This document shows, piece by piece, positions 1 through 64,000 of a stretch of 64,000 nucleotides of DNA. Both the position numbers and the translations under genes were made by a program. The stretch lies in assembly GCF_035751725.1 (NCBI RefSeq), contig NZ_CP142104.1:3534001-3598000 (forward strand), given 5' to 3'. The notes beneath the pieces are model-generated. The model saw nothing but the letters and a program-made list of their open reading frames with translations, did no database searches and was not told where the DNA came from. The first letter of the stretch is position 1. Each line of letters begins with the position of its first letter. The stretch comes from Pseudomonas frederiksbergensis (GTDB lineage Bacteria; Pseudomonadota; Gammaproteobacteria; Pseudomonadales; Pseudomonadaceae).

Positions 1-532
1 CAGTCGCGTGGTGGATTGGTTGGAAACCCGCGACGATGTCGACGCCAAACGCATTGGGTTGGAGGGCGTATCACTCGGAGGTTATTACTGCCCGCGTGCC
101 GTGGCCTTCGAGCCGCGCTTCGCTTGCGGTGTCGTCTGGGGGGCCAATCATGACTGGCGCGACGTGCAGAAACGCCGCTTGGAAAAGGAAGGCAGCTTCC
201 CGGTCCCGCATTACTGGTCGCACGTCTCGTGGGTATGGGGCGCCAAGGACACCGACGAATTCATGGCCATCGCCGAAAATGTGCATCTGGATGGCATCCT
301 GGATCGCATCAAGGTTCCCTTCCTGGTCACCCACGGTGAAAAGGATTCGCAGATTCCATTGAAGTGGGCACACCGCACTTACGAACAATTGGTCAACAGC
401 CCAAAACGCGAACTGAAAGTCTTCACCGAGCGCGAGGGTGGCGTACAGCACTCGAGCTTCGATAACAGTATCAATGCCGGCCAGTACATCGCCGACTGGG
501 TGGCTGAAGTGCTCGGTGGTCGCACTGCATGA
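1..532 (+). CDS. alpha/beta hydrolase, C-terminal part (5' truncated by window edge)
   Basis: The reading frame is open from the first bases of the window, so the true start lies upstream; the 3' end is a TGA at 530-532. The fragment carries an alpha/beta-hydrolase catalytic core: a nucleophile elbow GVSLGGY near the start, an acid residue in HGEKDSQIP and a histidine in the late GGVQHSSF segment. This resembles the large acyl-peptidase/esterase group that includes pseudo-oxynicotine hydrolase-like and FrsA-like proteins. The substrate cannot be told from this half. It is probably cytoplasmic, but the N-terminus is missing. Confidence 0.75.
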   Translation, partial: SRVVDWLETRDDVDAKRIGLEGVSLGGYYCPRAVAFEPRFACGVVWGANHDWRDVQKRRLEKEGSFPVPHYWSHVSWVWGAKDTDEFMAIAENVHLDGILDRIKVPFLVTHGEKDSQIPLKWAHRTYEQLVNSPKRELKVFTEREGGVQHSSFDNSINAGQYIADWVAEVLGGRTA

Positions 533-590
533 CAGGTATGAAATTCATGCTCCGGCATGCGGCCGGGGCCTGAACGTCCGGTGCGACCGC

Positions 591-618
591 GCGATGGGCA
601 TGAATGCGTGCCCATCGC
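591..618. other. perfect hairpin downstream of the hydrolase gene
   Basis: Ten-base perfect inverted repeat GCGATGGGCA / TGCCCATCGC with an 8-base loop, 59 bases after the hydrolase stop. No T-run follows, so it is not a canonical intrinsic terminator, although it is placed where one would be expected. It could also be an RNA-processing or REP-like structure. Confidence 0.4.
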
Positions 619-752
619 CCCGCCGTCAAAAGTGCTTCGATGGTTGCGCATATTCGATCGGAAGCAGCTTTTAACGAGGGTGTCGTCCGCATTGTGTACC
701 CGTGATTTTGGGTACTGCTTTAACCAACCTTTAGATTTTTGACGTTAACGAG

Positions 753-1040
753 GTGCAAGGCAGACGGAGTAAAACCGTAGACGACGAACAGCCACTCTTC
801 GGCTTCATTGAAGCTCTAGGTATGGATTTCGCCGATGAGCGTTTGCTGGAAGAGACCTCTCCGTCGTCTCCCTATGGACCGGGGGCGTTGGGATGGGAAA
901 ACGGCTCTATTGATACCTTTCTTGATGCTGCCGCAGCGGGGGCGACTGCCAGCTCACGCAGTTCCCCTGTGAGTGCCAGTAGATCAAACGTATGGCAACG
1001 CTGTGCGGCCATTCTGCTGGCTGGTAAATTTTATGAGTGA
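753..1040 (+). CDS. hypothetical protein, possibly a gene remnant
   Basis: Weakly supported open frame of up to 95 codons in the otherwise gene-poor stretch 533-1212. The only early start is a GTG at 753; an internal ATG lies near 822. The C-terminal half (from about ALGWENGSIDTF through LLAGKFYE) looks protein-like, with acidic and aromatic patches, but I recognise no family. Base composition is lower in GC than the neighbours. It may be the C-terminal piece of a decayed accessory gene next to the tRNA. The rest of 533-752 and 1041-1212 shows no convincing gene. Confidence 0.3.
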   Translation: MQGRRSKTVDDEQPLFGFIEALGMDFADERLLEETSPSSPYGPGALGWENGSIDTFLDAAAAGATASSRSSPVSASRSNVWQRCAAILLAGKFYE

Positions 1041-1212
1041 GCCCAGCCATTGCGGTTCGAAGGACTACGACCGAACAAAGGCTGCCGGTCGTGAAAATCC
1101 ACTATCGACTCATACTGCTTCAAACCGCAGGTCTTGAACTGCTCGGCGGTGTTTTCACACAGGCTGGGCCCGAAGTAGCCTGTCGACATGAGTGCAAACA
1201 TTTTTTAGGCAC

Positions 1213-1244
1213 AAAAAAAGCCACTCATCTGAGTGGCTTTTTTT
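1213..1244 (-). terminator. bidirectional intrinsic terminator after tRNA-Gly
   Basis: Near-perfect stem GCCACTCA / TGAGTGGC with a two-base loop, flanked by an A-run on one side and a T-run on the other, so it can terminate in both directions. It starts 7 bases past the tRNA 3' end and would end the gacA-uvrC-pgsA-tRNA transcript on the minus strand. Confidence 0.85.
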
Positions 1245-1250
1245 GAATCT

Positions 1251-1326
<76 letters not shown>

Positions 1327-1389
1327 GTCTTGGTGTGGCGCATTCTATAGATTCCAAACACGCCGTCAACCCTTTGATTCAAAAAAGTT

Positions 1390-1950
1390 TTATTTCGGAT
1401 CGACATCAGTCCGCAGGTGCGGCCAGGCGGCGCGCAGGTATTGAACCATCGACCACAGCGTCAAACCAGCGGACACCAGCAGCAAGCCGTAACCCAACAG
1501 GACCCAGAAGGTGAAGTCCGAAGGATTCGCCAGCAGGATCACCAGCGCGAGCATCTGCGCGGCGGTTTTCCATTTACCGAGGTTCGACACGGCGACCTGG
1601 GCGCGGGCACCCAACTCGGCCATCCATTCACGCAACGCCGAGACGACGATTTCGCGGCCGATGATCACTGCCGCCGGCAGGGTCAGCCAGAGGTTGCCGT
1701 GTTCTTGCACCAGCAGCACCAGGGCCACCGCGACCATCAGTTTGTCGGCCACCGGGTCGAGGAACGCGCCGAACGGCGTGCTTTGCTCCAGGCGTCGGGC
1801 GAGGTAGCCGTCGAGCCAGTCCGTCGCGGCGGCGAAGGCAAAGACCGAGGCTGAGGCCACGTAGCTCCAGTGGTACGGCAAGTAGAACAACAATATGAAG
1901 ATCGGGATGAGCAGGACGCGTAGAACGGTAATCAGGTTTGGGATATTCAT
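1390..1950 (-). CDS. pgsA: CDP-diacylglycerol-glycerol-3-phosphate 3-phosphatidyltransferase PgsA
   Basis: Makes phosphatidylglycerol phosphate from CDP-diacylglycerol and glycerol-3-phosphate in the inner membrane, the committed step to phosphatidylglycerol and cardiolipin. The CDP-alcohol phosphotransferase signature D-x2-DG-x2-AR-x8-G-x3-D-x3-D is complete ([10 protein letters not shown], then [10 protein letters not shown], residues about 44-69). Several hydrophobic helices surround it. I place the start at the second Met (186 residues, [11 protein letters not shown]), the family N-terminus; two extra codons are possible upstream. It lies 32 bases after uvrC and before tRNA-Gly, in one transcriptional direction from gacA. 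Confidence 0.95.
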
Positions 1951-1982
1951 CGGCACAACTGGCTACGAGGTTGACGGGCATT

Positions 1983-3806
1983 CTACTCGCTATGCAGGTT
2001 CGCATAAATCGACTCTGCGAGCTTTTTACTGATACCGGGTGCTTTGGCTATCTCCTCGATGCTGGCACGAGACAGTTCCTGCAATCCACCAAAATGTTTC
2101 AACAGATCACGCCGGCGCGTCGGCCCGACCCCTGCCACGCCTTCCAGCGTAGAGGTACGGCGGGTCTTGCCACGGCGGGCGCGGTGCCCCGTGATGGCGA
2201 AGCGGTGGGCTTCGTCGCGGATCTGCTGGATCAAGTGCAATGCCGGCGAATCGCCCTTGAGGGTGAATTCGTGGGCCGCGTCGTTCAGGTACAAGGTTTC
2301 GAAACCCGCCTTGCGCGTCGCGCCCTTGGCTACGCCGAGCAGGATCAGGTCCGGGACCGCCAGCTCGTTGAGTACGTCGCGGGCCATGGATAACTGGCCT
2401 TTGCCACCGTCCACCAACAGGATGTCCGGCAACTTGCCCTCGCCGTCCTTGATCTTGCCGAAGCGCCGCATCAGTGCCTGGTGCATGGCGGCATAGTCAT
2501 CGCCCGGGGTAACGCCTTCGATGTTATAGCGCCGGTAATCGGATTTGATCGGGCCTTCAGGACCGAACACCACGCAGGAGGCAACGGTCGCCTCGCCGCT
2601 GGAGTGGCTGATGTCGTAGCACTCGAGCCGCTGCGGCGGCTCATCCAGATGCAGGACATCGGCCAAGGCATCGAACCGTGCCGCGACGTGCTGGCGGTTG
2701 GCCAGGCGCGCGCCAAGGGCCTGTTCGGCGTTGGTCACGGCCAATTGCTGCCAGCGCGCGCGCGTTCCACGCACTCGGTGACTGATGGTCAGTTCTCGAC
2801 CGCGAAGCTTGTCGATGGCTTCGATCAGGGCCGGGAAGTCTTCGTGGACCACGTTGACGATCAACTCGCTGGGCAAGTCGCGTTCCGGGCTGCTGATGTA
2901 GTACTGGCCCAGGAAAGCGGCCATGACTTCCGCCACGTCTTCCTCTATCCCTACCTGAGGGAAGAAATTCTTGCTGCCCAGCACCCGACCGCCCCGCACA
3001 CTGATGAGATGCACGCAGGCGCCACCGGGGTTGACGAACGCGGCGACGACATCGACGTCGCCGCTGCCGCCCTCCATGCTCTGCTGGTCCTGTACACGAC
3101 GCAGCAACCCGATCTGGTCGCGCAACTCCGCGGCGCGTTCGAATTCAAGGTTGATCGAAGCCTCTTCCATGGCGGCCGACAGTTCATCGGTCAGCGCATT
3201 GCTGCGCCCCTCCAGGAACATGACCGAGTGACGCACGTCCTCGGCATAGACCTCGGGCTCGACGAGCCCGACACACGGCGCCTTGCAGCGTTTGATCTGG
3301 TGTTGCAGGCAGGGCCGGGTCCGATTCTTGTAATAGCTGTCTTCGCATTGGCGCACGAAAAAGGTTTTTTGCAGCAGGCTCAGGCTTTCACGGATTGCCC
3401 CGGCGCTGGGGTATGGGCCGAAATACCGGCCCTTGGCCTTCTTGGCCCCACGATGAATGCTCAGGCGTGGAAAGGTCCCGTCGGACAGGAACACGTACGG
3501 GTATGATTTGTCGTCCCGCAACAGGATGTTGTACGGCGGCCGCCATTCCTTGATCAGCGTCTGCTCAAGCAGCAGCGCCTCGGTTTCATTGGCGGTGATG
3601 GTGGTTTCGATTTGCGCGATGCGCCCCACCAGCGCGGCGGTTTTTGGTGCGAGGCCCGTCTTGCGGAAGTAGCTGGCCAGGCGCTTCTTGAGGTTCTTGG
3701 CCTTGCCGACGTAAAGCAGGCGCGCATCGCTGTCGAACATGCGGTACACGCCGGGACGGCCGCTGCAGGTGGACAGGAAAGCACTTGGATCAAACTGTTC
3801 AGTCAT
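1983..3806 (-). CDS. uvrC: excinuclease ABC subunit C
   Basis: Nuclease subunit of UvrABC nucleotide excision repair; it cuts the damaged strand on both sides of a lesion. At 607 residues it has the full family length. The N-terminal GIY-YIG domain contains GVYRMF and LLYVGKA (residues 19-34), followed by a Cys-rich patch ([13 protein letters not shown]), a UVR domain near residue 200, the RNase-H-like 5' nuclease domain (LVDGGKGQL around 470) and C-terminal helix-hairpin-helix motifs (VAGVGPTRR). The start lies 2 bases after the gacA stop, so the two genes are translationally close, as in other Pseudomonas. Confidence 0.97.
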
Positions 3807-3808
3807 TA

Positions 3809-4450
3809 TCAGGCGCTGGCATCGACCATGCCATGACGCACCGCCAGCAGCGTCAACTCGACGTCACTGCTGATCGAAAGCTTTTCGAAGATACGGTAAC
3901 GGTAGGTATTGACGGTCTTGGGCGACAGGCACAGCTTATCGGAAATGATCTGGACCTTCTGGCAGCCGACGATCATCAGCGCAATCTGGATTTCTCGTTC
4001 GGACAGCGCATCGAAGGGCGAATCGTTGGTCGGCTGGAACGACTTGATTGCCAATTGCTGGGCGATTTGCGGGCTGATATAGCGCTGCCCGGCAAATACC
4101 AGGCGGATTGCCTGGACCATCTCGTTCAAGCCGGCGCCCTTGGTGAGGTAGCCCGCCGCGCCCGCCTGCAACAACCGGGTGGGAAACGGATCTTCCTCAC
4201 AGACAGTCACCGCGACGACCTTGATGTCCGGATGACTGCGCAGCAGCTTACGCGTGGCTTCAAGGCCGCCGATGCCCGGCATCTTGACGTCCATGAGCAC
4301 CACGTCGGGTTTCAATTCACGCGCCTTGATCAGGGATTCCTCCCCGGATTCGGCTTGGCCAACTACTTGCAGGCCATCAATGTCAGCCAGCATTCGTGTA
4401 ATGCCCGTACGGACGAGATCATGGTCGTCGACCACTAACACCCTAATCAA
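3809..4450 (-). CDS. gacA: global response regulator GacA
   Basis: NarL/FixJ-type response regulator, 213 residues, partner of the sensor GacS. In Pseudomonas it drives transcription of the small RNAs rsmX/Y/Z that relieve RsmA/E repression of secondary metabolism, exoenzymes and biofilm. The receiver domain has the acidic pair D8-D9, phospho-acceptor D54 in [10 protein letters not shown]82 and K104 (YLTKGAG). The C-terminal LuxR-type helix-turn-helix is seen in [12 protein letters not shown] and [17 protein letters not shown]. It is first in the gacA-uvrC-pgsA-tRNA-Gly series. The 123 bases upstream (4451-4573) must hold its promoter; no clear box was picked out. Confidence 0.97.
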
Positions 4451-4573
4451 GCAGACACCTCACGATTTGGTCTTGTATGGGTTGCCAACACCTTAGCAAA
4501 AAGCACTCGGCAGACCTAGGGCAAACGGGCAGATAAAAGTTACAACAAATCTTCGAACTCGATATTCGAAGCC

Positions 4574-5008
4574 TCAAGCATGGGCGTCTCGCTGCATTCT
4601 AAAGAAACACTCATCTTCCCCGACCACCCTCAGCCCCATGCGCTCGTAGAGTTCCCGGGCCGGATTGTCTTTGAAAACGGTAAGCCGCAACGCCGGGCGA
4701 TGTTCAACTGCCACCATCGCCCAGACCTGTCCTATCGCCCAGGTTCCGGCGCCCTGTCGACGAAACGCCTTGTCGATCTGTAACTCTCGAATATACAAAG
4801 CGCGCGCATCACGACTGAGACTGACAAAACCCAGCGTCTGTTCATCGCGACAGATTATCCAGTTCTGGCGGATGACCCAGGCCAGATCGAACGCTTCGTC
4901 CTGCCACAGCAAATCATGGCGCAGGTAATAGGGAAGCATGTTGCTGCAAGTCAGCTGACGTGCAAACTCAATGTCACCGACTTCAGCCGGGCGCCATTCA
5001 AGACTCAT
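4574..5008 (-). CDS. GNAT family N-acetyltransferase
   Basis: A 144-residue acetyl-CoA-dependent acyltransferase fold. Motif A is clear (LQIDKAFRRQGAGTWAIGQV), with the R-x-x-G-x-G/A acetyl-CoA loop, and the C-terminal end has the usual ARELYERMGLRVVGED strand-helix. I use ATG 5008 (MSLEWRPAEVGDIEF), because the frame continues upstream only through the neighbouring gene's coding sequence. It starts 11 bases after the amidase gene, so the two are probably co-transcribed. The acceptor substrate is unknown. Confidence 0.85.
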   Translation of the reverse strand: MSLEWRPAEVGDIEFARQLTCSNMLPYYLRHDLLWQDEAFDLAWVIRQNWIICRDEQTLGFVSLSRDARALYIRELQIDKAFRRQGAGTWAIGQVWAMVAVEHRPALRLTVFKDNPARELYERMGLRVVGEDECFFRMQRDAHA

Positions 5009-5018
5009 CGAAACCTCG

Positions 5019-5768
5019 TCACAGCGCCATGGCCTGACCCGCCCACCCGCTGTCGCCGCGTCGAGCGATGACCAATGCCTCCCCCACGCCTTGAGCCGCA
5101 GCCAGCAGCGAACCATCCGGACCCCAGATTGCGCTGCGACCGGCCGACTCCCACCCTCCGGTAGCACCACCATGATTGGCCATCAACACGGCCATGGCAT
5201 GTTGCCGGGCATAGCTTTGCAGCAGCGTGGTGTCCGGCTCGTAGCCACCCTTGCTGATCAAGACGCCTGCCGCGTACACCGTGGTGCCCTGCCCCGCGGC
5301 CGAGGCGGCATGACAGGCGTGGGTGAAGTCGGCGCAGACCGCCAAGGCGACCTGATCCAAATCCATTGGCAACATTGGGCCGCCATGGCCGGGCGCAAAA
5401 ACGACCTCTTCTCCCGTATGCAAGTGTTGCTTGCTATAGACCCCGAGGGAGCCATCGGCACCGAGGATAAGTGCGCCGATCAGTACTGGCTCGCTTGTCG
5501 ACAGGCGGATCGGCATGCCGACGACGGTCGTCAAGCACAGCTCTTGCGCCAAGTCGCGCAGCGGCTGCAAGAGGCTGTCATTGGGGAGGATCGCGAGTTT
5601 TGCCGCCAGGCCCAGCTCATAGCCAGTAAGCGACAACTCAGGGAAAACCAACAGCTTCACGTCTTGCTCGGCGGCGGCCTGCATGAAACGCAGATGCGCC
5701 ATGACATTGGCGTGAACATCTCCGGCGACGGAAATGGCTTGTGCGGCGGCAAAGACTGAAGCGTTCAT
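5019..5768 (-). CDS. carbon-nitrogen hydrolase (nitrilase superfamily)
   Basis: A 249-residue amidase of the nitrilase fold, probably cytoplasmic. The Glu-Lys-Cys triad can be read: E44 in VFPELSLTGY, K113 in VYSKQHLHTGEE and C145 in LAVCADF. The enzyme would hydrolyse a small amide or omega-amide; the substrate is not evident. It is the upstream member of a two-gene unit with the GNAT acetyltransferase and is divergent from the DAHP synthase leader. The 153 bases between them carry both promoters. Confidence 0.85.
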   Translation of the reverse strand: MNASVFAAAQAISVAGDVHANVMAHLRFMQAAAEQDVKLLVFPELSLTGYELGLAAKLAILPNDSLLQPLRDLAQELCLTTVVGMPIRLSTSEPVLIGALILGADGSLGVYSKQHLHTGEEVVFAPGHGGPMLPMDLDQVALAVCADFTHACHAASAAGQGTTVYAAGVLISKGGYEPDTTLLQSYARQHAMAVLMANHGGATGGWESAGRSAIWGPDGSLLAAAQGVGEALVIARRGDSGWAGQAMAL

Positions 5769-5867
5769 GGATCTTCCAAAAGAGTCAGCACAACTCAGAA
5801 GTTTGTCATAAAGCCCATCGGACTCAAGCGAGGCGACTGTTTTTAAATGCCCGATAGCATTTTCTTA

Positions 5868-5897
5868 TTGAACGGCTGCCTCGCGCTCTTGTAAGCT
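5868..5897 (+). promoter_or_regulatory. candidate sigma-70 promoter of the DAHP synthase leader transcript
   Basis: TTGAAC (5868-5873) and TAAGCT (5892-5897) are separated by 18 bases, close to the -35/-10 consensus. Transcription would begin near 5904, about 18 bases before the first leader ATG. Read by eye; no start-site data. Confidence 0.45.
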
Positions 5898-5921
5898 CGG
5901 ACCATTCATCGGAGACAGATC

Positions 5922-6050
5922 ATGTTCAACGCCCGCTCACCGCTTCAACCTGTCAGCGCCTCGCGCTCGGTTGCGGCTGCCCGGGCGAACAGCGTACAGA
6001 CTCCGGTCAGCTTTTATTTTGGGTATTGGTTTAGCCACTGGCGCGCCTGA
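5922..6050 (+). CDS. aromatic-rich leader peptide 1 (attenuator peptide)
   Basis: Small ORF of 42 codons with a good ribosome site (GGAGA at 5911-5915, 6 bases before ATG 5922). The peptide ends SFYFGYWFSHWRA, so eight of its last twelve or so codons are Phe, Tyr, Trp or His. This is what a ribosome-stalling leader for aromatic amino-acid supply looks like. The stop at 6048-6050 sits 48 bases before an intrinsic terminator. The codons for F-G-Y (within TTGGGTAT, 6019-6026) can pair with ATACCCAA just after the stop (6050-6057), the classical 1:2 pairing that a stalled ribosome would block. Confidence 0.8.
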   Translation: MFNARSPLQPVSASRSVAAARANSVQTPVSFYFGYWFSHWRA

Positions 6051-6098
6051 TACCCAACCGGCGCCCCATTTTCAACGGGTCGCCTTCCAGAGTTTTCC

Positions 6099-6138
6099 AA
6101 ACCCCCGGTCGGCCTCCCGACCGGGGGTTTTGTTTTTT
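6099..6138 (+). terminator. intrinsic terminator/attenuator upstream of DAHP synthase
   Basis: Eleven-base GC-rich stem CCCCCGGTCGG / CCGACCGGGGG with a 4-base loop (6102-6127), extended by A-T pairs and followed by TTTTGTTTTTT. It is one of the strongest terminators in the window and lies between the aromatic leader peptide and the aro gene, with no gene ending before it other than the leader, so it should act as an attenuator. The segment ACCGG (6057-6061) could pair with CCGGT in its left arm (6105-6109), a short possible antiterminator. Confidence 0.85.
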
Positions 6139-6183
6139 CAGGCCCCAGACATTTGCAGCATCAAACAACTTGAGGATTGAGCC

Positions 6184-6336
6184 ATGAACTACGCCACTTA
6201 TTACCGTTACGACAGTTTTTCCGCCTGGCGATTTACCAGCCACCGCTCGGGACAGCTTGCCGCCTCCGATCGGTCACCTACCGGTGGCATGCCTACGTTG
6301 CGGGCCATTACGGCCAATTGTCGAACACCCAAATAG
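6184..6336 (+). CDS. second aromatic-rich small ORF between attenuator and DAHP synthase
   Basis: A 50-codon ORF with a GAGG ribosome site 8 bases before ATG 6184. Its N-terminus MNYATYYRYDSFSAWRF has four Tyr, two Phe and one Trp in 17 residues, so aromatic codons are again clustered, here at the beginning rather than the end. It lies after the terminator and stops 48 bases before the aro start; a small hairpin GCGGG/CCCGC (6346-6361) follows its stop. It may set translation of the downstream gene by coupling or stalling, or be a second regulatory peptide. Confidence 0.6.
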   Translation: MNYATYYRYDSFSAWRFTSHRSGQLAASDRSPTGGMPTLRAITANCRTPK

Positions 6337-6384
6337 GGCCGGCGCGCGGGAATGAACCCGCAGCCCCGCCCAGGAAGCCAGATC

Positions 6385-7455
6385 ATGAATTCGTCCGTCT
6401 CCGCTTTGCCGCTGTCCACACTCAACCCTGCCAATGAAGCCCTGACCCTGCGCTTGCCGAGTGCATTACAGCTCAAGCAACAATTGCCGCTTGATAATGC
6501 ATTGAGCCAACAGGTCAACGCCCATCGCCAAGCCATCCGCGCGATCCTTGACGGCGAGGACTCCCGCCTGCTGGTCATCGTCGGCCCTTGCTCGATCCAC
6601 GATCCAGAATCCGCTCTCGAATACGCCGCCAACCTCGCTCGCCTTGCCCGGGAAGTGAGCGACAGCATGCTGTTGGTGATGCGCGCCTACGTGGAAAAGC
6701 CTCGCACCACTGTGGGCTGGAAGGGTCTGGCCTACGATCCCCATCTTGATGGCAGCGATGACATGGCCACCGGCCTCGAGCTGTCGCGGGAGTTGATGCG
6801 TGAGATGCTGCGACTCGGCCTACCCGTGGCCACCGAACTGTTGCAGCCCATGGCAGCCAGCTACTTCGATGACCTGCTGAGTTGGGTCGCCATTGGTGCT
6901 CGGACCACCGAATCACAGATTCACCGGGAAATGGCCAGCGGACTGGGCATGCCAGTGGGCTTCAAGAACGGCACCGACGGTGGGGTCGGCATCGCCTGCG
7001 ACGCCATGCGCTCAGCGGCGCATCCCCATCGCCATTTCGGCATCGACAGCCAGGGGCACCCGGCCGTCATACAGACCCAGGGCAACCCCGATACCCACCT
7101 GGTATTGCGCGGTGGCCATCGCGGACCGAATTATGATCGCCAAAGCGTGGCGCAAATCCACGGCGACCTCACGCGCCTGAAAATCCCGGCCCGCATCCTG
7201 GTCGATTGCAGCCACGCCAACAGCGGCAAGGACCCGTTGCGCCAGCCCCAGGTATTCGAAGACGTGCTGGAACAGCGAGTGCAAGGCAACCGTGCGCTCG
7301 TCGGCATGATGCTCGAAAGTCACCTGTTCGAGGGCTGCCAGCCGTTGGGCGCGACGATGCGCTACGGTGTATCGGTCACCGATGGATGCCTTGGCTGGGC
7401 GTCGACCGAGCATCTGCTGCGCCAGGCTCACCGCAGGTTGCGACTGGGGGCCTGA
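6385..7455 (+). CDS. 3-deoxy-7-phosphoheptulonate (DAHP) synthase, class I (AroF/G/H type)
   Basis: Condenses phosphoenolpyruvate and erythrose-4-phosphate, the first step of the shikimate pathway. The 356 residues contain the class-I motifs VGPCSIHDP, AYVEKPRTTVGWKGL, GARTTESQ, GFKNGTDGG, LRGG and DCSHANSGKDP, which supply phosphate, metal and PEP ligands. I choose ATG 6385 because AGGAAG lies 7 bases upstream; the frame also has an ATG at 6352 with a poor ribosome site. Which aromatic amino acid inhibits this isozyme cannot be read directly. The leader peptide with Phe, Tyr and Trp codons upstream suggests control by aromatic supply. Confidence 0.93.
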   Translation: MNSSVSALPLSTLNPANEALTLRLPSALQLKQQLPLDNALSQQVNAHRQAIRAILDGEDSRLLVIVGPCSIHDPESALEYAANLARLAREVSDSMLLVMRAYVEKPRTTVGWKGLAYDPHLDGSDDMATGLELSRELMREMLRLGLPVATELLQPMAASYFDDLLSWVAIGARTTESQIHREMASGLGMPVGFKNGTDGGVGIACDAMRSAAHPHRHFGIDSQGHPAVIQTQGNPDTHLVLRGGHRGPNYDRQSVAQIHGDLTRLKIPARILVDCSHANSGKDPLRQPQVFEDVLEQRVQGNRALVGMMLESHLFEGCQPLGATMRYGVSVTDGCLGWASTEHLLRQAHRRLRLGA

Positions 7456-7474
7456 ACGGCTCGACGTTTCTCTG

Positions 7475-7511
7475 CCTTGTGGCGCGGGAGCAAGCTTTCC
7501 TCGCCACAAGG
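7475..7511. repeat. REP-type palindrome
   Basis: CCTTGTGGCG (7475-7484) and CGCCACAAGG (7502-7511) flank a CGGGAGCAAGCTTTCCT core. It lies between the convergent DAHP synthase and repeat-protein genes. Several related palindromes occur elsewhere in the window (10191, 19195, 21644, 27842, 42644). Confidence 0.75.
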
Positions 7512-7530
7512 GTTGTCGTTTGGGCTTGCC

Positions 7531-8583
7531 TCAGGCCCTGGCCCGAACCTGAACGGTAATATCCGCCGAGCGCTGGTGCACTTCATCCAGACGCTCGACC
7601 TGATAGAAGACACGCACCGATTGTTCTCGCTGTGCTTGCCAATAGGTAGCCGGTACCGTGAAGACGACCGGCTGGCCGGCCGTGGCTTCAGTGATCTCAC
7701 GCTCCAGGACGTACGGGTAGCTTCCGTTGCATTGCAACCAGACCAACTCGCCCGCTTCCAACCCAACACCATCGATGACCACGGTCGCGGCTCCCTGCAG
7801 CCCCTCGACATCCAGCCAGTCCTCTATCAGCTCCGGTATCCTCGGCGCTTCCAGCGGCGGGCGTACCAATGGGCCTAGCCAGACGGATAACGGCTCGGCG
7901 CGACGCACTGAGTGCCCTCGCCTGACGACATAGCTCAAGGTCAACGAATGCCCCGAATAGGGTGCGATGTCCGCATGATCGATCCAGAGTGACAATCTGT
8001 TTCCGACCGCGTGAGCCTCGATATCCAGTACGTCGCGCCACAACGGCTTGGAATCCAAAGCGGCGAGGAGAATCAATCGATCGCCTGCCGCCATGTTCGA
8101 ATAAGGCCGCACAGTCACCGTCGTGCCTTCGGCCAGCCGCCCCGGATCAAGGCTGCCGCCCACCGCGTCATTGGCGATCAGTGGCAACAATTGCGGAGCG
8201 CTATCGCCGATCTGCAATTGAAGCGCTTGAGAGACCAACACGGCGGGCAACTGCTTACCGGTAACTCGGTACGAGATTTCCAGCGAGCCACCATCTAGCT
8301 CAGCGATATGAGGCTCACGCACGACAAAAACCATGCTGCGGCCGACCTGACGCTGCGTGACGAACCGGCGTATTTCGTGGCGGTAATGCTCGCCCTCATT
8401 ATTGAGTCCGTGCCAATAAAGCAGCAGCTCATCTCCACACGCCATCATCGGGTACGGCTTGATGGAGACGACAGCCCTGCTCCAGGCCGGATCAATGACG
8501 CCCTCGCGGGCCCTGGCCAGCGAGGGGGGCGCTAGTTTTCGCAGTGAAAGCCGGCTTCTGCCAGCAGATGATTCAAGGGTCAT
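7531..8583 (-). CDS. hypothetical protein with three immunoglobulin-like internal repeats
   Basis: A 350-residue protein with no signal peptide or membrane segment. Reading it against itself shows three units of about 100 residues. Each runs from a PY-x-x-M-x-x-GD-x-L or V-x-L-x-AGELVWL strand, through a V-x-F-x-V/I segment, to a Tyr-x-V edge strand (SLEISYRVTGK, SLTLSYVVRRG, SVRVFYQVERL). This looks like tandem beta-sandwich (Ig-like) domains, a theme in Pseudomonas surface and unknown proteins. Function is unknown. It is convergent to the DAHP synthase gene and divergent from the lipase-like gene; 8584-8908 between them shows no other gene or clear site. Confidence 0.75.
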   Translation of the reverse strand: MTLESSAGRSRLSLRKLAPPSLARAREGVIDPAWSRAVVSIKPYPMMACGDELLLYWHGLNNEGEHYRHEIRRFVTQRQVGRSMVFVVREPHIAELDGGSLEISYRVTGKQLPAVLVSQALQLQIGDSAPQLLPLIANDAVGGSLDPGRLAEGTTVTVRPYSNMAAGDRLILLAALDSKPLWRDVLDIEAHAVGNRLSLWIDHADIAPYSGHSLTLSYVVRRGHSVRRAEPLSVWLGPLVRPPLEAPRIPELIEDWLDVEGLQGAATVVIDGVGLEAGELVWLQCNGSYPYVLEREITEATAGQPVVFTVPATYWQAQREQSVRVFYQVERLDEVHQRSADITVQVRARA

Positions 8584-8908
8584 TTCCAGGCTCCAATCCT
8601 TTGGGAAAAGGCACCGTTTCCCGTAACGGCGCCAGACGAAACCATTAGAACGCCGACGCCCGAGTCATACAGCCAGACAACACGACACACAGAGTGGTCT
8701 CTTGCGCCTGCCGGTGTGAGTTTCATAGGCATCGGGCTATCGGAAGTGTCCGAATCCAAAATGCCGCCTGACGTCTGTGGAAAGTTTCTCGCGCTTTTTA
8801 TTCCTATTTCCGCAGCCACCTGCGGTTTCGTCCTACACCGCTCACTACCGGCCTGGATTAAAGTGGTGCCGCAAACATCACATGAACCTCTTCGAAAAAG
8901 GTACGAAC

Positions 8909-9793
8909 ATGCAACGGAATGCAACCACCCGTTTTCCCATCCTTTTGGTACATGGTTTGTTCGGGTTCGACAGGGTCGGCCCGCTCGAACTTTTCCATCA
9001 TGTCAAACAGGCATTGCGCACCGCAGGTGCCCGAGTGTTCATCCCGTATGTATCCGCGACACACTCCAACGAAGCGCGCGGCGAACAGTTGCTAGCCCAG
9101 ATGGAACGGGTTCTTGAAGGAACCGGAGCCGCCAAGGTCAACCTCATCGGCCACGGGCAAGGTGTGTTGGCCGCCCGTTATGCCGCCGCACTGGCGCCCG
9201 ACACTGTCGCCTCCGTCACTTCGGTCAGCGGCCCCAACCAGGGGTCGGAACTCGCTGACTTCCTGCGCAAGGCCCTGACGCCGGGCCGCTTGCCGGAGCA
9301 CGTGGCGAATCGAGTCGCCACACTTTTCGCCGATTTCATCACGCTGCTCAGCGGCCAGGCACAACTGCCACAAAATGCAATTGCAGCACTGGCGGCGCTG
9401 ACCACCGAGGGCGTGGGTGCATTCAATGACAAGTATCCACAAGGCCTGCCCCAGAACTGGGGAGGCCATGGGCCGCAACTGGTCAATGGCGTACGTTATT
9501 ACTCCTGGAGCGGCACGGTGCAGGACACGCCGAGTCAGAATGGCGATCAAATGGCCGATTCGTTGAATGATTTCTGCCGGGCTTTTTCCAAATACTTCAC
9601 CACCGAGGCCGGGCAGAACGATGGCATCGTCGGACGCTTCAGCTCACATCTGGGAAAAGTGATCCGTTCCAACTACCCAATGAGTCACCTGGACACGATC
9701 AACCCGCACACTGGAGAAGGCTTGCGCAAGGGGAGCAATGCGACAGAGCTCTATGTCAGGCACGCAGAACGCTTGCGGCTCGTCGGACTCTGA
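8909..9793 (+). CDS. lipase family I-like protein lacking the nucleophile serine
   Basis: A 294-residue alpha/beta hydrolase resembling Pseudomonas family-I triacylglycerol lipases: oxyanion segment ILLVHGLFGFD, SVSGPNQGSELADF, acid residue D238 in QNDGIVGRFSSHLG (also the calcium-loop region) and H260 in PMSHLDTIN. The nucleophile elbow, normally GHSxG, reads GHGQG: codon 83 (9155-9157) is GGG, Gly. So the Ser of the triad is absent while Asp and His remain. I use ATG 8909 (MQRNATTRFPILL), preceded by AAAGGT; an in-frame ATG at 8882 has no ribosome site. There is no signal peptide, so it is probably cytoplasmic or released by a non-Sec route. No foldase gene is adjacent. Confidence 0.85.
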   Translation: MQRNATTRFPILLVHGLFGFDRVGPLELFHHVKQALRTAGARVFIPYVSATHSNEARGEQLLAQMERVLEGTGAAKVNLIGHGQGVLAARYAAALAPDTVASVTSVSGPNQGSELADFLRKALTPGRLPEHVANRVATLFADFITLLSGQAQLPQNAIAALAALTTEGVGAFNDKYPQGLPQNWGGHGPQLVNGVRYYSWSGTVQDTPSQNGDQMADSLNDFCRAFSKYFTTEAGQNDGIVGRFSSHLGKVIRSNYPMSHLDTINPHTGEGLRKGSNATELYVRHAERLRLVGL

Positions 9794-9867
9794 CGCAATT
9801 TGGCAACAAACCCGGAATGATTCCGGTAGGCTGGGCGTTTTTTTACAACACTGAAAGGAAATACCCC

Positions 9868-10149
9868 ATGGCCAAAGCCACTGCCCGCCACATCCTGGTT
9901 TCCAGCGAAGAAAAGTGCAACGAACTCAAGGCCCAGATTGAAGGGGGCGCCGATTTCGCAGAAATCGCCAAGGCGAACTCTTCATGCCCGTCCAGCCGCC
10001 AGGGCGGCGACCTCGGTTCGTTCGGCCCAGGCCAGATGGTCAAGGAATTCGACACCGTGGTGTTCAGCGCCCCGATCAATGTGGTCCAGGGCCCGGTCAA
10101 GACCCAGTTTGGCTATCACTTGCTGGAAGTGACCAGCCGCCAGGACTGA
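9868..10149 (+). CDS. ppiC: parvulin-type peptidyl-prolyl isomerase
   Basis: A 93-residue single-domain parvulin, the size of E. coli PpiC. The fold signatures are ARHILVSS, CPSSRQGGDLGSFGPGQMV, FDTVVFSAP and TQFGYHLLEV, with the active-site Cys/His pattern in place. It isomerises Xaa-Pro bonds in the cytoplasm; no signal peptide. ATG 9868 is preceded by AAAGGA. A second parvulin of the same size is encoded at 27552, about half identical by eye, so the window holds two paralogues. Confidence 0.92.
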   Translation: MAKATARHILVSSEEKCNELKAQIEGGADFAEIAKANSSCPSSRQGGDLGSFGPGQMVKEFDTVVFSAPINVVQGPVKTQFGYHLLEVTSRQD

Positions 10150-10190
10150 TCCCGGCCCAGGCTGTTTACTCGATGGCTGTCTGAATCATT

Positions 10191-10214
10191 GTGGCGAGGG
10201 GCCCTCCCTTCGCC
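10191..10214. repeat. REP-type imperfect palindrome
   Basis: GTGGCGAGGG followed by CCCTTCGCC forms an imperfect hairpin with the same core as the other REP copies. It lies between the parvulin gene and the peptide-importer operon. Confidence 0.5.
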
Positions 10215-10285
10215 TCAAGGCTGGCGATTCACACGTGACTCGCGTACAAATCGTAGTCATCGATAACCCGGCTCTAAGGCTGACA

Positions 10286-12154
10286 ATGCGACTGGCTTTT
10301 CCCTCGTGGCTGTTCACTGCCGTGGTCCTGCTGACTGGCGCCGCAGGCGTGGATGCCGCACCACAACATGCCCTGACCGTTTATGGCGAACCGGCCAAGT
10401 ACGCCGAAGGCTTCGCCCACTTTGCCTACGCCAATCCCCAGGCTCCCAAAGGCGGGACGATGCGCCGTTCGGCCGTGGAGATCGGCCATTTTGACCATGT
10501 GCTGCCCTACATCGACAAAGGCATCGGCGTCAGCCAGGTCGACGGCATGCTCTATTCTCCGCTGGCCCAGCGCTCCCTGGACGAACCCTATACCGTCTAT
10601 GGCCTCGTTGCCGAGAAGATGGAGCGCGCCGAGGATGGCCTTTCCCTGCGCTTCTACCTCAATCCCAAGGCGCGTTTTGCCGATGGCAAGCCCATCACCG
10701 CGCAAGACGTGCGCTACAGCTTCGACCTGCTGATGACCCAAGGCAGCCTGCGTTATCGCACGCAATTCGCTGCCGTCAAAGGCGTCGAGGTGGAATCGGA
10801 ACGCACCGTTCGTTTCGACTTCAAGAACAATGAAAACCGCACCCTGCCGCTGGACGTCGCTACCCTGCCGGTTTTTCCCGAGCACTGGTGGAAGACACGC
10901 GACTTCGCCAACGGAGGCGGCTACGAGCCGCCGCTGGGCAGTGGCCCATACCGGGTGAGCAAGGTCGATTCGGGCCGCAGCATCACCTTCGAGCGCAACG
11001 CCAACTGGTGGGGCAAGGACCTGCCGGCCAGCCGCGGCCTCTATAACTTCGACCATTTCAGCATTGAGTATTTCGGCGACACCGATGTGGCGCGGCAAGT
11101 CCTGCGCGGCGGCGCCTACGACTACAACCGCGAGTTCTCCGCCACGGGGTTTGCCATCGGCTACGACAGCCCGGCCCTGCGCGACGGCCGGCTGCAAAAA
11201 GCCCACCTCGCCACCGAGGCGCCCCAGCCGGCCCAGGGTTTCGTGTTCAACCTGCAACGCCCCCAGTTTCAGGACCGCCGCGTGCGGCAGGCGCTGGCCA
11301 TGCTCTGGGATTTCGAATGGAGCAATCGCCAGATGATGCGCAACGCCTACGTGCGCCAGCAAAGCTTTTTCTCCAACACTGATCTCGCCGCCCGGCAGTT
11401 GCCCGATGCGGGGGAACTGGCGATCCTCGAACCGCTGCGCGGCAAAGTGCCGGACGAGGTGTTCAGCCAGGTATTCCAGGCGCCGAAAACCGACGGCAGC
11501 GGTGTCATACGTGACAAACAACTGCAAGCGCTGGCGCTACTGGAGCAGGCCGGCTGGAAGCCTCGCGGCGACCGGTTGGTGAATGCCGAAGGCGAGCCGC
11601 TGAGCTTCACGTTCCTGAATACCCAGAACGGTATCGACCGCCTGCTGTTGCCCTACAAGCGCACCCTGGCACAAATCGGCATCGACATGAGCATTCGGCG
11701 CATCGACTCGTCCCAGTACGTCAATCGGCTCATGAGTCGCGACTACGACATGATCATCACTGGCTATCCGGTCAGCACCTCGCCGGGCATGGAGCTCTAC
11801 AACTATTTCGGCTCGGCGGCGGCCAACGACCCGGGGGCGAACAACTACATGGCCTTGCAGAATCCTGCCGTGGACGCCCTTATCGATGGCCTGGTCAAGG
11901 CCACCACCCAGGACGACATGCTCCGCCACGCCCATGCGCTGGACCGGGTGCTGCAGTGGAACTACTACTGGATTCCCAACTATTACCCGCCAGGCAGTTC
12001 GACCGTCTGGTGGAACCGCTTCGGCATGCCGAAAGTACAGGCGAGCAATGACGAAGCCATCGAGAGCTGGTGGGAAGTCAGCACCACGCCCCTGACCAAC
12101 GAACAGATGACCGCCGAACGCATCAAGCGTGGCTCACCGGGAGGGCATCACTGA
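10286..12154 (+). CDS. yejA: extracellular solute-binding protein of a YejABEF-type peptide importer
   Basis: Periplasmic binding protein (about 622 residues) of the oligopeptide/microcin-C type ABC importer. It has a signal peptide ([18 protein letters not shown], cleavage after GVDA), then [15 protein letters not shown] and the SBP-family-5 pattern [23 protein letters not shown] and GSGPYRV. The C-terminal WNRFGMP region is typical of YejA. I choose ATG 10286, with AAGG 7 bases upstream; the frame runs further up but with no signal sequence there. The stop overlaps the next start (ATGA), so it heads a tightly coupled four-gene operon. The likely cargo is short peptides or peptide-like antibiotics. 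Confidence 0.92.
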
Positions 12155-13212
12155 TGTGGGCCTATATTGCGCGGCGCCTGCTGCTGATTATTCCGACGCT
12201 GGTGATCATCCTCCTGGTGAACTTCGTCATCGTCCAGGCCGCGCCGGGCGGGCCGGTGGAACAGGCCATCGCCCAGTTGCAGGGTGTCGGCAGCACCGGC
12301 GTCGGCAGCTCGGGCAATGCCATGACCGGCAGCTCCCGCGCCAGCCGGGGCCTGGACCCGCAACTGATCAAGGACATCGAGAAACAGTACGGCTTCGACA
12401 AGCCCGCCCACGAGCGCCTGTGGCTGATGCTCACCAGTTACGCCCGCCTGGATTTCGGCAAGAGCTTCTTCCGCGGCGCCACGGTGACCGACCTGATCCT
12501 GGAAAAAATGCCGGTGACGATTTCCCTCGGGCTCTGGGCGACGCTGATCACCTACCTGGTGTCGATTCCCCTGGGCATTCGCAAGGCGGTGCGCCACGGT
12601 TCGGCATTCGACGTGTGGAGCAGCACCGCGATCATCATCGGCTACGCCATGCCGGCATTCCTGTTCGCGATGTTCCTGATCGTGGTTTTCGCTGGCGGCA
12701 CCTCGCTCAACTGGTTTCCGGTGCGCGGGCTGGTCTCGGACAACTTCGAATCCCTGTCGACGCTGGGCAAGATCGCCGACTACTTCTGGCACCTGGTGCT
12801 ACCGGTCACGTCGCTGGTAATCGGCGGCTTCGCCACCCTGACCATCCTGACCAAGAACTCGTTCCTCAACGAGATCACCCGGCAATACGTGGTCACCGCG
12901 CGGGCCAAGGGAATGAGCGAACGCCGCGTGCTGTACGGGCACGTGTTCCGCAATGCGATGCTGCTGGTGGTGTCGGGCATTCCCCAGGCGTTCATCAGCG
13001 TATTCTTCGCCGGATCGTTGCTGATCGAGGTGATCTTCTCCCTCGACGGCCTGGGGCGCATGAGCTATGAAGCCGCCGTGTCCCGGGACTATCCGGTGGT
13101 GTTCGGTTCGCTGTTCATCTTCACGCTGTTCGGCCTGCTGATCAAACTCATCGGCGACCTCTGCTACACGCTGGTGGACCCGCGTATCGACTTCGCCGCG
13201 AGGAACGCCTGA
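12154..13212 (+). CDS. yejB: peptide ABC transporter permease YejB
   Basis: Inner-membrane permease, 352 residues, with an N-terminal helix ([19 protein letters not shown]) and the binding-protein-dependent transport signature around [29 protein letters not shown], where the EAA loop docks on the ATPase. A Gly/Ser-rich stretch at residues about 45-65 ([20 protein letters not shown]) fills the first periplasmic loop, as in other YejB proteins. The start overlaps the yejA stop by one base and the gene ends in a TGATG overlap with yejE. Confidence 0.93.
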
Positions 13213-14234
13213 TGTTCAAGTTATCGCCCTTGGGGCGGCGGCGTTTCGAGCGCTTCAAGAAAAACCGTCGTGGCTGGTGGTCGCTGTGGCTATTCATCGG
13301 GCTTTTCGTCCTGTCACTCGGCGGTGAACTGATCGCCAATGACAAGCCGCTGGTGATGAGCTACGAGGGTTCGCTGTATTTCCCGGTGTTCAAGCGCTAC
13401 ACCGAACAGGAATTCGGTGGCCAGTTGCCGTTCCAGGCCGATTACCGCAGCAACTATGTGCAGAACCTGATCCACAAGGGCAACGGCTGGCTGCTGTTCC
13501 CACCCATTGCGTTCAGCGCCGACACGCCCAACTATGACCTCGATCAACCGGCCCCAAGCCCGCCATCGAGCGTCAATTGGCTGGGCACCGACGACCAGGC
13601 CCGGGACGTCATGGCGCGGGTCATCTTCGGTGCGCGGGTGTCGATCCTGTTCGCCCTGGCGCTGACCGCCATCAGCGCGCTGATCGGCATTGCCGCCGGG
13701 GCCTTGCAGGGTTATTACGGCGGCTGGGTGGATCTGCTGGGACAACGCCTGCTGGAGGTTTGGTCCGGGCTGCCGGTGCTCTACCTGCTGATCATCCTGT
13801 CGGGTTTCGTCGAGCCCAACTTCTGGTGGTTGCTGGGGATCATGGCGCTGTTTTCCTGGCTAGCCCTGGTGGACGTGGTACGCGCCGAGTTCCTGCGCGG
13901 GCGCAACCTTGAATACGTCAAGGCCGCCAGGGCTTTGGGCCTGTCCGACCGCAAGGTGATCGTGCGGCACATCCTGCCTAACGCCATGAATGCCACCTTG
14001 AGTTACCTGCCGTTCATTCTCACCGGGGCGATTTCCACCCTGACGGCCCTGGATTTCCTGGGATTCGGCATGCCGGCCGGCAGCGCGTCCCTGGGCGAGC
14101 TGATCGCCCAGGGCAAACAGAACCTGCAAGCGCCCTGGTTGGGACTGACGGCTTTTTTCACGTTGGCGTTGATCCTTTCCCTGCTGGTATTCATCGGCGA
14201 GGCGTTGCGCGACGCCTTTGACCCGCGGTCTTGA
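13212..14234 (+). CDS. yejE: peptide ABC transporter permease YejE
   Basis: Second permease, 340 residues, with about six hydrophobic segments. The long N-terminal periplasmic region contains WLGTDDQARDVMARVIFGAR, the DppC-like motif, followed by the EAA loop EYVKAARALGLSDRKVIVRH. Its start codon overlaps the yejB stop. The coding end lies in a 13-base tandem duplication (14220-14245). Confidence 0.93.
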   Translation: MFKLSPLGRRRFERFKKNRRGWWSLWLFIGLFVLSLGGELIANDKPLVMSYEGSLYFPVFKRYTEQEFGGQLPFQADYRSNYVQNLIHKGNGWLLFPPIAFSADTPNYDLDQPAPSPPSSVNWLGTDDQARDVMARVIFGARVSILFALALTAISALIGIAAGALQGYYGGWVDLLGQRLLEVWSGLPVLYLLIILSGFVEPNFWWLLGIMALFSWLALVDVVRAEFLRGRNLEYVKAARALGLSDRKVIVRHILPNAMNATLSYLPFILTGAISTLTALDFLGFGMPAGSASLGELIAQGKQNLQAPWLGLTAFFTLALILSLLVFIGEALRDAFDPRS

Positions 14235-14245
14235 CCCGCGGTCTT
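14220..14245. repeat. 13-base tandem duplication at the yejE stop codon
   Basis: GACCCGCGGTCTT occurs twice head to tail. The first copy contains the last sense codons and the start of the yejE stop; the second lies in the 39-base gap before yejF. It is probably a recent replication slippage with no coding consequence. Confidence 0.85.
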
Positions 14246-14273
14246 GACCACGATCCATGAACGGAACCTTGAG

Positions 14274-15854
14274 ATGAGCGACAACCTGATCGAAATCCGC
14301 GACCTGAGCGTGGCCTTCAACGGCCAGGCGGTGGTGCGCAACCTCTGCCTGGATATCCGCCCCGGCGAATGCCTGGCGCTGGTGGGCGAGTCGGGCTCCG
14401 GCAAGTCAGTGACAGCCCATTCGATCCTGCAACTGTTGCCGGAAACCGGCACGCGCACAACCGGCAGCATTCGCTATCGCGGTGAAGAACTGGTGGGTGC
14501 CGAGGCGAAGACGCTACGGGAGCTGCGCGGCAACCGGATCGCCATGATCTTCCAGGAGCCGATGACTTCGCTGAACCCACTGCACAGCGTCGAAAAACAG
14601 ATCGGCGAAACCCTGATGCTGCATCGCGGCCTGGGTGGCAAGGCCGCGCGAGCGCGCATCCTGGAACTACTGGCCCTGGTCGGCATCCAGAAACCCGCCG
14701 AACGACTCAAGGCCTATCCGCATCAGCTCTCCGGCGGCCAGCGCCAGCGCGTCATGATCGCCATGGCCCTGGCTTGCGAGCCGGAACTGTTGATCGCCGA
14801 CGAACCAACCACCGCCTTGGACGTGACGGTGCAGCGCAAGATACTGCTGCTGCTAAAGTCGCTGCAGCAGCGCCTCGGCATGTCCTTGCTGTTGATCAGC
14901 CACGATCTCAACCTGGTCCGCAGCATCGCCCAACGGGTATGCGTGATGAAGGCCGGGGAGATCGTCGAGCAGGCGCCTTGCGAGACCCTGTTCAGCACAC
15001 CGAAACATCCCTATAGCTGCGAATTGCTGCACGCCGAGCCGGAAGGCGAAGCCCTGCCCCGGGATGAACGCGAAGACGTATTGCAAGTGCGGGACCTGCG
15101 GGTGAGTTTTGCCTTGGGCGGTGGGCTGTTCCGACGCAAGGAATACTTGCGCGCCGTGGATGGCATCAGCCTGAGCATCCAGCGCGGCAAGACCCTGGGC
15201 ATCGTCGGCGAGTCCGGTTCCGGCAAATCCACCCTCGGCCAGGCGATCCTGCGGCTGATCGAGTCCGAAGGCAGCATTCGTTTCCAGGGCCAGGCGTTGG
15301 ATCACCTGTCGCACAAGGAGCTGCGACCATGGCGCAAGCAGATGCAGATCGTCTTCCAAGACCCGTTCGGCAGCCTCAGCCCGCGGATGTCGGTGCAGCA
15401 GATCATCAGCGAAGGTCTCGAAGTCCACAGCCCGTCCAGCGCCGAGGCATGCGAGGCGCAGGTGATCCAGGCCCTCAAGGAAGTCGGCCTCGACCCGCAG
15501 AGCCGCCACCGCTACCCCCATGAGTTTTCCGGCGGCCAGCGCCAGCGCATCGCCATTGCCCGGGCATTGGTGCTCAAGCCGGCACTGATCCTGTTGGACG
15601 AACCGACGTCGGCCCTGGACCGCACCGTGCAAAAACAAGTAGTCACCCTGCTCCGCCAGCTCCAGGAAAAGCACGGTTTGACGTACCTGTTCATCAGTCA
15701 CGACCTGGCAGTGGTGCGCGCCCTGGCCCATGACATGATCGTGATCAAGGATGGCAAGGTAGTCGAGCAAGGCCCCAGCCAGGACGTCTTCGACGCGCCC
15801 CAACATCCCTACACCAGGGAGCTGCTGGCAGCGGCGCATCCAGGATCGGCGTGA
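14274..15854 (+). CDS. yejF: peptide ABC transporter, fused dual ATPase YejF
   Basis: 526 residues with two complete ABC cassettes in one chain. Each has Walker A (GESGSGKS, residues about 37-44 and again near 315), a Q-loop, the LSGGQRQR or FSGGQRQR signature, and Walker B ([24 protein letters not shown]). It energises YejBE import. ATG 14274 begins [15 protein letters not shown]; the ten codons upstream in frame lie in the tandem duplication region. It ends 5 bases from the convergent chemoreceptor gene, with no room for a separate terminator. Confidence 0.94.
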
Positions 15855-15859
15855 CGCGA

Positions 15860-17194
15860 TCAGGCGTCGCCGCGCTGGTCCATGGCGTGGGCAAACTCGC
15901 CAATCACCTCGACCACCTGTTGCGCGCCACGATGGATATCCAGGATGACCGTGCCCGCCTGGTTCGCCAGCTTCACGCCTTGCTCTGCCTTGAGCGTGCT
16001 TGACTGCATGCTGGTCACTGCCTGCCTGGCCAGCTCGCGGTTCTTGCCGACCACGTCGGAGATGGCCACGGTGGCCTGGCTGGTGCGGCGCGCAAGGTTG
16101 CGCACCTCATCGGCGACCACCGCGAAACCGCGGCCCTGCTCCCCGGCCCGGGCCGCTTCGATGGCCGCATTGAGTGCCAGCAGGTTGGTTTGCTCTGCGA
16201 TCCCCCGGATGGCGTCGACGATGCTGCCGATCTCTTCGGACTGAGCGCTCAGGGCGCCGATGCCCATGGCGACCTGCTGCAGTTCATCGGCAATGCTCTG
16301 CACCACCGTCACCGTCTGCTGGACGACCGAGGTTCCCAGCTGTGTGTGTTCGTCGGTTCTGCGGGACGTTTCGAAAGCCAGTCTCGCCGCCTTGGATTCA
16401 GTTTGGCGCTGCTCGACTTCGCGAGTGATGTCGGTGGCGAACTTGACCACGCCATACAAGCGGCCATTGGCGTCATAGAGCGGGTTGTACGTCGCTTGCA
16501 GCCAGACCGTCGCGCCTCGTTTGTCGACGCGCTGGAACTGCCCGCTCATGTATTGGCCACGGTTCAGCGCGGCCCAAAAACCGCGATAGGCTTCGTCCTG
16601 CACTTCTCGGGGGTTGCAAAACAGGCGGTGGTGTTGACCGAGCACTTCTTCGCGCCGATACCCCATGACCTTGAGGAAATTCTCATTGGCCCGCACTACG
16701 GTTCCACTCAGGTCAAACTCGATGATCGCCATCGAGCGGTCTATCGCCTGCATGACACTGGATTCGGCCTGGGCGCGAAGCACGCGCTCATGGCTGTTGC
16801 GCAGGATCTGGACAACGCGCTGCACGCCTGAGCCCTGGTCGCGCACCGGGGCGTAGCTTGCCTCCACCCAGATCCCTTCGCCCGCGCGCCGCAGGTGCAG
16901 AAACTGGGCCTCGGCGCTTTCGCCGCGTGCCAACTGCTGCCACAACGCCGCGTTTTCCCGACTGCTCCCATAGGCGGGTTCGCAGAACATCGAGTGATGC
17001 TTACCCACGACCTCATCGAGGGAATACCCGGTCATCTCGAGAAAAATCGGGCTGGCGCCGAGCACCTGTCCCGTTACCGTGAACTCAACGACTGCCATGG
17101 CGCCGTGGAGTGCCGCACGCTCTGCTTCAAGGATCGCCTGCCTGGCCTGAATCTGGTGCAAAGCGTCCTGGTGCTTGCGAGTGCGAATGAACAT
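15860..17194 (-). CDS. soluble PAS-PAS methyl-accepting chemotaxis-type receptor
   Basis: About 444 residues with two PAS domains ([20 protein letters not shown] onward and [20 protein letters not shown] onward, each ending in a PAC segment), then an MCP signalling region with the conserved hairpin tip ([20 protein letters not shown]). There is no transmembrane helix, so it is cytoplasmic. The layout matches BdlA of P. aeruginosa, which links energy or redox sensing to c-di-GMP and biofilm dispersal; whether it does the same here is inference. GTACCCATG at 17194 has GGAG 9 bases upstream; an alternative start is at 17224. A TGTACA-N12-TGTACA site lies about 95 bases upstream. Confidence 0.85.
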
Positions 17195-17288
17195 GGGTAC
17201 CGCTCCCGGAGACGTTGACTGCATGACGATGGTCCGCCTGAAGGCCGCGACCTTGGCTGGACACTATTAAGCCATCACTTTTCAAAAC

Positions 17289-17314
17289 TTGTACAGTTTT
17301 TTGTTTTTGTACAA
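17289..17314 (-). promoter_or_regulatory. TTGTACA-N12-TGTACAA operator-like site (site A)
   Basis: TTGTACA (17289-17295), exactly 12 bases, then TGTACAA (17308-17314); the symmetry extends to ACTTGTACA/TGTACAAGT. It lies between the Trp-rich protein gene and the chemoreceptor gene, both on the minus strand. A second site with identical spacing lies before the Trp-rich gene, arguing that both bind the same regulator. Confidence 0.55.
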
Positions 17315-17348
17315 GTCGCAGATCATGCTTTGTCCACGGTTGTCGGAA

Positions 17349-17564
17349 TCATTTCCAACCCATCTTCCAACGCCTGCTGTCCCGCAGCGCCTGCCAGTCC
17401 AAAAGCTCGGTACGCGCGCTGTGAACGGCCTGCAACTCGACCTGGACCGGCGCCCCCAACTCATCGCAAAGCAACTGGATGACCAGGAAATGCTTCTCTC
17501 GGTTGACCGGCTCACACGCCGTCCATTTGGAAAGCTTGAGCTTTCGAGGATTAAACTTGTTCAT
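17349..17564 (-). CDS. small Trp-rich protein (TIGR02450-like)
   Basis: 71 residues: MNKFNPRKLKLSKWTAC, then PVNREKHFLV, and a C-terminal half with several Trp (LDWQALRDSRRWKMGWK). This matches the small Trp-rich family I know as TIGR02450, a conserved uncharacterised family often found near photolyase or light-response genes in proteobacteria. No molecular function is established. A TGTACA-N12-TGTACA site ends 18 bases before its start codon, close enough to cover promoter and translation start. Confidence 0.8.
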   Translation of the reverse strand: MNKFNPRKLKLSKWTACEPVNREKHFLVIQLLCDELGAPVQVELQAVHSARTELLDWQALRDSRRWKMGWK

Positions 17565-17581
17565 GGAGCGCTCGCGATTTC

Positions 17582-17607
17582 ATGTACATATTCATGCAAC
17601 TGTACAA
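17582..17607 (-). promoter_or_regulatory. ATGTACA-N12-TGTACAA operator-like site (site B)
   Basis: ATGTACA (17582-17588), 12 bases, TGTACAA (17601-17607), directly upstream of the Trp-rich protein gene. Half-site and spacing equal those of site A. MerR-type light or B12 regulators of the LitR/CarH group are known to use TGTACA-like half-sites, which makes such a regulator the first candidate; this link is inference. Confidence 0.55.
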
Positions 17608-17728
17608 GTTTATTGCCGGTCAAACCACGTCGCGTCAGAAGGGAGTGTTGATCAGCCTGCCTGCCCCGGCATAATGCGGCCGAACGACCGGCTGCCTACT
17701 GCAAGCCATCCTTTCCTGGAAATGGCCG

Positions 17729-19144
17729 ATGAACCCCACCGAAAGCCTCAAGGATTACAAGCGCGTGCGCACGCTGGCGATCCGCTCGTTGTTCGAGATT
17801 ATCGAGCAGTCCAGCGAAGGCACGGTGATCGTCGACCGCGATGCAAACATCGTCTGGATGAACGAACGCTACGCACGTCGCTTCGGCCTCAATTCGGCGC
17901 AAGAGGCCATCGGCCGGGCCTGTGAAAGTGTCATCCCGGGCAGCCTTTTGCGTGAAGTGGTGCGCACCGGGCGGCCGATCCTGCTGGACATGCAGGACAC
18001 GCCCAAGGAACCGCTGGTGGTGATGCGCCTGCCGATCCACGACAGCGCCGGCGCGGTGATCGGCGCCATCGGTTTTGCCCTGTTCGATGAGCTGCGCAGC
18101 CTGTCGCCGATGCTCAAGCGCTACCTGAGCATGCAGGAAGAACTGGCTTCTACCCGCTCACTGTTGCGGGCACGGCAGACCAAGTACAACTTTGCCCATT
18201 TCATTGGCACCAGCGCTGCGGGGCTCGAAGTCAAGCGCCGTGCCCGACGCAGCGCCAGCACCGATTCCCCCGTGTTGCTGCTCGGCGAAACCGGCACCGG
18301 CAAGGAGCTGCTGGCCCAGGCGATCCATGGTGCTTCGCCACGTGCCCACAAGGCGTTTGTCAGTATCAACAGCGCCGCCATTCCCGAGTCCTTGCTGGAA
18401 GCCGAGTTCTTCGGCACCGCACCCGGCGCCTTTACCGGAGCCGACCGCAAGGGCCGCGCCGGCAAACTGCAAATCGCCCAGGGCGGCACGTTGTTCCTCG
18501 ACGAAATCGGCGACATGCCACTGCCGTTGCAAAGCAAGCTGCTGCGCGTGCTGCAAGAAAAGGAATACGAACCTGTAGGCTCCAACGAAGTGCTGCAAAG
18601 CGATGTCCGGGTCATCGCCGCGACCTCCACCAACCTCGAGGCGGCAATCCAGCGCGGCGAGTTCCGCGCGGATTTGTACTACCGCCTCAACGTCTTGCCG
18701 ATCCAGGTCCCGCCGCTGCGCGAACGTCTGGACGACCTGCCGGCCTTGAGCGAGGCGATTCTGGAAGAACTGCGCAGCCAGCACGAACTGAACCACGACG
18801 CCCTCGACCTGCTGGGCCAGCACGCCTGGCCGGGCAACATCAGGGAGTTGCGCAACGTGCTGGAACGGGCCGCGTTGCTCAGTGACGATTTGGTGCTCAC
18901 CGCCGCCGATATGCGTGCCGCCATTGGCACTTTTATGCCCGTTGCGCGCGCGGCGAGCCCCAGCCTGGAGCCGTTGCCCCAGGAAACATTCAGCCAGGCC
19001 CGGGCCCGATTTGACCGGCATCTGATCGAAACCACCCTCGCGCAATGCGGTGGGCGGGTGATCGAGGCGGCGCAGCGGTTGGGACTGGGAAGGTCGACGC
19101 TGTACAAGAAGATGGTGGCGTTGGGGATTGTGGAGTCTCAATAA
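17729..19144 (+). CDS. hbcR: sigma-54-dependent activator of hydroxybutyrate catabolism (HbcR-like)
   Basis: A 471-residue enhancer-binding protein. The N-terminal PAS domain (residues about 20-125, SSEGTVIVDRDANIVWMNERY) probably senses a metabolite or redox state. The central AAA+ domain has Walker A GETGTGKE, the sigma-54-contacting GAFTGA loop, Walker B GGTLFLDEIGD and the arginine region FRADLYYRLNV. The C-terminal Fis-type helix-turn-helix is GRVIEAAQRLGLGRSTLYKK. It lies directly upstream of a consensus -24/-12 promoter and the GntP/BdhA/acetoacetyl-CoA synthetase genes, the arrangement described for HbcR (PA2005) of P. aeruginosa. Confidence 0.88.
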   Translation: MNPTESLKDYKRVRTLAIRSLFEIIEQSSEGTVIVDRDANIVWMNERYARRFGLNSAQEAIGRACESVIPGSLLREVVRTGRPILLDMQDTPKEPLVVMRLPIHDSAGAVIGAIGFALFDELRSLSPMLKRYLSMQEELASTRSLLRARQTKYNFAHFIGTSAAGLEVKRRARRSASTDSPVLLLGETGTGKELLAQAIHGASPRAHKAFVSINSAAIPESLLEAEFFGTAPGAFTGADRKGRAGKLQIAQGGTLFLDEIGDMPLPLQSKLLRVLQEKEYEPVGSNEVLQSDVRVIAATSTNLEAAIQRGEFRADLYYRLNVLPIQVPPLRERLDDLPALSEAILEELRSQHELNHDALDLLGQHAWPGNIRELRNVLERAALLSDDLVLTAADMRAAIGTFMPVARAASPSLEPLPQETFSQARARFDRHLIETTLAQCGGRVIEAAQRLGLGRSTLYKKMVALGIVESQ

Positions 19145-19194
19145 AGAGACTCGATATCTCCGAACAGGGACATGCTTTTTGAAGCGCTGTCGCG

Positions 19195-19283
19195 CCTGTC
19201 GCGAGCAAGCTCGTGCCCACAGGCATTGGCATTTTTCCTGACGCTGAGATTACATGCGTAAGCAAGCCTGCTCGCGATGAGGC
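19195..19283. repeat. pair of inverted REP elements
   Basis: One REP (19195-19223, CCTGTCGCGAGCAAGCTCG... ACAGG) is followed after about 37 bases by an inverted copy (19261-19283, GCAAGCCTGCTCGCGATGAGGCC). Together they form the usual REP doublet between the activator gene and the operon it controls. Direct repeats AGACTCGATAT at 19147-19157 and 19288-19298 flank the pair. Confidence 0.7.
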
Positions 19284-19379
19284 CAGCAGACTCGATATAA
19301 ATCTCAAAAGAGAGACGAAACTATCGAACTCGTCTTACAACGCAAGATAATCCCCTTATATTTCAATCAGTTACCTATC

Positions 19380-19395
19380 TGGCACAAAACTCGCT
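19380..19395 (+). promoter_or_regulatory. sigma-54 (-24/-12) promoter of the hydroxybutyrate operon
   Basis: TGGCACAAAACTCGCT matches the consensus TGGCAC-N5-TTGCW at all key positions except one T to C in the -12 element, with the correct GG-to-GC spacing. It ends 52 bases before the permease start and follows an RpoN activator gene, as expected for RpoN control. Confidence 0.85.
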
Positions 19396-19447
19396 ATAGC
19401 CCTCTCCACCGCATCACCCACAAAAATAACAATCCAGGAGACACACC

Positions 19448-20839
19448 ATGAGTGTGATCATTGCCTTGGCAGCCCTCACGCTGCTGATGGTTGCCGCCTA
19501 CCGTGGCTATAGCGTTATCCTCTTCGCCCCCATCGCCGCCCTCGGCGCGGTCCTGCTCACGGACCCGTCCGCCGTCGCCCCTGCGTTCACCGGGGTGTTC
19601 ATGGACAAAATGGTCGGCTTCATCAAACTGTATTTCCCGGTGTTCCTGCTCGGCGCCGTGTTTGGCAAGCTGATCGAGCTGTCGGGGTTTTCCCGCTCCA
19701 TCGTCGCGGCGGCGATTCGCCTGCTGGGCACGCGCCAGGCCATGCTGGTGATCGTGCTGGTCTGCGCGGTATTGACGTATGGCGGCGTGTCGCTGTTCGT
19801 GGTGGTCTTCGCGGTCTATCCATTCGCGGCCGAGATGTTCCGCCAGAGCAACATTCCCAAGCGGTTGATCCCGGCCACCATCGCCCTCGGTGCGTTCTCA
19901 TTCACCATGGACGCCCTGCCCGGCACGCCGCAGATCCAGAACATCATCCCCAGCACTTTCTTCAACACCACTGCCTGGGCGGCGCCGTGGCTGGGCGTGA
20001 TCGGTACGATCTTTGTGTTCTGCTTCGGCATGCTGTTCTTGCAGCGCCAACGCAACAAGGCCCAGCGCACGGGTGAAGGCTACGGCACGGAGCTGCGCAA
20101 CGAGCCGGAAACCGCTGAAGACATCAAGCTGCCCAACCCCTGGATCGCCGTTTCCCCGCTGCTGGCCGTGGGCGTCATGAACCTGCTGTTCACCCAGTGG
20201 ATCCCCCAGTGGTATGGCAAGACCCATAGCCTGGCACTGCCAGGCATGGCGGCACCGGTGACCAGTGACATCGCCAAGCTCACCGCGATCTGGGCCGTGC
20301 AAGCGGCATTGCTGGTGGGCATCGTCATGGTGCTGCTGTTCGGTTTCCGGGCCATTCGCAGCAAGCTGGCCGAAGGCAGCAAGAGCGCGGTGGGCGGTGC
20401 GTTGCTCGCGGCCATGAACACCGCTTCGGAATACGGTTTCGGGGCAGTGATCGCCTCTTTGCCGGGCTTCCTGGTGCTGGCCGACTGGCTCAAGAACATC
20501 CCCAATCCACTGGTCAATGAAGCCGTGACCGTGACGCTGCTGGCGGGCATCACCGGCTCCGCGTCGGGCGGCATGAGCATCGCCCTGGCGGCGATGTCGC
20601 AAACTTTCATCAGCGCCGCCAACGCCGCCAATATCCCGCTGGAAGTGCTGCACCGGGTAGCGGCCATGGCCAGCGGCGGCATGGACACCCTGCCCCACAA
20701 CGGCGCGGTCATCACTTTGCTGGCGGTGACCGGGCTGACCCACCGCGAAGCCTACAAAGACATTTTCTGCATTACGCTGATCAAGACCCTCGCGGTGTTC
20801 TTCGTGATCGGTGTGTTCTACGCCACTGGCATTGTGTGA
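19448..20839 (+). CDS. GntP-family permease, probable 3-hydroxybutyrate importer
   Basis: A 463-residue inner-membrane protein with about twelve hydrophobic segments, typical of the GntP/gluconate:H+ symporter family (YRGYSVILFAPIAALGAVL, FGKLIELSGFSRSI, LVCAVLTYGGVSLFVVVF). Co-transcription with 3-hydroxybutyrate dehydrogenase, 7 bases downstream, and the sigma-54 promoter upstream point to a short hydroxy-acid such as 3-hydroxybutyrate rather than gluconate. The family is clear; the substrate is inferred from context. Confidence 0.88.
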   Translation: MSVIIALAALTLLMVAAYRGYSVILFAPIAALGAVLLTDPSAVAPAFTGVFMDKMVGFIKLYFPVFLLGAVFGKLIELSGFSRSIVAAAIRLLGTRQAMLVIVLVCAVLTYGGVSLFVVVFAVYPFAAEMFRQSNIPKRLIPATIALGAFSFTMDALPGTPQIQNIIPSTFFNTTAWAAPWLGVIGTIFVFCFGMLFLQRQRNKAQRTGEGYGTELRNEPETAEDIKLPNPWIAVSPLLAVGVMNLLFTQWIPQWYGKTHSLALPGMAAPVTSDIAKLTAIWAVQAALLVGIVMVLLFGFRAIRSKLAEGSKSAVGGALLAAMNTASEYGFGAVIASLPGFLVLADWLKNIPNPLVNEAVTVTLLAGITGSASGGMSIALAAMSQTFISAANAANIPLEVLHRVAAMASGGMDTLPHNGAVITLLAVTGLTHREAYKDIFCITLIKTLAVFFVIGVFYATGIV

Positions 20840-20846
20840 GGTTCCC

Positions 20847-21623
20847 ATGACAACCACTCTTTCGGGCAAGACTGCCCTGGTCACCGGCTCCACCAGCGGC
20901 ATCGGCCTGGGCATCGCCCTGAGCCTGGCCAAGGCCGGCGCCAACCTGATCCTCAACGGCTTTGGCGATGCGTCGGCGGTGGTCGCCGAAGTCGCGCAAC
21001 ACGGCATCAAAGTCGGCCATCATCCGGCCGATGTCAGCGACCCGGCGCAGATCGCCGACATGCTCGCCTACGCCGAGCGCGAATTCGGCGGGGTCGATAT
21101 CCTGGTGAACAACGCCGGGATCCAGCACGTAGCCGCCGTGGAGGATTTTCCGGTGGAGCGCTGGGATTCGATCATCGCCATCAACCTGTCCTCGGTGTTC
21201 CACGCCACTCGCCTGAGCCTGCCGGGCATGCGCGCCAAAGGCTGGGGGCGGATCGTCAATATCGCTTCGGTGCATGGCCAGGTCGGTTCGGTGGGCAAGG
21301 CGGCGTACGTCGCGGCCAAGCATGGAGTCATTGGCCTGACCAAGGTGGTCGGCCTGGAAACCGCCACCAGCAACGTGACCTGCAACGCCATCTGCCCGGG
21401 CTGGGTGCTGACGCCGCTGGTGCAGAAGCAGATCGACGACCGCATCGCCACCGGCGTGGACCCGCAACAGGCCCAACATGATTTGCTGGCCGAGAAACAA
21501 CCCTCCCTGGATTTCGTCACCCCGCCGCAACTGGGGGAACTGGTGCTGTTCCTGTGCAGCGAAGCCGGGAGCCAGGTGCGGGGCGCGGCGTGGAATATTG
21601 ATGGGGGGTGGTTGGCTCAATAA
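20847..21623 (+). CDS. bdhA: 3-hydroxybutyrate dehydrogenase
   Basis: Short-chain dehydrogenase of 258 residues, NAD-dependent oxidation of D-3-hydroxybutyrate to acetoacetate. Rossmann motif TGSTSGIGLG (residues about 12-21), NNAG, catalytic Ser in NIASVHG, Y-x3-K in AAYVAAKHG. The segments LETATSNVTCNAICPGWVLTPLVQKQ and LLAEKQPS are characteristic of Pseudomonas 3HBDH. ATG 20847 has GAGG 6 bases upstream and begins MTTTLSGKTALV. Confidence 0.95.
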   Translation: MTTTLSGKTALVTGSTSGIGLGIALSLAKAGANLILNGFGDASAVVAEVAQHGIKVGHHPADVSDPAQIADMLAYAEREFGGVDILVNNAGIQHVAAVEDFPVERWDSIIAINLSSVFHATRLSLPGMRAKGWGRIVNIASVHGQVGSVGKAAYVAAKHGVIGLTKVVGLETATSNVTCNAICPGWVLTPLVQKQIDDRIATGVDPQQAQHDLLAEKQPSLDFVTPPQLGELVLFLCSEAGSQVRGAAWNIDGGWLAQ

Positions 21624-21643
21624 CGCCGCGATCCCGAGCTTTT

Positions 21644-21671
21644 GTGGAGAGGGAGCTTGCTCCCTCGCCAC
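21644..21671. repeat. REP-type palindrome
   Basis: GTGGAGAGGGAGC facing GCTCCCTCGCCAC, nearly perfect over 13 bases with a two-base centre, between bdhA and the acetoacetyl-CoA synthetase gene. It may weaken or process the downstream transcript. Confidence 0.75.
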
Positions 21672-21723
21672 ATCCAGCGCCTTGTGCTGAACTATTTGTA
21701 AGCCCCAAAACAAGAGGCAAACC

Positions 21724-23679
21724 ATGTCCGACATTCTCTGGCAACCCAGCCCTGAACGCATCGCCCAGTCGCGAATGGACGCCTTCCGCCGATTCATCAA
21801 CCAACGGCATTCACTGCGCCTGAACGGTTACCCCGCCCTGCACGCCTGGAGCATCGAGCAGCGCGAAGCCTTCTGGCAGGCCATCGTCGACTTCTCTGGA
21901 ATCCACTTTCACCAGGCGCCCACCGAGGTGCTGGCAGAGGGCACGCAAATGCCCAGTGCCCGCTGGTTTCCAGGGGCAACGCTGAATTTTGCCGAACACT
22001 TGTTGCGCCGCCGCGATAACGCCGTGGCGGTGGTTGCAGTCGACGAGATTGGCGCTGAAGAAAAGCTCACCTGGGCGGATCTCGCCGCCCATGTCGCCGG
22101 CCTGCAAAAGAGCCTGCAAGCCGCCGGCGTGACCCGGGGCGATCGGGTCGCCGCCTGCATGCCAAACACCTGGCAAACGCTGGTGGGCATGCTCGCCACC
22201 ACCAGCCTGGGCGCCATCTGGTCATGCTCGTCGCCGGACTTCGGCACTCAAGGGGTGATCGACCGGTTCGGCCAGATCGAGCCCAAGGTCTTGATCACCT
22301 GCGCCGGTTATCGCTATGCCGGGAAAACCATCGACCAGCGGCCCAAGGTCAACGAAATCCTCGAACGGCTTCCATCATTGCAGCAGTTGATCGTGCTGCC
22401 CTACGCCCAACCCGATGCGCGCGCCGAGGATTTCAAGACCCCGGCCCGCGTAGCGCTGTGGGACGGTTTTTACCAACGCGGCGGCGAGCCGGTGTTCAGC
22501 CCCGTTCCGTTCGATCATCCGCTGTACATCCTGTATTCCAGCGGCACCACCGGCGTGCCGAAGTGCATCGTCCACGGCACCGGTGGCGTGCTGCTGCAAC
22601 ACGCCAAGGAACACGGTTTGCACGTGGACCTGGGCCCCGAAGACCGGCTGTTCTACTACACCACCTGCGGCTGGATGATGTGGAATTGGCTGGTGTCGGC
22701 GCTGGCCGTGGGCAGCGCGGTGGTGCTGTATGACGGCTCGCCGTTCCACCCCGGCCCGGAGCGCCTGCTCGACCTGATCGACCGACAAGGCATCAGCGTG
22801 TTCGGCACCAGCCCCAAATACCTAGCCGCCCTGGAAAGCCAAGGCATCAAGCCACGCCAGACCCACGACCTGGGCAGCCTGAGGACCATCCTGTCCACCG
22901 GCTCAGCCCTGGCACCCCACAGTTACGATTATGTCTACCGCGACTTCAAGGCCGACGTGTGCCTGGCCTCGATGTCCGGCGGCACCGACATCGTGTCGTG
23001 CTTCGTCAACGGCAATCCGCTGGCTCCCGTGCGTCGCGGCGAAATGCAGGGCAAGAGCCTGGGCATGGCGGTGCAGGTCTGGAACCCTGCCGGCGAAGCG
23101 GTGGTGGGTGAAAAGGGCGAGCTGGTCTGCACCCGGCATTTTCCAGCGATGCCCATCGGACTGTGGAATGATCCGCACCAGGAAAAACTTCGCGCCTCCT
23201 ACTTCAGCCAGTTCCCGGGCGTCTGGGCCCAGGGCGACTATGCCGAAGAGCTGCCCCACGGCGGCTTCCTGATTCACGGACGCTCCGACGCGGTGCTCAA
23301 CCCCGGTGGCGTGCGCATCGGCACGGCAGAAATCTATCGACAGGTGGAAAAAGTCGAAGAGGTCCTGGACAGCGTCGCCATCGGCCAGCAATGGCTGAAT
23401 GACGTGAGGGTGGTGCTGTTCGTGCGCCTGCGTGAAGGCGTGGCGCTGGACGACGCCTTGGAACAGAAGATCCGCCAGGTCATCCGTGCCAACACGACGC
23501 CACGCCACGTGCCGGCGAAGATCCTCGCGGTGAGCGATATTCCGCGGACCATCAGCGGCAAGGTCGTGGAGCTGGCTGTACGCAACGTGGTGCACGGCGA
23601 GCCGGTGAAGAACACCGATGCGCTGGCTAACCCCGAGGCGTTGGAACAGTTTCGCGGACGGGTAGAGCTTGCGAGCTGA
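21724..23679 (+). CDS. acetoacetyl-CoA synthetase
   Basis: A 651-residue ANL-superfamily ligase activating acetoacetate to acetoacetyl-CoA with ATP. Adenylate motifs: YSSGTTGVPKCIVH (P-loop), TTCGWMMWNW, SGGTDIVSCF, and the hinge GDYAEELPHGGFLIHGRSDAVLNPGGVRIG with the C-terminal catalytic lysine in SGKVVEL. Length and N-terminus (WQPSPERIAQSRMDAF) fit acetoacetyl-CoA rather than acetyl-CoA synthetase. It follows the 3-hydroxybutyrate dehydrogenase and completes the conversion of hydroxybutyrate into central metabolism. An AGAGG site precedes ATG 21724. Confidence 0.95.
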   Translation: MSDILWQPSPERIAQSRMDAFRRFINQRHSLRLNGYPALHAWSIEQREAFWQAIVDFSGIHFHQAPTEVLAEGTQMPSARWFPGATLNFAEHLLRRRDNAVAVVAVDEIGAEEKLTWADLAAHVAGLQKSLQAAGVTRGDRVAACMPNTWQTLVGMLATTSLGAIWSCSSPDFGTQGVIDRFGQIEPKVLITCAGYRYAGKTIDQRPKVNEILERLPSLQQLIVLPYAQPDARAEDFKTPARVALWDGFYQRGGEPVFSPVPFDHPLYILYSSGTTGVPKCIVHGTGGVLLQHAKEHGLHVDLGPEDRLFYYTTCGWMMWNWLVSALAVGSAVVLYDGSPFHPGPERLLDLIDRQGISVFGTSPKYLAALESQGIKPRQTHDLGSLRTILSTGSALAPHSYDYVYRDFKADVCLASMSGGTDIVSCFVNGNPLAPVRRGEMQGKSLGMAVQVWNPAGEAVVGEKGELVCTRHFPAMPIGLWNDPHQEKLRASYFSQFPGVWAQGDYAEELPHGGFLIHGRSDAVLNPGGVRIGTAEIYRQVEKVEEVLDSVAIGQQWLNDVRVVLFVRLREGVALDDALEQKIRQVIRANTTPRHVPAKILAVSDIPRTISGKVVELAVRNVVHGEPVKNTDALANPEALEQFRGRVELAS

Positions 23680-23717
23680 GCGCACCTTGCAACTTTGTGG
23701 CGAGGGGCGCCCGACGA

Positions 23718-24839
23718 TCAATCCATAAGCCCCCACTCCCCCGCCGCCGGCTCAGCCGGTGGCGCCGCGCCCGACTCCGCATGCAACTTCAGCCGCAAGC
23801 GTAAATTGTTCGCCGAGTCCGCGTTTTTCAGCGCTTCTTCTTCGTCGATCGCACCTTCCACCACCAGATTGAACAATGCCTGGTCGAACGTCTGCATCCC
23901 CAGTTCTTCGGACTTTTCCATAATGCCCTTGAGCTCGCCCAGCTCGTTGCGCCGGATCAGGTCGGCCACCGTGGGCGAGCCAAGCATCACTTCCACCGCC
24001 GCCCGCCGCTGGCCGGCGCGGGTGCGCACCAGGCGCTGGGAGACGAACGCCTTGAGGTTGTTGCCCAGATCCTGCAGCAGTTGCGGCCGGCGTTCTTCCG
24101 GGAAAAAATTGATCACCCGGTCCAGGGCCTGGTTGGCGTTGTGGGCATGCAAGGTGGAAATCACCAAGTGGCCGGTGTCAGCGAAGGCCAACGCGTGTTC
24201 CATGGTCTCGCGGTCGCGGATTTCACCGATCAGCACCACGTCAGGCGCCTGGCGCAAAGTGTTCTTGAGGGCAGCATGGAAACTGCGGGTATCCACGCCG
24301 ACCTCTCGCTGGTTGACGATGGATTTCTTGTGCCGGTGAATATATTCCACCGGGTCTTCGATGGTGATGATGTGGCCGCTGCTGTTGCGGTTTCGGTAAT
24401 CGATCAGCGCCGCCAGGGACGTCGATTTGCCCGAGCCCGTGGCGCCGACGAACAGCATCAGCCCTTGCTTGTGCATGATGGTTTCCAGCAGCACCTTCGG
24501 TAACTTCAGGTCTTCGAAGCGTGGAATATCCAGCTTGACGTTGCGTATGACCATCGACACGTCATTGCGCTGCTTGAAGATGTTGACGCGGAACCGTCCG
24601 ACCCCCGCCAAGGAAATCGCCAGGTTCATTTCCAGTTCCCGATCGAACTCAAGGCGCTGTTCGGCGTCCATCAATGACTCGGCAAGCCCGGCGATATCGC
24701 CGACCTTGAACGCCTGGTTGCTCAGCGGCTTGAGCACACCTTCGAAACGCGCGCAGGGCGGTGCGCCGGTGGACATGTAGAGGTCGGAGCCGTCCTGGCT
24801 TGCCAGGATTCGTAATAAAGGATCAATTTCCATGGCCAT
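23718..24839 (-). CDS. PilT/PilU-family type IV pilus retraction ATPase (PilU-like)
   Basis: A 373-residue hexameric secretion ATPase with N-terminal PilT PAS-like region (GSDLYMSTGAPPCARFEG), Walker A GATGSGKST, Asp box ITIEDPVEYIHRHKKSIV, Walker B VVLIGEIRDRETME and His box TLHAHNANQALDR. The C-terminus (MQTFDQALFNLV, then a polar tail) resembles PilU more than PilT. ATG 24839 is preceded by GGAAG; the frame has two neighbouring Met codons. No other pilus gene is adjacent, so it may be an additional paralogue. It is divergent from the hybrid kinase. Confidence 0.9.
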   Translation of the reverse strand: MAMEIDPLLRILASQDGSDLYMSTGAPPCARFEGVLKPLSNQAFKVGDIAGLAESLMDAEQRLEFDRELEMNLAISLAGVGRFRVNIFKQRNDVSMVIRNVKLDIPRFEDLKLPKVLLETIMHKQGLMLFVGATGSGKSTSLAALIDYRNRNSSGHIITIEDPVEYIHRHKKSIVNQREVGVDTRSFHAALKNTLRQAPDVVLIGEIRDRETMEHALAFADTGHLVISTLHAHNANQALDRVINFFPEERRPQLLQDLGNNLKAFVSQRLVRTRAGQRRAAVEVMLGSPTVADLIRRNELGELKGIMEKSEELGMQTFDQALFNLVVEGAIDEEEALKNADSANNLRLRLKLHAESGAAPPAEPAAGEWGLMD

Positions 24840-24965
24840 AAAAACTTCCGAAAACTTCAATGGACACGCTGACCCGAGCCAGAAAACTTCAGATCAACCC
24901 GCGCTTACCTTCTTCAAAGGATAGTTGAAGCCGCAGCATCGACATGACATCCAGGGATTCCCGTG

Positions 24966-27503
24966 ATGAATGCAGTACCTGCCAGCAGCGACACACAGCA
25001 GTTGATCGCCCGTCTGGACTGGACCTCCAGCCCGCTGGGCATCAAAGAGACATGGCCCCAGAGCCTGCGCACCGCCGTGGACATCGTGGTCCATTCGCCG
25101 ATGCCGATGGCCGTGCTGTGGGGGCCACAGCTGGTCCACTTGTACAACGACGCTTATGCCCGGTTGGTCGGCGACAAGCACCCCAGGGTGTTTGGCCAGC
25201 CCACCCACGCCGCCTGGCCCGAACTTCGCGGCGAAACCGAAGGGATCTATCGCAGCGTGTTGCAAGGTCGGACGCGCACCTGCCGCGACCAACAATGGCG
25301 CATGCCCTTTGGGGGCCGCCTCTGTGATGTCTGGCTGGACCTGACCTACAGCCCGGTGCACGACGAAAGCGGCAGCGTGGCCGGTGTCCTGGTCACGGCC
25401 ATCGAGACCGGCGAGCGGCGACGCCTGGCCCAGGAATTCGAACGGCGCTCCGAGGCCAGCCTCAAGGCCCAGCAGGAAAGCGAAGAACGCCTGCAACTGG
25501 CCCTGGCGGCCACCGATGCGCTGGGCACCTGGGATTGGGACATCAGCGAGGATCGCTTCATCGCCGACGCGCATTTTGCCTTGCTCCATGGCGTCGACCC
25601 GAACCTGTCGCGCCAGTTGCCCATCAGCGCCTATCTCGAAGGCGTCCATCCGGAAGATCGGGCGATGGTCGCGCGCAGCATCAAGCATTGCATCACCCAT
25701 GGCACCGAATACGCAGAGGAGTACCGGCTGCTGCAGCCCAACGGCGAGTTGCGCTGGGTGTTCGTGCGCGGGCGCTGCTACAAGGATCGCCATGGCCGGC
25801 CCAAACGCTTTCTCGGGGCGGCGTTGGACCTGACCGAACGCAAACGCACCGAACAGGCCCTGCGCCAGAGCCAGACCGAGCTGCAGTTGATCATCAATGC
25901 CATGCCGGTGCTGATCAGCTACGTTGATCGCGAGGAACGCTTCCGGCTGAACAACAGTGCCTACCTGGCTTGGTACGGGCTGACCCCGCAAGAGCTCTAT
26001 GGCAAGACCATCCGCGAAGTCATCGGCGACGAGGCCTACGCCGCCCGAGCCGAACAGATCGCCGGCGCCCTGGCGGGCAAACCGTGCAGCTTCACCGTGG
26101 AGTCCGCCCACCGCGACGGCCGGCCGCGCCATGCGTTGATCAACTACCTGCCACGTCGTAGCGGTGACGGGTCGGTGAACGGCTTCTACATTTTTGTGAT
26201 CGACGAGACCGAACGCAAGAAAACCGAGGAAGCCCTGCGCCACCTCAACGAAACCCTGGAAGAACGGGTGATCGCCCGCACCCAACAGCTCGCCGAAGCC
26301 AACCACCGCCTGCAAAGCGAAATGTTCGAACGCGAACGCGCCGAAGAGGCGCTGCGCCATGCGCAAAAAATGGAAGCCGTGGGCCAGCTCACCGGCGGTA
26401 TCGCCCACGACTTCAACAACATGCTCACCGGCATCCTCGGCAGCCTGGACCTGATGCAGCGCTACATCGCCTCGGGTCGCGCCGCCGAAATCGGCCGCTT
26501 TACCGAGGCTGCCATTTCCTCGGCCAATCGCGCCGCCGCCCTGACCCACCGCCTGCTGGCTTTCTCCCGACGCCAGTCGCTGGACCGCAAGCCGTTGGAC
26601 GCCAACACACTGGTGCATTCGCTCGAAGACCTGCTGAGCCGCACCACTGGCGATCACATTGTGTTGCGACTGCAACTGGCCGGCGAGTTGTGGCCGGTCA
26701 GTACCGATGCCAGCCAATTGGAAAACGCCCTGCTCAATCTGGTCATCAATGCCCGGGACGCGATGCCCGACGGCGGCGATTTGACCATCGAAACCGCCAA
26801 CGTCTACCTCGACGGCAGCGACATCAGCACGCTGGAGCCAGTCAAGGCTGGCGACTACGTGATGATCGCGGTGCGCGACAACGGCAGCGGCATGACCCCT
26901 GCCGTGTTGGCAAAAGCCTTCGACCCGTTCTTCACCACCAAGCCCATCGGCCAGGGCACCGGCCTCGGGTTGTCGATGATCTACGGCTTCGCGCAGCAAT
27001 CCGGCGGTCACCTGAGCCTGGACAGCGTCCCGGGCCAAGGCACGCGGGTGCAGCTGTACCTGCCGCGCCTGCATGTCGCGCCGGCTGAACAGGACACGGA
27101 ACCCTCGGTCACCGATGCACCGGCAGCCATCGCCGGGGAAACCGTGTTGCTGGTGGAAGACGAACCGGCTGTGCGCATGCTGGTACTGGACCTGCTCGCC
27201 ACCTTGGGCTACACCGCCCTCGAAGCCGAGGACGCCAAGCAGGCCCTGGTTCTACTGGAGTCCGAGCGACGCATCGACCTGCTGGTGACTGATGTCGGCC
27301 TGCCGGGCATGAATGGCCGGCAATTGGCGGAAATCGCCCGTCAGCACCGGCCCGATTTGAAGGTGCTGTTCATGACCGGCTATGCGCAGAAAGCCACCGA
27401 ACGCCAAGGATTCCTGGACCGGGGCATGGACATGGTCGCGAAGCCTTTCACCCTGGACCTGCTGGCGAACAAGATTCGGACGATGATCAACCATGACCAC
27501 TGA
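24966..27503 (+). CDS. hybrid sensor histidine kinase with three PAS domains and a receiver
   Basis: 845 residues with no membrane segment, hence cytoplasmic. Order: N-terminal PAS-like domain ([20 protein letters not shown]), second PAS ([19 protein letters not shown]) with PAC, third PAS ([17 protein letters not shown]) with PAC, a coiled linker, HisKA with H in [14 protein letters not shown], a HATPase ([28 protein letters not shown]) and a C-terminal receiver with Asp in [13 protein letters not shown]. The input signal is unknown. An AGGGA site suits ATG 24966; a GTG at 24963 is in frame. Confidence 0.92.
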
Positions 27504-27551
27504 CTTGAGGCATAATCGCCGCCCTTTCGCCCCGTTCAGGTCTGTGCCGCA

Positions 27552-27827
27552 ATGAAAGCCCAAGCCCGCCATATCCTGGTGAAAACCGCCGAAGAAGCCG
27601 AACAGCTCAAGCAACGCATCGCCAAGGGCGAAGCATTCGACGTATTGGCAAAGAAATACTCCACCTGCCCCTCCGGCAAGCGCGGCGGCGACCTGGGCGA
27701 AGTGCGGCCAGGGCAAATGGTTGGCGCCATCGACGCGGTGATTTTCAAGAAACCGCTGCGGGTGGTGCACGGGCCGATCAAGAGCAAGTTCGGGTATCAC
27801 CTGGTGCAGGTGTTTTACCGGGATTGA
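27552..27827 (+). CDS. ppiC: parvulin-type peptidyl-prolyl isomerase, second copy
   Basis: 91 residues, single parvulin domain: ARHILVKTAEEAEQLKQRI, CPSGKRGGDLGEVRPGQMV, KFGYHLVQVFYRD. It matches E. coli PpiC slightly better than the first copy (CPSGKRGGDLGE identical). It starts 48 bases after the hybrid kinase and may be read with it. Followed by a REP palindrome. Confidence 0.93.
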   Translation: MKAQARHILVKTAEEAEQLKQRIAKGEAFDVLAKKYSTCPSGKRGGDLGEVRPGQMVGAIDAVIFKKPLRVVHGPIKSKFGYHLVQVFYRD

Positions 27828-27841
27828 AGCGATGATGGCCC

Positions 27842-27871
27842 CTGTGCGAGGGAGCTTGCCCTCTCGCACAG
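27842..27871. repeat. REP-type palindrome between convergent genes
   Basis: CTGTGCGAGGGAG against CCCTCTCGCACAG, between the parvulin and KDG kinase genes, whose stops face each other 55 bases apart. Probably serves as a shared transcript end. Confidence 0.7.
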
Positions 27872-27882
27872 CCATCCGATGA

Positions 27883-28797
27883 TTACCTGGGTATCAACGC
27901 CCCCGGCACCTGGATCACCTGACTCGCCAGCCAATGCCCGGCCTCGGCCGCCTCCGCCGGGCTACCGCCCAACAAGCGGCTCGCCAGGTAGGCGGCGCTG
28001 AACGAGTCCCCCGCCGCAGTCGTATCCACCACGCGCTCGACCCGTTGGGCCGGCACCTCATAGAACTGCCCATCACAACGAATCAGGCAGGCCTCGGCAC
28101 CGCGCTTGAGCACCACCTCCGGCGTACCGAGTTGCCCATAGGCCGCGAACACGGCGTCACTGTCGGCATGGCCGAACAGCGCCTGTTCGTCATCTACCGT
28201 CAGCAACGCCAGCTCGACGTAGGGCAACACGCTGCGATAGGCCGTCCGGGCCGCCTCGACCGAAGCCCAGAGCCGTGGCCGGTAGTTGTTGTCGAACACC
28301 ACTTGGGCACCCCGTCGCCGCGCCTCGATCAAGGTCTCGATGAGTCTGCGCCGACCCTGCTCGCCAATCACCGCCAGGGTGATGCCGCTGAAATACAGCA
28401 CTTCGTAATCCGGCAACGCGGCGAGGATCGGCGCGGCGGCCGGCGTGGTGAAGCACTCGCGTACCGCAGCCTCGTTGCGCCAGTACAGGAAGCGCCGCTC
28501 ACCGGCCGCATCGGTCTGGATGCAATACAGACCCGGCAGGCGCCCAGGCAAACGCTGGACCCTGTCCAGGCCTATGTTTTCTTCAGCCCAACTGCGGCAC
28601 ATGGCATCGCTGAAAGAGTCGTCGCCCAGGGCGGTGACGTAATCCACCATGCCCTTGTCGCCCAAGGCGCGGGACAGGTACACCGCCGTGTTCAGGGTAT
28701 CTCCGCCGAAGCTTTGCAGCAGGCTGCCGTCGGCGCGGTGTTGCAATTCGATCATGCATTCGCCGATCAGGGCGATGCGGGGTTTAGTGTTGCTCAT
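27883..28797 (-). CDS. kdgK: 2-dehydro-3-deoxygluconate kinase
   Basis: A 304-residue PfkB/ribokinase-family kinase closely following the E. coli KdgK pattern: IGECMIEL, FGGDTLNTAVY, VDYVTALGDDSFSD, RLPGLYCI, YWRNEAAVR, VFDNNYRPRLWAS, and the catalytic anion-hole DTTAAGDSFSAAYLA with the base Asp. It phosphorylates KDG to KDPG. It ends an eight-gene minus-strand run led by an amino-acid transporter, an unexpected partner. Such amino-acid deaminase/KDG-kinase pairs recur in pseudomonads. AGGAT precedes ATG 28797. Confidence 0.9.
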   Translation of the reverse strand: MSNTKPRIALIGECMIELQHRADGSLLQSFGGDTLNTAVYLSRALGDKGMVDYVTALGDDSFSDAMCRSWAEENIGLDRVQRLPGRLPGLYCIQTDAAGERRFLYWRNEAAVRECFTTPAAAPILAALPDYEVLYFSGITLAVIGEQGRRRLIETLIEARRRGAQVVFDNNYRPRLWASVEAARTAYRSVLPYVELALLTVDDEQALFGHADSDAVFAAYGQLGTPEVVLKRGAEACLIRCDGQFYEVPAQRVERVVDTTAAGDSFSAAYLASRLLGGSPAEAAEAGHWLASQVIQVPGALIPR

Positions 28798-28851
28798 GGG
28801 TAATCCTGATATTCAGCAGTGTTCGCGAAGGGCTCAACCCGGTCCCAAGCC

Positions 28852-30069
28852 TTAGAAACAGGTTTCCATGCTTTCAACCACCCGCAACTGCTCATCCACC
28901 AGACACCCCACCCGCCACTTGTCGAACGTCAGGCACGGGTGGGAAGTCCCAAACGCAATGATGTCGCCCACCCGCAACTCAACCCCCGGCGCCACGGTCA
29001 TGAACGCATGCTGGTCCATCACCGCCGTCACCTTGCAACTGCTGACGTCATCGCCCGCCACCGAATCCGATCCCGGCTTGTAGCGCTTGAGTGGCACCGG
29101 CAACCCGGCGTCGTAGGCGACGTCGCGCTTGCCCAGGGCGATCACCGCGAAGCCCGGCTCCGGCAGCGATTGCACGTGGGCCCAGACTTCCAGGGCCGGG
29201 CGCAGGCCTTCGTGCAGGTCGCTACGGCGTTCCAGCACGCAGCACTGGGCGTCCTTGTAGATGCCATGGTCATGGGCCACGTAACTGCCGGGGCGCAGCA
29301 CGCTGAGGAAACGTCCCTGGGCATTGCGAGCTTCGAAGGATTCGGCGATCAGGTCGTACCAGGCCGAACCCGAGGCAGTGATGATTGGCTTGGCGATCGC
29401 AAACGCGCCGCTGTCCTGCAACTGCATCGCCAGCCCCACCAGGGATGCGGCGAATTGACGAATTCCACTGATGGCGTGGTCGCCGTGAATCACCCCTTCG
29501 TAGCCCTCGATGCCGGTCAAGGCGAGCGCCGGTTGTGCGCCGATGGCCTCGGCCAGCGCCAATACCTCGGCTTCGGTCCGGCAACCGCAACGACCGCCGG
29601 CGACGCCGTACTCGATCATCACGTTGAGCCGCACGCCACGAGAGGCGAAATAGGCGCCCAGGTCAGCGACATTGTCCGGATGATCGACCATGCAATGGAA
29701 CTCAAACGCCGGGTCGGCCAGCAGATCGGCGATCAGCGCCATGTTGGGTGTGCCGACCAGTTGGTTGGCCATCAGCACCCGCCGCACGCCATGGGCGTAC
29801 GCGGCACGGGTCTGTACCGCCGTGGCGAGGGTCAGGCCCCAGGCGCCGGCGTCGACCTGGCGACGGAACAGCGCCGGGGTCATGCTGGTCTTGCCGTGGG
29901 GCGCCAGCTCGGCACCGCTGTCACTGACGAATTTCTGCATCCAGCGGATGTTGTGTTCCAGCGCCTCGCGATGCAGCACCAACGCAGGCAGGCTGACGTC
30001 CCGCAGCAAATGAGCGCCCACGGCAGCGGCGCCCTTCTCGACGCCCGTGTTTTCAATGGCAGAAGACAT
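28852..30069 (-). CDS. fold-III PLP amino acid deaminase / D-threonine aldolase-family enzyme
   Basis: 405 residues of the alanine-racemase-like N-terminal barrel plus the D-serine dehydratase-like C-terminal domain. The PLP lysine is in LAPHGKTSM (residues about 55-65). Barrel strands include HCMVDHPDNV and RLNVMIEYGVAGGRCG; the C-terminal zinc-type motif region is FGTSHPCLTFD. The family cleaves or deaminates D-3-hydroxy amino acids, and many annotated members are simply called amino acid deaminase. The neighbouring RidA fits an enamine/imine-releasing deaminase. GGAG precedes ATG 30069. About 18% of the length aligns visibly with the second such enzyme at 36155. Confidence 0.85.
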   Translation of the reverse strand: MSSAIENTGVEKGAAAVGAHLLRDVSLPALVLHREALEHNIRWMQKFVSDSGAELAPHGKTSMTPALFRRQVDAGAWGLTLATAVQTRAAYAHGVRRVLMANQLVGTPNMALIADLLADPAFEFHCMVDHPDNVADLGAYFASRGVRLNVMIEYGVAGGRCGCRTEAEVLALAEAIGAQPALALTGIEGYEGVIHGDHAISGIRQFAASLVGLAMQLQDSGAFAIAKPIITASGSAWYDLIAESFEARNAQGRFLSVLRPGSYVAHDHGIYKDAQCCVLERRSDLHEGLRPALEVWAHVQSLPEPGFAVIALGKRDVAYDAGLPVPLKRYKPGSDSVAGDDVSSCKVTAVMDQHAFMTVAPGVELRVGDIIAFGTSHPCLTFDKWRVGCLVDEQLRVVESMETCF

Positions 30070-30099
30070 GTTCGAACTCCTCAAACAGCCGCGGCTGTT

Positions 30100-30864
30100 C
30101 TATTCGTTGATGCGCCGGGCCAGGTTGTTGGCGCTTTCGATCAGCACCCGGCGGTAGTCGGCGTAATTGTTCTTGGCGTCCGCTCTGGGGGCGACGATGC
30201 ACAGCGTCGCGATGGCTACGCCGCTGGGGTCTTTGACCGGTGCCGCAAAGCAGTGGGTGAAGGTGTCGGCGACGCTGTCGAACGAGAAAAACCCGTCGAG
30301 ACCGGCCTGGCGGATTTCCTTGAGAAATTGCTCCAGGGGCAGGCGCTCGCCGTCCGGCAGGATGAAGTCGTCAGGGTCTATCAGGTCGACGATTTGCTGG
30401 TCGCTCAAATGCGCCAGCAGCAGGCGCCCGGACGCGGTCCAGGGAATCGGCGCGTTTTCACCGATGTCCGAGGAAATGCGGAAGTGCCGCTCGCCTTCCT
30501 TCATCAGCGCGACCGTGTATTTGCGCCCGTTGAGCAGGCACATCTGCGCCGTTTCCCGGGTCTGGCGCACGATGTCCTGCAAGGCCTGGTCAGCCTCGCG
30601 ACTCAGGTCGAAATGCCGCAAGTGCGCCTGGCCGAGGAAATACAACTGGCGACCCAGGTACACGTGGCCGTCCTTGCCCACCGGCTCCAGGATGCGCCGC
30701 TCCAGCAGCGACGCCACCAGTTCATAGACCGTGGACTTGGGGCTGCCGATGCCGCTGGCGATATCGTTCGGGCGCAGCGGCTGGCCGATTTCCTTGAGGA
30801 AATCGAGAATATCGAACGCCCGATCCAATCCCCGGGCCCGGCGTTTGATGGTGTCTTCGGTCAT
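30100..30864 (-). CDS. IclR-family transcriptional regulator
   Basis: About 254 residues with an N-terminal winged helix-turn-helix (RAFDILDFLKEIGQPLRPNDIASGIGSPKSTVYELVASLLERRIL) and a C-terminal IclR effector domain (GENAPIPWTASGRLLLAHLSD, ATLCIVAP). It lies inside the transporter/deaminase run and most likely controls it in response to the amino acid or a product. The start may be 30864, with GGGA upstream, or 30879; the two differ by five residues. A dyad before the transporter genes (34396-34435) is a possible operator. Confidence 0.88.
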   Translation of the reverse strand: MTEDTIKRRARGLDRAFDILDFLKEIGQPLRPNDIASGIGSPKSTVYELVASLLERRILEPVGKDGHVYLGRQLYFLGQAHLRHFDLSREADQALQDIVRQTRETAQMCLLNGRKYTVALMKEGERHFRISSDIGENAPIPWTASGRLLLAHLSDQQIVDLIDPDDFILPDGERLPLEQFLKEIRQAGLDGFFSFDSVADTFTHCFAAPVKDPSGVAIATLCIVAPRADAKNNYADYRRVLIESANNLARRINE

Positions 30865-30938
30865 GTCTTTGGTTCCCATTCAATTGGCCGCGAGTGTACC
30901 CAGACTGCAAACTGGTCACAGCTCCTTGTGGCGGGGGA

Positions 30939-31325
30939 TCACTTCTTCTTGTAGGCCACACAATCGATCTCGACCTTGCAATCGACCATCATGCTCGCCT
31001 GCACACACGCCCGGGCCGGGGCGTGTTCCGGGCTGAAATATTCGCCGAAGACCTTGTTGAAACTCCAGAAGTCCCGAGGGTCTTCCAGCCAGACACCGCA
31101 GCGCACGACGTCTTCCAGGCCATAACCGGCTTCTTCGAGAATGGCGATCAGGTTCTTCATGGTCTGGTGGGTCTGTTCGACGATGCCACCAACGATGATT
31201 TCGCCGTTCACTGCCGGCACCTGGCCGGACACGTGCAGCCAGCCATCGGCCTCCACGGCGCGGGCGAAGGGTCGTGGCTGCCCGCCACCTGCGGTGCTGC
31301 CGGTGCCGTAGCGCGTAATGCTCAT
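30939..31325 (-). CDS. RidA-family enamine/imine deaminase
   Basis: 128 residues with the Rid barrel-core pattern WLHVSGQVPAVNGE, TMKNLIAILEEAGYGLEDVV and the catalytic arginine in APARACVQAS, followed by VEIDCVAY. RidA proteins hydrolyse the 2-aminoacrylate-type intermediates released by PLP dehydratases, so it likely serves the fold-III PLP enzyme two genes away. AGGAGAG precedes ATG 31325. It is one of three Rid proteins in the window and retains the key Arg. Confidence 0.9.
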   Translation of the reverse strand: MSITRYGTGSTAGGGQPRPFARAVEADGWLHVSGQVPAVNGEIIVGGIVEQTHQTMKNLIAILEEAGYGLEDVVRCGVWLEDPRDFWSFNKVFGEYFSPEHAPARACVQASMMVDCKVEIDCVAYKKK

Positions 31326-31350
31326 GGGTCTCTCCTTGTTGAATATAAAA

Positions 31351-32139
31351 TTAAAAACGGGTGTTCTTGAGGAATTCCGCCAGGCGCGGCGACTGCGGTC
31401 GCTCGAACAGTTCCTTCGGCGGTCCCTGCTCTTCGATACGGCCTTGGTTCATAAAGACAATCTTGTCCGAGACCTCGAAGGCGAAGCGCATCTCATGGGT
31501 CACCAGCAGCATGGTCATGCCATCTTCGGCCAGGCCCTTGATCACATTCAAAACCTCGCCGACCAGCTCCGGATCGAGCGCAGACGTCACTTCGTCAAAC
31601 AGCATCAGGCTCGGGTTCATCGCAATCGCCCGGGCAATCGCCACGCGCTGCTGCTGACCGCCGGACAACTGACCGGGAAAGTGATTGCGCCGTTCCAGCA
31701 GGCCAACCCGCTCCAGCCATTTTTCGGCCAGGGCGACGGCTTCGTCCTTCGGCAGTTTTTTCACCTTGAGCAGGCCCAAGGTGACGTTCTGCAACGCGCT
31801 CAGGTGCGGGAACAGATTGAATTGCTGGAACGCCATGCCGGTCATTGCCCGGTGCCGGGCGATGACTTTCTCGGGGTGACGCACACGCTTGCCGTCCACC
31901 TCGTCATAACCGATGGACTCGCCGTCGAGCACGATCTGGCCGCCCTGGAATTCTTCCAGCATGTTCACGCAACGCAGCAGCGTGGTCTTGCCCGAGCCAC
32001 TGGAACCGATCAGCGTGACCACATTGCCGCGCTGCATGCTCAGGTCCACGCCCTTGAGCACTTCCAGCGGACCGTATTGTTTGCGCAGGCCGCGAATGTC
32101 CAGCAGCGGTTGGGCGTTGTTGAGGGGAACGTCAGTCAT
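31351..32139 (-). CDS. polar amino acid ABC transporter, ATP-binding protein
   Basis: 262 residues, GlnQ/HisP type: Walker [11 protein letters not shown]-loop, signature LSGGQQQR, Walker [16 protein letters not shown] and switch His in [10 protein letters not shown]. The first residues overlap the preceding permease stop by four bases. It powers uptake of an amino acid together with two permeases and the binding protein. Confidence 0.93.
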
Positions 32140-32798
32140 GGCAAGGCCACCCGCTTTTCAATGCGCCGCCCGAGCAACTCGATGGCGTAGTTGATGATGA
32201 AAAAGAGAAACCCGGCGAACAGGTAGAACTCCAGGGTCATGAAATTCCGGGCGATGATCTGCTGTGTGCTGAGCAGCAGCTCGGCGACGCCGATCACCGA
32301 CAGCAAGGTCGAGGCCTTGACGATTTCGGTGGAGGAATTGACCCAGGTTGGCAGGATCTGCCGCAGCGCCTGGGGCAACAGCACGTAGCCCAGCGCCTGG
32401 TAGAACGTCAGGCCGATGGCCTGGCTCGCCTCCATCTGCCCACGGGGCAACGCCTGCAAGGCACCGCGCACGATCTCGGCCACGTGGGAGCCGCAGAACA
32501 GCGTAAGGCCCAGCACCCCGGCCTGGAACGCACCGATCTTCCAGCCCAGGGCCGGGGCCATGTAGAAGCAGGCCAGCACCAGCACGAACACCGGTGTTCC
32601 GCGAATCAGGTCGACATAGAAACGAAACGGCGCGCGCATCCAGACTCGCCCGTATGTCAGGGCCAATCCGGCGACAACACCGATCAAGGTGCCCAGCACA
32701 ATCGCCAGCACCGAACATTGCACGCTGGTCAGGAAGCCGTTCCACAAGGTGTCCCGGGCGACCCATAACTCATGTAGCCAACTGGGGGATTCGTACAT
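32136..32798 (-). CDS. polar amino acid ABC transporter permease 1
   Basis: 220 residues, His/Glu/Gln/Arg/opine-type permease with five or so hydrophobic segments and the EAA-type loop [33 protein letters not shown] precedes the ATG at 32798. It pairs with the next permease to form a heterodimeric channel. Confidence 0.92.
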
Positions 32799-32807
32799 GG
32801 GAAACTC

Positions 32808-33470
32808 CTAACGGCGGATCGCCAGGCGCTGCTCGAAATACCGCAGCAGCATGGCAATGAGGTAACAGGCCGCGACATACAGGGCCGTGGTCACCAGCCA
32901 GGTTTCGATCACCCGGTAGCTCTCCACGTTGATCTTGCGGGCGTAGTAGGTCAGCTCCGGCACGGCAATGGCCGCCGCCAAGGAGGTGTCCTTGAACAGC
33001 GAGATGAAGTTGTTCGACAAGGCCGGCAACACGTTGCGCAGCATCACCGGCACGGTGACGTACGCCTTCACCTGCCACTCGCCCAGGCCGATGGCCAACC
33101 CTGCTTCCCGCTGCCCCTTGTGGATGCTCAACAGTCCGCCGCGAAACACTTCGGTCAGGTAGGCCCCGGCGTACAGCGACAGCGTAATGACGAACGACGG
33201 CAGCTTGTCCAGGCGAATGCCCAGGCTTGGCAAGGCGAAGTAGATCAACAGGATCAGCACCAGGATCGGCGTATTGCGGATCACCGTGACATACACCGAC
33301 GCCAGCACCCGCAGCATGCGATGTTTGCTGAGCAGCGCGAACGCCATCGCCAGGCCGATCACGCACCCGATGGCGATCGATACCAGCGCCAGGGAAAGCC
33401 CCAGGCCCAGCCCCGCCAGCAGCGTGTCGAAATCGCGCCAGACGGCGGCAAAGTTCAACTGATAATTCAT
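32808..33470 (-). CDS. polar amino acid ABC transporter permease 2
   Basis: 220 residues, same family: VYVTVIRNTPILVLILLIYF and the EAA loop REAGLAIGLGEWQVKAYVTVPVMLRNVLP. ATG 33470 (MNYQLNFAAVW) fits the family N-terminus; a further start ten codons upstream is possible. It lies 9 bases before permease 1. Confidence 0.92.
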   Translation of the reverse strand: MNYQLNFAAVWRDFDTLLAGLGLGLSLALVSIAIGCVIGLAMAFALLSKHRMLRVLASVYVTVIRNTPILVLILLIYFALPSLGIRLDKLPSFVITLSLYAGAYLTEVFRGGLLSIHKGQREAGLAIGLGEWQVKAYVTVPVMLRNVLPALSNNFISLFKDTSLAAAIAVPELTYYARKINVESYRVIETWLVTTALYVAACYLIAMLLRYFEQRLAIRR

Positions 33471-33524
33471 GGTCGGCAGCACCTTCGACGGAGCGCCCAC
33501 AATGGGCGCCCCGGGCTCACGGGG

Positions 33525-34373
33525 TCATTTGAACTCAACAGGGAAACCAATCGCCGGCGACGGCAGGTCGACGCCGAACCACTGCTTGAACGACGCCGCA
33601 TAGGTCGGGAATTCCACGCCGGTCATGGCTTCATGCAGGGTGGTGTTGACGAAGTTCAGCCAGTCCTGGTCGCCGCGCTTGACCGCACAGGCGTAGGTTT
33701 GCGGGCTCCAGGCGTAGGCCGGGCTGCGGTAGCGTCCCGGATTCTGCACCATCAGGTATTTGACCGAGGACTGGTCGGTGGCGGCGGCATCGGCGCGGCC
33801 GGAGTTCACGGCCTGGTACATCAGGTCGACGCTGTCGTACTGATCGACCTTGGCCTTGGGCAGCGCCTGGTGCACGAGTTCTTCGGCGTAGACGTTCTGC
33901 AGCACGGCCACGGTGACGTCATCATCTGCGGCCTTGAGGTCTTCGATTTCCTTGTACTTGCTGTTGGCCGGCAACAGCAGGCCCACGCCTTCGCGGTAGT
34001 ACGGCAAGGTAAACGCCACCTGCTGGGCGCGACTGGCAGTGACGGTGATGAACTGGCAGCTCATGTCGACCTTGTCGGTCAGCAGGTTGGGAATCCGCGC
34101 ATCGGACGACTGCACCACGAACTCGACTTTCTCCGGGTCGTTGAACAGGCCCTTGGCGACCATCCGCGCGATATCGATATCAAAGCCCTGCAACTTGCCA
34201 TCCGCTCCCTGGAAGTGCCACGGCGCATTGGTACTGCCCGTGCCCACGATCAATTTTCCGCGTTGCAGCACGCTGTCCAGCTTGCTGTCGGCCGCTTGGG
34301 CGACACCCATGGCAGCCGTCGTGGCCGCGAAGAGAAAAACACACGCTTTGAACAAGGAAGGTCGGCATTGCAT
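33525..34373 (-). CDS. amino acid ABC transporter periplasmic binding protein
   Basis: 282 residues with a signal peptide (MQCRPSLFKACVFLFAATTAAMGVAQA) and the SBP-family-3 core: LIVGTGSTNAPWHFQGADGKLQGFDIDIARM, then DMSCQFITVTASRAQQVAFTLPYY. Ligand unknown; a D-amino acid or hydroxy-amino acid would suit the downstream enzymes. GGAG precedes ATG 34373; a GTG three codons earlier is the only alternative. It heads the eight-gene run. Confidence 0.93.
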   Translation of the reverse strand: MQCRPSLFKACVFLFAATTAAMGVAQAADSKLDSVLQRGKLIVGTGSTNAPWHFQGADGKLQGFDIDIARMVAKGLFNDPEKVEFVVQSSDARIPNLLTDKVDMSCQFITVTASRAQQVAFTLPYYREGVGLLLPANSKYKEIEDLKAADDDVTVAVLQNVYAEELVHQALPKAKVDQYDSVDLMYQAVNSGRADAAATDQSSVKYLMVQNPGRYRSPAYAWSPQTYACAVKRGDQDWLNFVNTTLHEAMTGVEFPTYAASFKQWFGVDLPSPAIGFPVEFK

Positions 34374-34395
34374 GGCAAGCACTCCAGGGTGAGTT

Positions 34396-34435
34396 TATTC
34401 CGCTATACCGGAACATGGTATGTAACAACGGAATA
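34396..34435 (-). promoter_or_regulatory. candidate operator before the amino-acid transporter operon
   Basis: TATTCCG (34396-34402) and CGGAATA (34429-34435) are perfect arms; an inner TTCCG-N6-CGGAA (34398-34413) overlaps. This lies 23-62 bases upstream of the binding-protein start, where an IclR-type repressor (encoded within the operon) could act. The remaining gap 34436-34724 holds a short GCTACC/GGTAGC palindrome near 34570 and nothing else recognisable. Confidence 0.4.
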
Positions 34436-34724
34436 GACAGCAGAAAGTGTGCCACAGCCTTTCGATGCGGTGGAGGGGAAAATGGAACGTCAACGAAATC
34501 AGGTAGATAGTGAAACTGCCGATGCGGGTGCGGATCACCGTGCGTTTGCGGTTGCTACCGTTGGCTACGGCTACCGGGTAGCAAGGCCCCAGCGCAAAGC
34601 ACATCGAGTGCGCCATACACCCCAGCGCACCAAAATGGCGCCGCCAACCTGTCAACCCTGACAGTAGCGACGCCCGGCCGGGTTGCTTATGGTCTAGGGC
34701 ACGTCTCGAAACAGGGAAGCCGCC

Positions 34725-35171
34725 ATGAGCTCGCTCATCACCCACGTCAGTACTCAAAAGGACTACCGCAAGGCACTCAAGACCTGGCGTCCGGTGGTCT
34801 TCTATTTCGGCCATCCGCATTGCTACGCCTGCGGGATGGCCGATCCGCTGTTCTGCAAGGTCGCCGAGGCCTTCGAGACTCGGGCCGTGATCTACAAACT
34901 CAGCACCGATCAATCGCCCCAGCACCCGGAAGTCACCGGCACGCCAACCGTGTTGTTCTACAAAGACGGGAAACTGCGCCGCAAGCTCAAGGGCATCGGT
35001 GACCCGGCTTCGTTCGTCCAGACCTTCACCGAGCTGGTTGGCCGGACCAAGCCCAGGCGCTTGCCGACACCGCGCCGTCACGATGTGTGCTGGCTGCGCC
35101 AGCGACTCAGAACCTTATGCACCGTCCGCCGGGCGCCGGCGCTTTTGCGGCTAAGGGCGACGCCTCGGTAG
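34725..35171 (+). CDS. thioredoxin-like protein with CYAC motif
   Basis: 148 residues with a thioredoxin fold core: VVFYFGHPHCYACGMADPLF (CxxC at C-Y-A-C) and the cis-Pro loop GTPTVLFYKDG. Residues after about 108 are Arg-rich (RTKPRRLPTPRRHD, then a basic tail) and look like an added or out-of-pattern extension, so the conserved part is about 105 residues. No signal peptide; presumably a cytoplasmic thiol reductant. It lies convergent to the LysR gene that follows. Confidence 0.75.
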   Translation: MSSLITHVSTQKDYRKALKTWRPVVFYFGHPHCYACGMADPLFCKVAEAFETRAVIYKLSTDQSPQHPEVTGTPTVLFYKDGKLRRKLKGIGDPASFVQTFTELVGRTKPRRLPTPRRHDVCWLRQRLRTLCTVRRAPALLRLRATPR

Positions 35172-35173
35172 CG

Positions 35174-36058
35174 TCAGGTTTTGAGCGCTGTTTCCAAAAA
35201 GCTCAGTAGTGCCTGCACGCGCGCACTGCGCAGTTTTTTCGAGGGCACCAGCACGTTGATAGGCGCGCTGTCGAAGCGCCAGTCTGCAAGCACTCGGACC
35301 AAACGCCCCTCGGCCAAGGATTGGCTGACGTCCCATTGCGAACGCAACACCAGTCCGAGCCCCTCTTCCGCCCACCGCCGGGCCACGCTTCCATCATTGC
35401 TCAACATCGCCGGTTTGATGCGCAGCGTCTTGCGCTCCTGCCCTTGGCGGAGGTGCCACAGCGTCACATCCTCGTCGTTTTCCCGGATGCAAATGCAGCG
35501 ATGCCCGGCAAGTTGCTCGGGTGACGCAGGCGCGCCGTGCTGTTGAAGGTAGGCGGGGCTTGCGCAGAGCCATCGATCATTCGGGGTCAAAGGCCGGGCG
35601 ACCCACGAGCTGTCGTTGAGGTTGCCGATGTGGATCACCGCGTCACTGTCGTGCCGGTCAGGCCAAGGCGTTTCCCGCAGGTCCAGTTGCAAGCACAACT
35701 GGGGGTGCAATCGGGCAAAACGGGCCAATAACGGCGCGATGCGTTGCCGCCCATAACCGAACGGCGCGGCGAGCCGGAGCGTGCCGACCAATTGATCATT
35801 TTGCTGCTTGAACGATTCCGGGAGCGCTTCGAGTTGCTCCAGCAGCAGCGCGCTCTGGCGGGCAAAGCGCTCGCCATCGGCGGTCAGGCTCAGGCGCCGC
35901 GCATCACGGCTGGCCAGGGTCAGGCCAAGCACCGCTTCCAGCTTGCGCAGGCGCATGGACAGCGCAGGCGGCGAGACATTCAAGTGCCTGGCAGCGGCGC
36001 TCAAGGATTCGGAACGCGCCAAGGTGACGGACATGCGCAGGTCTTCAAGACTAATCAT
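35174..36058 (-). CDS. LysR-family transcriptional regulator
   Basis: 294 residues. N-terminal helix-turn-helix SLSAAARHLNVSPPALSMRLRKLEAVLGLTLASRDARRLSLT, then the co-inducer domain. Divergent from the PLP enzyme/RidA pair at 36155 with a 96-base gap, the usual LysR-target layout, so it probably controls that pair. Confidence 0.9.
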   Translation of the reverse strand: MISLEDLRMSVTLARSESLSAAARHLNVSPPALSMRLRKLEAVLGLTLASRDARRLSLTADGERFARQSALLLEQLEALPESFKQQNDQLVGTLRLAAPFGYGRQRIAPLLARFARLHPQLCLQLDLRETPWPDRHDSDAVIHIGNLNDSSWVARPLTPNDRWLCASPAYLQQHGAPASPEQLAGHRCICIRENDEDVTLWHLRQGQERKTLRIKPAMLSNDGSVARRWAEEGLGLVLRSQWDVSQSLAEGRLVRVLADWRFDSAPINVLVPSKKLRSARVQALLSFLETALKT

Positions 36059-36154
36059 TCAGTTCAACTTAATGATTGATAACGACACATTGAACCATGG
36101 GTTAACGCGGACTGAGTAGAGTCGCCTCAACTCCCACGCCAACGAGTCCTGCCG

Positions 36155-37291
36155 ATGATAGTTTCTCTGACCCACCTCGACACGCCCGCCGCGCTGATCG
36201 ATGTACCGCGCATGCAGCGCAACATCCAGCGCATGCAGCAGCGCATGGACAACCTGGGCGTGCGCTTGCGCCCACACATCAAGACCAGCAAATGCCTGCC
36301 AACGGTCCGGGCGCAGATCGACGCGGGCGCCCAGGGCGTTACCGTGTCCACCTTGAAGGAGGCGGAACATTGTTTCGCAGCAGGCATCCGGGACATTTTT
36401 TATGCCGTCGCCATGGCTCCCGGCAAACTGCCCCAGGCACTGGCGCTGCTGCGCGAGGGCTGCCAATTGAGCATCCTCACCGACAGCTTGGCCGGCGCGC
36501 AGGCCATCGTCGACTTTGGCCAACAGCACGATACCAATTTCGATGTGTGGGTCGAGATCGATTGCGACGGCCATCGATCGGGCCTGAAGGAAGATGACAA
36601 GGCACTTGTCCAGATCGCCCGATTGCTCACCCGTGGCGGCTCATCACTTTGCGGCGTGATGACCCACGCCGGCTCCAGCTACGAACTTGACAATCAACCC
36701 GCGCTGCAAGCCTTGGCCGAGCAGGAGCGTCGTGTTTGCGTCAGCGCCGCCCAACGCATCCGCGAAGCCGGGCTGGTCTGCCCGCAAGTCAGCATCGGCT
36801 CGACCCCGACAGCGCTGTCGGCACAGAACCTGGACGGCGTCACCGAGGTGCGCGCCGGTGTCTATGTGTTCTTCGACCTAGTGATGCACAACGTCGGCGT
36901 TTGTCGGCGCGATGAACTCGCGTTGAGCGTACTGACCACCATCATCGGCCATCAGCCTGACAAGGGCTGGATCATCACCGATGCAGGATGGATGGCGATG
37001 AGCCGGGACCGCGGGACGCAGCGTCAGCATCGCGACTATGGCTACGGGCAGGTTTGCACCGAACACGGCGACTGGCTCGAAGACCTGCGGTTCGGCGCCG
37101 CGAATCAGGAGCACGGCATCATTACCCTGCAGAACCCTGCAAGCCTGGATATCGTCGTGCGTTTTCCGGTCGGCAGCCGCCTGCGCATCCTGCCCAATCA
37201 CGCCTGCGCGACCGGCGCGCAGTTTCCTCACTATCACGCCTGTGAAGCCACGGGCGAAGTGCACATTTGGAGTCGCCTGCATGGCTGGTGA
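36155..37291 (+). CDS. D-threonine aldolase / D-serine dehydratase-family PLP enzyme
   Basis: 378 residues, fold-III PLP: LIDVPRMQRNIQRMQ, PLP lysine in LRPHIKTSKC (residues about 40-49), VWVEIDCDGHRSGL, and C-terminal metal-binding pair in LPNHACATGAQF (H-x-C). The H-x-C motif is typical of the DSD1/DTA group using a divalent metal. It cleaves or dehydrates D-3-hydroxy amino acids. The stop overlaps the RidA gene start by 11 bases, so the two are translationally coupled. Paralogous to the enzyme at 28852 but clearly different in sequence. Confidence 0.88.
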   Translation: MIVSLTHLDTPAALIDVPRMQRNIQRMQQRMDNLGVRLRPHIKTSKCLPTVRAQIDAGAQGVTVSTLKEAEHCFAAGIRDIFYAVAMAPGKLPQALALLREGCQLSILTDSLAGAQAIVDFGQQHDTNFDVWVEIDCDGHRSGLKEDDKALVQIARLLTRGGSSLCGVMTHAGSSYELDNQPALQALAEQERRVCVSAAQRIREAGLVCPQVSIGSTPTALSAQNLDGVTEVRAGVYVFFDLVMHNVGVCRRDELALSVLTTIIGHQPDKGWIITDAGWMAMSRDRGTQRQHRDYGYGQVCTEHGDWLEDLRFGAANQEHGIITLQNPASLDIVVRFPVGSRLRILPNHACATGAQFPHYHACEATGEVHIWSRLHGW

Positions 37292-37679
37292 AATCGAATC
37301 GATCCACACGACCCACGCTGCGACGCCGGGCGGACATTACGCTCAAGCAGTCGCGCACCAGGGAATCCTGTACCTCTCCGGGCAACTGCCGGTACGCGCC
37401 GATGGCCGCCACAACATTGGCGAACCGTTCGAGGTCCAGGTCGCCGTCGCCCTGGACAACCTGATGGCGATTCTCGACGCGGCGGGTCGAGGACCACACG
37501 ATCTGTTGAAGGTGACGGTGTACATCGCCGGCATCGAGCACTGGCCAGCGTTCGACCGGATCTACGCACGCTACCTGGGCGAACATCGACCCGCGCGCGC
37601 CGTGGTGCCGGTGCCGGCCCTGCACCATGGCTACCTGGTTGAAATCGAAGCGTTGGCTCGCTCGGGGCTCAAATCTTGA
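37281..37679 (+). CDS. RidA-family protein coupled to the PLP enzyme
   Basis: 132 residues: GGHYAQAVAHQGILYLSGQLPVRADGR, DNLMAILDAAGRGPHDLLKVTVYI, catalytic Arg in RPARAVVPVPAL, VEIEALA. ATG 37281 lies within the last codons of the PLP enzyme gene. It would remove reactive 2-aminoacrylate-type products made by its partner. Confidence 0.9.
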   Translation: MAGEIESIHTTHAATPGGHYAQAVAHQGILYLSGQLPVRADGRHNIGEPFEVQVAVALDNLMAILDAAGRGPHDLLKVTVYIAGIEHWPAFDRIYARYLGEHRPARAVVPVPALHHGYLVEIEALARSGLKS

Positions 37680-37692
37680 AGTGCCTCGTGCC

Positions 37693-38085
37693 CTACTCCT
37701 CTGCCCGCCCACTGCCCTCGCGATCACGCTCATACCGCCGCACCAACGCAAACGCCGGCAACCAGGACTCGCGGCGTACGGTCCAGCATTCATAGGTGGG
37801 CTTCAGTTGGTCGGGGGCGTCGAGCGCGCCGAGGTGCACTTCGATCTCGTCGCCACTGCGGGCGAACAGCGACGAGCCACAGTCGGGACAGAAAAAGCGT
37901 CCGGCGTAGTCCCGGGTTACGCCCGTGACGGTCACCGCGTCCCGGGGGAACACAGCCGCCGCGAAAAACAACGCGCCATGGTGCTTGCGGCAATCCAGGC
38001 AGTGGCAAAGGCCGACCCGGTAAGGGCGGCCGGACGCTTCAAGGCGAACGTTGCCGCACAGGCAACCGCCGGTGAATCGGTCCAT
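37693..38085 (-). CDS. GFA (glutathione-dependent formaldehyde-activating) family protein
   Basis: 130 residues with the paired zinc-binding cysteines: GGCLCGNVR, GLCHCLDCRKHHGA and FCPDCGSSLFA. GFA proteins bind zinc; few have a proven reaction, so the formaldehyde role is not implied. GGAGAG precedes ATG 38085 (MDRFTGGCLCG). Convergent to RidA. Confidence 0.88.
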   Translation of the reverse strand: MDRFTGGCLCGNVRLEASGRPYRVGLCHCLDCRKHHGALFFAAAVFPRDAVTVTGVTRDYAGRFFCPDCGSSLFARSGDEIEVHLGALDAPDQLKPTYECWTVRRESWLPAFALVRRYERDREGSGRAEE

Positions 38086-38118
38086 CGTTGCTCTCCTCTG
38101 CAATCGAGAAAAATGTCA

Positions 38119-39042
38119 TCACGCGTGCCGATCAAGGATAGGTGCATGTTGCGCCATCAGCTCCACCACCCAGTCGATGAACACCCGCAGCTTGGCACTG
38201 ATGTGCCGGTTCGGCGGGTACGCCACGTACATCGGCATCGACTCCAGGCGCCAGTCTTCGAATAACGGTACCAGCGCACCCTGGGCCTGGTGGATCCGCG
38301 ACATGTAGGTGGGCAACCAGAGTACCCCGAGCCCCGCCAGGCCTGCGGCCAGGTAGGCATTGCCATCGTCGATCGCCAGCGCATAGCGCCCCTTGATGTG
38401 CAGGTGCTCGTCCTGTCTGTGCATGGCATAGGGCAAGGCTTTGCCGGTGCGTGCCCAGAGGAAACCGACGACGCGATGCTGGGAATCCTCCAACTCGCGG
38501 GGATGAGCCGGGGTGCCCAAGCGCGCCAGGTAGCTCGGCGCGGCGAAGACGCCAAGGGCCAGGTCACCGACGCGCCGGGCGATCAGCGATTGGTCCGTCA
38601 GCTCGCCGCCGCGAACCACGCAATCGACGTTTTCATCAATCATGTCGACGATGCGGTCGCTGACGCCCATGTCGATCTGGATGTCCGGATAACGCTCGTA
38701 GAAGGCCGGCAACGCCGGGATCAGGATCAGCGCCGCCAGTGGGCTCGGCACGTCGACCCGCAGCCGCCCGCGCGGTAGCGCCTGGGCGCCGGACAGGCTG
38801 GTCTCGGCATCGTCCAAATCAGCCAGCAGGCGAATCGCCCGCTCGTAAAAGGCTGCGCCGTCCGCCGTGACATTGACCTTGCGCGTCGTGCGGTTGAGCA
38901 GCTTGACCCGCAGCCGCGCTTCGAGCTGTTGCACCAACTGGGTCACGGTGGTCTTGCTCATGTGCAGCGTCTCGGCGGCCTTGGTGAAACTGCCGGCCTC
39001 GACGACACGCACGAACGCTTGCATCGCGTCGAAACGGTCCAT
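38119..39042 (-). CDS. LysR-family transcriptional regulator
   Basis: 307 residues beginning MDRFDAMQAFVRVVEAGSFTKAAETLHMSKTTVTQLVQQLEARLRVKLLNRTTRKV, the standard LysR HTH with the CrgA-like subgroup features. Divergent from the Rid-family gene at 39176 (133-base gap), so it likely regulates it. The frame extends upstream of 39042 only as an artefact. Confidence 0.9.
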   Translation of the reverse strand: MDRFDAMQAFVRVVEAGSFTKAAETLHMSKTTVTQLVQQLEARLRVKLLNRTTRKVNVTADGAAFYERAIRLLADLDDAETSLSGAQALPRGRLRVDVPSPLAALILIPALPAFYERYPDIQIDMGVSDRIVDMIDENVDCVVRGGELTDQSLIARRVGDLALGVFAAPSYLARLGTPAHPRELEDSQHRVVGFLWARTGKALPYAMHRQDEHLHIKGRYALAIDDGNAYLAAGLAGLGVLWLPTYMSRIHQAQGALVPLFEDWRLESMPMYVAYPPNRHISAKLRVFIDWVVELMAQHAPILDRHA

Positions 39043-39175
39043 TTGCGCCTCGGATTGTTTGGGTTTGACAAACAGTGAACGCCAAGCTTGCCCGTTTATC
39101 GCCCAAGCACAAGCCCCTAGAGTTCTTCCATCGCAGATTTCCGGCCGCTTGCGGCCACATCGATGGAGACACCCC

Positions 39176-39577
39176 ATGACACAGCGTGACGTCGTTTTCC
39201 CACCCGGCCGCCAGGCGCTTTATGAGCGCAACCGCTATTCGCCGGCGATTCGTTCCAACGGCTTGCTGTTCGTATCCGGACAGGTCGGCAGCCGCGAGGA
39301 CGGCTCGCCCGAGCCCGTGCTGGAAGACCAGGTGCGCCGCGCCTTCACCAACCTGCAAGCCATACTCGCCGCCGCTGATTGCAGCTTCGACGATGTGATT
39401 GACGTGACCGTCTTCATGGTTGATCCCGAGCAGATATTCGAACGGGTCTGGAGCGTGGTGCCGGAATTCTGGGGCAACGCGCCACACCCAACGCTGACGG
39501 CAGTGGGCGTGACGTGGTTGTATGGTTTTCAGTTCGAGATCAAGGTGATTGCCAGGTTGCCTGGCACCGGAAGCTGA
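39176..39577 (+). CDS. Rid-family protein without the catalytic arginine
   Basis: 133 residues. The Rid core is clear (AIRSNGLLFVSGQVGSREDG, AFTNLQAILAAADCSFDDVIDVTVFM), but where RidA has P-A-R-x-C-V-E-V this protein has HPTLTAVGV, so Arg is Leu and the downstream Glu is Gly. It is therefore unlikely to have RidA imine hydrolase activity and belongs to a divergent Rid subgroup. GGAG precedes ATG 39176. Confidence 0.85.
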   Translation: MTQRDVVFPPGRQALYERNRYSPAIRSNGLLFVSGQVGSREDGSPEPVLEDQVRRAFTNLQAILAAADCSFDDVIDVTVFMVDPEQIFERVWSVVPEFWGNAPHPTLTAVGVTWLYGFQFEIKVIARLPGTGS

Positions 39578-40057
39578 CTACCCCTTCACCGCCGCCTCGA
39601 TCGCCGCAATGTCGATCCTGGTCATGGTCATCATGGCCTCGAAGGCGCGCTTGGCGGCGGCTTTGTCGGGGCTTGTGATCGCCTCGATCAACACCCGAGG
39701 GCTGATCTGCCACGACACGCCCCATTTATCCTTGCACCAACCGCACGCGCTCGCCTGGCCGCCGTTGTCGATGATCGCGTTCCACAGGCGATCCGTCTCG
39801 GCCTGGTCATCGGTTGTGATCTGGAAGGAAAAAGCTTCGCTGTGCTTGAACATCGCCCCGCCGTTCAAGCCGATGCAAGGGATGCCGATCACCGTGAAAT
39901 CCACGGTGATCACATCGCCCTGGTTGCCTGACGGGTAATCGCCCGGTGCATGATGGATGGCGGTCACTGCGCTGTCGGGAAAGGTCTTGGCGTAGAACTG
40001 CGCAGCGTCCTGGGCGTCGCCGTCGTACCAGAGGCAAATCCTGTTCTTATTGTTCAT
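39578..40057 (-). CDS. PhnB/glyoxalase-fold (VOC) protein
   Basis: 159 residues, the 3-demethylubiquinone-methyltransferase-like VOC domain: RICLWYDGDAQDAAQFYAKTFPDSAV, FTVIGIPCIGLNGG, then the second half with CGWCKDKWGVSWQISPRVL. Substrate unknown. GGAGAA precedes ATG 40057. Confidence 0.88.
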   Translation of the reverse strand: MNNKNRICLWYDGDAQDAAQFYAKTFPDSAVTAIHHAPGDYPSGNQGDVITVDFTVIGIPCIGLNGGAMFKHSEAFSFQITTDDQAETDRLWNAIIDNGGQASACGWCKDKWGVSWQISPRVLIEAITSPDKAAAKRAFEAMMTMTRIDIAAIEAAVKG

Positions 40058-40123
40058 CCGGATTCTCCGAAAGGGACTGGACCGTCAAGTCTAGCAGCCC
40101 CTCCGGAGGTCAATGACCCAGAC

Positions 40124-41425
40124 TCAGGTGAACAGATCGACACCCAGTTGGAACGCCACCCACAATGCCAGGCCGGTCGCGAACACCAGCGCAATGTTCT
40201 CGAACAGGTTGTTGCGGTACTCCTTGCCCAGCAGGGATTTCTGGTTCGACATGATCAGCAGGCCCAGGGATATCACCGGCAGTCCGACAATGTTCAGCGC
40301 GTTGACACCGATGGTCAGGGTCACGAAATCCGGCATGCCCGGCAGTGACCAGATCAATGGTGTGACGAGGATAAAGAGCATGAACCACTTGTGCATCGGG
40401 TCGCGGTGGAACTCCTTGCCATAGCGCTCGCGACGCTCAGGCCGCACGTGCTGGAAGGCGTCGGTGATCAACATCGGGAACGCCGTGGTCTTGCCAGAAA
40501 TACTGGCGAACAGCGTGGCGAACACGCCGATGAAAAACACGTACCAACCGATCGAGCCGAAGAACATCTCCAGGGCCTTGCCCAGGTCGCCCAGGGTTTT
40601 CACCTCGATACCGTTTGGCCGCAGGATCTGCGCGCCGACGATCCAGATCGCGAGGTTGATGACGATCCCGACGAACACCGCAAACAACAGGTCGTTGCGC
40701 TGGATGCGCTTGTGCTCAGGGCCAACCCAGCCTTTCTGGCGCATGACATACGGGTGGACGAAGTTGGCAATGGAGCCCGCTACCGCGCCGATCACCGAGA
40801 CCGCCACCAGCAGCGCACCGTGCACGCCTTCATCGGGTGGAATGCTGAAGCCGATGGTGCCTTTGACGATCCCGGCGACATCCGGGCCGGACATGACCGC
40901 CAGGGCCAGGAACGCCAAGGTCATGATCGCCAGCAGCGCCTTCATCACGCCTTCGATCATCGAATAGATATTGCGCCCGACGAGCATCCACACCGCCAAC
41001 ACCACCGCCACCGAACAGAGCAGTGGGTAGTCGGTCTTGAGCAACATCGCCAAGGCCTCGCCTGCGCCCTTGATCATGTAGGCGTTCATCAGATGCCCCA
41101 TGAGCAGCGCATACACCAGCAGGAACCAGGCGAAGAACGGATTGAGCTGGGCGTAGCCCTGGAGGATGGTCATGCCCTGGTTATTGCAGAGCTGGAAGCG
41201 CGCGATGATGTTGACGATCAGGTATCGCAGCAACAGGGACACCGCCAGCACCCACATCATCGCGTAGCCATAGTTCGCACCGGCCACGGAAGAAGTGATG
41301 AGGTCTCCGGCGCCCAGCCAGGACAGTACCGCGATGATACCGGGGCCAAGAAGCTTCAAGAGACGTACGAAGCGGCTCTGCGCAGGGGCCACAGCTTGGC
41401 CCTCGGCCGAAGGAATGCTCGACAT
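40124..41425 (-). CDS. Nramp-family divalent-ion transporter with altered metal site
   Basis: 433 residues with about eleven hydrophobic segments of the Nramp fold. At the canonical metal-binding TM1 motif (DPGN) this protein reads GAGD (SWLGAGDLITSS), and the TM6 MPH-type position reads NFVHPYVM. The normal Asp, Asn and Met ligands are thus replaced, as in the Nramp-related subgroups, so it may move something other than Mn(II)/Fe(II). A GTACGACATCGTAC dyad lies 56 bases upstream. ATG 41425 begins MSSIPSAEG. Confidence 0.8.
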   Translation of the reverse strand: MSSIPSAEGQAVAPAQSRFVRLLKLLGPGIIAVLSWLGAGDLITSSVAGANYGYAMMWVLAVSLLLRYLIVNIIARFQLCNNQGMTILQGYAQLNPFFAWFLLVYALLMGHLMNAYMIKGAGEALAMLLKTDYPLLCSVAVVLAVWMLVGRNIYSMIEGVMKALLAIMTLAFLALAVMSGPDVAGIVKGTIGFSIPPDEGVHGALLVAVSVIGAVAGSIANFVHPYVMRQKGWVGPEHKRIQRNDLLFAVFVGIVINLAIWIVGAQILRPNGIEVKTLGDLGKALEMFFGSIGWYVFFIGVFATLFASISGKTTAFPMLITDAFQHVRPERRERYGKEFHRDPMHKWFMLFILVTPLIWSLPGMPDFVTLTIGVNALNIVGLPVISLGLLIMSNQKSLLGKEYRNNLFENIALVFATGLALWVAFQLGVDLFT

Positions 41426-41480
41426 GAATGGAGTCTCCGTTATTTTTTTTGTGAGGAACGGAAACAGTCGACCATATTTC

Positions 41481-41494
41481 GTACGACATCGTAC
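41481..41494 (-). promoter_or_regulatory. GTACGA-CA-TCGTAC dyad upstream of the Nramp-family gene
   Basis: Perfect 6-base inverted repeat with a 2-base centre in AT-rich DNA 56-69 bases upstream of the transporter start. Reminiscent of GntR/FadR-type operators (T-x-GT-x-AC-x-A). No regulator gene is adjacent. Confidence 0.4.
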
Positions 41495-41571
41495 AACCAT
41501 AATTAGGTTAGAAGTATGTAAAAATATTTCAACTCCCGGCGTTGTTTATACGCCGGGTAGATCTCCCTTCG

Positions 41572-41811
41572 TCACGGCGCGCTGCCCTGCTCGCCGTTGT
41601 TGATCATCCAACGAATCATGCTCGCCAACGGCACGCGATAGTGCTGGGTTGCGCACAGGCTCGGTTGTTGTGGGTCGTACCATTCGACGTAGCGGCTGAG
41701 CAACACGTGCTGGCCGTCCTCGGCGAGCCGCAACTCGAGCTCACGGCAATGCAGCGTGCCCTGGTCGATGGTTTTCAACCGTCGATGCAGGACCAGCGCC
41801 TGGCTATTCAT
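41572..41811 (-). CDS. hypothetical protein, translationally coupled to MlaA
   Basis: 79 residues (MNSQALVLHRRLKTIDQGTL...). The frame overlaps the mlaA stop by 8 bases, so it is probably expressed with it. It has a mixed basic/acidic composition, no membrane segment and a C-terminal PLASMIRWMINNGEQ. I recognise no family; it is too conserved in codon use to be chance. Confidence 0.6.
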   Translation of the reverse strand: MNSQALVLHRRLKTIDQGTLHCRELELRLAEDGQHVLLSRYVEWYDPQQPSLCATQHYRVPLASMIRWMINNGEQGSAP

Positions 41812-42589
41812 TGGCGCCACCGCGCTCCGGGCATTGCGGTTCGTCCTGGACGGCACCCAGTTTGCCATCGGCGACAAAATCGGCGCGTCGTTGCGCAATG
41901 GCGTCGCGCAGCGCCACGTAATAGTCCGGTTGCTTGCGCAACTGATCGGTGAGCGGCAACGCCTCGGCGCGACCATCGACGACGCCTCCCACGGTCTTGA
42001 TCGTGCTCAGGGTCTGGACGGTATCGCTGTTGTCGCCGAAGGGGTCTACCACGAAGCTCACCACTTTGCCGGTCGCGTCCCTCAGGTTGGCGGTGCCCAG
42101 CAGCGGCAGTTCGACGATCGGTCCGGGGGCAATGTCCCAGACACCGAACGTCTGGCCGAAATCCGACTCGTGGCGTGCAATGCCTATTTTGCCCGACACG
42201 TCGATCAGCCCGACGATGCCCACGGTGCTATTGATGACGAAGCGCCCCAGGGTCGTGACCGAACGCTGCCCATTGCCTTGCAGCAAATCGTTGATGAACA
42301 CCTTGGGCTCGCCGAAGTTGGCGACGAAGTTGTGTACGCCGGCCTGGAACATGTCCGGCAGTTTGCGATAGCCACGGGCGATGGGGGCCAGGGCGTAATC
42401 GTCCACGGTCCGGTTGAAGGCGAAGATGCCGCGGTTCACCGGCTCGGCCGGATCATGCACGGCATAGGGAACACTTTCGCAACTGCCCGGCTTGGCAGTG
42501 GGCGTACTGGTGCAACCGCTGGCAAGTGCGACCAGCGCAACAACGACGGTGGAACGAACAAGCAGCGGCGCGGGTTTGGTGATCGGCAT
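41804..42589 (-). CDS. mlaA: MlaA-family (VacJ-like) outer-membrane lipoprotein
   Basis: 261 residues. Lipoprotein signal ending ALASGC, then the MlaA core (DPAEPVNRGIFAFNRTVDDY, FGEPKVFINDLLQG, GRFVINSTVGIVGLIDVSGK, FGQTFGVWDIAPGPIVELPLLG). MlaA works at the outer membrane to remove misplaced phospholipids from the outer leaflet with the Mla system. No other mla gene is here. Confidence 0.93.
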   Translation of the reverse strand: MPITKPAPLLVRSTVVVALVALASGCTSTPTAKPGSCESVPYAVHDPAEPVNRGIFAFNRTVDDYALAPIARGYRKLPDMFQAGVHNFVANFGEPKVFINDLLQGNGQRSVTTLGRFVINSTVGIVGLIDVSGKIGIARHESDFGQTFGVWDIAPGPIVELPLLGTANLRDATGKVVSFVVDPFGDNSDTVQTLSTIKTVGGVVDGRAEALPLTDQLRKQPDYYVALRDAIAQRRADFVADGKLGAVQDEPQCPERGGANE

Positions 42590-42643
42590 ACAGGGCTATC
42601 TCGGGGAGGGATGGGGCGATACCAATCGGCCAACGACGCGGTT

Positions 42644-42677
42644 CCTGTGGCGAGGCGATTCATCCCCTCGCCACAGG
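42644..42677. repeat. REP-type palindrome between divergent genes
   Basis: CCTGTGGCGAGG (42644-42655) and CCTCGCCACAGG (42666-42677), a perfect 12-base palindrome with a 10-base loop, in the mlaA/response-regulator intergenic region. Confidence 0.75.
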
Positions 42678-42851
42678 TTCCGTTCGCCATCGTCCAACCA
42701 ACTGGAATCGCCCCATCCTGCCGCCGCTTTCTTGCCCGTAGATTTCCAGAATATTGCCCGCCAGTCGCTTTGTTTCCGGACTGAAATATATGACGCAGCC
42801 CCGGATTGACCCTAGTATTGCACCCCGTATTCATTGCCCGACGTGACCCCC

Positions 42852-43562
42852 GTGAGCCATCTACTACTGGTGGACGATGACCTGGAAGTCCTCGCCCTGC
42901 TGCGCAAGTTCCTCGAGCAACATGGCTATAGCGTCGAAGTCGCCGCCGACGGTAACGCCCTGTGGCAAGCGGTGGCGCGCCGGCAACCGGACCTGATCAT
43001 CCTTGACGTGATGCTGCCGGGCGACAACGGGCTGGTGCTCTGCCAGCGCCTGCGCTCCGAGCACCGGGTCGGGATCATCATGCTCACCGCCATGGGCGAA
43101 TTGAGCGACCGTGTCGTCGGCCTCGAGATGGGCGCCGACGACTACCTGACCAAGCCTTTCGACGCCCGCGAGCTACTGGCCCGGGTGCGCGCCGTCCTGC
43201 GGCGCACCGGCGAAGCCAGGGGCACCCTGGGCGACCTCGCCCGGCCGACCCTGGAATTCGAAGGTTGGCAATTGGACGTCACCCGCCGCGAGTTGCGTTC
43301 GCCCGACGAGGTCATGATTCCGCTGTCCGCCGGTGAATTCGAATTGCTGCTGGTCTTCGCCGAACATCCACGCCGGGTGCTTACCCGCCAGCAGTTGCTG
43401 GATATGGCCCGTGGCGAGACTTTCGATGCGTTTGACCGCAGCATCGATGTCCAGGTCAGCCGTTTGCGGCGCAAACTGGAGAGCGACGTGACCGGCCCGT
43501 CGATGATCCGCACTGTACGCAACAGCGGCTACCTGTTCAGTCCCCACGTGGTGAAGCGATGA
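42852..43562 (+). CDS. OmpR-family response regulator
   Basis: About 236 residues: receiver with D in LIILDVMLPGDNG, T in LTAMG, K in LTKPFDARE; winged-helix C-terminus (SAGEFELLLVFAEHPRRVLTRQQLLDMARG, SIDVQVSRLRRKLE, RTVRNSGYLF). Start uncertain: GTG 42852 (MSHLLLVDDD) is the likely one; TTG 42834 is also in frame. Its stop overlaps the kinase start by 4 bases (ATGA). It forms a two-component pair with that kinase. Confidence 0.9.
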   Translation: MSHLLLVDDDLEVLALLRKFLEQHGYSVEVAADGNALWQAVARRQPDLIILDVMLPGDNGLVLCQRLRSEHRVGIIMLTAMGELSDRVVGLEMGADDYLTKPFDARELLARVRAVLRRTGEARGTLGDLARPTLEFEGWQLDVTRRELRSPDEVMIPLSAGEFELLLVFAEHPRRVLTRQQLLDMARGETFDAFDRSIDVQVSRLRRKLESDVTGPSMIRTVRNSGYLFSPHVVKR

Positions 43563-44905
43563 CCCGCGGGCGGGCGAGCGTGCCCCGGTCACGGGACACC
43601 GTCGCACGCTGGATCGCCCTGACCACGATGGTGTCGATGCTGACGTTACTGGCCCTCAACGAACTGTTCAGCGTGCTGGCCGGCGCCTGGGCGCGCCCTC
43701 CCCTCATGGAGACCGGCCTGATGGACAAGGCCGCGGCCGTCACGCGCATTATCGACTCGGTCCCTGCGGGGCAACGGCACGAAATTGCCCGGGCAGCCAG
43801 TGATACGGGGTTCAGCGTGCAATGGCTGCTGAGCCATGAGGAGGCGCGGCTACCCGTCATCGACGATCCCGAGTTCAGCGAAGGCTCGGCTTTCCTGCAG
43901 GAGCAACTGGGCAGGCCCGACGCCCGGATCGAAGCCTACGAACCGGGGGACTGGCCCGCCGACGACCCCGCCAGGCGCTACGTGGTGATCATCGAGCTGA
44001 CCGATCACTCCTGGGTGATCTTCTCCGTCACCTCGCGCAGTTGGGGCCTGGGGGAATGGGCCCGCAACCTGATCATCATCGGGTTGATCCTGCTGTCGAC
44101 GCTGATCGTCGCCCTGATCGCCACGCGGCACCTCGCGACGCCTCTGGAACGCTTTGCCGAGGGGGCCCGGCGCTTCGGCGTGGATTTCCGGGCACCGCCC
44201 ATCCCGGTCGTCGGTCCCTTCGAGATCCGCCAGGCAATCCTGGCGTTCAACGCCATGCAGGCCCAGCTCAAGCACTTCGTCCAGGACCGCACGCAGATGC
44301 TCGCGGCCATCTCCCATGACTTGCGAGCCCCCCTGACCCGCATGCGCCTGCGCGGCGAGTTCATCGAGGACGCCGAACAGCAATCGAGGCTATTTCGGGA
44401 CGTCGACGAGATGCAGGCGATGGTCAACGCCGCGCTGGAGTTCTTCCGCGATGAAGCGCGCCTCGAACACGCCACGGCGTTCGACCTGGCGGAACTGTTG
44501 CACACCGTCGTCGACGACTTCAGGGACGCGGGCACAGCGGTGTCCTTCGGAGGCGCCCAGCGGTTCGTGTATGTCGGCCGGCCCATCGGGATCAAGCGCG
44601 CGCTGACCAACCTCATCGACAACGCGGCCAAATACGGCAGCGAACCGGGTGTCCGGCTGAAAACCTATGCCGATTGCGTCGAGATCCGCATCGTCGATCG
44701 TGGGCCGGGCATAGCGCCCCACTATCAGGAGCAGGTATTCGCGCCCTTCTTTCGCATTGAAGGTTCACGCAACAAGAACACCGGTGGCGTCGGCCTGGGC
44801 CTGTCGGCGGCGCGGGCGACGGTGCTGGAGCATGGCGGGACGCTGGTCCTCAGGAATCGCCGGGGCGGCGGGTTGGAAGTCAGGGTCTCGCTGCCGCTCA
44901 ATTGA
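43559..44905 (+). CDS. sensor histidine kinase
   Basis: 448 residues. Two membrane helices (TTMVSMLTLLALNELFSVLA near 22-41 and LIIIGLILLSTLIVALIAT near 170-188) flank a periplasmic domain of about 125 residues, then HAMP, H-box SHDLRAPLTRMR, and ATP lid DRGPGI and GVGLGLSAAR. Coupled to the upstream response regulator. The stimulus is not known; the neighbouring potassium-efflux pair is a candidate target but shows no direct link. Confidence 0.92.
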   Translation: MTRGRASVPRSRDTVARWIALTTMVSMLTLLALNELFSVLAGAWARPPLMETGLMDKAAAVTRIIDSVPAGQRHEIARAASDTGFSVQWLLSHEEARLPVIDDPEFSEGSAFLQEQLGRPDARIEAYEPGDWPADDPARRYVVIIELTDHSWVIFSVTSRSWGLGEWARNLIIIGLILLSTLIVALIATRHLATPLERFAEGARRFGVDFRAPPIPVVGPFEIRQAILAFNAMQAQLKHFVQDRTQMLAAISHDLRAPLTRMRLRGEFIEDAEQQSRLFRDVDEMQAMVNAALEFFRDEARLEHATAFDLAELLHTVVDDFRDAGTAVSFGGAQRFVYVGRPIGIKRALTNLIDNAAKYGSEPGVRLKTYADCVEIRIVDRGPGIAPHYQEQVFAPFFRIEGSRNKNTGGVGLGLSAARATVLEHGGTLVLRNRRGGGLEVRVSLPLN

Positions 44906-45006
44906 GCCGGACGAGACGCGACGGCAACAATGCCCTAAACAACACGCGCCTTCCTCGGTAGGATGTCCAGCCTTTTGACCTGGCCCTGTCGCGCGGAACC
45001 GCCCCG

Positions 45007-45528
45007 ATGATCCTGATCGTTTACGCCCATCCCTACCCCGACCAGTCGCGGGTCAACCAGCAGATGCTCCAGCGGGCGTCGGCCCATCCAGACGTGGTCA
45101 TACGGTCGCTCTACGATCTCTACCCGGACTTCAACATCGACGTGGAGGCGGAACAGCGTGCTGCCGAAAAGGCTGACCTGATCGTCCTGCAGCACCCGAT
45201 GTACTGGTACGGCATGCCGCCCCTGCTGAAGCTGTGGATCGACAAAGTCTTCACCCACGGCTGGGCTTATGGCAAAGGCGCCACGGCCCTCAACGGCAAG
45301 GGCCTGTTGTGGGCCGTGTCCACCGGTGGCGAACGGGAGCATTTCCAGATCGGCGCGTACCCGGACTTTTCAGCGCTGGCCCAGCCGCTCCACGCCACGG
45401 CGCTCTATTGCCACATGCGCTGGCTCGAACCCGTCGCCGTGCATGGCGCGTATGCCGCCGAGTCTGAGGCTCAACGGGCACAAATCGAACATTACGGCGC
45501 TCGCCTGGCCGCCTGGAAGGAAGATTGA
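45007..45528 (+). CDS. NAD(P)H-quinone oxidoreductase-like flavoprotein, KefF-type ancillary protein
   Basis: 173 residues of the flavodoxin-like quinone reductase fold ([46 protein letters not shown]). The following gene is a KefC-like channel, overlapping closely, and KefF partners activate such channels, so the role is inferred from linkage. Confidence 0.88.
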
Positions 45529-45529
45529 G

Positions 45530-47356
45530 ATGCAGACGCACAGCCTGATCGAGATGCTCATCTACCTGGCCTCGGCGACGCTGATCGTACCGATTGCCGT
45601 GCGCTTCGGCCTGGGCCCGGTGCTCGGCTACCTGCTGGCCGGGTGCGTGATCGGCCCGTGGGGACTGAAGCTCATCACCGATGTGAAGGCCATCCTGGAG
45701 TTCGCCGAAATCGGCGTCGTCCTGATGCTGTTCATCATCGGCCTTGAGCTCGATCCCAAACGCCTGTGGGCGCTACGCCGGATGGTGTTCGGCGGTGGTG
45801 CCTTGCAAATGTTGGCCTGCGGCGGTGCCATCGCCGCTTTCTGTGCGGCATTGGGCTTGAACTGGACGGCGGCGCTGCTGGTCGGGCTGACCTTGAGCCT
45901 GTCCTCCACGGCCATCGCCATGCAGGCAATGAGCGAACGCAACCTGACCGCCACCGCCGTCGGACGCAGCAGTTTCGCGGTGCTGTTATTCCAGGACATC
46001 GCGGCCATTCCCCTGGTTGCCATGATCCCCTTGTTGGCGGCCCACGGCCAAACCCCGTCGGGCATGGCCCTGGCGCTGTCGATCGTGAAGATCGTCGCCG
46101 CCATCAGCGTCGTCGTGCTGCTGGGGCGCTACGTGACGCGGCCGCTACTGCGCTTCGCCGCGCGCTCAGGCCTGCGGGAAATCTTCAGTGCCGTGGCGCT
46201 GTTCCTGGTGTTCGGCTTCGGCTTTCTCCTCGAAGAAGCCGGGCTGTCGATGGCCATGGGCGCATTCCTCGCCGGCGTGCTGCTGGCAAGCTCGGAATAT
46301 CGCCATGCCCTGGAAAGCGACATCGAGCCATTCAAGGGCCTGTTGCTGGGACTGTTCTTCATTGGCGTCGGCATGTCGATCGATTTCGGCACGCTGATCA
46401 ATGCACCGCTGAAAGTCATCACCCTGACCCTGGGTTTCATCCTGATCAAACTGCTGGTGATCAAGACCGTCAGCCGTTTCTTGAACGTCCCCGCCGGCCA
46501 ACGCTCCTGGCAAGCGGTGCTGCTCGGCCAGGGCAGCGAATTCGCTTTCGTGGTGTTCGGCGCCGCAACGCTGGCCGGCATCCTCACCGACCAGTGGGGC
46601 AAGAGCCTGACGCTGGCGGTCGCACTCTCCATGTGCCTGACGCCGCTGCTGATCCTGCTGCTGGACCGGGTGGAGTCGACCACCAAGAAAAACCGCCAGG
46701 AATCCGACCTCGTCGACCAGCAGAACCCACGGGTAATCATTGCCGGCTTCGGTCGTTTCGGGCAGATCGCCGGCCGTCTGCTGATGTCCTGCGGCGTCGA
46801 CGTGGTGGTACTTGATCATGACCCCGACAACATCGAGACGCTGCGCAAGTTCGGCGTGAAAGTGTTCTACGGTGATGCCACGCGCCTGGATCTGCTCCAT
46901 GCAGCCGGCGCGGCCCAGGCGGTGGTGCTGATCAATGCGATAGACGATCAGCAGGACAACCTGACGCTGACCCGAATGGCCCAGGAGCATTTCCCCGCGT
47001 TGAAACTGATCGTGCGGGCGCGAGACATGGCGCACCTGATCACCCTGCGGCAACTGGGCGTGGAAAGCGCCGAGCGGGAAACATTCGAAAGCGCGCTGGC
47101 GATGGGACGCAGCGCCTTGGTGCAGATGGGCGTCGGTGCGTACGAGGCGCGTGAACGCGCCGATCAGTTCCGTCGCCTCAACCTGCAGATGCTCGAGGAA
47201 ATCGTTGCCCAGCCGGAAGACGACCTCAAGTTCAGGCACGACGCCTACCGGCGCGCCAATGCGTTGCTCACGGAAATGTTCAACGAGGACCGCGCGCACC
47301 CGGTCGATAGCTGGCCGGACCATCACCGAAACGAGAAGGAGCAGGCACGCAGCTGA
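45530..47356 (+). CDS. KefC-type glutathione-regulated potassium/proton antiporter
   Basis: 608 residues. Twelve or so membrane segments of the CPA2 exchanger ([51 protein letters not shown]), then a cytosolic Rossmann RCK domain ([17 protein letters not shown]). Glutathione adducts open such channels, acidifying the cell against electrophiles. It starts one base after the stop of the KefF-type gene. Confidence 0.92.
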
Positions 47357-47368
47357 CGCGCCCCAGCG

Positions 47369-48334
47369 TCACACCCGCCCGAACTGGCGCCGGTACTGCA
47401 CTGGCGTCAGCCCGGTCAGCGCCTTGAACATCCGCTGCAAGTTGGAGCTGCTGCTGAAGCCCAGTTCGGCGCCGATGCTGGCAAGCGGTAGCGACGTCAG
47501 TGTCAGTCGCTCGGCCACTTGATTCAGTTTGATGCACCGGGCATACGCAGCGACGGTCTGACCGGTTTCGTCACCGACTCTGCGCGCCAGCGTCCGCTCG
47601 GACATGGCGAGCCGACCGGCCAGCACCTTGACGGTGATCCGCTCCGCCGGCATCTGCTCGACCAAGCCGTGCAACCGGCGCAACAACCCGTCGGGCTGCT
47701 GGATCAGCGCAATGCCCTGGAACGCAGCATGGGGCACGGCGGGACGCGGCAACACCATCAGCCGGGTAATGTCGCGCAGCACATCGCGACTGACGTTGCG
47801 CTCAATCAACTGCTCGGCGATGGGCAGATAACCGTTCACCCCCGACGCGGTGGCGTTTCGCTCGTTGAACACGCAGTTCTGTTCGCTCTGCCAGCGGACT
47901 TTGCCGTACTGCTCTTGCATGGCCTGCGCCAGCCACCAGGTAATCGTCGCGCCCTGCCCGTCCAATCGGCCGCAGGCGGCCAGCAGGCATACCCCAGTGC
48001 AATACGCCCAGAGTTGGCGCCGGGGGCGCTTCGACAGTTCTCTCAAAAGCGGTGCCTGGCCGGCAAGCAGAGTGTCCACCTGCCCGGCGGATTCTGCCCA
48101 GAAACCAGGCACCAGGACGGCATCCAGGTCGGCGTCGCCCAGCGCCTTTTCAGCGTGCAGGCCGATGCCACGGGCGCAGGTCACCGGGCCGGCTTGCAGC
48201 GCGACATACGTCGCCTCGAACAACGTTCGTCCGCCGCGGCGGTTGGCCGCGTGCAGCAGATCGGCGAAGGCGAACAGGCCAGCAGGCATGCAACCGGGAA
48301 ACAGCAGCAGACCAACACGGAATTTTTTCGGCAT
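47369..48334 (-). CDS. GlxA-type AraC-family transcriptional regulator (DJ-1/PfpI N-domain)
   Basis: 321 residues. N-terminal DJ-1/PfpI-like domain (RVGLLLFPGCMPAGLFAFADLL, WAYCTGVCLLAACGRLDG), C-terminal AraC helix-turn-helix pair (LAGRLAMSERTLARRVGDETGQTV and LASIGAELGFSSSSNLQRMFKALTG). The start is taken at MPKKFRVG; ribosome site weak, and the frame goes 15 codons further. Divergent from the MBL-fold gene, so it may regulate it. Confidence 0.88.
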   Translation of the reverse strand: MPKKFRVGLLLFPGCMPAGLFAFADLLHAANRRGGRTLFEATYVALQAGPVTCARGIGLHAEKALGDADLDAVLVPGFWAESAGQVDTLLAGQAPLLRELSKRPRRQLWAYCTGVCLLAACGRLDGQGATITWWLAQAMQEQYGKVRWQSEQNCVFNERNATASGVNGYLPIAEQLIERNVSRDVLRDITRLMVLPRPAVPHAAFQGIALIQQPDGLLRRLHGLVEQMPAERITVKVLAGRLAMSERTLARRVGDETGQTVAAYARCIKLNQVAERLTLTSLPLASIGAELGFSSSSNLQRMFKALTGLTPVQYRRQFGRV

Positions 48335-48426
48335 GGCTAAAAAGGAATCAGGGATGTCAGATCCTGCCATTATGCCCATCGCCCCGGATCGGCACCATGA
48401 AGCGCTCGCTCAAAGAGGAACGCTTC

Positions 48427-49209
48427 ATGAGAATCCAGCAAATCCGCAACGCAACGATCATCCTTGAGTTCGGCCCGTATCGCGTGCTCGTCGATCCCAT
48501 GCTGGCCGGCAAAGGCACGTTGCCGCCGCTTCGCCTGTTCGGCGCGACCCAGCGCAATCCGCTGGTGGAGCTACCGGCGTCGACGGCAAACGATCTGGAC
48601 ACCGTGACTCATTGCCTGATCACACACTGCCAGAAAGGCCACTTCGATCATTTGGATCGCGCAGCGAAACGCTGGCTGCGGGACAGGCAAATCCCGGTCA
48701 TCTGCACGCCCCACGACGCCGGATACCTCGCCAGCCGTGGCTTGAACGTCCAACCACTGGCCAACGATCACGAGCAACCCGGCGCGTTCCTGGGTGGCAG
48801 CATTCGCTCCGTCAAATGCACCCATGGACGGGGCCTGGTGGGCAAACTGATGGAGCACGGCGTCGGCTACTTGATCGAGTTGCACGGCGAACCGAGCGTC
48901 TACCTCACCGGCGACACCGTGCTCACCCCTGCCGTGTGCGACTTTGTGTTGCGCCATCAACCGCAGGTCAGCGTCGTCCCGGCCGGCGGGGCGCGTTTCG
49001 ATATCGGCGGCGACATCATCATGGGCATCGAGGAAGCCCTGCAATTCACTCGCCTGTCTCGTGGAACCGTGGTGGCCAATCACCTGGAGGCCATCAGCCA
49101 CTGCCCGACGACACGAGAGGCGCTGCGCGATGCCGCCGAGATAGCGGGGGTCGCGGACCGGATGTGGATCCCAGAAGATGGCGAGACCTTGGTTTTCCAG
49201 CCCGTCTAG
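48427..49209 (+). CDS. metallo-beta-lactamase-fold hydrolase (UlaG-like)
   Basis: 260 residues with MBL-fold elements: ATIILEFGPYRVLVDPML, metal-binding THCQKGHFDHLD, GDTVLTP and NHLEAISHCP. Looks like UlaG/YcbL-type hydrolases with loosened zinc ligands. GAGGAA precedes ATG 48427. Its TAG shares the CTAG palindrome with the stop of a minus-strand small ORF. Confidence 0.88.
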   Translation: MRIQQIRNATIILEFGPYRVLVDPMLAGKGTLPPLRLFGATQRNPLVELPASTANDLDTVTHCLITHCQKGHFDHLDRAAKRWLRDRQIPVICTPHDAGYLASRGLNVQPLANDHEQPGAFLGGSIRSVKCTHGRGLVGKLMEHGVGYLIELHGEPSVYLTGDTVLTPAVCDFVLRHQPQVSVVPAGGARFDIGGDIIMGIEEALQFTRLSRGTVVANHLEAISHCPTTREALRDAAEIAGVADRMWIPEDGETLVFQPV

Positions 49210-49316
49210 GCCAGGGCGTCAAGCTCGGCCAGCATCTGCTGCTCATACAAATCCCTCAGCGCCTGCTGCTCGCCTCGGGCGCACGCGTCGAGGGTCTCGA
49301 GGGTTATCGTTGGCAT
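49206..49316 (-). CDS. possible 36-residue small protein following the glycosyltransferase
   Basis: MPTITLETLDACARGEQQALRDLYEQQ plus LAELDALA. ATG 49316 overlaps the end of the glycosyltransferase gene (13 bases), so translation coupling is possible. The codons are strongly GC3-biased and the peptide looks like an acidic helix. No family recognised. Could be chance. Confidence 0.4.
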   Translation of the reverse strand: MPTITLETLDACARGEQQALRDLYEQQMLAELDALA

Positions 49317-50458
49317 TCGATCTGCTCCTTCATCTGGGCGCAGGTCCTGTCCCAGGACATGCCCTCCAGGGCTTTATCGGCGTATTGCACGACCACGCCC
49401 GGCTGCGTGCGCAAGTCCAGCGCAGCCTGGATCGCCTCGATGAATGCCTGGGGTGAATCGGCAATGGCAACGACGCCACTGCCACCGTAGCCATTGACCA
49501 CATCACCGATCGGCGTGGACACCACCGGGCAACCGCCCGCCAGGTATTCGGGGGTCGTGGTGGGACAGATGAAGCGGGTGGATTCGTCCAGCGCGAACGG
49601 CATCAACGCCACGTCCCAGCCGGCCAGATACGCGGGCAACTCTTCATATTGCTTGGCACCCAGGTAATTAATATTCGGACGGCGAGGCAAGGTGGCCGGG
49701 TCGATATTGACCACCGGCCCGACCAGCACGATCTGCCAGTCCGGCCGCAGGGCAGCGAGCTCTCCCACCAGATCGATGTTGAAACGCTCGTCGATGACAC
49801 CGAAGAAACCCAGCCGCGGGTGAGCGATATCGGCCTGGTCCGCCGGATCGGGAATCGGCTGCCGGGCCGCGGCAAAGTGTGCGACATCGACGCTGCTCGG
49901 CATGGCGTGGACGTTGCGGTGAAGCTGCCGCTTCGCCTCCCACAGGCTGTAGCCGCCGGTAAACACCACGTCGGCCTTGGCCATCAAGCGCCGTTCCATT
50001 TCCATCAATGCGGGCGACGCAAATTTGAAAGCCGAGAGCTCGTCCACGCAATCGTATATCACCACGTTGGCCTCCAGGTGTTCAGTGAAGGCCTGGCTCA
50101 TGGGCGTGAGGTACCAGAGCATCAATTCACTCGGCCAATGTTCCGCCAGCCAGGCATCCAGCAACTCGTGCTGGGCATCGATCACCTGGGTTTCACTCAG
50201 TCCTTCGGGAAGCCTGGGCACCAGCACCGTCACGCCGTCGGCCACCGCATAGCGTTCCAAGTGCGCGGTCTGCCTGCCTTCGAAGATAGGTTCCTCGAAA
50301 AACAGCACGTCGTAGTCACTGGCCAATCGGGACATCACGTGCTGGGGCCGTTGATGGACGAAGCCCCAGCGCAAATGAGACAGGCACAACAATGTGGGCC
50401 GCAGGTTCGTGGCCGACGCGGCGTTGTGCTTGAGGTGAAATTGTTCTTGTTGACTCAT
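49304..50458 (-). CDS. glycosyltransferase (GT4-like)
   Basis: 384 residues. The N-terminal half begins LLCLSHLRWGFVHQRPQHVMSRLA; the donor-site half contains FGVIDERFNIDLVGELA, NINYLGAKQYEELPAYLAGWDVALMPF and PTTTPEYLAGGCPVVSTPIG, the E-x7-E nucleotide-sugar binding region. The sugar and acceptor are unknown; no other polysaccharide genes flank it. ATG 50458 (MSQQEQFHLKH) is chosen over the long frame upstream, which reads through non-coding DNA. Confidence 0.88.
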   Translation of the reverse strand: MSQQEQFHLKHNAASATNLRPTLLCLSHLRWGFVHQRPQHVMSRLASDYDVLFFEEPIFEGRQTAHLERYAVADGVTVLVPRLPEGLSETQVIDAQHELLDAWLAEHWPSELMLWYLTPMSQAFTEHLEANVVIYDCVDELSAFKFASPALMEMERRLMAKADVVFTGGYSLWEAKRQLHRNVHAMPSSVDVAHFAAARQPIPDPADQADIAHPRLGFFGVIDERFNIDLVGELAALRPDWQIVLVGPVVNIDPATLPRRPNINYLGAKQYEELPAYLAGWDVALMPFALDESTRFICPTTTPEYLAGGCPVVSTPIGDVVNGYGGSGVVAIADSPQAFIEAIQAALDLRTQPGVVVQYADKALEGMSWDRTCAQMKEQIECQR

Positions 50459-50607
50459 CTGACGTTCCTTTTCTGGGGATCGATGCTGGGCCCACCGGAA
50501 TCTGGCACTGGCCGCCTGGCGAACAGGACCTGGAGACTCCCCTCTCGCTTGGCCCTGTGGACGTTGGAGAAAACCGGTTCCGATGCCGTTCCAAAACTTC
50601 TGGAAAC

Positions 50608-50642
50608 CAGCCGACAAACTGCACCCATTGGTCTGTCGGCTG
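50608..50642. other. perfect 9-base dyad in the receptor/glycosyltransferase gap
   Basis: CAGCCGACA (50608-50616) and TGTCGGCTG (50634-50642), 17-base spacer. It lies in the 381-base divergent gap 50459-50839, which otherwise contains only the Fur-like box near 50800. A possible operator or stem-loop. Confidence 0.35.
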
Positions 50643-50797
50643 CTGTGAGCGCCCGACAAGGGCATGGCTCGATGCCAGGAGATCCCCGATAAATCGCCGT
50701 ACCGAAAACGCCTTCCCTTGAAGCAGTAACCGCTCTGCATCAACCCTTCCGGCCCACTCAAAGCTTTAACCTTGTGAAAAATCCTGAGACACTTGAA

Positions 50798-50812
50798 CGC
50801 TAATAGTTCTCA
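50798..50812. promoter_or_regulatory. Fur-like box before the siderophore receptor
   Basis: On the minus strand TGAGAACTATTAGCG matches the Fur 7-1-7 pattern (TGATAATnATTATCA) at about 10 of 14 positions. A wider GCTAAT/ATTAGC dyad (50799-50804 and 50818-50823) overlaps. It is 28-42 bases before the receptor start, the right place for iron repression. Confidence 0.5.
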
Positions 50813-50839
50813 ACACCATTAGCATCTCAGGACCCATCC

Positions 50840-53017
50840 ATGTCGACTCGCACCCCCCCACCGCTCCATTTCACCCCTGCTCGCGATCTCCTGGCCATGG
50901 CTATCTGCATGGCGGCCCTGGCCCCCGCCTATGCCGCTGACAACAGCGCTACCGTGCAGGACACCCAGCCAGTCACGCTGGAACTGGGCGCGACCGAGGT
51001 CACCAGCAACCCGCTATGGAGCACCACGGAAGGCACCGAGTCCTACACCACCGGTTCGATGTCGACGGCAACCAAACTTCCGCTGACGATGCGTGAAACA
51101 CCGCAAGCCGTGACGGTCATCACGCGCCAGCGCATGGATGACCAGGGGATGAGCAATATCAACGATGTGGTCAAGGCGACCCCGGGGTTGTTCCTGGATT
51201 TTTCCAACGGGCCTGGCCGGCAGAGTTACAAGGCCCGCGGGTTCAACATCGACAACCTCATGTACGACGGCATCCCGTCGGCCTACAACGGTAACGACGT
51301 CGGTTCCCAGCCTAACCTGGCGATGTTTGATCGGGTCGAAATCGTGCGCGGTGCCACCGGTTTGGTGACAGGTGCGGGCAACCCTTCGGCCGCGATCAAT
51401 CTGGTACGCAAGCGGCCGCTGAACGAGCAGAAAGTCACCCTGACCGGTGCCGCCGGCAGTTGGGACGATTACCGTGGCGAGGTCGATGCGTCCAGCCCAC
51501 TCAACGACAGCGGCACGCTGCGCGGTCGGGTCGTGACCTCATACCGCGACGCCAACAGTTTCATCGATGATGTCGAAGAGAATCACGGGCTGTTCTATGC
51601 GGTCACCGAAGCGGACCTGAGTGAAGACACCACGTTGACACTGGGCTTTTCCCATCAGAAGGACAAGACCAATTACTTCTGGGGTTCCTCGATGATCGGC
51701 CAGGACGGCCATCACCTGGACCTGCCGCGCTCTTACAATCCGGGCACGGATTGGGAGAACAAGGACCAGGAGATCAATACGGTATTCGCCGAAGTCCGTC
51801 ATCGCTTGACCAATGACTGGAACCTCCAGGTCAACGCCAACTATTCCGAACAGAACGGATTGTTTTCCGGCTCTTACCAATCGCGCTGGGTCAATAACAC
51901 CTTGGCACGCACGGTTTACCAGGCCGCCTACGATGACAACCAGGCCGGCGTGGATGCCTTCGCCAGTGGCCCCTTCGAGGCGTTCGGCCGAACCCATGAA
52001 TTGGTGGTGGGCGCCAGCAAGCGCATCCAGGACAAGACCACCCACAACTACAGCCCATACGACATGAATTGGCCGATCAGCGCGGGTAAACCGAACTTCG
52101 TTCGTACCAACAACCAGCGCGACGTGACCACTCAGGATGGCGTCTACCTCACCACTCGCCTGAGCCTGGCCGACCCGCTGAAGTTGATCCTCGGCGGCCG
52201 CCTGGACTGGTACGACTACGATAACCGTGATGGCGACAGCGACTACAAGGTCACCCGCAACGTCACCCGTTATGCCGGCTTGATCTACGACCTGAACGAC
52301 CAATATTCGGTCTATGTCAGCTACAGCGACATTTTCACGCCGCAGACCGAAAAGGATACCTCTGGCAGCCCGGTCAAGCCGATCATTGGCAAGAACTACG
52401 AGGTCGGTATCAAGGGCGAGTACTTTGATGGCGCGCTGAACGCGAGCCTGGCGCTGTTCCGCGTCGACCAGGAAAACCGCGCCGTACAGCTGTCCACCGC
52501 AAACTGTCCGCAGGCGACCTGCTACGAAGCCTCCGGCGAAATTCGCAGCCAAGGTATCGACTTGGAATTGCAAGGCGCCTTGACCGAAAACTGGCAGGTC
52601 GGCGGTGGCTATACCTATGCGCGAACCCACACTATCAAGGATGCTGCCAACCCTCAGAACATCAACAAGCAGTTCGACACTGACACGCCGGAGCACCTGT
52701 TCAAACTGACCACCAGCTACCAATTCCAGGGCCCACTGGAAAAACTGCGCGTCGGCGGCAACGTCTCCTGGCAAAGCCGGATGTACAACGACATCGAGCT
52801 CGCCAATGGCAGTCGATACCGCCTCGAACAGGGTAGCTATGCCGTCACGGATTTGATGGCCGGGTATCGGGTCAACGAGAACCTGGATCTGCAGGTCAAC
52901 GCCAATAACATCTTTGACCGTCGTTACTATTCCACTATCGCTAACTCTGCGAGTTATGGCGGGGATGCGTATGGTAATCCGCGGAATATGATGTTGACGG
53001 CTAAGTACAGCTTCTAG
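50840..53017 (+). CDS. TonB-dependent siderophore receptor
   Basis: 725 residues. Signal peptide ends AYA-ADNSA; plug domain (TMRETPQAVTVITRQRMDDQGM, YKARGFNIDNLMYDGIP, FDRVEIVRGATGLVTGAGNPSAAINLVRKRP), then the barrel with C-terminal NPRNMMLTAKYSF ending in Phe, the outer-membrane sorting signal. There is no N-terminal secretin-like (STN) domain, so it is a plain transporter rather than a surface-signalling receptor, and no ECF sigma/anti-sigma pair is adjacent. Ferric-siderophore specificity (FhuE-like) is not determinable. Confidence 0.94.
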   Translation: MSTRTPPPLHFTPARDLLAMAICMAALAPAYAADNSATVQDTQPVTLELGATEVTSNPLWSTTEGTESYTTGSMSTATKLPLTMRETPQAVTVITRQRMDDQGMSNINDVVKATPGLFLDFSNGPGRQSYKARGFNIDNLMYDGIPSAYNGNDVGSQPNLAMFDRVEIVRGATGLVTGAGNPSAAINLVRKRPLNEQKVTLTGAAGSWDDYRGEVDASSPLNDSGTLRGRVVTSYRDANSFIDDVEENHGLFYAVTEADLSEDTTLTLGFSHQKDKTNYFWGSSMIGQDGHHLDLPRSYNPGTDWENKDQEINTVFAEVRHRLTNDWNLQVNANYSEQNGLFSGSYQSRWVNNTLARTVYQAAYDDNQAGVDAFASGPFEAFGRTHELVVGASKRIQDKTTHNYSPYDMNWPISAGKPNFVRTNNQRDVTTQDGVYLTTRLSLADPLKLILGGRLDWYDYDNRDGDSDYKVTRNVTRYAGLIYDLNDQYSVYVSYSDIFTPQTEKDTSGSPVKPIIGKNYEVGIKGEYFDGALNASLALFRVDQENRAVQLSTANCPQATCYEASGEIRSQGIDLELQGALTENWQVGGGYTYARTHTIKDAANPQNINKQFDTDTPEHLFKLTTSYQFQGPLEKLRVGGNVSWQSRMYNDIELANGSRYRLEQGSYAVTDLMAGYRVNENLDLQVNANNIFDRRYYSTIANSASYGGDAYGNPRNMMLTAKYSF

Positions 53018-53040
53018 TTAAGGCCGAACTTTTTTCTGGC

Positions 53041-53067
53041 CCTGAAACAGTTCGATTATGTTTCAGG
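53041..53067 (+). other. hairpin after the receptor gene
   Basis: CCTGAAACA / TGTTTCAGG, 9-base perfect arms with a 9-base loop, 24 bases after the receptor stop. No T-run follows; probable transcript-end structure. Confidence 0.45.
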
Positions 53068-53116
53068 ACTACGCTTTGGGGCGGGCTGGCGATACGATTC
53101 CTTACTGGTGTTCTTA

Positions 53117-53314
53117 TCAGGCATCGACACATGTTCCGATGTAATACTCCAGTCCCGCTGGGAACTCCATACCCAGCACCCGCCCTATTTCTCTTAGCTG
53201 CTCGCCTGTTATTTCCAGCTCTCCAGGGCCGATTTCACTGAAGGATTTCCCTTCGGTTATTTGGGCTAGCACTTCATTCTGCTCAGAGTTTTTTATGTAC
53301 ATTTCAAACTGCAA
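53117..53314 (-). CDS. hypothetical small protein, possible immunity partner of the bacteriocin remnant
   Basis: Up to 65 residues (TTG start 53314; ATG 53302 gives 61): MYIKNSEQNEVLAQITEGKSF, with acidic ITGEQLREIGRVLG. It directly follows the bacteriocin remnant on the same strand, the position of colicin-type immunity genes, but I do not recognise the family. Confidence 0.45.
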   Translation of the reverse strand: MQFEMYIKNSEQNEVLAQITEGKSFSEIGPGELEITGEQLREIGRVLGMEFPAGLEYYIGTCVDA

Positions 53315-53321
53315 TGAATCG

Positions 53322-53705
53322 TCATTTTTGTCGTCGGGATAAAAGGTACTCCGGCGGATAGATCGGGTTGACGATGATGCTGTCCGCCACCGGCGTCGGT
53401 GGGTAGATCCAAATGTGCGGGGTTTGGGGCGCGGCTTCCAGTGCGGGGATGCCGAGGGTGTCGGAGGGGTCGGTGGCTGGGGTCCAGATCAGTTCGATGC
53501 CGTCGCCAAGGTCTGCGATATATTGGTCAGCACGCGGCGTCAGGTGAACGACGTCAACCATTCCCCAGTCGCGGTTCTGCCCGGTGTAGAAGCCATACCC
53601 CTTGATACTGCCGTCGGCCTGGACGTGGATTACGAACCTTGGGCAGGTCTTTTGGGCGTGTCACGAGTCGCGAATCTCATCCTGAAAATCCAGGAGGGGC
53701 GCTAA
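53322..53705 (-). pseudogene. decayed S-type pyocin/bacteriocin fragment
   Basis: The minus strand reads FVIHVQADGSIKGYGFYTGQ, NRDWGMVDVVHLTPRADQ, YIADLGDGIELIWTPATDP, DTLGIPALEAAPQTPHIW, VNPIYPPEY, which I recognise as the conserved S-type pyocin middle domain. The gene is broken: upstream of FVIH the expected RDTPKDLP is spread over two frames by single-base insertions, with a TGA at 53661-53663. The C-terminal end stops shortly after YPPEY instead of continuing into a killing domain. No translocation domain or nuclease domain remains. Confidence 0.75.
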
Positions 53706-53877
53706 CGCAGGGGATGGGAGTGGCGATGTAAGATGTTTCTTGAAATGATCGCTCCGTTTTCGTCGCGCGATGTAGGGCCGAAAAAATCAGCCGGCCGATC
53801 GACTCTGAATCAGCGGTTGAACCACCCGTCACACATCCACCGCCACGTGGGGCCGACGGCTTATCAGGAGCTTTACA

Positions 53878-54804
53878 TTGATCGGATATCGATTCGAGCG
53901 CACCGCGCGGGATGACCTGCACATCCACTCGGTCAACCGGGTACAGAGCGTAGTCGTGCTGCTGACCAGTGCGCTGGCGTTGATCTTTCCCGTGGGGGCC
54001 GTGCTGGCGATTGCAGACTCGTCGCCAGCGGGCATGGACCCATTGAGCTTGCTGCTGATCGTGCTCGGTCTGCTGCTGATTCCCGCCCTGGGCCTGTCGC
54101 TGCTGGTTTACACCGGCACCCGCGAAACCTTGGTGCTATCGCGCCTCGACGGCGAAGGCAAACGCCGCACCCAGAACTTTTTTGGCCGCCGTGAGCGGGT
54201 GCACTCGGTGTTCAGGCTCGACGCCGCCAAACACTTCGAACTTCGCCGCCACCCGGAGGCCAAGCCAGCCGCCACCCAACTGTGGCTGGTGATGCGCGAC
54301 GGCACCACCCACCGTCTGACGAGCAGCAACGTTCCGGTCGTACCGGGAAGCAAACGCACCGACCTGTGGCTGCGTGAGATAAGCGAATACCTGCAGATAT
54401 CAATGCCCACCGAGGTAACGGTCGGCTCGGCACCCATTGCGAAGGCCGCCTACCGGCCTGCTCCAACCCCGGCGAAGATCGCCAGGCAACGCAAAACAAT
54501 GGAACCGACGCCTTCGGCGCAAACGACTGAGCAACTAGGCGCACCCGCATGGGCCTTGCTCGCCCTGATTGGCGCCTTCCTGGCGGTGTTAGAGCTGACC
54601 CGCGTTATTGCCTTGGTCACTTCGCTGTTTACCGGACGGCTGCGCATTGGCATTAGTCGCCCGACAACCTTCTATTGGGCGGAGCAGCCGATGATCTTTT
54701 CATTTCACATGCTTATCGGTGTAGTGGAATTGCTGATCATTGGCGTCATCGCCTGGGGTTGTTTGCGCGTGGCGATCGAAGGGCGGATGAAGTCCAATCC
54801 TTGA
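53878..54804 (+). CDS. membrane protein of unknown function
   Basis: 308 residues. TTG start with AGGAG 7 bases upstream (MIGYRFERTARDDLH). Two N-terminal helices (VVLLTSALALIFPVGAVLAIA, LSLLLIVLGLLLIPALGLSLLVY) and two C-terminal helices surround a soluble middle of about 130 residues with a basic, Thr/Pro-rich linker. No family recognised. The gap 53706-53877 holds only its ribosome site. Confidence 0.7.
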   Translation: MIGYRFERTARDDLHIHSVNRVQSVVVLLTSALALIFPVGAVLAIADSSPAGMDPLSLLLIVLGLLLIPALGLSLLVYTGTRETLVLSRLDGEGKRRTQNFFGRRERVHSVFRLDAAKHFELRRHPEAKPAATQLWLVMRDGTTHRLTSSNVPVVPGSKRTDLWLREISEYLQISMPTEVTVGSAPIAKAAYRPAPTPAKIARQRKTMEPTPSAQTTEQLGAPAWALLALIGAFLAVLELTRVIALVTSLFTGRLRIGISRPTTFYWAEQPMIFSFHMLIGVVELLIIGVIAWGCLRVAIEGRMKSNP

Positions 54805-54957
54805 GGACGATTGATTCCACCACGGTTCGGCAAGAAAAAGCGGTGCAGAAAGCGCAAGTGCAGCGTTGAGTATCACCGAGGCATTCCCGTGATGCTGGAC
54901 GGGCTGCCCACGGATGGATAGCGTACAAACTAAACTCCGTTTCGATTTGAGGTAATG

Positions 54958-55746
54958 ATGGTTTCCCTAGCTGTTCAGGAAGAAGTTAGAAGTCGCCTGC
55001 GCGGCGCAGAACACGAGCACGATGTCCAAGTAGTTTTAGCCGTGGAGTCAGGCAGTCGGGCTTGGGGTTTTGCTTCACCCAACAGCGACTATGATGCAAG
55101 GTTTATTTATGTGAACAGACCTGAGTGGTACCTCTCTGTTGGCCTGGAGGAGCAACGCGACGTTATCGAATATCCAATCGTCGATGAGATGGATATCAAT
55201 GGTTGGGATCTGCGCAAGGCGCTGAGACTATTCTGGAAGTCCAATCCGGGCTTTGTGGAATGGGTACAGTCGACCATCATTTACGAGCACTCCGGTTCCT
55301 TCCATGAGCAGGCCAAGGCGTTGTTGCCACAGGTGTATTCGGTGGAAAGCGGTATTTATCACTACCGCAGCATGGCGAAAACCAACTACCGGGGGTATTT
55401 GCAGGCCCCACAGGTGCCACTGAAAAAATATTTCTATGTCCTGCGCCCGTTGTTATCCGTGCGTTGGCTGGAACAGTTCAACACGCCAGCCCCTATTGAA
55501 TTCGACAAGCTGCGCGGTGTACTTGATGGAGAGACCGAACTCCAGCAAGCCATTGATGACTTGCTCGTGATCAAGCGCGCGGCTCCTGAAATGGGGCTAT
55601 CGCCTCAGATCGCTCCCATTCAACTTTTCATTGAACGTGAGCTGAGCCGCCTTGAGGCCATCAAGCCCTCACGTAGCGAACGCAAGGAGGTGGAACCACT
55701 GCTATCGGAGCTGTTTCGTTCCGTGTTGAAGGAAACCTGGAGCTAA
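54958..55746 (+). CDS. nucleotidyltransferase-superfamily protein (COG3541/RlaP-like)
   Basis: 262 residues. The N-terminal nucleotidyltransferase signature is clear: VESGSRAWGFASPNSDYDARF (G-S-x and D-x-D metal ligands). The rest is helical (NPGFVEWVQSTIIYEH, MAKTNYRGYLQAPQVPLKKYFYVLRPLL). Homologues are sometimes next to RNA ligases; none is here. Base composition is lower in GC than flanking genes, suggesting acquisition. GAGG precedes ATG 54958; another ATG precedes by one codon. Confidence 0.8.
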   Translation: MVSLAVQEEVRSRLRGAEHEHDVQVVLAVESGSRAWGFASPNSDYDARFIYVNRPEWYLSVGLEEQRDVIEYPIVDEMDINGWDLRKALRLFWKSNPGFVEWVQSTIIYEHSGSFHEQAKALLPQVYSVESGIYHYRSMAKTNYRGYLQAPQVPLKKYFYVLRPLLSVRWLEQFNTPAPIEFDKLRGVLDGETELQQAIDDLLVIKRAAPEMGLSPQIAPIQLFIERELSRLEAIKPSRSERKEVEPLLSELFRSVLKETWS

Positions 55747-55755
55747 CGGTCCGCG

Positions 55756-56138
55756 CTATTCAATCAACGAGGGGCAGCCGAACTCACCCCGCAGCAACGC
55801 CACGGCCTCGTCAACGGACGGCCCCTGTATCGGCGGTGGGTCAGGCCGTTCACAGAACTCCCGCCATGCAAAAAGCGTCAGTTCTGCGCCATCGGTCTGC
55901 GGCGAATCGGTTTCCCTCGAGCCGAAGTCCGCTTGGGTTGCAGGTGCGTTTCGATGGCGTGCTGGATTCGCGCCTGCAACACACCCAGTTCGGCCAACGC
56001 TTCGATGGGTAGCGATGCCAAGGAGTTCGTCATCCGCTTTGCGCTGAGCATCAGATAGCCGGGCAGTGCACTGTTAATGCGGTGGTTGATGATCCAATGC
56101 TCAGCTTCATGGACGATGAAACGAGGCGATATGCGCAT
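55756..56138 (-). pseudogene. HIT-family hydrolase pseudogene with deleted catalytic core
   Basis: The first 68 or so codons (FIVHEAEHWIINHRINSALP, GYLMLSAKRM, LPIEALAELGVLQARIQ) match the N-terminal half of a HIT-like protein. The C-terminal half (TDGAELTLFAWREFCERPDP, PPIQGPSVDEAVALLR) follows in another frame, ending at TAG 55756-55758. About 50 intervening residues, including the HxHxH catalytic motif, are missing, and the junction shifts frame, giving a short frame ending at 55878. The gene is therefore almost certainly inactive. Confidence 0.75.
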
Positions 56139-56205
56139 AGGATGGCCACCATTCGGAGATCACTGCTATGGTAGGAACAGGCTCTCCCGCTCCCAGGACC
56201 AAAAG

Positions 56206-56598
56206 ATGATTTCACATATCTGCATCGGCGTGAACGACTTCGAACGAGCCTATCTCTTCTATCAAGAAATCACGCAAGCGCTCGGCCTTGAACTCAAATT
56301 CAAAGACCTTGAACGCCCATGGGCGGGCTGGAAACATCCTGACAATGCGCGCCCGCTTTTTGTGATTGGCAAACCGTTCGATGGCGAATCGGCGACATCA
56401 GGAAACGGACAGATGATTGCCCTGCTGGCCCCCGATCGGCAGGCCGTGCGCGACATCCATGCCCTGGCGTTGACCCTCGATGGCCGCTGCGAAGGCCCCC
56501 CGGGCCTGCGCCCCGAATATCATCCGGATTATTACGGGGCCTACTTTCGGGACCCTGAAGGCAACAAGCTCTGCGTCTGTTATCACGATCCGGAGTAA
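56206..56598 (+). CDS. VOC/glyoxalase-family protein
   Basis: 130 residues, glyoxalase-bleomycin fold: MISHICIGVNDFERAYLFYQ, GNGQMIALLAPDR, then YFRDPEGNKLCVCYHDPE. Metal ligands His and Glu at the usual positions. Substrate unknown. Its last 16 bases overlap the end of the convergent PuuD-like gene. AGGA precedes ATG 56206. Confidence 0.88.
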   Translation: MISHICIGVNDFERAYLFYQEITQALGLELKFKDLERPWAGWKHPDNARPLFVIGKPFDGESATSGNGQMIALLAPDRQAVRDIHALALTLDGRCEGPPGLRPEYHPDYYGAYFRDPEGNKLCVCYHDPE

Positions 56599-57335
56599 CC
56601 CGCCCGCGCCCGGCACGCCTCCCCAAACGCGCGGAAAATCGCCCGGTAATCCGGGTGCTCCATCACTTCCCATTCCGGATGCCATTGCACGCCCAACGCA
56701 AACGCTCGGCTGCCCTCCACCGAAAGCCCCTCCACCAAGCCATCTTCCGCCACGGCTTCGACTCGCAGGCCCTGCCCCACCCGCGCGATGCCCTGGCCGT
56801 GGACGGAATTGACTTCGATGACATCCTTGAGGCCCAGCCGTGCCAGCACACCGCCCGGGCTCACTGTCAGGGCGTGGTTACGGGCGTATTGCTCCTGCAC
56901 CGGCTCGTTGCTCGGCGGTTCGTGTTCGGCGCCGGGGCCGTCGAGTTGTTGATGGAGCGTGCCGCCGAAGGCGACGTTCATTTCCTGGAAGCCGCGACAG
57001 ATGCCCAACACCGGAAGGCCGGCCTCGACCGCGGTGCGCCAGAGCGCCAGCGCCAGGTTGTCCCGGGCCGGGTCGTGCTCGGTGCCCGGCGGGCTGGGTG
57101 GGCCACCGTAGTGATGGGGCTCGATATTGGACGGCGATCCAGTGAACAGCAGGCCGTCGAGGCCGGCGATGATCCGGGCCGGATCCATCAGCGCCGGGAA
57201 TACCGGCACGATCACCGGTAGCGCCTCGGCGGCGGTGGCGACGGCCTGGGCGTATTTGTCGTTGCTGAGCTGGACAGTGTGCGGACCGATTTTGCCTGAG
57301 CAGGCGATGATTCCGATCATGGGTGGACGAGACAT
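56583..57335 (-). CDS. gamma-glutamyl-gamma-aminobutyrate hydrolase-type class-I amidotransferase
   Basis: 250 residues, class-I glutamine-amidotransferase fold: nucleophile Cys in LGICRGFQEMNVAFGG, catalytic His-Glu in GVQWHPEWE. PuuD-type enzymes release GABA from gamma-glutamyl-GABA in polyamine catabolism; the neighbours give no pathway support. GGGGAA precedes ATG 57335. Confidence 0.9.
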   Translation of the reverse strand: MSRPPMIGIIACSGKIGPHTVQLSNDKYAQAVATAAEALPVIVPVFPALMDPARIIAGLDGLLFTGSPSNIEPHHYGGPPSPPGTEHDPARDNLALALWRTAVEAGLPVLGICRGFQEMNVAFGGTLHQQLDGPGAEHEPPSNEPVQEQYARNHALTVSPGGVLARLGLKDVIEVNSVHGQGIARVGQGLRVEAVAEDGLVEGLSVEGSRAFALGVQWHPEWEVMEHPDYRAIFRAFGEACRARAGYSGS

Positions 57336-57482
57336 AGGGTTCCCCGGTAGCTCACATGCTTATGGATCGGATTGCGGCGCGGGTCCGGTTGTTCAAATTT
57401 GATGACGGACCGTGGGCGTTACCTGAACGAAGCCATCGACGCAGCGGTCGGAACTGCAAACCACGGCAAAGAACCCTCACCC

Positions 57483-59249
57483 ATGCCCTCACGATCCGCT
57501 GCCCTCGTCACCCTGTTCGCGTTGTCTGCCTGCACGATGGCAATGGCCCAAGAGCCGTTGCGCCTCGAAAGCCTGAAGCGCTGCGGTGACCTGCTCGAAA
57601 TCGAGCATCAGCAGTGGTGCCTGACCGTGCGAGGGCTGGGCGAGGCAACGCCGCAACTGACGCTGGGTGAACAAGCGATTCCCGCTGACAGGGTCGAGCG
57701 TGACGGGCAACAGCTGCGTCTGCGCCTGGACAGGGCCGATTACCAAAGCGGTCCGCTCTGGTTGGAGGACGGCCCGCGTGCCAGCAATGCCGTCTGGTTG
57801 ACCCTGCGCAGCAGTCACGTTGTCGCGGCCGGGCCGAATGAGGTGGCGAAGAACATGGACGGCCTGACCACGTATGTGGATCTGGTCAGCGTGTTGATCG
57901 AGGAAAGCCACGATGGCCGCCAGGAGGCCGAGCGGCTCGCCGGCAAGTACGGCGCCAAGGTAGTCGGCAGCATTGCGCCGCTCAATGTGTATCAGCTGCG
58001 CCTGCCGGCCAAGGACCTGGTGCAGCGCGACGCATTGGTGCTGCGCCTGGGCGGCGAGACCAGCGTCGATGCCGTAGTGATCGAAGAATCCGGGGCTGAA
58101 GAAACCGAGCAAGCGCCCACCCAGCCGGAAGAGCCGAAGAAACCGGCCCAGGACTCGGATGAATGGGCCGCGAATCGCTTTCTCGACGCGGTGCATTACT
58201 ACCAGCGGCGCATCCCCGGACAACAGGCGCCGATCCGACCGCACCCCGTGCGCATCGGCCTCATCGAGCGTGACGTCGATTTCGACACGGCGGACTTCGC
58301 CGACTACCTGGGCCCCTGCTCGGTGCCGCGCACCTGCGTTTACGCCCGCGACGCGGATAAACCGGACAACCACGGCACGACCGTCGCGGGCATCCTCGCC
58401 GCTCGCTGGAACGACGGTGGCAACACCGGTTTGCTCCGTGGCCTGGACAAGGCCAGCGGCGGCTTCGAAGTGATCGTCGAACGCAACTCCGATGCCGGGA
58501 TCACCGCCAACATCGCGGCCTCGGTCAACCTCGTCGAGGATGGCGTGCGCGTGCTCAACTGGAGCTGGGGCATTCACCGTGTGGGGGCGAAGGATGTCAA
58601 AGGCGACGACGTGGATTCGCTGCTGCGTTCGGGCATCGCCATGAGTGGCTACGAAGAATTGTTGGAGGAGTTTTTCCTGTGGCTGCGCAAGGAGCACCCC
58701 GACGTGGTGGTAGTGAACTCAGCCGGTAACGGGTCGTCATTCTCGGGCACCGATGAATATCGCCTGCCCTCCTCGTTCGTCACCGAACAACTGCTGGTGG
58801 TCGGCGGGCACCAGCGCAGCGAACGCGCCGGCGCTGCCGTCGACGACCCGGGCTATGCGGTCAAGCGCAACTCCTCGAACATCGACATGCGCGTCGACAT
58901 CACCGCCGCCGCGTGCACCCACGCCTCCACGGTCAATGCCGGCCAGGATGGCGCGGTGCATTGCGGCACGTCCTATGCCACGCCCATGGTCACCGGCCTG
59001 CTGGCGGCGATGCTGTCGATCAATCCGCAACTTCACCCCGAGCAACTGCGCATGCTCCTGCGCCGCAGCGCCATGACCATCGGCGACAATCACGACTTCG
59101 AACAAATGGACGGCGAAGACCTCACCGCGCCCATCCTGCCGTCGGAGCGCAACTACCAGCTCAGCGACAAGGATGTGGGCCGCTCGGCACGGCTGGACAT
59201 GCAAAAGGCGTTGGATCTGTCGGTGCAGAGTCGCGATCGGGTGCGCTGA
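57483..59249 (+). CDS. S8 (subtilisin-like) serine peptidase, probable lipoprotein
   Basis: 588 residues. N-terminus MPSRSAALVTLFALSAC has a lipobox (LSAC, Cys17), so it is probably membrane anchored; alternatively cleavage after AMA. A 240-residue prodomain-like region with a Glu/Pro-rich linker precedes the catalytic domain. His297 (NHGTTVAG), Asn416 (NSAGNGSS) and Ser497 (CGTSYATP) are canonical. At the Asp box the usual I-D-S/T-G-V-D reads IERDVD: position 262 is Glu, with Asp264 nearby. ATG 57483 begins after non-coding sequence. Confidence 0.88.
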   Translation: MPSRSAALVTLFALSACTMAMAQEPLRLESLKRCGDLLEIEHQQWCLTVRGLGEATPQLTLGEQAIPADRVERDGQQLRLRLDRADYQSGPLWLEDGPRASNAVWLTLRSSHVVAAGPNEVAKNMDGLTTYVDLVSVLIEESHDGRQEAERLAGKYGAKVVGSIAPLNVYQLRLPAKDLVQRDALVLRLGGETSVDAVVIEESGAEETEQAPTQPEEPKKPAQDSDEWAANRFLDAVHYYQRRIPGQQAPIRPHPVRIGLIERDVDFDTADFADYLGPCSVPRTCVYARDADKPDNHGTTVAGILAARWNDGGNTGLLRGLDKASGGFEVIVERNSDAGITANIAASVNLVEDGVRVLNWSWGIHRVGAKDVKGDDVDSLLRSGIAMSGYEELLEEFFLWLRKEHPDVVVVNSAGNGSSFSGTDEYRLPSSFVTEQLLVVGGHQRSERAGAAVDDPGYAVKRNSSNIDMRVDITAAACTHASTVNAGQDGAVHCGTSYATPMVTGLLAAMLSINPQLHPEQLRMLLRRSAMTIGDNHDFEQMDGEDLTAPILPSERNYQLSDKDVGRSARLDMQKALDLSVQSRDRVR

Positions 59250-59336
59250 TCCCACCCTAGCCACCGCCCCCTTTCGCCCTTACGATACGTCCACCGCAGC
59301 CGCGCTTCGAAACCGTTCAAGCCGAGTAGAAAAACC

Positions 59337-59498
59337 ATGAACCGCCGTAAGAAAATAAACCAGCTACTCAAGGCCAACGCCAAGAAAGCCAGTGCCAAAC
59401 TGGCACCGAAGAGCAAGGACAGGTACATCAGCAAAGCCGACCGGTTGAAACTGGCGGCTGAAGCCGATCCAGACATCATCGCTGCCCCTGAAAACTGA
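59337..59498 (+). CDS. DUF2986-like small basic protein
   Basis: 53 residues: MNRRKKINQLLKANAKKASA then YISKADRLKLAAEAD. Matches a small Lys-rich family conserved in Pseudomonas (DUF2986 as I know it); function unknown. Too short for many gene finders. Confidence 0.75.
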   Translation: MNRRKKINQLLKANAKKASAKLAPKSKDRYISKADRLKLAAEADPDIIAAPEN

Positions 59499-59564
59499 TC
59501 GCTACCTTCGCAGGCCAACAGCGACCAGCAAGGCCTCCATCAAATGGACTTACCGGAGATACCC

Positions 59565-60311
59565 GTGCAACGTCTTTTCCTTTGCATCGCCTTCCTGGCG
59601 CTGGCCGCTTGCGCCACCCAGCAAACGCAGACAAAACCTGTCAATACGCCGACGTTCAAGTTCCGCACCGTACCGATGAGGGCCGATGGAAACCCGGTCA
59701 TCAACCCGGACGTCTTGAAAGCGATCGAGCAACTCGACATGCCCGCGCCAATCAAGACGCTGACCTACGTGGAACTGGCCGGCACCGTCAACTACCCCAA
59801 GGAAAGCAGGCCGGAACGTACCGAGTATTTTCTGTCTACCGACCCGGACACCCGCCAGTTGCGCTTCATTCACAAAAGCGAACACCTCAACGGTCGCAAG
59901 ATCACCTGGCGTGGCCTGTTGATGCTTTCTGGAGTGGAACAGGCCACGATGTCGAGAAATACCGTGGTCATCGACAGCTTGAGCTTTCGTGGCGATTGGC
60001 GACACATGCCGGTCGGCAGCCAATTGGGTTACACCCGGCAAGGCAGTAACACCAGCAACCTCATCGGTACCTTGGGCACGGAGCCGAGAGTCTTCGACTG
60101 TCGCATCGACCGCGAATTGCCGGCCAAGCAACTGAACCCGGCCCTGAGCGGCCAGGCCAAGGCCATGAGTTGCCAGGAACAGCTTCCGAGCAAGAGACTC
60201 CTTCCCGCCAATCATTATTACTATTTGGTCGACTACGGTTTCTTCTACCACGCCAGTACCGACAAGCACGACGGGATTTCCATCGACATGCATGTACAGA
60301 GCGTGAAATAA
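59565..60311 (+). CDS. putative lipoprotein of unknown function
   Basis: 248 residues. GTG start 59565 with GGAG 6 bases upstream gives a clean lipoprotein signal (MQRLFLCIAFLALAAC). The remainder is soluble with several Tyr-rich strands; no family recognised. The stop is immediately followed by the next ATG, so it is cotranslated with the following gene. Confidence 0.75.
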   Translation: MQRLFLCIAFLALAACATQQTQTKPVNTPTFKFRTVPMRADGNPVINPDVLKAIEQLDMPAPIKTLTYVELAGTVNYPKESRPERTEYFLSTDPDTRQLRFIHKSEHLNGRKITWRGLLMLSGVEQATMSRNTVVIDSLSFRGDWRHMPVGSQLGYTRQGSNTSNLIGTLGTEPRVFDCRIDRELPAKQLNPALSGQAKAMSCQEQLPSKRLLPANHYYYLVDYGFFYHASTDKHDGISIDMHVQSVK

Positions 60312-61118
60312 ATGACCCTGGACGCCATCGATCCGCTATCGCTCCAACGCATCATCAACACCCACGGCACGCTCGAAGGCGCGGCGTATTTCGATGCCGA
60401 GGAAAGCCTTGTCCACGACATATTTCCCGACCGCATCGTGTTCCAGACCAACTATCTGGACTACACCAGCTACGCAGTCGATCTGGCCGAAGGCGCAGTG
60501 CGGGTGCGCAAGACGCGGCTGGATAATTACCACCGCGGCCACAATGCCCAGGTGATCGATGACGACATGGATGAAGACGATTGGGTCGAATTGGCCAGCC
60601 ACTGGCAACGCTTGAGCCGTGACCTGGACACGGCTGGCCAAGGCCCGGGACCGGACATGGCCGATACGCTGGCGGACCTGTTCGATTGCCTGTTCGACGA
60701 GGCCCATGCGCAAGCGCTGATCGAGAACATGCCGTCCCCTACCGGTCAATGGGACTGGGCGTGGACACAGCTGCAATCGGCCCTTGCCGGGACCAATCGG
60801 CTGGCTGAGTTCGAGTGGAAGGAATGGTCGTTGTCAGGCGTCTACGCTATCAACGCCCTTGCGCCACTACAGGAGCGGGGCATTGAAATCCCCACGCCCG
60901 ACAGTGCAACCGTCGATGCAGTCAATCACGCCAACGATTGGGAACGGGCGCTGCTCCAGTATTTCAATGGGCGGCTCGAGGCCCACGATCTGAAGCTGTT
61001 GGCCATCGGCACGCATTTCGACGAGTACCAAGCGTTTGCCTGCCTGCCCATGAACGGGCTGGGCCTGGCCAATGCGCTGGAAATCATGGGCAGGCTGGGC
61101 ATCGTCCATAAATACTAA
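60312..61118 (+). CDS. hypothetical protein (DUF6630-like)
   Basis: 268 residues, acidic, soluble. The segment NRLAEFEWKEWSLSGVYAINAL and the overall size resemble the DUF6630 group, a guess. It directly abuts the lipoprotein stop. Its role is unknown. Confidence 0.65.
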   Translation: MTLDAIDPLSLQRIINTHGTLEGAAYFDAEESLVHDIFPDRIVFQTNYLDYTSYAVDLAEGAVRVRKTRLDNYHRGHNAQVIDDDMDEDDWVELASHWQRLSRDLDTAGQGPGPDMADTLADLFDCLFDEAHAQALIENMPSPTGQWDWAWTQLQSALAGTNRLAEFEWKEWSLSGVYAINALAPLQERGIEIPTPDSATVDAVNHANDWERALLQYFNGRLEAHDLKLLAIGTHFDEYQAFACLPMNGLGLANALEIMGRLGIVHKY

Positions 61119-61285
61119 GCCTCTGGTGCGGCGCAATGTCGTCGAGCTTGCAGGTATCTGAAATCCCTATAGTTGCTATCGACACCAGCGCCGTTCTCGT
61201 TGCGCTTCGCTCTCTCTAATCTGCCCACCAACGCGATCGACGACGATCTCGGCAGATCAAACCGCCCCTTATGGAGAGAGAAACG

Positions 61286-62239
61286 ATGAACACATTCAAC
61301 CGCACCCTCGCTGTGGCAACCTTGGCCCTGGCAACCCTCGGCGCCCAGGCGGCGACGCCTGTCCAGGCCGGCGCCAGTGTCTCGGCAGTCGGTAGCGTGG
61401 TGCAGTCCGCCAGCTACATCACCACCAAGGATGGCGTCCAGCTGTATTACAAGGACTGGGGCCCGCGCAACGGCCAGGTCGTCACGTTCAGCCACGGCTG
61501 GCCGCTGGACTCCGACAGCTGGGAAGGCCAGATGATGTTCCTCGCCTCCAAGGGCTACCGCGTGATCGCCCACGACCGTCGCGGTCATGGCCGCTCCAGC
61601 CAACCGTGGGAAGGCAACGACATGGATCACTACGCCGATGACCTGGCGGCAGTCATCGAAGCACTGAACCTGAAGGACGTGACCCTGGTCGGCTTCTCGA
61701 CGGGAGGCGGCGAAGTGGCTCGATATATCGGTCGCCATGGCACCGCCCGGGTGAAGAAAGCCGTGCTGGTGTCCTCGGTTCCACCGTTGATGCTCAAGAC
61801 CGACAGCAACCCCGGCGGCCTGCCGCTGGAAGTGTTCGACGGCTTGCGCAAGGCGTCCCTGGAAAACCGTTCGCAGCTGTACCTGGACATCGCATCCGGC
61901 CCGTTCTATGGCTACAACCGCAAAGGCGCCAAGCCATCCCAAGGCCTGATCCAATCGTTCTGGGTGCAAGGCATGCAGGGCGGCAGCAAGAACACCTACG
62001 ACTCGATCGCAGCGTTCTCGGCAACCGACTTCCGCGGCGATCTGAAGAAATTCGACGTGCCGACGCTGGTGATCCACGGTGACGACGACCAGATCGTGCC
62101 GATCGATGCCGCAGGCCGCGCCTCGGCAGCGCTGATCAAGGGCGCTCGGCTGATCGTCTACCCCGGCGCGCCGCACGGGCTGACCGAGACCCACAAGGAT
62201 CGTCTCAACCAGGACCTGCTGATGTTCCTCAAGGAATAA
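61286..62239 (+). CDS. secreted alpha/beta hydrolase, non-heme chloroperoxidase-like
   Basis: 317 residues with a signal peptide ([22 protein letters not shown]). The catalytic triad: Ser in [10 protein letters not shown], Asp in HGDDDQIVP, His in APHGLTETH; the oxyanion segment [14 protein letters not shown] is that of cofactor-free haloperoxidases/perhydrolases. Whether it acts as esterase or perhydrolase is open. An upstream GGAGAG precedes ATG 61286; the gap 61119-61285 shows nothing else. Confidence 0.9.
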
Positions 62240-62254
62240 CCACAGGCTTTTCGC

Positions 62255-62662
62255 TCAAGGCCCTTCGTCGGAAGGGCTTTCGCGTTGCAGCGCAGATTCC
62301 ACCGCCGCCTTATCGATCACCGACCACACCCGAACGATCTTGCCTTGCTCGAAGGCATAAAACACGTTCTCGGAAAATCGAATCCGTCGGCCGTGGGTCG
62401 CCAGCCCGAGAAAACGTCCTCGCGGCGAGCAATCGAACAGCAACCGACTCGCGACATTCGGCGGCTCGACCACCAGCAGATCGATGTTGAAACGCAAGTC
62501 GGCGATGGTGCTCACGTCGTCTTCCAACATTGCCCGATAACCCGCCAGGCCCACCGGCTTGCCGTTGTAGTGCACGTTGTCGTCGACGAACCTGCCCAAG
62601 TCCTGCCAGCGGCGATCATTCAGGCAGGCGATGTAATTGCGATATTGCTCAGCCAAATCCAT
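62255..62662 (-). CDS. SnoaL-like protein (NTF2 fold)
   Basis: 135 residues: MDLAEQYRNYIACLNDRRWQDLGRFVDDNV, FYAFEQGKIVRVWSVID, an ester-cyclase/polyketide-cyclase-like NTF2 fold. Its last codons lie in the terminator hairpin 62257-62280. Start ATG 62662 has GGAGG upstream; a GTG at 62689 overlaps the HlyD stop. Probably cotranscribed with the efflux genes. Confidence 0.8.
   Translation of the reverse strand: MDLAEQYRNYIACLNDRRWQDLGRFVDDNVHYNGKPVGLAGYRAMLEDDVSTIADLRFNIDLLVVEPPNVASRLLFDCSPRGRFLGLATHGRRIRFSENVFYAFEQGKIVRVWSVIDKAAVESALQRESPSDEGP
62257..62280. terminator. hairpin shared by the end of two convergent genes
   Basis: AAGGCCCTTC / GAAGGGCTTT with a 4-base GTCG loop. It lies 18 bases after the chloroperoxidase-like stop and contains the last codons of the SnoaL-like gene, so it can end transcription on either side. 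Confidence 0.6.
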
Positions 62663-62685
62663 GTCCAGTCCCTCCGTTCTCTCAG

Positions 62686-63828
62686 TCACTGCGATTGCCC
62701 GTGCTCACCCGCCGTATCGATACTCACCACCACCGACATCCCCGGCCGCAGGCGTTCGCTCTCCGGTTGGCCGGGATCGACCGTGATGCGAACCGGCACG
62801 CGCTGGGCGATCTTGACGAAGTTGCCCGTGGCGTTGTCGGCCTGCAACAGGCTGAACTCGGAACCGGTGGCCGGGGAAATCCGCTCGACATGTCCCAGGA
62901 ACCGGCGATGGCCGAGGGCATCCACGGTGAAGCTCGCCGGCTGGCCGACACGCACCTTGTCCATCTGGGTTTCCTTGAGGTTGGCGATCACCCATTTCTG
63001 GTCCGGAACCAGCGCCATCAACTGCGCACCGGAGTTGACGTAGGCCCCGAGGCGCACGCCGATCTGCCCCAACTGACCGTCCCGTGGCGCCACGACGCGG
63101 GTGTTGGACAAGTCGATACGCGCCAGTTGCACCGCCGCCTCGGCATTGGCGACGGCGGCTTCGAGCGAGCCGCGATTGACCACCACCGTTTGCAGATCCT
63201 GGCGGGCAATCTCCAGGCTGGCCCGAGCCTGCGCCACGGCCGCGTTGGTTTGCGCGCTGGCCGCACGGCTCAGGTCCAGTTCACGCTGGGACACCGAACC
63301 GTCCTTGATCAGCGCTTCGTTGCGGCGCAGGTCGGCGGCGCTTTTGCGGGCCTGGGCCTGGCTGTCGGCCAGCGCGGCCTGGCGCAGCGTGATGGTGGCC
63401 TCGGCGCTGTTGCGCTGCTGCACGACGTTGGCGAGGGCCGCTTGCTGCACGGCCAGTTGCGCCAGCGCCTGGTCGAGCCGTTGCCGATAGATGCGATCGT
63501 CGAGGCGCACCAACAGATCGCCGGCCTTTACGAACTGGAAATCCTGCACCGGCACCTCGTGCACGTAACCGCTCAGCTGCGGCCCGATAATCGTAACCTG
63601 CCCGCGCACCAAGGCATTCTCGGTGGTTTCCACGGCGCTGCTGAACGGCGGCAGTTGCCAGGCATAAAGCACCACCAGCACGCCGACAATCGCCACGGCC
63701 GCGAACCCCATGGACGAAAGAATCCGCACGCGCAGGGAACGCGGCTTCGTCGCCGGACCGGCGGGAGGCGCCTGGTCCTCAGGCGTGTCGGCGATGGCGT
63801 TGGTGGTCGTGCTGGTCGGTTCGCTCAT
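62686..63828 (-). CDS. HlyD/EmrA-type membrane fusion protein of an efflux system
   Basis: About 380 residues. Single N-terminal membrane helix (SSMGFAAVAIVGVLVVLYAW), biotinyl-lipoyl-like halves (AVETTENALVRGQVTIIGPQLSGYV and RVVAPRDGQLGQIGVRLGAYV) flanking a long coiled coil rich in Ala/Gln/Glu. It bridges an MFS pump to the outer membrane. The ATG overlaps the upstream MFS stop by 4 bases. Confidence 0.93.
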   Translation of the reverse strand: MSEPTSTTTNAIADTPEDQAPPAGPATKPRSLRVRILSSMGFAAVAIVGVLVVLYAWQLPPFSSAVETTENALVRGQVTIIGPQLSGYVHEVPVQDFQFVKAGDLLVRLDDRIYRQRLDQALAQLAVQQAALANVVQQRNSAEATITLRQAALADSQAQARKSAADLRRNEALIKDGSVSQRELDLSRAASAQTNAAVAQARASLEIARQDLQTVVVNRGSLEAAVANAEAAVQLARIDLSNTRVVAPRDGQLGQIGVRLGAYVNSGAQLMALVPDQKWVIANLKETQMDKVRVGQPASFTVDALGHRRFLGHVERISPATGSEFSLLQADNATGNFVKIAQRVPVRITVDPGQPESERLRPGMSVVVSIDTAGEHGQSQ

Positions 63829-64000
63829 GAAGAAGTGGCACCGCTGGGTTGTGTCGAAGGGCCAGGCGCTGTGGCGACGGGCTGGGTGGTGCTCATCAGC
63901 CACAGGGCACGAATGGAGATCCAGATCATGGTCAACACGGCGATCACCGCGATCAACATGAACACATCGTTATAAGCCAGGACGTTGGCTTCGCGAGTGG
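63825..64000 (-). CDS. EmrB-type (DHA2) MFS efflux transporter, C-terminal end only
   Basis: The frame runs off the window and ends at TGA 63825-63827. It reads TREANVLAYNDVFMLIAVIA, then VLTMIWISIRALWLM and a Ser/Pro/Thr-rich tail. The last helix and position before an EmrA-like gene identify it as the pump partner. Confidence 0.75.
   Translation of the reverse strand, partial: TREANVLAYNDVFMLIAVIAVLTMIWISIRALWLMSTTQPVATAPGPSTQPSGATSS

Follow-up and report, generated by a model that had tools for sequence, protein, structure and literature searches.

The window analyzed here is a stretch of 64,000 nucleotides from Pseudomonas frederiksbergensis. Its forward strand carries a type I DAHP synthase gene at positions 6385 to 7455 (TIGR00034, 438.8 bits), which is preceded by the Shine-Dalgarno sequence AGGA at 6372-6375. 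DAHP synthase catalyzes the first, committed step of aromatic amino acid synthesis in the shikimate pathway, and the best solved-structure match of this protein is the Tyr-sensitive enzyme 6agm. A program-made list of ORFs puts the start of the gene at 6352, not 6385. The divergent neighbor on the reverse strand (5019-5768) resembles a nitrilase-family hydrolase, with matches far under the curated cut-offs.

Upstream of the gene, also on the forward strand, lies an ORF of 42 codons (leader 1) that begins with an ATG at 5922, runs to 6050 and ends in SFYFGYWFSHWRA. This ORF and its ribosome-binding site, GGAG at 5911-5914, had been recognized in an initial annotation of the region, and both are confirmed. 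The GGAG is conserved in an alignment of 105 upstream regions, in which a TTGaa and a GTA.g.T block also stand out. A putative sigma-70 promoter occupies 5868-5897, with TTGAAC at 5868-5873, an 18-nt spacer and TAAGCT at 5892-5897; a mechanical promoter scan did not list a sigma-70 candidate there (0 found). Transcription is expected to start near 5904, given this putative promoter.

The element in the window is already catalogued. Positions 6008 to 6127 of the forward strand match Rfam RF00627 (Pseudomonas sRNA P15) with 123 bits and E 9.1e-25, where the gathering cut-off is 70; the match spans model positions 1-119 of 119. The match begins inside leader 1 and stops at a terminator, so that it omits the start of leader 1 and everything downstream, including a second leader ORF described below. 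At the Rfam gathering level, the whole window contains P15 and one tRNA only, and no T-box or other known riboswitch is matched in it. Rfam gives P15 the type Gene. In the portions of the literature available, P15 is listed among the sRNAs detected by Livny et al. (PMC2375449), and a second paper treats it as an sRNA and suggests a possible correspondence to a riboswitch (PMC2527527). An open-licence search, which returned partial texts, yielded no account of P15 as an attenuator and no tandem leader ahead of DAHP synthase. The initial annotation had overlooked both the P15 entry and the second aromatic ORF.

Searches for P15 gave matches in 113 of 148 family genomes (110 above the cut-off) and in 109 of 119 genomes of the window's genus. 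Among 293 genomes of the order, 27 carry the motif; 15 of these lie outside the family, and 12 of the 15 matches fall below the cut-off. Loci were compared in four sets, consisting of the 110 family loci above the cut-off, 3 weaker family loci, 15 loci from outside the family and 49 loci of the genus, the last made up of the 29 best new matches and 20 picked from lower in the genus list.

All 110 above-cut-off family loci encode GYW[FYW] near a stop codon, and every one has Y, W and F within the final 15 residues of leader 1. These final positions are 43% aromatic, versus 0.7% for the remainder. In the three weaker, below-cut-off family matches, YAYWF replaces GYW[FYW]. A script found leader 1 in 48 of the 49 genus loci (the exception is L198), and it is present in all nine loci of another family, f43. 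The aromatic tail is kept in the window's own family and in two further families; the conservation in relatives by which the initial annotation had proposed to check its reading extends also to the stems, as follows.

The leader 1 region can adopt two mutually exclusive sets of helices. An intrinsic terminator identified by a terminator scan (6099-6138) consists of a stem at 6099-6130 and a T-run. Its GC hairpin, noted by the initial annotation, does begin 48 bases past the leader 1 stop, and the scan gives it 14 pairs, including 10 G-C pairs. The fold predicted for 5918-6145 has a z score of -4.83, and 0 of 200 shuffles were as stable. In that fold, TTGGGTAT (6019-6026) pairs with its complement ATACCCAA (6050-6057). 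The initial annotation had pointed out this pairing, which is real. It forms a protector hairpin (6021-6055), in which GGGTAT at 6021-6026, the Gly-Tyr codons, pairs with ATACCC at 6050-6055, and not the antiterminator, which instead joins 6077-6088 to 6107-6118, the upper half of the terminator (helix 3:4, 6077-6118). Two helices connect these elements. Helix 1:2 (6040-6066) pairs the last leader 1 codons at 6040-6049 with 6059-6066 and is predicted with a ribosome positioned over the GYW codons. Helix 2:3, an anti-antiterminator (6060-6084), pairs GGCGCCC at 6060-6066 with GGGTCGCC at 6077-6084. Another candidate antiterminator, derived from the window alone, would match CCAACCGG (6054-6061) to CCGGTCGG in the terminator at 7 of 8 positions; most relatives carry other bases there, and the pairing was dropped in favor of 3:4 because it is not kept in them. 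In locus L068, leader 1 has an extra Trp codon (GYWWFSHRRA), an in-frame 3-base insertion beside the protector arm.

Conservation of these helices was assessed in an alignment of 88 of the 90 distinct leader 1 sequences from the 110 family loci. Four loci without GGGTA[TC] (L102, L103, L104 and L110) had been set aside before the 90 were counted, and two more (L050 and L074), whose stretch started too far upstream, were excluded from the 88. By eye, L103 and L104 retain the protector helix through a matched two-sided change and L102 retains it with one G-T pair; L110 does not have it. Over the 88 sequences, the proportion of pair cells kept is 95.8-98.1% for the GGGTAT:ATACCC helix, 98.8% for the terminator, 94.2% for helix 2:3, 90.6% for helix 1:2 and 96.1% for antiterminator 3:4. 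The terminating fold as a whole (protector, anti-antiterminator and terminator) keeps 97.1% and the alternative fold (1:2 with 3:4) 93.5%. Neither figure was reached in 500 shuffles, and slid controls gave at most 60.6% for the terminating and 53.4% for the alternative fold. Covariation scores and the count of two-sided changed cells exceed all 500 shuffles; the number of pairs with two-sided change, and of further pair types, is not above shuffles. Compensatory changes in the terminator include C-G to A-U in 32 of the 88 sequences and C-G to U-A in 7, and one pair of helix 1:2 changes from G-C to U-G in 18.

Base pairing averaged over the 110 loci gives the same two states. With all bases free, the GGGTAT:ATACCC helix, segment pairing 2:3 and the terminator are predicted; when the GYW codons are masked and the terminator lacks its 3' arm, 1:2 and 3:4 appear. 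The window's sequence folds like this average in both states. When 6034-6118 of the window is folded alone, its antiterminator is predicted with 8 of 10 pairs and two T-T mismatches. In both states for which the whole RNA, 3' arm included, was folded, the terminator is favored at equilibrium; therefore the switch must be kinetic, and folding does not demonstrate it. The antiterminator is also predicted with a ribosome held at the leader 1 stop and no 3' arm, and the model therefore requires that the ribosome be released before the terminator is synthesized.

From the conserved parts and the exclusive folds we infer the following course of events. A transcript starting near 5904 would present leader 1 first, with Tyr, Trp and Phe codons in a row among its last. 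If charged tRNAs for all three amino acids were plentiful, the ribosome would complete leader 1 and leave, the Gly-Tyr codons would pair with the sequence past the stop, segments 2 and 3 would pair, and the terminator at 6099-6138 would form, which would yield the short RNA known as P15. If any of the three were scarce, the ribosome would stall on the aromatic codons, segments 1 and 2 would pair, and the freed segment 3 would capture the upper half of the terminator as it is being made, so that RNA polymerase would read through. Ribosome-mediated attenuation, the layout proposed in the initial annotation, is supported by the aromatic tail in 110 of 110 loci and by the stems in the 88 aligned sequences. 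Leader 1 is very probably such an attenuator, able to read all three aromatic amino acids.

The P15 element accompanies a particular DAHP synthase. Enzymes linked to P15 in the family loci are 55.7-100% identical to that of the window. Among the 35 family genomes without P15, 20 were tested, and 19 have a DAHP synthase match with 49-54% identity to the window's enzyme. The remaining genome, which is 70% complete, gave no match, and one P15-negative genome (G037) has an additional DAHP synthase fragment with 58% identity. A tree was built from 60 proteins, namely 40 P15-linked enzymes and 20 others (the 19 from P15-negative genomes and a second copy from the window's genome), and a single branch with support 100/100 separates the 40 from the 20. 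Upstream of the second type I DAHP synthase of the window's genome (locus L111) are four small ORFs, none of them aromatic-rich. Given the tree and the upstream region of this second copy, P15 goes with one isozyme. The Rfam type and the listing of P15 among detected sRNAs would fit a free-standing, trans-acting sRNA in which the ORF is incidental. However, the ORF, its aromatic codons, the antiterminator and the position before one DAHP synthase isozyme are all conserved, and the terminated RNA of an attenuator would appear as a short RNA anyway. A trans-acting role is accordingly very improbable.

The main new finding is a second aromatic leader ORF (leader 2) between the terminator and the DAHP synthase gene. 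It occupies 6184-6336 of the forward strand, has 50 codons, begins with MNYATYYRYDSFSAWRF and ends in CRTPK, and is preceded by the Shine-Dalgarno sequence GAGG at 6172-6175. The initial annotation had taken the feature to end at 6138, an extent that has to be revised. An ORF with WR[FY] lies between terminator and gene in 106 of the 110 family loci; by eye, the other four (L027, L058, L100 and L101) have a short aromatic variant instead. All 106 have a Shine-Dalgarno sequence and in-frame ATG at most 75 nt upstream of the leader 2 Trp codon; in the two alternative frames, 1 locus and 0 loci do. Up to W-R-F, aromatic residues account for 37.3% of leader 2. The corresponding fractions are 1.4% and 4.1% for the alternative frames and 1.7% for the leader 2 tail, and each of the 106 contains all of Y, W and F. 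Because these loci were chosen for having the ORF, it is the Shine-Dalgarno sequence and the composition that carry the weight. Leader 2 is also found in 49 of 49 genus loci. Leader 2 is real, conserved and aromatic.

Three loci of family f43 (L163, L167 and L170) have leader 1 and the terminator without leader 2, so that the terminator is followed directly by the gene; by eye, the rest of the nine f43 loci have leader 2 or a variant. These three speak against the explanation with both leaders, and they are natural single-leader forms that can be compared with the tandem form. In locus L097, the gap between the T-run and the start of leader 2 is just 15 nt, and a separate promoter between the leaders therefore would not fit there. 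The sequence CGAACA, at 6322-6327 just before the leader 2 stop, recurs in 84 of the 110 family loci; it shares the CGA codon with W-R-F, and no pairing partner was found for it.

Leader 2 occurs in a long and a short form. The long form, to which the window belongs, contains a core of 63 nt that starts at the Trp codon (6226-6288, forward strand; TGGCGATTT...GGTGGC). All 74 distinct long-form cores measure 63 nt from the TGG of W-R-F to the GGTGGC, where 50-72 nt were allowed, and the long form is present in 45 of the 49 genus loci, a set chosen by P15 alone. The short form keeps the ORF and W-R-F without the core. A core pattern scanned over one genome per species (84,980 species) matched at least 119 stretches. 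DAHP synthase lies within 600 nt downstream in all 112 that could be judged, the other 7 running off the sequence. Among the 119 matches listed, 114 have leader 1 upstream, 4 are at a sequence edge and one (L254) has the variant YWPGDWF. Of 80 matches listed with titles, one is a Paucimonas metagenome-assembled genome and the rest belong to Pseudomonas or Halomonadaceae genera. The Paucimonas sequence (L271) carries Pseudomonas-type leaders and may reflect a misassigned bin or a transfer.

With a looser core pattern that permits up to two mismatches, 77 of 121 Halomonadaceae genomes were matched, versus 25 with a reversed control. The core motif is present in 29 of 30 fetched Halomonadaceae loci, and leader 1, a terminator-like hairpin and the core occur together in 48 of 49. 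The one exception, L215, is a two-mismatch hit with no core; L177, a Halomonadaceae P15 hit without the core, lies outside this set, and the 49 loci include some genomes twice (L172/L207, L175/L230 and L203/L252). The family assignment follows from 350-nt stretches of loci L203 and L216, which match Bisbaumannia and Franzmannia records without a difference; 350-nt stretches of L004, L182, L185 and L193, the last three from the genus set, likewise equal sequences of named Pseudomonas, which makes the genus Pseudomonas. Thus, the 63-nt core in the window's form is common to Pseudomonas and its salt-loving relatives, the Halomonadaceae. By eye, CCTCCG of the core can pair with the DAHP synthase Shine-Dalgarno sequence in Halomonadaceae, as CTCC can with any GGAG.

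In 38 distinct genus cores, the third bases of GCC, GCC, TCC, GGT, GGC and TCG codons within two proposed helices are fixed within the amino acid, whereas CGC/CGT, GGA/GGC and TCN elsewhere in the same cores vary. Among unpartnered codons, CGA and TTT are also fixed, and CGG and CAG nearly always so. The fixed synonymous positions suggest a constraint on the RNA beyond the peptide. The helices could form an H-type pseudoknot, with S1 of 7 pairs (6244-6250 with 6266-6272, with one mismatch in the window), a loop of 8, S2 of 6 pairs (GCCGCC at 6259-6264 with GGTGGC at 6283-6288) and loops of 1 and 10. S1 would thus span 6244-6272 and S2 6259-6288 of the forward strand. Among 130 distinct cores, many of which came from search patterns fixing some or most helix bases, pair cells are kept at 89.7% for S1 and 99.7% for S2, and slid controls gave 20.5-63.2%. 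Covariation is not beyond shuffles in these cores (the score was reached in 380 of 500). The pseudoknot is offered as a proposal because the helices hardly vary and compensatory changes do not exceed chance.

The ribosome admits mRNA about 15 nt from its P site. The proposed pseudoknot begins 18 nt after the first base of TGG and, by reckoning, would be encountered by a ribosome whose P site holds Arg and whose A site holds Phe. No slippery heptamer was evident by eye at TGGCGATTT, and a programmed frameshift there was discarded. From a few loci inspected by eye, the frame of leader 2 relative to DAHP synthase seemed to depend on the clade.

The constant core length, the fixed synonymous-site nucleotides and the possible pseudoknot could also indicate a ligand-binding, riboswitch-like RNA in which the reading frame has little importance. 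However, the frame, Shine-Dalgarno sequence, start codon and aromatic codons are conserved as well, and the short form retains the ORF and W-R-F where it lacks the core. No known RNA family was matched above its cut-off either: a search of 6120-6440 against Rfam gave a single hit, to an sRNA on the opposite strand, with 14.1 bits against a cut-off of 40. A ligand-binding core is a decidedly unlikely explanation.

Between the leader 2 stop and the DAHP synthase Shine-Dalgarno sequence lies a hairpin (6337-6371, forward strand) with an inner stem of GCGGG at 6346-6350 and CCCGC at 6357-6361. Six or more pairs form when this stretch is folded in 109 of 110 loci (mean z -3.0), and 3 of 4 consensus pairs have two-sided changes among 62 aligned of 95 distinct stretches. 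In the family loci, counting from the first base of the leader 2 stop, the DAHP synthase ATG follows at 38-52 nt. In 47 Halomonadaceae loci, it is located from 14 nt before to 29 nt after that base. The overlap of leader 2 with the gene start in some Halomonadaceae is what would be expected if leader 2 served translation coupling only, as a ribosome feeder or spacer that senses nothing. Coupling has no need of aromatic codons, however, which make up 37% of leader 2 up to W-R-F and include all three residues in 106 of 106 loci; moreover, the family loci interpose both a distance and the hairpin. Coupling without sensing therefore seems just as doubtful as a ligand-binding core.

The sequence around GACTGGCG is able, in many short-form loci, to base-pair with the spacer that separates the Shine-Dalgarno sequence of DAHP synthase from its ATG. 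Over 106 loci, predicted access to the ribosome-binding site of the gene rises from a mean of 0.41 to 0.50 when the Trp codon is covered, and covering the ninth codon after Trp or a later one leaves it almost unchanged. Access increases by at least 0.1 in 48 of the 106 loci and decreases as much in 3. By form, the change is -0.02 to +0.17 in six short-form loci of the window's genus and -0.09 to +0.06 in 11 long-form loci of that genus, none of which rises by 0.1 or more. Each locus's own pairing between Trp region and binding site beats permuted combinations with p 0.0015 (72 pairs, relatedness ignored); taken by form and likewise ignoring relatedness, p is 0.017 for the short and 0.27 for the long form. 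A universal rule by which the Trp region pairs with the DAHP synthase binding site was rejected, since the long form does not follow it.

The folding predictions for the window's own form, which give no effect on the binding site, would be compatible with a second transcription checkpoint, dependent on Rho or on pausing. A precedent is the mgtCBR leader of Salmonella, in which, according to the portions available, two ORFs both act on transcription (PMC3641672). A scan of 5500-7500 revealed no second intrinsic terminator, its three entries overlapping at 6099-6130, and leader 2 overlaps or lies near the DAHP synthase start in Halomonadaceae. Transcription as the target of leader 2 is unlikely, though less so than coupling alone. 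Translation is the likelier target, because of the Trp-region pairing and the Halomonadaceae overlap with the gene start. We consider it somewhat probable that leader 2 is a second checkpoint; that it acts on translation falls a little short of probable. A translational checkpoint is plausible, and least so in the form found in the window.

The action of leader 2 that we infer would thus follow read-through at the terminator. The longer RNA would present leader 2, rich in Tyr and then carrying Trp-Arg-Phe, most likely as a second checkpoint on DAHP synthase translation. The pseudoknot, or a nearby downstream pairing, would hold or meet the ribosome on W-R-F and thereby leave the DAHP synthase binding site open or closed. 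This explanation, with both leaders, is probable as a whole. A more specific version is tentative, and we would sooner doubt than assert it: the same three amino acids would be checked twice, by leader 1 for transcription and by leader 2 for translation, through an H-type pseudoknot with the decoding center on Trp-Arg-Phe, with the long form of Pseudomonas and Halomonadaceae ancestral and the short form, which would pair the Trp codon region with the DAHP synthase binding site, derived.

The enterobacterial leaders trpL and pheL consist of a leader ORF with codons for the end product, a protector, an antiterminator and an intrinsic terminator. Leader 1 resembles them in all of these parts. It differs in its longer pairing relay (protector, 1:2, 2:3, 3:4 and terminator), in its codons for all three aromatic amino acids and in the second leader ORF behind the terminator.

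Leaders have also been described before DAHP synthase genes elsewhere. In Corynebacterium glutamicum, aroR encodes a Phe-Tyr-Phe leader peptide ahead of the DAHP synthase operon, and the available parts of two papers report ribosome-mediated attenuation that responds to Phe limitation, with no effect of Tyr (PMC11802643, PMC4046766). This system shares with P15 a leader ORF before DAHP synthase, and such attenuation is very probable for P15 too, but it belongs to unrelated bacteria, and those parts mention no Trp codon or second leader. The uORFC-13-1 motif before aroF in Acholeplasma is, in the portion available, a predicted uORF attenuator (PMC8632094). It is comparable to P15 in kind and position, but it features a U-run encoding Phe, occurs in distant organisms and is described there with no mention of a tandem leader. 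Because leaders of DAHP synthase are known or predicted in these cases, leader control of this step is not new in itself.

Tandem leaders have precedents as well, described here from the accessible portions of the sources. The Salmonella mgtCBR leader RNA contains two short ORFs, mgtM and mgtP, that sense ATP and proline (PMC3641672), and one of them responds to charged tRNA. It is the tandem transcription attenuator found in print, and it uses two different signals, whereas both leaders of the P15 locus carry codons for the same three amino acids; both mgtCBR ORFs act on transcription, whereas leader 2 is proposed mainly for translation. The ermB gene has two leader peptides, ermBL and ermBL2, and is controlled by translational attenuation (PMC8274638). 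Here too, two leader peptides precede one gene, but the inducer is a ribosome-stalling drug and not amino acid supply, and the available portion mentions no terminator between the leaders.

These results allow a function to be assigned to the catalogued "sRNA" P15. The evidence favors reclassifying RF00627 as a cis-regulatory leader, whose model could be extended 5' to the start of leader 1 and 3' across leader 2. The conserved core provides a test object for the joint action of an RNA fold and specific codons on the ribosome, and efforts to engineer aromatic production in Pseudomonas could target the region directly. The two leaders suggest two successive checks of amino acid supply ahead of one gene. 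Should leader 2 be a second checkpoint for the same signal, a single RNA would act as a two-stage, AND-like sensor of amino acids. The findings indicate that in Pseudomonas and Halomonadaceae a switch able to read all three aromatic amino acids sets the committed shikimate step.
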